DNA from: a virus
Direction: 5' to 3' (one strand)
IMG/VR virus record: IMGVR_UViG_3300031720_000021
Coordinates: 1 to 20,220 of that record
Length of the DNA: 20,220 nt
Position 1 is the first letter of the stretch, and each line of letters opens with the position of its first letter. The notes under the pieces were generated by a model that worked only from the letters and a program-made list of their open reading frames with translations, searched no databases and had not been told where the DNA came from. Position numbers and translations under genes: made by a program. Shown one piece after another: positions 1-20,220 of this stretch.

Positions 1-259
1 ATGGCGTTATTTTACTATGTACGTCGCGGGCGCGCGATAATGCTTCGCCATAAGTCTGGCGCCTCCAAAAAGGCCCTGTGAGGATTATGGAACAAAATGG
101 CTTCGGAATGCGAACGGGTGCTTTGTGACCAAAAAACTCCGATAAAAGACACCTATGCGGATCATGGCGGATATATTGCTGGTGTGCTGGTTTAGTCTCC
201 AGCCACGCGATTAAATTGAGAAGCGTGAGAGTTCGTTGCCAGTTCGGATTGTAAAGCAT
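1..259 (-). CDS. Partial phage hypothetical protein, runs off the left edge
   Basis: On the minus strand an ATG at 257-259 opens a frame without stops for 86 codons to the window edge, so the C-terminus is missing. A GGAGA ribosome-binding site lies about 6 bases before the ATG. The start reads MLYNPNWQRTLTLLNLIAWL and continues into LETKP. The LIAWLETKP stretch followed by a Cys-containing segment resembles a small hypothetical protein common in proteobacterial phages; this is from memory, not a search. The gene follows the 285-704 gene by 25 bases and is the last visible member of the leftward operon. Function is unknown. Confidence 0.7.
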   Translation of the reverse strand, partial: MLYNPNWQRTLTLLNLIAWLETKPAHQQYIRHDPHRCLLSEFFGHKAPVRIPKPFCSIILTGPFWRRQTYGEALSRARDVHSKITP

Positions 260-284
260 TTAGGTCTCCGTCGGTATTTCCGTA

Positions 285-704
285 TTAGCCCCGCTTCACA
301 TCCACGTACTCGACCTTAGGGACATAAGGAAACGTTATTGGCACGCGACTTCCTGCCGATGTAAAGCAACATCCATCTGGCTCGCGGAACACGCGACCGG
401 TGCTGTCGTATGCCGCGCCGTTTTCTTTGAAAACATGCGGACAGCGCCGATTCTGCCACATACCGTCCGACACTTCGGTCCATTCATCATCGGCACCAGT
501 GAGCGGCGTCAGAGGTTCAAAGCGAGCCACGCGCTGGAAAAGATCAATCGCGATACCTGCGCTCATGCCGCTATGGCCTTCATCGGCGAACAGCTTGACC
601 ATCTTCATGACGGCTTCGCCGAGCATCCCATCATAAGCGCTGTCTTTGTCGAAAAACCCGGCGCGCCGCAGTTCATTTTCGGCGAAAGTCTCAAGGCTGC
701 CCAT
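285..704 (-). CDS. Conserved phage hypothetical protein (139 aa)
   Basis: This is a 139-residue soluble protein with a GGAG ribosome-binding site about 9 bases before its ATG. It contains FFDKDSAYDGMLGEAVMKMV near residues 17-36, GHSGMSA near 43-49, and FEPLTPLTGADDEW near 62-75, followed by a Cys/His pair in RRCPH. I recognise this arrangement as a widespread small phage protein of unknown function. No catalytic motif is evident. It lies in a leftward operon, 36 bases downstream of the 741-1154 gene and 25 bases before the partial gene at the edge. An early accessory role is an inference from position only. Confidence 0.8.
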   Translation of the reverse strand: MGSLETFAENELRRAGFFDKDSAYDGMLGEAVMKMVKLFADEGHSGMSAGIAIDLFQRVARFEPLTPLTGADDEWTEVSDGMWQNRRCPHVFKENGAAYDSTGRVFREPDGCCFTSAGSRVPITFPYVPKVEYVDVKRG

Positions 705-740
705 CGCGATTCACTCCTGCCCCTGTGGTAAACTTGTTGT

Positions 741-1154
741 TTACGTCTGCCACCGCGTCTTGCCAGTCGTGAGATAGCTGCGCAGAGCGGCGGCAGCTTG
801 CGAAGGCTGAATGTTGCCATCTGCTTCGAGAAAGAGAGCCCGTAATTGTTCAGTCTTATCCAGTGACCGGAATAGTGTAACGTCATTCCCAACAAATCGT
901 GCCCATCCAGCAATGCAGCCGATAGTGCCGCACTCTACTTTGGCCGATAACCATATCATATTGAAGTGTGTGAGCGGCGACTCATCGAGCGAACGTAGGA
1001 GGCCCTTGATAGGGCCGAAAGGTATCTCGCCGTGTTCCAGCATGGCTAGAACTTTGATCAAGGCAGCATGCTCTGCTTTGGATATTCTCAATTCGTGAGG
1101 CGTCTTGAACGTGGTGGCGGCCGTTTTTCCCCACCGCTTTGCATCGTACAGCAT
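741..1154 (-). CDS. Hypothetical phage protein with CGTIGCIAGW motif
   Basis: This 137-residue protein has an ideal Shine-Dalgarno GGAGG 6 bases before the ATG. A basic N-terminus and a helical segment are followed by VECGTIGCIAGWARFVG near residues 73-89. A Cys-Gly-x-x-Gly-Cys-x-Ala-Gly-Trp core of this kind recurs in small phage and plasmid proteins of unknown function. The C-terminal part, with LDKTEQLRALF and IQPSQAAAALRSYL, is predicted to be helical. It is the third gene of the leftward operon, after the zinc-finger genes. No function can be assigned. The real-gene call rests on the strong start site, the operon position and the motif. Confidence 0.75.
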   Translation of the reverse strand: MLYDAKRWGKTAATTFKTPHELRISKAEHAALIKVLAMLEHGEIPFGPIKGLLRSLDESPLTHFNMIWLSAKVECGTIGCIAGWARFVGNDVTLFRSLDKTEQLRALFLEADGNIQPSQAAAALRSYLTTGKTRWQT

Positions 1155-1172
1155 GTAAACCTCCGTTGGTAA

Positions 1173-1355
1173 CTACTGATTTACGTTCCGCACGTCGGCC
1201 AACTGCCCGTGCCGCTCGCTGCCCTCACAACACGAAACGTTTCCTTGTCCGCCGCAGTACGTGCATTCCACATCGAAAAACCGTATATGGCCGGATAAAC
1301 CGTCAACGGTTTTGATGGCAATACGGCGTTTCCCGTGGCATTGTGGACAGAGCAT
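1173..1355 (-). CDS. Small DnaJ-like zinc-ribbon protein
   Basis: The protein is 60 residues and begins MLCPQCHGKRR. It carries CPQC and CTYCGGQG, two CxxC pairs separated by about 25 residues with glycines after the second. This resembles one zinc-binding half of the DnaJ Cys-rich domain. A further Cys-Cys follows (NVSCCEG). The frame is open further upstream, but the ATG at 1353-1355 is preferred. It overlaps the stop codon of the upstream gene by one base (TGATG), has AAGGAAG upstream, and the extra upstream residues are only a shadow of that gene. Such proteins may bind nucleic acid or protein; the role here is unknown. Confidence 0.7.
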   Translation of the reverse strand: MLCPQCHGKRRIAIKTVDGLSGHIRFFDVECTYCGGQGNVSCCEGSERHGQLADVRNVNQ

Positions 1356-1534
1356 CAAGCGGCTTCCTTCTTGCTGATCTTGTGGATAGCGGCGGCGATC
1401 TTCTTCATGGTGCGTTCGGTCCAGGTCTTGCGCCATTGGCGCATGTAGTCGGCATGGCACTTGCGGCAGTAGTGCTGACGTTTCCGGCTGTGCTCAACCG
1501 GGGCGCCGCAACTGGAACATTCGCGCTTCGTCAT
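1355..1534 (-). CDS. Small zinc-knuckle protein (59 aa)
   Basis: A 59-residue minus-strand frame begins MTKRECSSCGAPVEHSRKRQ and continues to a YCRKC pair. The two CxxC pairs 15 residues apart, followed by Tyr-Met-Arg-x-Trp-Arg and a Lys-rich C-terminus (AIHKISKKEAA), describe a small basic zinc-binding, probably nucleic-acid-binding, protein. It is the promoter-proximal gene of the leftward operon, and its stop overlaps the next start by one base. Only a weak CAGG precedes the ATG. It resembles the zinc protein at 2067-2279 on the other side of the control region in Cys spacing and in the basic Arg-x-x-Trp-Arg after the last Cys pair. Confidence 0.7.
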   Translation of the reverse strand: MTKRECSSCGAPVEHSRKRQHYCRKCHADYMRQWRKTWTERTMKKIAAAIHKISKKEAA

Positions 1535-1756
1535 CCTGTGGCCTTGGCGGTGAGCGGGCCGGGCGCTACTCCGACTTGTGCCGCTGAGTCTAGGTTACTT
1601 CCTAACCCTCTCGCCGTTTCAGGGCGGGGCGATCCGCCCAAGGGGTCAACCGTCACCCGCGTTGCACCGCCTTGACGGTTAGTTCAGGTGCGTGTCTGCT
1701 TTCCACGCCGCCGCTCACCGCTAAAGCCACAGGCTGCCCCCTGCACTGATCGGGTC

Positions 1757-1772
1757 TGTTTCACATGAAACA
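1757..1772. promoter_or_regulatory. parS-like 16-bp palindrome TGTTTCACATGAAACA
   Basis: The sequence TGTTTCACATGAAACA has perfect 7-base arms (TGTTTCA/TGAAACA) around CA. The well-known bacterial chromosomal ParB-binding site is TGTTTCACGTGAAACA, so this differs at a single central base (G to A). It lies 61 bases upstream of the helix-turn-helix gene. It could be a decoy or tether for the host ParB, a remnant of a partition system, or simply the operator of the neighbouring regulator. No parA or parB gene is present in the window. Confidence 0.5.
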
Positions 1773-1799
1773 TTTTACAGGCTTTGTCAACACCTATCC

Positions 1800-1828
1800 T
1801 TGCAAAGACTCGTATCCATGTGTATGGT
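1800..1828 (+). promoter_or_regulatory. Possible sigma-70 promoter for the HTH gene
   Basis: TTGCAA (1800-1805) and TATGGT (1823-1828) are separated by 17 bases. Transcription would be expected to begin about 6-7 bases after the -10 element, that is at or next to the ATG at 1834. The ATG has no Shine-Dalgarno sequence, so a leaderless message is possible. A small inverted repeat, CCAT/ATGG, overlaps the -10 region and could be an operator. Matches are only moderate. Confidence 0.35.
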
Positions 1829-1833
1829 GCCTT

Positions 1834-2064
1834 ATGCAAGGTTCGCTTTCCCAACGAATCTCCGCGATTCGTCTTCCGGCCCGGAGTCTCGCCGCTGCGG
1901 CCGGTGTGCATGTGGAGACCGTGTATCGGATGATGCGTGACCGCAATAAGCGTGGCGCCTTCCACCAGAACCACCAAGCGGTCGAGCGGGCGGTGCTGGC
2001 AGAGGAAATCCGACTGCGCGATTATCTCTGTGCGATTCATGGTCCTCCTATCGGGCAAGGCTAA
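1834..2064 (+). CDS. Small helix-turn-helix regulator
   Basis: The 76-residue protein starting MQGSLSQRISAIRLPARSLA contains LAAAAGVHVETVYRMMRDR near residues 19-37. This has the form of a helix-turn-helix: an Ala-rich first helix, a Gly turn, then a recognition helix with VETVYR. The rest is predicted to be helical and charged. The frame extends 23 codons upstream to an ATG at 1765, but that extension is Cys/Pro-rich, overlaps the parS-like element and looks non-coding. The gene faces the leftward operon across the control region, as expected for a phage repressor or Cro-like protein, but the identity of the switch is an inference. Confidence 0.65.
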   Translation: MQGSLSQRISAIRLPARSLAAAAGVHVETVYRMMRDRNKRGAFHQNHQAVERAVLAEEIRLRDYLCAIHGPPIGQG

Positions 2065-2066
2065 CG

Positions 2067-2279
2067 CTGTTCACCGATCACGGCTCGCGCGTTCCTTCCG
2101 GCTCTCTTGCCGATATCGCGGCAAGGCCGAATAATCGCATCAAGGCACGGTGCGAAAGGTGCGGCTGTGGGCTTGCCAACAAGCGCAAGCGTTTCTGTGG
2201 GCCGTGCTACGATATTCATTCGCAGCAGCGCAACAGGCGCTGGCGCGAAGCGCAGAAACAGCAAAGATTTGGTTCATGA
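2067..2279 (+). CDS. Zinc-knuckle protein, start codon uncertain
   Basis: This frame reads RCERCGCGLANKRKRFCGPC, followed by a basic helix with QQRNRRWREAQKQQRFGS and a stop at 2277-2279. Two CxxC pairs about 14 residues apart and the trailing Arg/Trp-rich helix define a small zinc-binding protein like that at 1355-1534. No ATG, GTG or TTG occurs in frame before the Cys motif. The best candidate is CTG at 2067, 6 bases after AAGG. Alternatively, the frame is joined to the preceding helix-turn-helix gene by a frameshift, programmed or a sequence error. The protein sequence is convincing; the start is not. Confidence 0.5.
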   Translation: MFTDHGSRVPSGSLADIAARPNNRIKARCERCGCGLANKRKRFCGPCYDIHSQQRNRRWREAQKQQRFGS

Positions 2280-2328
2280 GAGAGGGGACGGGCAGACCGC
2301 CCTGTCACCGGTTACCTGAGAGGCGAGA

Positions 2329-2607
2329 ATGAGTGATTTCGACCTAATCGGCGGTCTTCGTCTCATTGAGCGCGATGAGCGTGTGGACTTTCACGCACGC
2401 GAATGTGCTCGGCTTGCTGCCGATCGGATCGAAGAATTGGAGGCGGCACTACAGCCGTTCGCACGGTTTGCAGAAAAGGCCGAAGAATTTGTCGAGGCGC
2501 GCGCCAAAGATGGTGGTTCGCCCGTTATGCCTAGCAAAGACTTTCGGCTTGCCGATTTCCGCAGCGCCCGCGCGGCGCTCCACCACTCCCACGCGACCGG
2601 TGAATAA
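2329..2607 (+). CDS. Phage hypothetical protein with coiled-coil segment
   Basis: The protein has 92 residues, with GAGG about 8 bases before the ATG. The N-terminal half is acidic and helical, with ARLAADRIEELEAALQPFAR near residues 28-47. This is a motif often seen in small phage early proteins that pair a short coiled coil with a variable remainder. The C-terminus is Ala/Arg-rich. No enzymatic signature is visible. It lies in the rightward early operon between a zinc-knuckle gene and another small gene. The function is unknown. Confidence 0.7.
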   Translation: MSDFDLIGGLRLIERDERVDFHARECARLAADRIEELEAALQPFARFAEKAEEFVEARAKDGGSPVMPSKDFRLADFRSARAALHHSHATGE

Positions 2608-2627
2608 ACCCCAACCCCGCCTCTCTC

Positions 2628-2936
2628 ATGAACCGAACAAATCTCATACGTTCCTCCACGCTCTCGCAGATCGCCCGTCGCGCGATCAGCAACGCCCAAT
2701 CTCTCTTGAAGTTTGAAAAGGATCGCCCCGCAGTCTATCGCGATTGCCTGCACGACCAGCGCGAGCTTGCCGAAACCGGCCCCATGGGACGGCTCCGTGA
2801 CGTAACGCGGCTGTTGCTCCGCGCAACCGAACTTGCGGCGGTTGGCGAAGAACTAAGTGCCCAGGCGCGGGTCTCCCTTGGCGGCTTATGCGATTGGGTC
2901 GAGATCGAATTGGCGTGGCAACGGGCGATGGTCTGA
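2628..2936 (+). CDS. Hypothetical helical protein (102 aa)
   Basis: This is a 102-residue, mostly helical protein with many Leu, Arg and Ala residues, for example RLRDVTRLLLRATELAAVGE in the second half. The bases before the ATG are C/T-rich and contain no ribosome-binding site. Translation would therefore have to be weak or start elsewhere, or depend on the gene 21 bases upstream. Orientation and spacing match the surrounding operon. I do not recognise the family, and no domain is seen. Confidence 0.55.
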   Translation: MNRTNLIRSSTLSQIARRAISNAQSLLKFEKDRPAVYRDCLHDQRELAETGPMGRLRDVTRLLLRATELAAVGEELSAQARVSLGGLCDWVEIELAWQRAMV

Positions 2937-2942
2937 AACCCT

Positions 2943-3128
2943 GTGCCGGGCCGATTCTCCAAAATGACGTGGGAAGAACGTTTGGCGTGGGCTAAAATCG
3001 AGGTTTCCATTCGCGCCCATGTACCCTTCAATCCGCTCAAGGAACGCCAGCGCGAGCAGGAAGTGGGAGCAACCTCGGATGAAGCGGGACGGGCAGTGAG
3101 ACGGTATCTGAGGGAGAAGGAGAAGTGA
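2943..3128 (+). CDS. Small charged hypothetical protein
   Basis: The protein is 61 residues if the GTG at 2943 is used, or 54 if the ATG at 2964 is used ([17 protein letters not shown]). Neither start has a clear Shine-Dalgarno. The C-terminus is highly charged ([13 protein letters not shown]). The stop overlaps the GTG start of the methyltransferase gene (GTGA), and the last codons contain the purine-rich AGGGAGAAGGAG that serves as its ribosome-binding site. This indicates translational coupling. The function is unknown. Confidence 0.6.
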
Positions 3129-4162
3129 CCGCGCTGGTACGCTATGAAGCTGCGCGCCGCGCTTTAGCGGAAGCAAAGCAAATCGATGAAGTCAAGGACA
3201 TCCGCAATAAGGCGGTCGCGATGCAGGTTTACGCTGAGCAGGCGAAAGACACCGATTTGATTAATAACGCGACGGACATTCGATTACGCGCAGAGATACG
3301 CGCAGGCGAAATGCTTGCGAAAATGGCGGATTTGGATGAACGGCCGCGCGGGCGAAGAAAAGAATCGCACCTTGCTACTCTTTCCGATCTGGGAATAACC
3401 AATACGCAATCCTCGCGATGGCAACAATTGGCGGCGTTGCCAGAAGCAGAACGAGAGGCAAAAATCGAGTCCGCAAAAAGAAAGGCGGTCTCAGCAATAG
3501 ACGGTACAGTCCTCAACGGCGCCCGTTCGATCATGGGATCGCGGCAGGAACCGGACGATTCACTTGATTATTTTCCTACGCCTCCGTGGGCCACACGGGC
3601 ATTGCTGAAAGAGGTATTGCCGAAGATTTATCCCTATGCGCTGACAAGCGTGTGGGAACCAGCTTGCGGAGAAGGACACATCGCGGAAGTGCTGCGTGAA
3701 TTCTTTGAAAGCGTTACGGCCACCGATATTTTTGACTATGGCTACAACGATGACGTTGGCGACTTTCTGAAAGTCACATCAAGCGAATCGGATTGGATCA
3801 TCACCAATCCGCCGTTCGGAGAACAGGCGATTCTATTTGTTCAACATGCCTTCAAACTGGCAAAGGAAGGCGTAGCGATGTTCTTCCGCTCACAGTGGGC
3901 AGTCGAAGGAATCGAGCGCTATGAACAAATATTCCGCGACAATCCTCCGACGCAATGCGCGTTTTTTGTCGAGCGCGTAAATCTGTGCAAAGGCCGATGG
4001 GAACCGGACGGCACGACGGCCACGGCTTATTGCTGGTTGGTGTGGATAATGGGCGAAGAACCGCGCCCGCCGCTATGGATTCCGCCCGGATGCCGCGAAA
4101 CACTCACAAAGCCTGACGATCGCGAGCGGTTTACGGCGCATCCAGTGGTGAAATCCAAATGA
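3125..4162 (+). CDS. DNA adenine-type methyltransferase with helical N-terminal domain
   Basis: The protein has 345 residues, starts with GTG, and has a strong AGGGAGAAGGAG ribosome-binding site. Residues 1 to about 135 form a charged helical domain ([16 protein letters not shown] near 15-30, then [13 protein letters not shown]). I have seen this domain as a separate or fused module in phage proteins. The C-terminal part is a SAM-dependent methyltransferase. [14 protein letters not shown] lies near 148-161, motif [10 protein letters not shown] is at 177-185, acidic TDIFDYG is near 200-206, and the amino-methyltransferase motif NPPF is at 228-231. NPPF points to N6-adenine (or N4-cytosine) methylation. 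No restriction endonuclease is nearby, so it is probably an orphan phage enzyme protecting or marking DNA. Confidence 0.85.
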
Positions 4163-4395
4163 ACGTCTACGGCCTGATCATGCGAGCGCGCCAAGCGGCA
4201 GCGAAGGAACATTTATCGAAAGCGACGCGGCATCTAGTTATTGATCTGACCGAACAATTAGAGTCCGCAGTTACAAAACTACGCGATAAGGAATGGGATC
4301 GTGAATGGGCAGTCAAGAGACGGCGCGCAAAAGAATTGCAGGACGGGCGCGAACGCGCCCGCAAGCATCGCGCAAAATTAAAGAAACGCCAATGA
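4159..4395 (+). CDS. Small Lys/Arg-rich hypothetical protein
   Basis: The 78-residue protein overlaps the methyltransferase stop by 4 bases (ATGA), so it is probably translationally coupled. The N-terminal half is helical. The C-terminal half is strongly basic with a Lys/Arg/Glu-rich helix ([20 protein letters not shown]), suggesting a coiled coil or nucleic-acid contact. It ends in the ATGA overlap with the next gene. No family is recognised. Confidence 0.65.
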
Positions 4396-4832
4396 CCGGC
4401 CGAACCCTTTTCACCGTCGCCGCAGCGCGGGAATCAAACGACATGAAATATCCGCGCGAAGCGGTAGCCTACGTGGCCACACCGTACACTAAATTTCCGC
4501 ACGGCCAAGAGCGCGCCTTTGTCGAAGCGGCGCGCATCACCAGCGAACTTCTTCACTGTGGCCTCAAGGTCTATTCCCCGATCGTGCATTGCCACGCGCT
4601 CTGTCTCTATAGCAATCTCGACCCGCTCGATTACAAGCTATGGCAACCGCTCAATGATGCGATGCTCTCGTTATGCGATGTGCTGATCGTCGCCCATATG
4701 GAAGGCTGGAAGGAATCAGTTGGGGTGAAGCACGAAATCGAAACATTTGAGCGGGCGGGAAAGAAGATATTCGATCTTAACCCTGATAGTTTCGTGATGG
4801 TGCAGCGGGTCGGTTCTCACCGTGGCCAATAG
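4392..4832 (+). CDS. DUF1937 family protein (nucleoside deoxyribosyltransferase-like fold)
   Basis: The protein has 146 residues from the ATG at 4392, which overlaps the upstream stop by 4 bases. A longer frame from 4305 lies inside the previous gene, and an internal ATG at 4443 is also possible. VAYVATPYTKFP (26-37), YSPIVH (61-66), LDPLDYKLWQP (77-87) and GWKESVGVKHEIE (105-117) match my recollection of DUF1937. That family is commonly encoded by phages and is thought to share the nucleoside 2-deoxyribosyltransferase-like fold with a Glu-containing SxGxxxEI motif. The substrate is unknown; a role in nucleotide metabolism or base modification is plausible. It converges with the small minus-strand gene at 4817-4942, overlapping it by 16 bases. 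Confidence 0.8.
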   Translation: MTGRTLFTVAAARESNDMKYPREAVAYVATPYTKFPHGQERAFVEAARITSELLHCGLKVYSPIVHCHALCLYSNLDPLDYKLWQPLNDAMLSLCDVLIVAHMEGWKESVGVKHEIETFERAGKKIFDLNPDSFVMVQRVGSHRGQ

Positions 4833-4942
4833 GTCACTGTGGCGATTGCCAAGACGATAATCACCATGACCACGACGAAGGCGCGGGCATCGCGATCATT
4901 GGCGATATTGCCGGGAACGAGGAATTTGAGTTTGCGCCGCAT
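4817..4942 (-). CDS. Candidate 41-aa single-span membrane protein
   Basis: A short minus-strand frame begins MRRKLKFLVPGNIANDRDAR and continues with AFVVVMVIIVLAIATVTYW, a 19-residue hydrophobic segment suited to one membrane span, with basic residues at the N-terminus. It follows the larger membrane protein at 5010-5228 by 67 bases in the same direction. There is no strong ribosome-binding site. The call rests on the clean membrane topology and the neighbour. Confidence 0.45.
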   Translation of the reverse strand: MRRKLKFLVPGNIANDRDARAFVVVMVIIVLAIATVTYWPR

Positions 4943-5009
4943 TCAGCAACCATGGCAGATATCAGGCGGTGCTGGCGGATAGGGCGGCAGTGGATCGATC
5001 TGCGAATTC

Positions 5010-5228
5010 TCAGTGAAAAGGACCGCCAACGTGGACTCCTGCGGCGTTGAGCAGCGGTATGATGACGTAGCCGATGATAATCAAGGCTAAAACAACGATG
5101 CAGAGAACGCGAACGATGGTCATGAACGGCTCGCCGATGGGAAGCAAAGGCAGCAGTTGCATGATCGCCCACCAGACTATTCCAACGATGATCAGAACGA
5201 GGATGATACCGATCAAGGCGCCGATCAT
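5010..5228 (-). CDS. Small two-span membrane protein of phage type
   Basis: The 72-residue protein has a strong GGAGG ribosome-binding site 8 bases before its ATG. Two hydrophobic segments, near residues 2-27 (ALIGIILVLIIVGIVWWAIM) and 36-59 (VRVLCIVVLALIIIGYVIIP), are separated by a short loop containing PIGEPF. This is the pattern of a small membrane protein common in alphaproteobacterial phages. Its function is unknown. It lies on the strand opposite to its neighbours. A holin-like or superinfection-exclusion role is possible, but the early-region location does not favour holin. Confidence 0.75.
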   Translation of the reverse strand: MIGALIGIILVLIIVGIVWWAIMQLLPLLPIGEPFMTIVRVLCIVVLALIIIGYVIIPLLNAAGVHVGGPFH

Positions 5229-5335
5229 GGCGAAGTCCTCCGGTTAAATCCCAACGGGGATAACCTATACTACGGTAATAAGTTCCCGATTCGCGCATTA
5301 TCGGAAAGCCGAATCAGTATATCTTCCCCGCCCGC
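5229..5335. promoter_or_regulatory. Divergent intergenic region with GATTCG/CGAATC inverted repeat
   Basis: The 107 bases between the divergent membrane-protein and ribbon-helix-helix genes are AT-richer than their surroundings. They contain the inverted repeat GATTCG (5288-5293) / CGAATC (5310-5315) and a TATATC -10-like box at 5318-5323. Such a site next to a ribbon-helix-helix gene could be its own operator. I could not identify matching -35 elements. Confidence 0.35.
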
Positions 5336-5554
5336 ATGGGCAAAAAGCAATCTTCCTCTACCCGCTTCAACCGTCGCCAGATCAACATCTGGTTCGACAC
5401 CCGCGCGCACGATCATATCGAACGATTGGCCAAAGGCGTGGGCAAGACCAAAGCCAGCTATGTCCGCGATCTCGTGCTCGACGTGCTGCGCGAGGATGCC
5501 TTGGCGCATGGGGAGAAAGTGAGATTCATCCTGGATGGGGAGCGGCGGGTGTGA
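5336..5554 (+). CDS. Ribbon-helix-helix (CopG/Arc-like) DNA-binding protein
   Basis: The 72-residue protein contains the beta-strand segment RRQINIWFDTRAHDHIERLA (near 13-32). It is followed by GKTKASYVRDLVLDVLRED, the strand-helix-turn-helix pattern of a small ribbon-helix-helix repressor. Residues of the NIWF strand would contact DNA in a dimer. No Shine-Dalgarno is seen before the ATG, and the TATATC box 13 bases upstream would place transcription very near the start codon. It probably regulates the divergent promoter beside it. The target is an inference. Confidence 0.7.
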   Translation: MGKKQSSSTRFNRRQINIWFDTRAHDHIERLAKGVGKTKASYVRDLVLDVLREDALAHGEKVRFILDGERRV

Positions 5555-5598
5555 GTGGATTTTTGGTTGCCGGTAACCCGGAAGGAAGAGACTGATTC

Positions 5599-6060
5599 AT
5601 GCCGTGTCGAATCCAAAGAAGCCGGGCGCGAGGTTGGCGAATGCCGGAAAACACGGTCTATGTCGGTCGCGGTTCTATTTGGGGAAACCCTTTCGTCGTC
5701 GGTAGCCAAAGCGGCATCTTTGACGGGAAAGATGGGCGTGCCCTGGGGCTGAGAGATCAGGAAGAAATCTTGATTCCGTCGCTCGATCTTGCAACTTCAA
5801 TAGAATTCTACCGCGAGATGGTGAGCGGACACATAAAGCCAGAAATGTATCCGTTCGGCCACCGCTGGTCCGAGGGCATACATAGGAAGTGTGGTGGTCA
5901 CCCGGCAGAAATAGCGCGGGCGTTTTTACGCGGCAAGAATTTGGCCTGCTGGTGTCCGCTTAATCACCCCTGCCACGCCGACGTTCTGCTCGAAATAGCA
6001 AACCCGAAAACCTTTCTTCCTTCCGCGTTAGCGGCAACACCAAAAACCAACACCCCATGA
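5599..6060 (+). CDS. DUF4326 domain protein
   Basis: The 153-residue protein has GGAAGAGA upstream of its ATG. It opens with RIQRSRARGWRMPENTVYVG (4-23), then GSIWGNPF (25-32). A central FYRE/GHRW region follows, and near the C-terminus comes LRGKNLACWCPLNHPCHADV. These are the defining features of DUF4326, a family frequent in phages. The Cys/His cluster CWCPLNHPCH may bind metal. The biochemical role is unknown. Its stop overlaps the start of the replication-like gene (ATGA), so the two are coupled. Confidence 0.85.
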   Translation: MPCRIQRSRARGWRMPENTVYVGRGSIWGNPFVVGSQSGIFDGKDGRALGLRDQEEILIPSLDLATSIEFYREMVSGHIKPEMYPFGHRWSEGIHRKCGGHPAEIARAFLRGKNLACWCPLNHPCHADVLLEIANPKTFLPSALAATPKTNTP

Positions 6061-6965
6061 CCTCCAGGCCCCGCACGCCTGCCTATTTCGCAGTCGCTAG
6101 GGGGATAGGCAAGCATCCGCTTTTTACGCATGGAAGGCGCCCGCTGTCCCGGCGTGAGGCATGGGAATGGCTGATCGAGTGGGCGGCTTATAAGCCGCGC
6201 GGCCATCGGCATTATCTCGGCGTTACGGACCTGCAACGCGGGCAATTATGCACGACCATTCGCGAGCTTGCCGGGGCATGGAATTGGGAGAGTGCCAAAG
6301 GTCCGCTCGTGCGCAGAGTACACACGTTTTTGCGCCGATTGGAGCGCGAAGGAATGATTGTGCGCGAGTGTGCCGACAACTTGCGCGCAAGCGGAACTAT
6401 AACCGGAACTAGATTTGGTCCTTGGCGTACAGTGATAACTATTTGTAAATACAACGAATATCAGCCAGGAATGAGAAAAGCGCAACTTGAGGCGCAACTA
6501 TCGGATGACGACGATGCGCCGATTTTGCCGGGAATTCTATTGGAACCGACGAGCCAACAAGAACAACCAACCCAAAATAATATAGATTCAGAAAGAGGCG
6601 GCCTACAGGGCTTGCAGGCTGTGGATTTTGGGGATAAGTCTTCGACCACGCAGTGGAAAGACAAGCCTCCGCACGGGGCCAAGGACCGAAAAACCGGCAA
6701 ATGGCAATGGTTCGACCACCCTTCTTCGGAATGGACCCAAGCGGCACGGCTGCACACGGCCGACAAGGGTACGCGGATATTTCCGAAAACCTACAAGGGC
6801 GGCCGGGGCAACTGGTTCAAGGTTCGCTCGGACGGGGAAATCAAGTTCCTTTGGGGCAAGATTTGCTGGCAGGAAGGGATTCCCGAACTCGGTTCGTCTC
6901 AGGGATTACCCCGCTTACCGATGCCGAACGCGGCCCTCCTGCCGGGACAATCGCGCAAGAGGTAA
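6057..6965 (+). CDS. Replisome organiser / replication initiator-like protein
   Basis: The 302-residue protein contains, near residues 29-45, PLSRREAWEWLIEWAAYKPR. RGQLCTTIRELAGAWNW lies near 61-77, VHTFLRRLEREGMIV near 88-102, and TVITICKYNEYQ near 125-136. This arrangement, a winged-helix DNA-binding domain ending in a conserved ITICNY-like strand, is typical of phage replisome organisers. The Asn/Gln-rich linker (near 160-185) and a Trp-rich C-terminal part follow. It is coupled to the upstream DUF4326 gene and carries DnaA-box-like sequences inside the linker region. Alternatively it could be a transcription regulator. The frame may be disturbed near its 3' end (see the candidate at 6851-7057). 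Confidence 0.7.
   Translation: MTSRPRTPAYFAVARGIGKHPLFTHGRRPLSRREAWEWLIEWAAYKPRGHRHYLGVTDLQRGQLCTTIRELAGAWNWESAKGPLVRRVHTFLRRLEREGMIVRECADNLRASGTITGTRFGPWRTVITICKYNEYQPGMRKAQLEAQLSDDDDAPILPGILLEPTSQQEQPTQNNIDSERGGLQGLQAVDFGDKSSTTQWKDKPPHGAKDRKTGKWQWFDHPSSEWTQAARLHTADKGTRIFPKTYKGGRGNWFKVRSDGEIKFLWGKICWQEGIPELGSSQGLPRLPMPNAALLPGQSRKR
6620..6637 (-). other. Two adjacent DnaA-box-like 9-mers, possible origin
   Basis: Read on the minus strand, 6629-6637 is TTATCCCCA (one mismatch to TTATCCACA) and 6620-6628 is AAATCCACA (two mismatches). The two directly abut each other. They follow an AT-rich stretch at about 6575-6600 inside the replication-protein gene, a location where many phage origins lie. 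No iterated direct repeats were seen, so this is only a candidate. Confidence 0.3.
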
Positions 6966-7057
6966 GCGCGCAGATCACGCGCCGCCGTGATGGCATCGCC
7001 TCGCTATGGGCACCCTATTGGGCGCGGATGATCGGGGAGCGTGATGACGCGGCTTGA
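6851..7057 (+). CDS. Candidate overlapping or frameshifted reading frame
   Basis: In the frame one base back from the replication gene, a stop-free stretch encodes RFVSGITPLTDAERGPPAGT followed by IAQEVSAQITRRRDGIASLW and ends DDAA at 7057. The composition and third-position GC look coding, also beyond the end of the replication gene at 6965. The only nearby start is TTG at 6851, without a good ribosome-binding site. It is either a small overlapping gene or the true C-terminus of the replication protein displaced by an indel. Confidence 0.3.
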   Translation: MGQDLLAGRDSRTRFVSGITPLTDAERGPPAGTIAQEVSAQITRRRDGIASLWAPYWARMIGERDDAA

Positions 7058-7138
7058 CGAAACGGCCGAATCAGACGGACAGTGCATGTGTTCTTAAATC
7101 GCAGCTGTGTTAACGGGTAAGGCAAAACTGAGTCGGTA

Positions 7139-7786
7139 ATGATTCCTGATGATTCCGCAAAGACCGTTTCGGACCTGGAGCGTCCGCCATTGACGCCGTC
7201 CGGGCGCGTGGCCAACACGTCGCTGCGTAATCCCCGCCATGAACTGGCCGCCCACGCGTACGTGCGCGGATTGACGGGCCGCGCTGCGGGGCTTGAAGCC
7301 GGCTACAAGGACGGCCCCGGCCTGAAAGGCAACATGGCGCGGCTACGCCAGACTCAAGCGATGTGCGAGCGCATCGGCGAAATCGCCGCACGCTCGGCCG
7401 AACTCGCCGAAATTTACGACGGGTGGATTCTCAAGGACGTGAAGTTGTTCGCCAAGGCGTCGTTGCGCGCGTTTTTCAAGCGCGACGAATCCGGCGCCGT
7501 CGTCCTTCGACAGGGCATCCCGGAACTCGATTTTTCAAACGCCAGCGAAGACGATTACCGCTTCCTGGAAGAACTCAGCTACAACAGATTCGGCCCGAAA
7601 ATTAAAATCCGCGATCCGGTCGCCGCGCTCGACAAACTCATGCGCCATCGTGGGTTGATGCGCGACAAGGTTGCGTTGACCGACCCATCGGGTGAAGGCC
7701 CGGCGCGGCATTATCTGATTTCCGAGCGGCCGATGTCGGAAGACGAGTGGGAAAAGCAGCGGGCGAGCACGTCGGCTGCGGCGTGA
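7139..7786 (+). CDS. terS: Terminase small subunit
   Basis: The 215-residue protein would recognise phage DNA and hand it to the large terminase. LRNPRHELAAHAYVRGLTGR near residues 29-48 and the following AAGLEAGYK with RLRQTQAMCERIGEI form the N-terminal helical DNA-binding region of Terminase_2-like small subunits. The central helices (LFAKASLRAFFKRDE) and RDPVAALDKLMRHRGLM near 158-174 fit the oligomerisation region and its typical ending. It lies directly before the large subunit, separated by one small gene. The ribosome-binding site is weak. The confidence comes from both the motif and the context. Confidence 0.85.
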   Translation: MIPDDSAKTVSDLERPPLTPSGRVANTSLRNPRHELAAHAYVRGLTGRAAGLEAGYKDGPGLKGNMARLRQTQAMCERIGEIAARSAELAEIYDGWILKDVKLFAKASLRAFFKRDESGAVVLRQGIPELDFSNASEDDYRFLEELSYNRFGPKIKIRDPVAALDKLMRHRGLMRDKVALTDPSGEGPARHYLISERPMSEDEWEKQRASTSAAA

Positions 7787-7794
7787 CGATCACA

Positions 7795-7989
7795 ATGGCA
7801 ATTCCATTCACCATCGAAGAAGTTTGCGGACCACTCTTTCGAGTGGTACCGGCGAAAGACTTTTTAGGACCGGAAGAACATGGGTTTTTGGTATTTCACC
7901 GGGAAACGGGAAAGTTTGTTTACACTGGTGGTATTATGTCGGTGCGTAACGCGGCGCAAAAACTGATTGATGACATTTATCATCAATGA
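7795..7989 (+). CDS. Small hypothetical protein between terminase subunits
   Basis: The 64-residue protein, starting MAIPFTIEEVCGPLFRVVPA, is taken from the ATG at 7795. A longer frame from 7747 overlaps the end of the small terminase gene and reads as a shadow of it. It has alternating hydrophobic strands (HGFLVFHRETGKFVYTGGIM) and a C-terminal helix, so a small alpha/beta fold is likely. The stop overlaps the start of the large terminase (ATGA). No family is recognised. Confidence 0.65.
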   Translation: MAIPFTIEEVCGPLFRVVPAKDFLGPEEHGFLVFHRETGKFVYTGGIMSVRNAAQKLIDDIYHQ

Positions 7990-9578
7990 ACGTCGCCATT
8001 GATTTACGTCTTCATACTTGGTCGCCGCAGGAAGGTCCGCAGGACGATCTTTGCTCATGCCCGTTCCCTGAGATTTTTTTTGGAGGAAGCCGGGGAGGCG
8101 GCAAGACTGATGGAGTTCTGGGGAAATGGGCTCTGAAAGAGCGCCGCTACGGGCCTTTCTTTAACGCCATCATGTTCCGACGCACGTCGGTTTCGGCCGA
8201 AGATGCGATCGAGCGGTCGAAGGAAATCTATGGCCAGCTTGGCGGGAAGTTTCATGATCAGAAACTACGATGGCGTATGCCCAACGGCGGGCGCGTCGCG
8301 TTCCGTTATCTGGAATCAATCGACGATTCCAACGAATACCAAGGTCGCAACGTCAGCGATGCCTGGGTCGAGGAAGCAGGCCAATACGTGCAGCCCGATC
8401 CGATCGACCGTTTGTTTGGTGTACTGCGATCAAGCCACGGTGTTCCGATTCAATTAATACTTACCGCCAATCCGGGTGGGGCCGGCCAGCACTGGATCAG
8501 AAAACGCTACCAACTTCACCCATTTCCCGTGCGGCCTATGGTGCTGCGGCGCACATTGCCTGACGGCAGCGTTCACAAGGTCGCGGTTATCCCCTCGCGC
8601 ATCACCGACAACAAGATTCTGCTGGAAAACGACCCCGGCTATGTGTCACGATTGCATCTCGTTGGTTCCGCCCAACTCGTCAAGGCGTGGCTGGAAGGCG
8701 ACTGGACCGCGATCGAGGGGGCCTTCTTCGGAGAATGGTCGAATGAGCAACACGTTATCGCGCCGTTCGCTGTTCCGGACCATTGGCTGCGCTTTAGGAG
8801 CGGCGATTGGGGGTCGTATTCTCCCTTCTCGTTCGGTTGGTGGGCGGTCGTCTCCGATGACTTTGCACTTGCGGCAGGCGATGATCGAAGTGAATCCGTT
8901 TATCCCGGAGGATTCCATCGAACGAATGCGCAAGATTTGGCAGGGCGAGCAATGGACGGCCGAAGAACTCGCGTCCTTCCGCGCGGGGCGCTGGTCCGCT
9001 ACCGCGAATACTACGGCCAGCAAGGCGGCAAACTGACGGCAGAACAAGTGGCCTACGGACTTGTCCAACGCGAACGCTCCGATCCCAAGTTGGGCTACGG
9101 GGTGCTCGATCCGGCTACCTTCACCGAGGACGGCGGGCCGTCGATCGCCGAGCGTATCAACGCGGTCCTGATCGGCGAGAAGATGATGGCGTTCCGGCCG
9201 GCCGACAACGCACGCGTGACGCGCGATCCGAACAAAGGCGGCGCCATGGGCGGCTGGGACATGATGCGCCAACGCCTGATCGGCACGGCGAAGCGATTGG
9301 ACAATGGCGCGATCGACTGGTCGTCGGGGCGGCCGATGATCTATTACTTTTCCACGTGCAAGGATTCGATTAGGACAATCCCAGTACTCCAACACGATCC
9401 CAACCGATCGGAAGATTTGGACACCGACGCGGAGGATCATGCAGCCGATGACTCGCGCTACGGGTGCATGTCGCGGCCGTGGATCAAACAAGTAGCAAAG
9501 GACGGCGGGCAGCAATCGTCGGGCTACGCCCCGGTCGCGCGTTCGCAGAATCCCTATTCGTCGGTGCTTACGCAATGA
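7986..9578 (+). CDS. terL: Terminase large subunit (Terminase_6-like)
   Basis: The 530-residue protein is the ATP-driven packaging motor and nuclease. The Walker A motif GGSRGGGKT is at residues 33-41, Walker B with VSDAWVEEAG at 123-132, and the coupling motif LTANPGG at 159-165. The nuclease domain begins FRSGDWGS with Asp274, followed by acidic GVLDPATF (Asp375) and HAADDSRYG (Asp488/489) as probable metal ligands. IPRGALVRYREWYG-type sequence appears as LPRGALVRYREYYG (331-344). Just before it, residues 298-330 look like an extra segment with abnormal codon use, while another frame there reads as protein-like. Length and motifs are otherwise normal, so the enzyme is probably functional. 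Confidence 0.95.
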   Translation: MNVAIDLRLHTWSPQEGPQDDLCSCPFPEIFFGGSRGGGKTDGVLGKWALKERRYGPFFNAIMFRRTSVSAEDAIERSKEIYGQLGGKFHDQKLRWRMPNGGRVAFRYLESIDDSNEYQGRNVSDAWVEEAGQYVQPDPIDRLFGVLRSSHGVPIQLILTANPGGAGQHWIRKRYQLHPFPVRPMVLRRTLPDGSVHKVAVIPSRITDNKILLENDPGYVSRLHLVGSAQLVKAWLEGDWTAIEGAFFGEWSNEQHVIAPFAVPDHWLRFRSGDWGSYSPFSFGWWAVVSDDFALAAGDDRSESVYPGGFHRTNAQDLAGRAMDGRRTRVLPRGALVRYREYYGQQGGKLTAEQVAYGLVQRERSDPKLGYGVLDPATFTEDGGPSIAERINAVLIGEKMMAFRPADNARVTRDPNKGGAMGGWDMMRQRLIGTAKRLDNGAIDWSSGRPMIYYFSTCKDSIRTIPVLQHDPNRSEDLDTDAEDHAADDSRYGCMSRPWIKQVAKDGGQQSSGYAPVARSQNPYSSVLTQ

Positions 9579-9940
9579 AACGCTTTCCCAAAGGCATCCG
9601 CACCGGTCGCGTATTCCTGCTTCGTTGGCACCGGCGCCAATTCATCGCCAACGACAATGCGCTCGATCCCGATTCGACCAGCCTTGCCGTAATGTACCCG
9701 ATCGACAACTTGCCGCCGCCATGGCGGCGTCTGGTCCATGAATACGGACGCAATATCGTCCTGCAGATGTATGAGCAGTACGGTTTTATCGACGATCTTT
9801 CAGAGCATCAACGGGTGGAAATTGGGACGGCTGCCTTGATCGAGTGGCGTGAGCGGCGGCAGAACGAGCTAGCGAATGCAGCCTATTCTCTTAGGCGAGG
9901 TCTTACCCGCGAAAGGATGATGCATGCACTCCAACGGTAA
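9575..9940 (+). CDS. Hypothetical protein (121 aa) after terminase
   Basis: The start ATG at 9575 overlaps the terminase stop by 4 bases; a longer frame from 9464 lies inside the terminase gene. The protein has a basic N-terminus (MKRFPKGIRTGRVFLLRWHR) and a Pro-rich turn (DNLPPPWRRLVHEYG). A helical C-terminal half follows, with IGTAALIEWRERRQNELANA. It is probably soluble. I do not recognise the family. The position between terminase and portal suggests a head-related accessory role, which is inference. Confidence 0.7.
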   Translation: MKRFPKGIRTGRVFLLRWHRRQFIANDNALDPDSTSLAVMYPIDNLPPPWRRLVHEYGRNIVLQMYEQYGFIDDLSEHQRVEIGTAALIEWRERRQNELANAAYSLRRGLTRERMMHALQR

Positions 9941-10160
9941 ACACCATTCACCGCGACGACCTTTGACATCCGAAGAATTGGTGATCTACGTCAATCGTTC
10001 AACCGGCGAGATGGGCATGCCGATTTTCTGGGCCGGTGAGTTCGAACAACCCGAATGGCAACTCTTGCCGATCGCGCATTTGGGCCCTCGCTCGATGTGG
10101 CGGCCGGGTTGTCGCAAGGTGCAAGGCGCGATCAAGGCCGGCGTGCTTCCGGCGGGGTGA
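9924..10160 (+). CDS. Small hypothetical protein (78 aa)
   Basis: The ATG at 9924 lies inside the end of the preceding gene and has AAAGGA about 7 bases upstream. The protein has a basic His-rich start (MHSNGKHHSPRRPLTSEELV), a Trp-containing middle (PIFWAGEFEQPEWQLLPIAH), and ends GAIKAGVLPAG. High third-position GC supports coding. No recognised domain is present. Confidence 0.6.
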   Translation: MHSNGKHHSPRRPLTSEELVIYVNRSTGEMGMPIFWAGEFEQPEWQLLPIAHLGPRSMWRPGCRKVQGAIKAGVLPAG

Positions 10161-10165
10161 ATGCG

Positions 10166-10321
10166 ATGAAGGAATACACATCGCCACAACAAGCGACGTT
10201 TGCTGGGTATCCGTTGGTGCTTTTGCCGGGATGGCTTTATGACATCGCCGCTCAACAGGGTGTGGATATGCGCCCATATATTCGGGAGGTAAAGAGCAGG
10301 GTGAAATCCCCCTTGACATGA
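10166..10321 (+). CDS. Small hypothetical protein (51 aa)
   Basis: The 51-residue protein starts MKEYTSPQQATFAGYPLVLL and ends KSRVKSPLT. The frame is open back to 10055, but that part overlaps the previous gene and looks like its shadow. The ATG at 10166 lies 6 bases after the upstream stop, near a G-rich sequence. It contains a hydrophobic patch (PLVLLPGWLYDIAA) but no evident membrane span. Its function is unknown. Confidence 0.55.
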   Translation: MKEYTSPQQATFAGYPLVLLPGWLYDIAAQQGVDMRPYIREVKSRVKSPLT

Positions 10322-10351
10322 CAAGCCGACTCTATCCTCGATTGACGCCCC

Positions 10352-10666
10352 ATGGCCGACACCGTCGCCGCGCTCAATAATCGATCCGTCACGTTCCGCG
10401 GGCGGCCCCAGACCGAATACGTACGGGGTTCTCCGATGCCGCTGAAAAAAGGTACGTCGCGAGCAACGGTTTCTTCGAATATCGAGAAGGAAATCGCCGT
10501 CGACAAGCCGCAAAAGCAGGCCGTGGCGATCGCGCTCGACACAGCGCGTAAATCCGGGGCGAAGATCAAGAAGCCGCGCAAGGCGATGCGGCAAGCGGTG
10601 CGCGAGAGCATGGGGCGGGGGATGATCTCCGACAAGGCGGCGAAGCAGAACGGGCTTGATTACTAG
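10352..10666 (+). CDS. Basic phage protein with MPLKKG segment and GxIS tail
   Basis: The 104-residue protein contains MPLKKGTSRATVSSNI near 29-44 and PQKQAVAIALDTARKSG near 53-69. This matches a widespread small basic phage protein that normally begins at MPLKKG. Here the upstream 28 residues also have coding-like third positions, so the ATG at 10352 is kept, with 10436 as the alternative start. The C-terminus ends in GMISDKAAKQNGLDY, closely related to the tail of the 11426-11659 protein. The high Lys/Arg content suggests nucleic-acid or virion association; the function is unknown. Confidence 0.75.
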   Translation: MADTVAALNNRSVTFRGRPQTEYVRGSPMPLKKGTSRATVSSNIEKEIAVDKPQKQAVAIALDTARKSGAKIKKPRKAMRQAVRESMGRGMISDKAAKQNGLDY

Positions 10667-10678
10667 AAAGGAAAACCG

Positions 10679-11422
10679 ATGAATGCGATTGCAGCAGCGC
10701 TCGGCTATCGCTGGTATGAGCGACGGTATCCCCGCGGGTTCGAGATGCGTTTTTCATGGGCGGAATTCAGCAGCGGTTGGGGCTTTGCGGGGTCGCTGTG
10801 CCTTTTCGAGGAAGGCTATTCGCTGCACGTTCATTTGGGCTGGCCCAACATCTTCATCAAGCTCCCGTTCCTGCGGCGCTGGCATCGCGAGCCGCATGAA
10901 ATGATGGAAAGCTGGGGCCTGTCCCTTTTCACCAGCGATGTTCATCTCAACTGGGGCCGTCGCGGCAAGATCATCGATCTGCCGTGGAAGGCGACGTGGG
11001 TGCGAACGTCGCTGCTCTTGGCCGACGGGACTTGGGTTCACGAAACGCGCATGCGGCGCTGCCAGTTTCCGAATTATCCGCTGACCGATTCCAGGCGACA
11101 GCCGCACGGCACGTGGTTCAAGATCAAAGAAGAACATGCGTGGTCGGAAACGTGGCCGTACAAATACATGCTTCGCAGTGGCGAGGTACAGCAACGAAAC
11201 GCTACCTTGCGGGTGGAAGAACGCGAGTGGCGTTGGAAGTGGGTCGCGTGGTTGCCATTTCCGCGCGGTATCCAGCGCTCGATCGACGTGCGTTTTGACG
11301 ACGAAGTCGGGGAACGCAGCGGCTCGTGGAAAGGCGGGTGCGTTGGCTGCGGCTACGATCTGCGACCGCACGAAATGCCGGTCGATGCCTTGCGCCGGAT
11401 GGAAGCCGAACGGAAGTTCTAA
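10679..11422 (+). CDS. Phage hypothetical protein (247 aa) with C-terminal Cys-x2-Cys
   Basis: AAAGGA precedes the ATG. The protein is rich in Trp, Arg and aromatic residues and reads mainly as beta-strands (YSLHVHLGWPNIFIKLPF; DVHLNWGRRGKIIDLPWKAT). Its C-terminus has GCVGCGYDLRPHEMPVDALR followed by RMEAERKF, an ending I have seen in uncharacterised phage proteins. The CxxC could bind metal with partners elsewhere. It lies in the block between terminase and portal. No enzyme motif is recognised. Confidence 0.75.
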   Translation: MNAIAAALGYRWYERRYPRGFEMRFSWAEFSSGWGFAGSLCLFEEGYSLHVHLGWPNIFIKLPFLRRWHREPHEMMESWGLSLFTSDVHLNWGRRGKIIDLPWKATWVRTSLLLADGTWVHETRMRRCQFPNYPLTDSRRQPHGTWFKIKEEHAWSETWPYKYMLRSGEVQQRNATLRVEEREWRWKWVAWLPFPRGIQRSIDVRFDDEVGERSGSWKGGCVGCGYDLRPHEMPVDALRRMEAERKF

Positions 11423-11425
11423 GCC

Positions 11426-11659
11426 GTGTCGGACGAAAACATTCCTAACGCTTCGGGCGTCTATCCGGTCAACCTCACCCGCGCCGGGGTGACCGGCAAG
11501 GTGATGCACCGTGCGCCGAATGCGGCGAAGACGGGACCGTCATCCGGAAAGACACGCGGCGGTAAGATGTCGGCCCACCGCAAGCGGCACGTCAAGGGGT
11601 TGATGCGCCAAGGGCTGATCTCGCAGAAAGCCGCGGCGCGCAACGGGCTTGCGCGATGA
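11426..11659 (+). CDS. Small basic protein with GxIS tail
   Basis: The 77-residue protein starts with GTG, preceded by GGAAG. It is Gly/Ser/Lys-rich and probably flexible in the middle (PNAAKTGPSSGKTRGGKMSA). It then turns basic (HRKRHVKGLMRQ) and ends GLISQKAAARNGLAR, nearly the same as the tail of the 10352-10666 protein. The stop overlaps the start of the ATP-grasp gene (ATGA), so the two are probably translated together. A structural, DNA-binding or substrate role next to that enzyme is possible; none is demonstrated. Confidence 0.7.
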   Translation: MSDENIPNASGVYPVNLTRAGVTGKVMHRAPNAAKTGPSSGKTRGGKMSAHRKRHVKGLMRQGLISQKAAARNGLAR

Positions 11660-13023
11660 CTGATCTTTCGAAGAAAACCGCGTTCGTGTGGGATTCAGGC
11701 CAGTGGGTCGAACTAGCGGTGGCGCTCGCCAAACGTTTCGGGACTGTCTACTACTATTGCCCGTGGGAAGACGGCTATCCCGCCTCCAGTCAGTTGATGA
11801 TCGGGGAGGGCATTCCCAACGTCGAGCGCGTGCATTCTCTGTGGCCGCTGATCGACGACATTGATTTGTTTGTTTTCACCGATGTTTATCAAGGCGCTCT
11901 GCAGGATTATTTGGTATCACTCGGAAAAAGGGTGTGGGGTTCTCGTAGCGGCGAAGAATTGGAGTTAAACCGCCCAGCGTCAAAACGCATATCCCGGCGT
12001 TTCGGCATTGATGTCGGCGACTATGAGATCGTGCGCGGGATCGAGGCGCTGCATTCTTTCCTTAAAAAGAACGACGACCAATGGGTGAAAGTGTCGACCA
12101 CGCGCGGCGACATGGAAACATTTCATTCAAAGACCTACGACCTGGTCAAGGACACGCGCTTGCCCGAACTTGAACACCGGTTGGGCGCCAAGTCCGCGAT
12201 CATGGAATTCGTCTGCGAAGCCGGGATCAACGATGCAGTCGAAGTCGGCTATGACGGCTACACCATCGATGGCAAGTTCGCCAAGACCGCGCTTACCGGC
12301 GTCGAGAGCAAAGACAAGGGGTACGTCGGATGCGTGTTGCCCTATGGGCAAGTCCCTAAGCAGGTGCGCGAGGTCAACCGCAAGCTTAGCCCCGCCTTGA
12401 AGGGCTACGGCTACAAGGGGTTTCTATCGACCGAAATCCGCTGCACCGACGATGGCGCCGCTTATCTGATCGACCCGTGTTGCCGTTGCGCTTCGCCGCC
12501 GTCGGAACTCTATCAGTTGATCATCGGTAATCTCGCCGATGTGATGTATGAAGGCGCGGGCGGCGTTTTGGTCGAGCCGGATTTTTCAGCGCGTTGGGGC
12601 GCAGAACTCATTCTCACGTCCGAATGGGGAATGACCAACTGGCAACCGGTGGCGTTTCCAGGTAAATATCGCGACAACGTGAAACTGCGCAACTTGTGCA
12701 TCATCGACGGGAAATACTATTGCGTCCCGGAAAAGACCGGCACCTGCTCGGCGATCGGTTCGGTGGTGGCGACCGGCAAGAGCGCGACGGAAGCGATCGA
12801 GCACTGCAAGGAAATCGCAGGCGAAGTCGAAGGCCAGGACATCACCTTTGCGGGCGACGCGCTCGCCGAAGCACACGAAAGCCTGATCGAATTGGTTGGC
12901 GATTACGCCGACGACAGGCCAAAATCGAAACTGGAAACACGCGCCTATGATCTGCTCAAAACCGGGCGGATTTCGCCGCGGCAGCACGCGAAGATGATGC
13001 AACGCGAACGCGCGGAGGTGTGA
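11656..13023 (+). CDS. PurD-like ATP-grasp protein of the virion gene cluster
   Basis: The 455-residue protein shows an N-terminal Rossmann-like start (KTAFVWDSGQWVELAVALAK). The middle looks like an ATP-grasp fold: WVKVS (143-147) with a Lys in the expected nucleotide-binding strand, IMEFV (182-186), GFLSTEIR (255-262) and YLIDPCCRCASPPSEL (270-285). The last segment aligns in form with the LEfNvRfGDPE metal-binding signature of phosphoribosylamine-glycine ligase (PurD), but with Asp for Glu and Cys for Asn. A PurD-like C-terminal domain follows (GSVVATGKSATEAIEHCKEI). A 25-residue tail with GRISPRQHAKMMQRERAEV closes the protein. ATP-grasp enzymes join carboxylates to amines or thiols. The substrate is unknown, and altered metal ligands could mean changed or lost activity. 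Confidence 0.7.
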   Translation: MTDLSKKTAFVWDSGQWVELAVALAKRFGTVYYYCPWEDGYPASSQLMIGEGIPNVERVHSLWPLIDDIDLFVFTDVYQGALQDYLVSLGKRVWGSRSGEELELNRPASKRISRRFGIDVGDYEIVRGIEALHSFLKKNDDQWVKVSTTRGDMETFHSKTYDLVKDTRLPELEHRLGAKSAIMEFVCEAGINDAVEVGYDGYTIDGKFAKTALTGVESKDKGYVGCVLPYGQVPKQVREVNRKLSPALKGYGYKGFLSTEIRCTDDGAAYLIDPCCRCASPPSELYQLIIGNLADVMYEGAGGVLVEPDFSARWGAELILTSEWGMTNWQPVAFPGKYRDNVKLRNLCIIDGKYYCVPEKTGTCSAIGSVVATGKSATEAIEHCKEIAGEVEGQDITFAGDALAEAHESLIELVGDYADDRPKSKLETRAYDLLKTGRISPRQHAKMMQRERAEV

Positions 13024-13026
13024 ACC

Positions 13027-13299
13027 ATGGCCAAACGTAAAGCGACAACGGCAACAGCGGCGCCCGGCTCGAAGCCCGACCCCTACGCCGATTACGAAGT
13101 CTCCGACGCCTACCACACGCTCAAGCGCGCCGCCGGGCATATCAAAGACAAGACGATGATGGCGAAGGTCAAGGCGCATGCCGGCAAGCTCGCGAAGGAA
13201 GCGCAACAATTCGGCCAGCAGATCGACGTGCTGGCGAAGTCGGGCCGCATATCCGAGCAGCAGATGGCCAAGATCAAGAAAGATCGGGCCATGGTATGA
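13027..13299 (+). CDS. Small Lys-rich helical protein with GRIS tail
   Basis: The 90-residue protein has GGAGG before its ATG. A basic, Ala/Thr-rich N-terminus is followed by helices (YHTLKRAAGHIKDKTMMAKV; HAGKLAKEAQQFGQQIDVLA) and the ending GRISEQQMAKIKKDRAMV. This ending matches the tail of the ATP-grasp protein just upstream (GRISPRQHAKMMQRERAEV). The shared tail resembles a short C-terminal SHOCT-type or helix-turn-helix motif. It is probably a virion or head-assembly accessory protein. Its stop overlaps the next start. Confidence 0.7.
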   Translation: MAKRKATTATAAPGSKPDPYADYEVSDAYHTLKRAAGHIKDKTMMAKVKAHAGKLAKEAQQFGQQIDVLAKSGRISEQQMAKIKKDRAMV

Positions 13300-13547
13300 G
13301 CGCATCCCCGTGGAAATCAATTGACGCCGACACGCCGCGCGACAAGCCGGTGATCCTGTTCCTGCCCGCGGCGTCGCATGATACGGGTCGCGATGGGAGA
13401 CCGTTCAACGTGAAACATGTGCGCGTCGTCGGCTGGTGGGACGAAACACAATCACATTGGGTCGCTGGATTGCATTCCGATCGCGCAGTGGTGAAAGTCT
13501 ATCCTTCGCTGTGGGCAGACTGCCCGGACGAACCAGAGGTGCCGTGA
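13296..13547 (+). CDS. DUF551-like small protein
   Basis: The 83-residue protein overlaps the preceding stop by 4 bases. It has WKSIDADTPRDKPVILFLPA, then VRVVGWWDETQSHWVAGL, and ends SLWADCPDEPEVP. The order of Trp-x-x-Ile, a Pro/Asp-Lys-Pro turn, a central GWW strand and a Trp near a Pro-rich end resembles DUF551-type phage proteins, whose role is unknown. The identification is by pattern only. Confidence 0.6.
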   Translation: MSASPWKSIDADTPRDKPVILFLPAASHDTGRDGRPFNVKHVRVVGWWDETQSHWVAGLHSDRAVVKVYPSLWADCPDEPEVP

Positions 13548-13801
13548 TGGTCACCCAAGATATGGCCGCTACTGTTTTGCAAGCAAAGCTTAATCTGATC
13601 GGACCTGGATTTGTCGCAACAGCTAGAATGTGTGGAGGCCATTTTCCGTTCTTTGCCCTCGGATTTGACGATACTGTTAGGAGAACTCGGCACGCTGCCA
13701 AATGCGACGACACTGATTGTAGTGATTGCATCGACGAAGTAGTCTCCGTTGCTCAAGAAATCCGCGCCGCTCCTACGCTTCCCGCTAATATGGTTTACTG
13801 A
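13547..13801 (+). CDS. Hypothetical protein with Cys-rich segment
   Basis: The 84-residue protein is taken from the ATG at 13547, which overlaps the previous stop by one base (TGATG). Upstream frame extensions lie inside that gene. It contains a Gly/Phe-rich strand segment (MCGGHFPFFALGFDD) and CDDTDCSDCIDE, which could bind metal. Its stop in turn overlaps the portal start by one base. Base composition is somewhat less GC-rich than its neighbours, suggesting a recent insertion. The function is unknown. Confidence 0.6.
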   Translation: MVTQDMAATVLQAKLNLIGPGFVATARMCGGHFPFFALGFDDTVRRTRHAAKCDDTDCSDCIDEVVSVAQEIRAAPTLPANMVY

Positions 13802-15846
13802 TGGACGCGCTTTCCGCCAACGAACTTGACCCGCGCCGCCGCGCCGCGCGCAACGGCCGCATGGCGGTGCCCGAAGACCGCGGCAATGGCCGGCGACAGC
13901 AAACCGAGGAAGCCGACGAAGAATCGTCGCAATTCCTCTCGATCGAAACCTTGCGTCGGCAGTACACCGATTATCTCACCAACAAGGTCGACGAGATCGA
14001 AGAACAGAAGGAAGCGCGGCGCTATTATCACGGCGCGTTCTATACCGCCGAACAGTTGCGCGTGCTCAAGGACCGCCATCAGCCACCGTTGCCCTTCAAC
14101 CGCACCTGCTACAAGATCAACGCCCGCGTCGGTCTGATCCAAGGGCGGCGCTCCGATCCCAAGGCGGTGGGCAAGAACCCGCAAGGCGAACAGGGTGCCG
14201 AGATCGCGACGCAATCGATCCGCACGGTGTTGTCCGACAATGAATTCAAATCGCAGGAATGGTGGTGCCTGCTGCAATCGGGCATCGACGGCATTTCCGG
14301 CGTGCAGTTGGTGCTCAAACAATTGAAGGATGGAAACCACAAGATCGTCATCGATTGGGTGATCGCCGATGAATATTTCTACGATCCCAATTCCTACCGC
14401 TGGGATTTCCGCGACAAGACCTACGAGGGAATTTCCAAGTGGTTCAAGATCGATGTTGCGGTCGGGCTATTTCCCGAGAAGGAGGAATTGCTCCGTTCGA
14501 TGCTCAATGCCGGGTCGGACCTGACCACCAATCCCGACCGCGAAATCAAGTGGACAATGACGACGGCGCAAAAGATTCGCATCGTCGAACACTGGTATCT
14601 GCGCAAAGGCAAATGGTGCTGGGCGTTCTACACCGGCACCGATCTGCTCGATCAGGGGGTGTCGCCGTTCGTCAATGACGACGGGGATTCGGAATCCGCC
14701 TTCCACATGTTTGCCCAGATGGTAGACCAGGACGGCGACCGCTACGGCTGGGTGCGCAACATCAAGGGACCGCAGGACGCGCTCAACGCCGGCAAGTCGA
14801 AATTCTTGCATCTGGCCAACTCACAGACGGTGCGCTCGACCAAGGGCGTGGTCGACGACGTACAGACCGCGCGGCAGGAGATTTCCCGGCCGGATGGCTG
14901 GATCGAGGAAAACCCGATCCCCAACGGCAAGCTCGAAATCCTCGACAAATCGAAAGACCTCGCGGCGTTCGCCGGCTTCATCGACGCGGCGGAAAAGGAA
15001 TTGGACCGCGGCGCCGAAGCCAATCTCTCGGCGCTCTCGGGCAACGCGCTTGGTAACATCTCCGGGCGTGCGATCGAATTGCTGCGCCAGCCCGGCATGG
15101 CCGAATTGGGGCCGGTGATCCTTTCCTGGCGCGCGTGGAAGTTGCGCCTGTTCCGCGGCATATGGAACGCGGCGCAACGCTATTGGACCAAGGAAATGTG
15201 GTTGCGCGTCAACAACGACGGGCAGTTGGCGCAATTCATTCAGTTGAACGGGCTCGGCCTTGATCAGTTCGGCCGCCCGGCGATCGTCAACGCGGTCGGG
15301 CACTTGGCTGTCAATATCGAGTTGGAGGAAGGCCCCGACATCGCGACCTTGATGCAGGATACCTACGACGCGCTCAAGGGCTATCCGCCCGGCACCTTCC
15401 CGCCGCAGGTGTTGATCGAACTCAATCCAAATATCCCACGGTCGGAAAAAAACCGCATCCTGCAAATGATGGCGCCAAAGCCGCAGCCGCCGACGCCCGA
15501 ACAACAAATACTCCAACGCCTCGCCTTGGAAGAAGCCGCCGGCAAGGTCGCGAAGACTGCGGCCGACGTGCGAAAGACACACGCCCAAGCGGAACAAGCA
15601 ACTGCGACGGCGCGCGAAAAACTCGAAGGCGTGGTGGACGAAGACCAGCGGCTCGATCTTGCCGCGCGGGAATTTGCGCGCGATACCTTGGTCCAGGCGG
15701 CGCAGGCGGCGCAGCCGCCGCAGGCGCCCGGAGCACAAGGCAATGGGCAAGTACGGGCGCCCGGCCCCGCGTCATCGCCCGACACCGCCATGCGCGCTGC
15801 GGCACTGATGCGCTCGTTCGTGCAACCGCCGCCAATCGGTCCTTAA
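13801..15846 (+). CDS. Portal protein, P22-like
   Basis: The 681-residue protein would form the dodecameric portal through which DNA enters the head. ARRYYHGAFYTAEQLRVLKD near residues 77-96 and PPLPFNRTCYKINARVGLIQ near 98-117, followed by GRRSDPKAVG, match the N-terminal region of P22-type portals. WWCLLQSGIDGISGVQLVL and VIADEYFYDPNSYRWDF continue the typical pattern. The C-terminus (about 565-640) is a long Ala/Gln/Glu-rich helix (LALEEAAGKVAKTAADVRKT), comparable to the barrel helix of P22 portal. The length is close to the family's usual size (about 700). The start overlaps the previous stop. Confidence 0.9.
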   Translation: MDALSANELDPRRRAARNGRMAVPEDRGNGRRQQTEEADEESSQFLSIETLRRQYTDYLTNKVDEIEEQKEARRYYHGAFYTAEQLRVLKDRHQPPLPFNRTCYKINARVGLIQGRRSDPKAVGKNPQGEQGAEIATQSIRTVLSDNEFKSQEWWCLLQSGIDGISGVQLVLKQLKDGNHKIVIDWVIADEYFYDPNSYRWDFRDKTYEGISKWFKIDVAVGLFPEKEELLRSMLNAGSDLTTNPDREIKWTMTTAQKIRIVEHWYLRKGKWCWAFYTGTDLLDQGVSPFVNDDGDSESAFHMFAQMVDQDGDRYGWVRNIKGPQDALNAGKSKFLHLANSQTVRSTKGVVDDVQTARQEISRPDGWIEENPIPNGKLEILDKSKDLAAFAGFIDAAEKELDRGAEANLSALSGNALGNISGRAIELLRQPGMAELGPVILSWRAWKLRLFRGIWNAAQRYWTKEMWLRVNNDGQLAQFIQLNGLGLDQFGRPAIVNAVGHLAVNIELEEGPDIATLMQDTYDALKGYPPGTFPPQVLIELNPNIPRSEKNRILQMMAPKPQPPTPEQQILQRLALEEAAGKVAKTAADVRKTHAQAEQATATAREKLEGVVDEDQRLDLAAREFARDTLVQAAQAAQPPQAPGAQGNGQVRAPGPASSPDTAMRAAALMRSFVQPPPIGP

Positions 15847-15856
15847 CCGCGCGCGA

Positions 15857-15879
15857 ATCATGCTAGCGTCGCGCATGAT
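15857..15879. repeat. Inverted repeat ATCATGC/GCATGAT after the portal gene
   Basis: Perfect 7-base arms at 15857-15863 and 15873-15879 flank a 9-base spacer. The repeat lies between the portal stop (15846) and the ribosome-binding site GGGGAGGA of the next gene. No T-run follows, so it is not a standard terminator. It could be an mRNA-stabilising or processing hairpin or a protein-binding site. Confidence 0.4.
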
Positions 15880-15900
15880 ATTTGACGGGGAGGATGCGCC

Positions 15901-16344
15901 ATGAATGCGCTCAAACTTCTGTTCGTCTGTGCGCGTTTGGTGTTCGGCGCGTTCGTGCTCTTTCTGGCGCTGGCGTCACCGGTACACGCGCAAACATCGG
16001 GGGCGATGCCCTTCTCGCTCATAAGCACCGCCAGCAACAATTCGACGCTCGTCTACAACGATCGCAACTGGCTTAAAACCGTGCTGGTCGGTAATTCGAC
16101 GGGAACGCAACAGTTCTTGAAGCTTTACGACAAGAGTACGGCACCGACCTGCGGAACCGATACGCCGGCCTTACGCATTGTCGTCCCGGCCAACACCAAC
16201 GGCGGCGGGATGGTGGCTTTGCATTTTACCGATACCAAGTTCAACAACGGCCTCGGCTTCTGTCTCGTCGGTGGGGCGGCCGACAACGACAATTCCAACG
16301 CGCAAGCCAGCGTCTATGTCAACCTGACCTTTACCCCGCAGTGA
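15901..16344 (+). CDS. Secreted phage protein with signal peptide
   Basis: The 147-residue protein has GGGGAGGA before its ATG. The N-terminus is a Sec-type signal peptide: basic start, hydrophobic core (LVFGAFVLFLALA) and likely cleavage after SPVHA near residue 30. The mature part reads as beta-strands: NWLKTVLVGNSTGTQQFLKL, then LYDKSTAPTCGTDTPALRIV and LGFCLVGGAADND. This strand pattern resembles small phage virion proteins that normally lack a signal peptide. Two Cys residues in the mature part could form a disulfide in the periplasm. The role may be surface-exposed or periplasmic; it is unknown. Confidence 0.75.
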   Translation: MNALKLLFVCARLVFGAFVLFLALASPVHAQTSGAMPFSLISTASNNSTLVYNDRNWLKTVLVGNSTGTQQFLKLYDKSTAPTCGTDTPALRIVVPANTNGGGMVALHFTDTKFNNGLGFCLVGGAADNDNSNAQASVYVNLTFTPQ

Positions 16345-16465
16345 AAAGCGGTTGACGCGCGCGCATGACGCTTGCGGCCTAACCCCGAATCACCCAACCA
16401 TCCCGGCGACCGATTTTCACCTTGAGGCTTTGACCTTGCCCGAATCCAAGCCCGTTGCCGCGCCG

Positions 16466-16762
16466 ATGGCGAAGAACGCGCACGCCGCGCCGATCGTCTA
16501 TTTTGACCACGCGCTCTCGTTCGGGCACTTGAACGGCGTCGTACAGGTCGAATTGGCTGCCAACATCATCCACTATCTCGCGGCGGACAAGACCGCGCTC
16601 GATCTGACCACCACCGGGCATCTGCGCTGCTCGATCGCGACCGCGAAGCTGTTGCGCGACGCGCTCGACGCCGTCATCAATCTCGCCGAAGGCGCCGCGC
16701 AGGCGCCCGCCCAAAACGGTTTCAAGGACTATCCGCGCGGCGAAGCGCGCCGGCCGTCCTGA
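16466..16762 (+). CDS. Hypothetical protein (98 aa) before the hairpin leader
   Basis: The protein, starting MAKNAHAAPIVYFDHALSFG, has a strand-rich first half (GHLNGVVQVELAANIIHYLA) and a helical second half (LRCSIATAKLLRDALDAVIN). It resembles small phage proteins that accompany capsid genes. The frame is open to TTG at 16352, with another TTG at 16436 following GAGG, so the start is uncertain. The ATG at 16466 is the conservative choice. The function is unknown. Confidence 0.65.
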   Translation: MAKNAHAAPIVYFDHALSFGHLNGVVQVELAANIIHYLAADKTALDLTTTGHLRCSIATAKLLRDALDAVINLAEGAAQAPAQNGFKDYPRGEARRPS

Positions 16763-16767
16763 CAACA

Positions 16768-16833
16768 GTTCGTCCGCGCCACGATACGGCGCCGCGGCGG
16801 GTGGCCGCGTTCGTCCTTGCCACGATACGGCAA
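16768..16833 (+). repeat. Direct-repeat pair A: two hairpins with ACGATAC loop
   Basis: Two near-identical 23-base units (16768-16790 and 16809-16831; 41 bases apart, two mismatches) each centre on an identical ACGATAC loop. Unit 1 can pair GCGCC (16776-16780) with GGCGC (16788-16792). Unit 2 pairs TTGCC (16817-16821) with GGCAA (16829-16833). The two differing stem positions change on both sides, so pairing is kept. The 41-base offset places the copies in different reading frames, arguing against a repeated peptide. Confidence 0.6.
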
Positions 16834-16845
16834 TCACCGTGCCGG

Positions 16846-16940
16846 CTTACGGACCCGGTTGTTTAATGGTCCGCCGCAGGCGACCGCGACAAGGCGCACG
16901 GCCCACTTACGGCCCCGGCTGATCATCAAGCGGGCCGCCG
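16846..16940 (+). repeat. Direct-repeat pair B: two CTTACGG hairpins
   Basis: CTTACGGACCCGG (16846-16858) and CTTACGGCCCCGG (16906-16918) recur 60 bases apart. Each can form a stem with a downstream partner: CGGACC/GGTCCG (16850-16855/16868-16873) and CGGCCC/GGGCCG (16910-16915/16932-16937). One A-T pair becomes C-G, preserving the stem, and CCG follows both 3' arms. In one frame both units also encode Tyr-Gly-Pro-Gly with synonymous differences, so a degenerate coding repeat is an alternative explanation. The region up to 16983 has no convincing gene. Confidence 0.5.
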
Positions 16941-16983
16941 TCCGGTCGAGACGACACCCCGACACAGTTAGAGGTCTGCCACC

Positions 16984-18057
16984 ATGCCTACACCGCAAGA
17001 CGACTCCGACGCCTTCATCAACGCCGCGGAAGCGGCGGCGATCCAGGACGCAATCGACGGCACGTCGAACGAAATCTTCAATGCCGGCTTCGGCAAGGAA
17101 GACGACGATGACGTGATCGATGAAACCGGCGACCGTTCGCTCGAAGCTTTGGGCGAAGGGTTGGAAGGCGAAATCCTACCCCCCGACGACGAGGCGGTCG
17201 AGGGCGAGGAAACCGGAGAGACTGAACCAAAGCCGCGCAAAGACGAGACGGAGAAAGAACCCGTCGCCGCCAAGCCGGGCGAGGAAACACCCGCAGCCGA
17301 ACCGCAAGGAACGGTGCCGCCTGCGGTGCATCGCAAGGCGTTGGAACGCGCGCGCGCGGCGGAAGCCGAACGCGACGGACTCAAAACGTCGTACGATGAA
17401 CTCAAAGGTCAATTCGGTACGCTCTCGGCCAAGCTCGACGGACTGATTTCGGGATTGTCGCGGCCACAGCAAAAGACGGAAGCCGAGACGAAGCCCGAAG
17501 CGGAAGTCATCCCCGATATCCTCGAAGACCCCCGCGGTTATGCGGAGTATCTGTCCCGGCGGCAGAACGCGAGTTTGCAGCCGGTGTTGCAGGCACTCGA
17601 AAACAGTCGCGTCGAGACTTCGATGGGACTTGCTCACGCCCGCCATGGTCAGGCGTTCGATTCAGCCATGGAAGCGATCGGCAAACTCAACCCGCAAAAC
17701 GCCGAGCATGTGGTGCAGGTCCAGCGCATCTACCGCTCACCCAATCCGGGCGAAGCGCTGGTGTCCTGGCACAAGCGCAACGTCGCCTTGGCGGAAGTGG
17801 GCGATGATCCGAGTAAGTATCGCGAGCGAATCGCAAGCGAACTGCGCAACGACCCCACGTTCATCAAGTCGGTGATCGAGGCGGCGCAGGCGCAAGCGAA
17901 CGGCAATGGCTCTGGCAGGCCGAACACCACAATCAAAGTGCCGCGTTCCTTGAATGGAGCAAGCGGCTCATCTGCCCGTACGGACGACGGGATAGCCGGT
18001 ATCTCCGGTCTCGACGACCAGCAGGGCATTTTCGATTCGGTGTGGTCCGATCGCTGA
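16984..18057 (+). CDS. Scaffolding protein (probable)
   Basis: The 357-residue protein is preceded by AGAGG about 9 bases before the ATG. The N-terminus and residues of about 35-105 are strongly acidic and disordered (DDDDVIDETGD; EAVEGEETGETEPKPRKDET). A central coiled-coil-like helix follows (ALERARAAEAERDGLKTSYD), and the C-terminal half is helical. An acidic, coiled, Pro/Glu-rich protein directly upstream of the major capsid gene is the usual profile of a scaffolding protein that shapes the procapsid and is then lost. No protease motif is seen. The assignment rests on composition and position. Confidence 0.7.
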   Translation: MPTPQDDSDAFINAAEAAAIQDAIDGTSNEIFNAGFGKEDDDDVIDETGDRSLEALGEGLEGEILPPDDEAVEGEETGETEPKPRKDETEKEPVAAKPGEETPAAEPQGTVPPAVHRKALERARAAEAERDGLKTSYDELKGQFGTLSAKLDGLISGLSRPQQKTEAETKPEAEVIPDILEDPRGYAEYLSRRQNASLQPVLQALENSRVETSMGLAHARHGQAFDSAMEAIGKLNPQNAEHVVQVQRIYRSPNPGEALVSWHKRNVALAEVGDDPSKYRERIASELRNDPTFIKSVIEAAQAQANGNGSGRPNTTIKVPRSLNGASGSSARTDDGIAGISGLDDQQGIFDSVWSDR

Positions 18058-18116
18058 TTCTTTTCAGCGGCGCGATCTAGGCCGGATCGGACAGAGAAGA
18101 AAGCGGTTCGCAGGTC

Positions 18117-19280
18117 ATGGCCTATACGACCACCCAAGCCAACAACAAACTCGTTCGCTTCCGCAAGGAAGTGTGGAACGAGTACATTCGCGAGAACCTG
18201 TATTCGCCCTACATGGGCAACAGTTCGAACGCGATCATCCACGTCATTGCCGACTTGAACAAGGGCGGCAAGAACGGAGGCGAGCAGATCAACATCCCGG
18301 TGATGGCCCGCCTCAACGCCCAAGGCGTCGGTGTCGGCCCGCTGGTCGGCAACGAAGAAGCACTCGACAACTACGGGCAACGCTGCTGGGTCGACTGGTC
18401 GCGAAACGGCGTGGCCATTCAGAAAGCCGAGCAGAACAAATCCTCGATCGACCTGTGGGCGCAACAGCAGCCGCGTCTCACCGATTGGGGAAAGGAAAAG
18501 CAGCGCGACGAGATCATCGACGCGTTCTATGCGCTGCCGTCCGAATCCGCTCCGGTGGGGCTTGGTTCCAACAACGGGCAGCGCGTCAACGGCGTTCTGT
18601 TCGATGCAGCTACCGCGGCGCAGCGCAACACGTGGTTGACCGACAATGCCGACCGCGTGCTGATCGGGTCGGGCAACGGCGCCAACCTAGTCGCCGGCAA
18701 CTTCGCGGCGTCGATGGCCAATATCACGTCTGGCATGACGCTCTCGCACGCCCTCATCACCCGCATGAAACGCTCGGCCAAGAAGGCGAACCCGCGCATC
18801 CGTCCGTTCAAGGTCAAGGAGAACGGAACGGAATGGTTCGTCCTGTTCGTCGGGCAGGAGCAGTTCCGCGACGCGCAGAACGACGCCACCATCCTGACGA
18901 ACAACCAGAACGCCCGCGCCCGCGAGGGCAACGCCATGATGAAGAACCCCATCTTCGTCGATGGCGATCTGCTCGACAACGGGGTGATCATCCGGGAAAT
19001 CCCCGAACAGTCGATCCGCCTGCCGGTGTTCTATTCGAACGCCGGATCGGGCGGCATTCAGGTGGCCCCGGCCTTCCTCTGCGGGCAGCAGGCGCAAGCC
19101 TGGTGCTGGGGTCAGATGCCGCTGCCGACCTTCCGTCGCGAAGACGACTACGGCTTCATTCGCGGCGTCGGGATCGAAATGTGCTACGGCGTCGCCAAGG
19201 TGTTCAAGAAAACCTTGGCGGGAAACTTGCGCGAATGGGGCATCTACACCGGCTTCTTCGCCGCCGTCGCGGACAATTGA
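18117..19280 (+). CDS. Major capsid protein (DUF4043-like)
   Basis: The 387-residue protein begins MAYTTTQANNKLVRFRKEVW. It continues with NLYSPYMGNSSNAIIHVIAD, INIPVMARLNAQGVGVGPLV and GNEEALDNYGQRCWVDWSRN. The order of a KEVW...ENLYSPYMG start, a GxxI strand region and GxEEAL is what I recall of the DUF4043/phage capsid family, associated with P22-like portals. Later parts (FVLFVGQEQFRDAQNDATIL; DGDLLDNGVIIREIPE) are consistent with the same family. Location after the scaffold gene supports the call. Only AGG lies before the ATG. Confidence 0.85.
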   Translation: MAYTTTQANNKLVRFRKEVWNEYIRENLYSPYMGNSSNAIIHVIADLNKGGKNGGEQINIPVMARLNAQGVGVGPLVGNEEALDNYGQRCWVDWSRNGVAIQKAEQNKSSIDLWAQQQPRLTDWGKEKQRDEIIDAFYALPSESAPVGLGSNNGQRVNGVLFDAATAAQRNTWLTDNADRVLIGSGNGANLVAGNFAASMANITSGMTLSHALITRMKRSAKKANPRIRPFKVKENGTEWFVLFVGQEQFRDAQNDATILTNNQNARAREGNAMMKNPIFVDGDLLDNGVIIREIPEQSIRLPVFYSNAGSGGIQVAPAFLCGQQAQAWCWGQMPLPTFRREDDYGFIRGVGIEMCYGVAKVFKKTLAGNLREWGIYTGFFAAVADN

Positions 19281-19310
19281 GAACTCATGAGAACGGAAAG
19301 GATCAGACTC

Positions 19311-19814
19311 ATGAACAGGCTGTTCAAGGGACTTGTCGCCGGGCTCATGCTGCTCGGCCTCGGTGCGGTCGCGACCGCGCTCAATCAAGACCAGACGCGT
19401 ACCTTCCCGGTGCGGGTCTTCTCCACCCAACAGGTGCATTACTACCGCCTGTCGATCAACTTTAACGATCCAAACATATCGACTGCGCAAAAGTTTGGCG
19501 CGATCGGGCAGAACGCCTTCATTGAAAACGTCGAATGTGAAGTGGTGACCGCGTTCAACGCGGGAACCACCAACAATCTGACGCTTGGCACGACCACCAA
19601 TGCCAACGAAATCGTGGCGGCGGCTGATCTGCCCGGCGGCGGCACGTCGTCGATCTCGACCGGCGTTACGAGGGTGACCCGCGGATTTGGGCGTTCGTTG
19701 ACGGCGTCGGGCGATACGACGCTGTTTGCCAAATACACGCAGACCGGCACGGCAGCCACCACCGGCCAAGCGATCTGTGTGGTCACATATCTCCCCGCCA
19801 ACGATCTCGGGTGA
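19311..19814 (+). CDS. Signal-peptide protein after the major capsid gene
   Basis: The 167-residue protein is taken from the ATG at 19311, preceded by GGAAAGGA; an earlier ATG at 19287 has no such site. The N-terminus MNRLFKGLVAGLMLLGLGAV is a typical signal peptide or single membrane anchor. The mature part is Thr/Asn/Gly-rich and strand-forming (TTNNLTLGTTTNANEIVAAA). Cys residues lie in NVECEVV and GQAICVVTYL, possibly a disulfide pair. A secreted or membrane-linked protein between capsid genes is unusual. It may be a decoration or host-surface protein; this is inference. Confidence 0.7.
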   Translation: MNRLFKGLVAGLMLLGLGAVATALNQDQTRTFPVRVFSTQQVHYYRLSINFNDPNISTAQKFGAIGQNAFIENVECEVVTAFNAGTTNNLTLGTTTNANEIVAAADLPGGGTSSISTGVTRVTRGFGRSLTASGDTTLFAKYTQTGTAATTGQAICVVTYLPANDLG

Positions 19815-19818
19815 CGCC

Positions 19819-20043
19819 ATGGCCAACGAACAAATCATCGGCACCCTGTCGGTTTCCGGCAACGTCGGGTTCAATGGCGCGGCGCCGGCCGCCATCGCGG
19901 CGTCGCTCACCGCCGTAACACTCACGGCGCCGACCGTCACCGTGTTCGGGTTCACGACGACGGCGCAGTTCTTCGCGCTGATCAACAACGTGAATTCGAT
20001 CATCGCGGCGCTCAAGACCGCGGGGTTGATGACCTCGCCGTGA
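19819..20043 (+). CDS. Small virion-type protein (74 aa)
   Basis: The protein starts MANEQIIGTLSVSGNVGFNG; this start is preferred over one at 19726, which overlaps the preceding gene. It is mostly Ala/Thr/Val. The LIGTLxxSGNVGFNGAAP opening is familiar from small phage structural-module proteins. The C-terminal helix (LINNVNSIIAALKTAGLM) may mediate oligomerisation. Its stop overlaps the next start by one base. No enzymatic role is expected. Confidence 0.75.
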   Translation: MANEQIIGTLSVSGNVGFNGAAPAAIAASLTAVTLTAPTVTVFGFTTTAQFFALINNVNSIIAALKTAGLMTSP

Positions 20044-20220
20044 TGCTCGAACGCACCAAAGACAATGCGCCGGGGGAAGCCTTTCTCGCCCCGGCGCAGC
20101 CTGACTACGCGGCGGCGTTGGAACGCTGGTTCTGGGCGTCGTTTCACGCCGCGTCGGTGCGCGCCGGTTATGGTGTAGCGCACCGCCTCGCGCTTCCCAT
20201 GCTCGCCTACGGCGATTACG
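20043..20220 (+). CDS. Partial gene at the right edge
   Basis: An ATG at 20043 overlaps the previous stop (TGATG) and opens a frame without stops to the window edge. The start reads MLERTKDNAPGEAFLAPAQP, followed by ALERWFWASFHAASVRAGYG. High third-position GC supports coding. The C-terminus is missing. A head-tail connector or tail gene is likely by position, but no family is recognised. Confidence 0.65.
   Translation, partial: MLERTKDNAPGEAFLAPAQPDYAAALERWFWASFHAASVRAGYGVAHRLALPMLAYGDY

Follow-up and report, generated by a model that had tools for sequence, protein, structure and literature searches.

The window analysed here, the 20,220-base IMG/VR virus fragment IMGVR_UViG_3300031720_000021, carried its genes in a P22-like order: a terminase gene (7986-9578), a P22-like portal gene (13801-15846), a presumed scaffold gene (16984-18057, plus strand) and a major capsid gene (18117-19280, plus strand; PF13252 Phage_capsid_3, phrog_334). 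The presumed scaffold protein, of 357 aa and with no family match, was assigned by the position of its gene between portal and capsid and was acidic (net -30). A 221-nt gap (16763-16983) separated a stop codon (16762) from the ATG of this gene (16984) and contained a presumed Shine-Dalgarno sequence, AGAGGT (16970-16975, plus strand), which was recognized by its sequence and is set off from the ATG by a spacer of 8 nt. Scanning this leader for sigma-70 promoters and terminators revealed none. DNA similarity searches against named phages yielded chance-level matches only, and a search of viral contigs with the scaffold protein returned zero relatives, presumably because this protein diverges fast. 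The bacterial contigs with the closest capsids came from Bradyrhizobium and other Rhizobiales.

The stretch from portal to leader (15847-16762 in the window, and the same place in relatives) appeared to be a cargo hot spot. Two small cargo genes with no Pfam or PHROG family match occupied it in the window (15901-16344 and 16352-16762), the near-identical leaders of L003 and L004 were preceded by different genes, and tRNA-like sequences occurred there in L156, L344 and L381. Between terminase and portal, 11656-13023 encoded a 455-aa protein with no Pfam match. The gene 3' of the capsid (19287-19814) had a weak PHROG match to an Rz-like spanin (E = 4e-5), which would be odd for a gene so placed in the head cluster; it could equally well encode a cement or decoration protein, and the phage Pam1 has a cement gene at the corresponding place.

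Six tandem H-type pseudoknots (A1a, A1b, B1, A2, B2 and A3) were predicted in the gap, spanning approximately 16770-16963 on the plus strand, and the pairs of each were verified. A1a (16770-16792), for which the family showed covariation, consisted of stem S1 (TCGT 16770-16773 with ACGA 16781-16784) and stem S2 (GCGCC 16776-16780 with GGCGC 16788-16792), with loops L1 CC and L3 TAC. A1b (16811-16833) was a covarying copy of it, with S1 TCGT 16811-16814 and ACGA 16822-16825, and S2 TTGCC 16817-16821 and GGCAA 16829-16833. The hairpin CGCGGC/GCCGCG between the two copies (16793-16809, plus strand), its pairs likewise verified, was found in the window only; it is possibly a shortened B unit, and among the parts of the window it alone could be chance. 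B1 (16841-16873), identified with the help of comparative counts, paired GCCG 16841-16844 with CGGT 16856-16859 (S1) and CGGACC 16850-16855 with GGTCCG 16868-16873 (S2). A2 (16875-16897), in which relatives showed a C-G to G-C swap of S1, was formed by CGC 16875-16877 with GCG 16886-16888 (S1), and by GCG 16880-16882 and CC 16884-16885 with GG 16893-16894 and CGC 16895-16897 (S2). B2 (16899-16937), placed by the alignment of leaders, comprised CGGC 16899-16902 with GCTG 16918-16921 (S1) and CGGCCC 16910-16915 with GGGCCG 16932-16937 (S2). The terminal unit closest to the start, A3 (16939-16963), was delimited by comparison with relatives; it joined CGT 16939-16941 with ACG 16951-16953 (S1) and GTCGAG 16945-16950 with CCCGAC 16958-16963 (S2), and with one A-C mismatch its S2 was weaker than that of A3 in relatives.

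The A units had a classical geometry: S1 spanned 3-4 bp and S2 5-6 bp, L1 was about 2 nt long, L2 was absent and L3 (NAC) measured about 3 nt. They followed the form 5'-U[C/G]G[U/C]-NN-S2(5-6 bp)-[A/G]C[G/C]A-NAC-S2'. The usual order in relatives was A1-B1-A2-B2-A3, then the Shine-Dalgarno sequence and ATG; in the window A1 was doubled with the hairpin between its copies, giving A-A-B-A-B-A. A first-pass annotation of this DNA had described tandem covarying hairpins at 16768-16940. Both repeat pairs on which it relied were present: GCGCC-ACGATAC-GGCGC (16776-16792) and TTGCC-ACGATAC-GGCAA (16817-16833), which sit in a 23-nt direct repeat, 91% identical, at a spacing of 41, and the CGGACC/GGTCCG and CGGCCC/GGGCCG pair, which corresponds to the S2 helices of B1 and B2. 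The position and the tandem, covarying character of the element held, but the predicted fold consisted of pseudoknots rather than simple hairpins, since the loop of every A unit finds a pairing partner in TCGT, CGC or CGT upstream, which had escaped notice, and the element reached to about 16963, taking in A2 and A3, which had also been missed.

Folding of the gap, a check suggested in the same annotation, gave no support. The nested fold of 16763-16983 was no better than that of shuffled sequences (z = -0.04) and contained none of the pseudoknot structure; the minimum-energy fold of the whole leader was a different, long-range structure, and single units folded alone reached modest z values. 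Nested folding was uninformative here because pseudoknots are not modelled and the GC content is high, and the case must therefore rest on comparison. Relatives were gathered by their capsid protein, yielding 80 viral contigs at 61-78% identity, further viral contigs and 39 bacterial contigs, and the scaffold leaders of these capsid-related contigs bore elements of this type. Of 85 distinct ACGANAC occurrences on the leader sense strand at related loci, 62 had a flanking stem of 4 bp or more; this test involved no selection for stems. The corresponding figures were 24 of 279 and 9 of 96 elsewhere, and 0 of 14 on the leader antisense strand.

An alignment of 20 leaders carried the comparison to single base pairs. 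In it, 95.5% of the proposed pair cells were paired, and 13 pairs changed on both sides, against a shuffled mean of 4.4 and a number reached in 0 of 500 shuffles; sliding the structure by 1-3 columns as a control lowered pairing to 25-55%. A separate count over A1-B1-A2, with both B1 helices included, had the same covariation outcome. The knotted helix followed a simple rule, by which loop ACG, GCG or ACC was matched by an upstream CGT, CGC or GGT: 107 of 122 A units were cognate (ACG-CGT, 80 of 89; GCG-CGC, 16 of 19; ACC-GGT, 10 of 12), whereas 2000 shuffles averaged 66 and never exceeded 79. The C-G to G-C swap of S1 appeared in all three A units in different phage subsets (8, 4 and 5 of the 20 leaders), and the capsid tree indicated separate swap events numbering at least five for A1, two for A3 and one for A2. 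RNAalifold on its own recovered the knot helix of A3 and S2 of B2.

The B units, H-type as well, were interspersed with the A units. The B1 pseudoknot topology was present in 17 of 20 leaders, with a mean score of 8.0 compared with 2.8 in shuffles; most leaders combined S1 CGGC/GCCG with S2 GGGTT/AACCC, L015 had CGGTC/GACCG with CGGAGA/TCTCTG, and L034 had ACGGC/GCCGT with CGGGCT/AGCCCG. For B2, relatives showed S1 ACGC/GCGT and S2 GGTCC/GGACT together with covarying variants, as well as a variable extra hairpin in L3. G-U pairs were in use, for example at B2 columns 153/208, with 10 G-U pairs. A covariance-model search, likewise suggested beforehand, was carried out with an A1-B1-A2 model built from 19 relatives and excluding the window, and it matched 16767-16897 on the plus strand (E = 9.7e-8), indicating that the element in the window is more than chance.

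These results bear on whether the leader is a decayed coding repeat or a set of chance repeats in GC-rich DNA. Both TACGGACCCGGT and TACGGCCCCGGC could encode YGPG, from which the first-pass annotation had allowed that the B pair might be a decayed YGPG-coding repeat, and the unremarkable nested fold would suit chance repeats. The changes among relatives were compensatory in both arms and broke the frame, however, and neither the independent model match nor the covariation would be expected of such repeats. For the family this reading is already refuted by the comparison of sequences, and we regard it as barely credible. The earlier proposal of selected RNA structure in the scaffold/capsid leader gained strong support from covariation in relatives. 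Comparison thus speaks for the predicted structure of the array, as well as for its strand, conservation and place, and the leader very likely folds into tandem pseudoknots.

The A unit was also confined in its genomic placement. An A-unit covariance model gave 85 matches in 572 kb, 84 of them on the leader sense strand, a figure that speaks to specificity and not to recall, as many of these sequences had entered the model; in 21 whole contigs the significant matches fell in the scaffold leader. A blind scan of 2.9 million viral contigs with the pattern TTCGTCNGCGCCACGANACGGCGC gave 19 matches, 16 of which had a capsid of the Phage_capsid_3 / phrog_334 family 961-1377 nt downstream; in the remaining three, the contig breaks off before the place where the capsid would be expected or close to it. 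The matches included lineages with capsids only 37-44% identical, among them L085, with three A units in a row, and L084 and L087, with GCG loops and CGC partners. In 243 genomes of Bradyrhizobium, the genus of L089, the exact A pattern had 0 matches. Throughout, the unit was recognizable as a constant UCGU/ACGA-type helix knotted with a variable, covarying stem, on the sense strand, before scaffold or capsid.

Distant relatives carried another unit, C, in the same place, which the window itself lacked. It had a variable stem around GCCGCC and a loop complementary to a downstream GGGCG. Tandem C units preceded the scaffold gene of cyanophage Pam1, where an A-like unit lay beside the start, and the corresponding gene in Pan3. 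The stem was at least 3 bp long in 198 of 249 distinct units, compared with 62 in shuffles, and in 120 of 171 compared with 32 once units carrying the search-seed flank were left out. As the knotted helix is nearly invariant, its support came solely from complementarity. A C-unit pattern scan of viral contigs gave at least 121 matches. Among the matches listed, 89 had a capsid of the Phage_capsid_3 / phrog_334 family 57-1197 nt downstream, 20 lay within 1.5 kb of a contig end and 12 were others. Those 12 included L385 and L415, which precede phrog_1357 heads, L443, before a Phage_scaffold gene with a phrog_267 head, L437, before a head-scaffolding protein, and L373, before a Phage_capsid_4-type head; several of the remainder have the look of chance matches in GC-rich sequence. 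About 16 of the matches listed (including L263, L279, L337, L338, L341, L350 and L367) had the C array directly before the capsid gene, at 57-150 nt. In L415, a single perfect C unit (around 10360, minus strand) precedes the scaffold-capsid genes; this phage is apparently AT-rich and has a strong GGAGG ribosome-binding site, which suggests hosts far from Alphaproteobacteria.

A looser tandem C pattern was dropped for the tighter one, as it mostly matched stretches with no capsid, probably GC-rich coding DNA. A cellular origin of the C unit was also set aside: 385 alphaproteobacterial genomes contained 7 matches, roughly as many as the reversed-pattern control gave, and a Phage_capsid_3 / phrog_334 capsid was absent from all of the surrounding loci. 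Array-bearing phages spanned several phyla. Of 72 distinct C-type loci, 9 had a strong terminator ending 1-56 nt (mostly 1-12 nt) before the first matched knot. Strong intrinsic terminators were seen to end 1-12 nt before the first C-type pseudoknot in L340, L342, L344, L345, L346, L348, L381 and L405, and such a distance leaves little room for a promoter between them.

At gathering score, Rfam 15 had 0 matches in the window; six close relatives, searched up to E = 1, likewise gave 0, and seven distant relatives gave one 7SK match, outside the leader and below its gathering score. In open-licence papers we found no description of such an element. Leader pseudoknots and tandem pseudoknots are themselves already known, the nearest cases being the gene 32 knot and STAXI, and there is a fair chance that the A/B/C class deserves its own category. 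T4 gp32 represses its own translation via a leader pseudoknot, and gene 32 of T4, T2 and RB69 resembles the present case in having an H-type pseudoknot in a phage mRNA leader upstream of the ribosome-binding site (PMC3014915). That system has one pseudoknot, 67 nt upstream, which nucleates gp32 on an unstructured A+U-rich stretch (PMC3014915). The head leaders also place an H-type pseudoknot near the ribosome-binding site, but they have 3-6 tandem knots of unrelated sequence, the last touching the Shine-Dalgarno region, and the downstream genes are a presumed scaffold of no family and a PF13252 capsid, not a gp32 homologue. A knot at the start site also controls translation in ribosomal-protein leaders (S4, S15), which differ in being cellular, with a single knot and a different ligand.

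STAXI (RF01728) is a pseudoknot in two to three tandem copies (PMC2864571), which is the sole respect it shares with the six knots here. It is enterobacterial, has UUCG tetraloops and lies near ssb, topoisomerase, antirestriction and integrase genes (PMC2864571), whereas the present array had no Rfam match and neighbours portal, scaffold and capsid genes. STAXI tandem pseudoknots have been discussed as possible single-stranded-DNA elements (PMC2864571), and the head-gene array might serve packaging, replication or single-stranded-DNA structure, or its leader might be processed into a phage RNA that acts in trans. We consider such roles very unlikely, as the array is tied to the head-gene start and to one strand, and the use of G-U pairs favours RNA over DNA.

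P22 shares the gene order, and PMC5744158 reports feedback on scaffold synthesis there, citing Wyckoff & Casjens 1985 for autoregulation of the scaffolding protein (gene 8). The capsid here differs from that of P22 in being PF13252/phrog_334. We know of no pseudoknot array in P22.

Among the 53 distinct leaders parsed, nearly all left 3-25 nt between the end of the terminal A unit and the start of the scaffold gene; L193, L061 and L381 had the Shine-Dalgarno sequence within S2' of that unit. With the terminal knot at the start site, control would most naturally act at translation initiation. The 221-nt gap would then be the 5' leader of the scaffold-capsid mRNA, folded as an array of small H-type pseudoknots that may serve as a multi-copy binding platform, and the occupancy or stability of the terminal knot would decide the access of the 30S subunit to the Shine-Dalgarno sequence. 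The likeliest ligand would be a head-assembly protein giving feedback (autogenous) control. We infer translation as the controlled step and a protein as the ligand, and for an element that acts in cis to control translation of the head proteins, probably protein-bound and autogenous, the chances seem to us about even; T4 gp32 and the feedback of the P22 scaffold serve as precedents. Scaffold proteins were acidic (net -15 to -43) and had no basic patch, and capsids were near neutral, so that neither resembles a typical RNA binder; this acidity weakened the scaffold as the obvious RNA-binding ligand. C-unit pseudoknots before heads of other capsid families argue against one capsid-specific ligand, and in some phages the array stands immediately before the capsid gene rather than the scaffold gene. 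The A-C mismatch of A3 in the window and the different, long-range minimum-energy fold of the leader also count against this reading.

The put RNAs of phage HK022 are likewise structured, tandem and cis-acting, but they are hairpins located close to early promoters, with RNA polymerase as their target; the head-leader array differs from them in place and sequence. The nascent array could similarly bind RNA polymerase and promote read-through of a long head-tail operon, since it is structured, repeated and restricted to the sense strand within a late operon, with conserved loops, and its presence in phages of several phyla would suit a ligand as universal as RNA polymerase. Yet the array stands immediately beside a start codon and in mid-operon, not at the operon start, and those terminators that were seen precede the array, out of reach of its action. 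Processive antitermination of this kind is, in our estimation, unlikely.

With the same terminators just upstream of C arrays, the 5' end of the mRNA may lie only a short way ahead of the array. There it could act as a protective or expression-boosting leader with no dedicated ligand for the phage's most highly expressed genes, either shielding their mRNA mechanically from 5' end-dependent decay (RNase J/E) or enhancing its translation. Its constant place before head genes, even those of unrelated capsid families, and its many copies agree with such a role. The conservation of loop letters (ACGANAC; GCCGCC..GGGCG) beyond what mechanical stability seems to need does not, nor does the holding of the terminal A unit at the ribosome-binding site, and we see this explanation as less likely than not.

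The A, B and C arrays of miniature H-type pseudoknots would form a new, very widespread class of phage RNA preceding scaffold or capsid genes, a general, exchangeable module for control of head synthesis that answers to a ligand. This joint claim, whose scope extends over unrelated capsid families and over hosts from Alphaproteobacteria to Cyanobacteria, is one that we hold to be evenly balanced between right and wrong. It has long been asked how phages adjust the quantity and timing of scaffold in relation to capsid, and feedback by the P22 scaffold has been on record since the 1980s. Here, a pseudoknot array is tied to the head genes in many phages and is conserved in shape rather than in letters. 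Its simple loop and partner rules make compensatory-mutation tests easy, and the array provides a DNA signature by which head operons can be found in metagenomes. It may also offer a modular part for expression tuning in Alphaproteobacteria.
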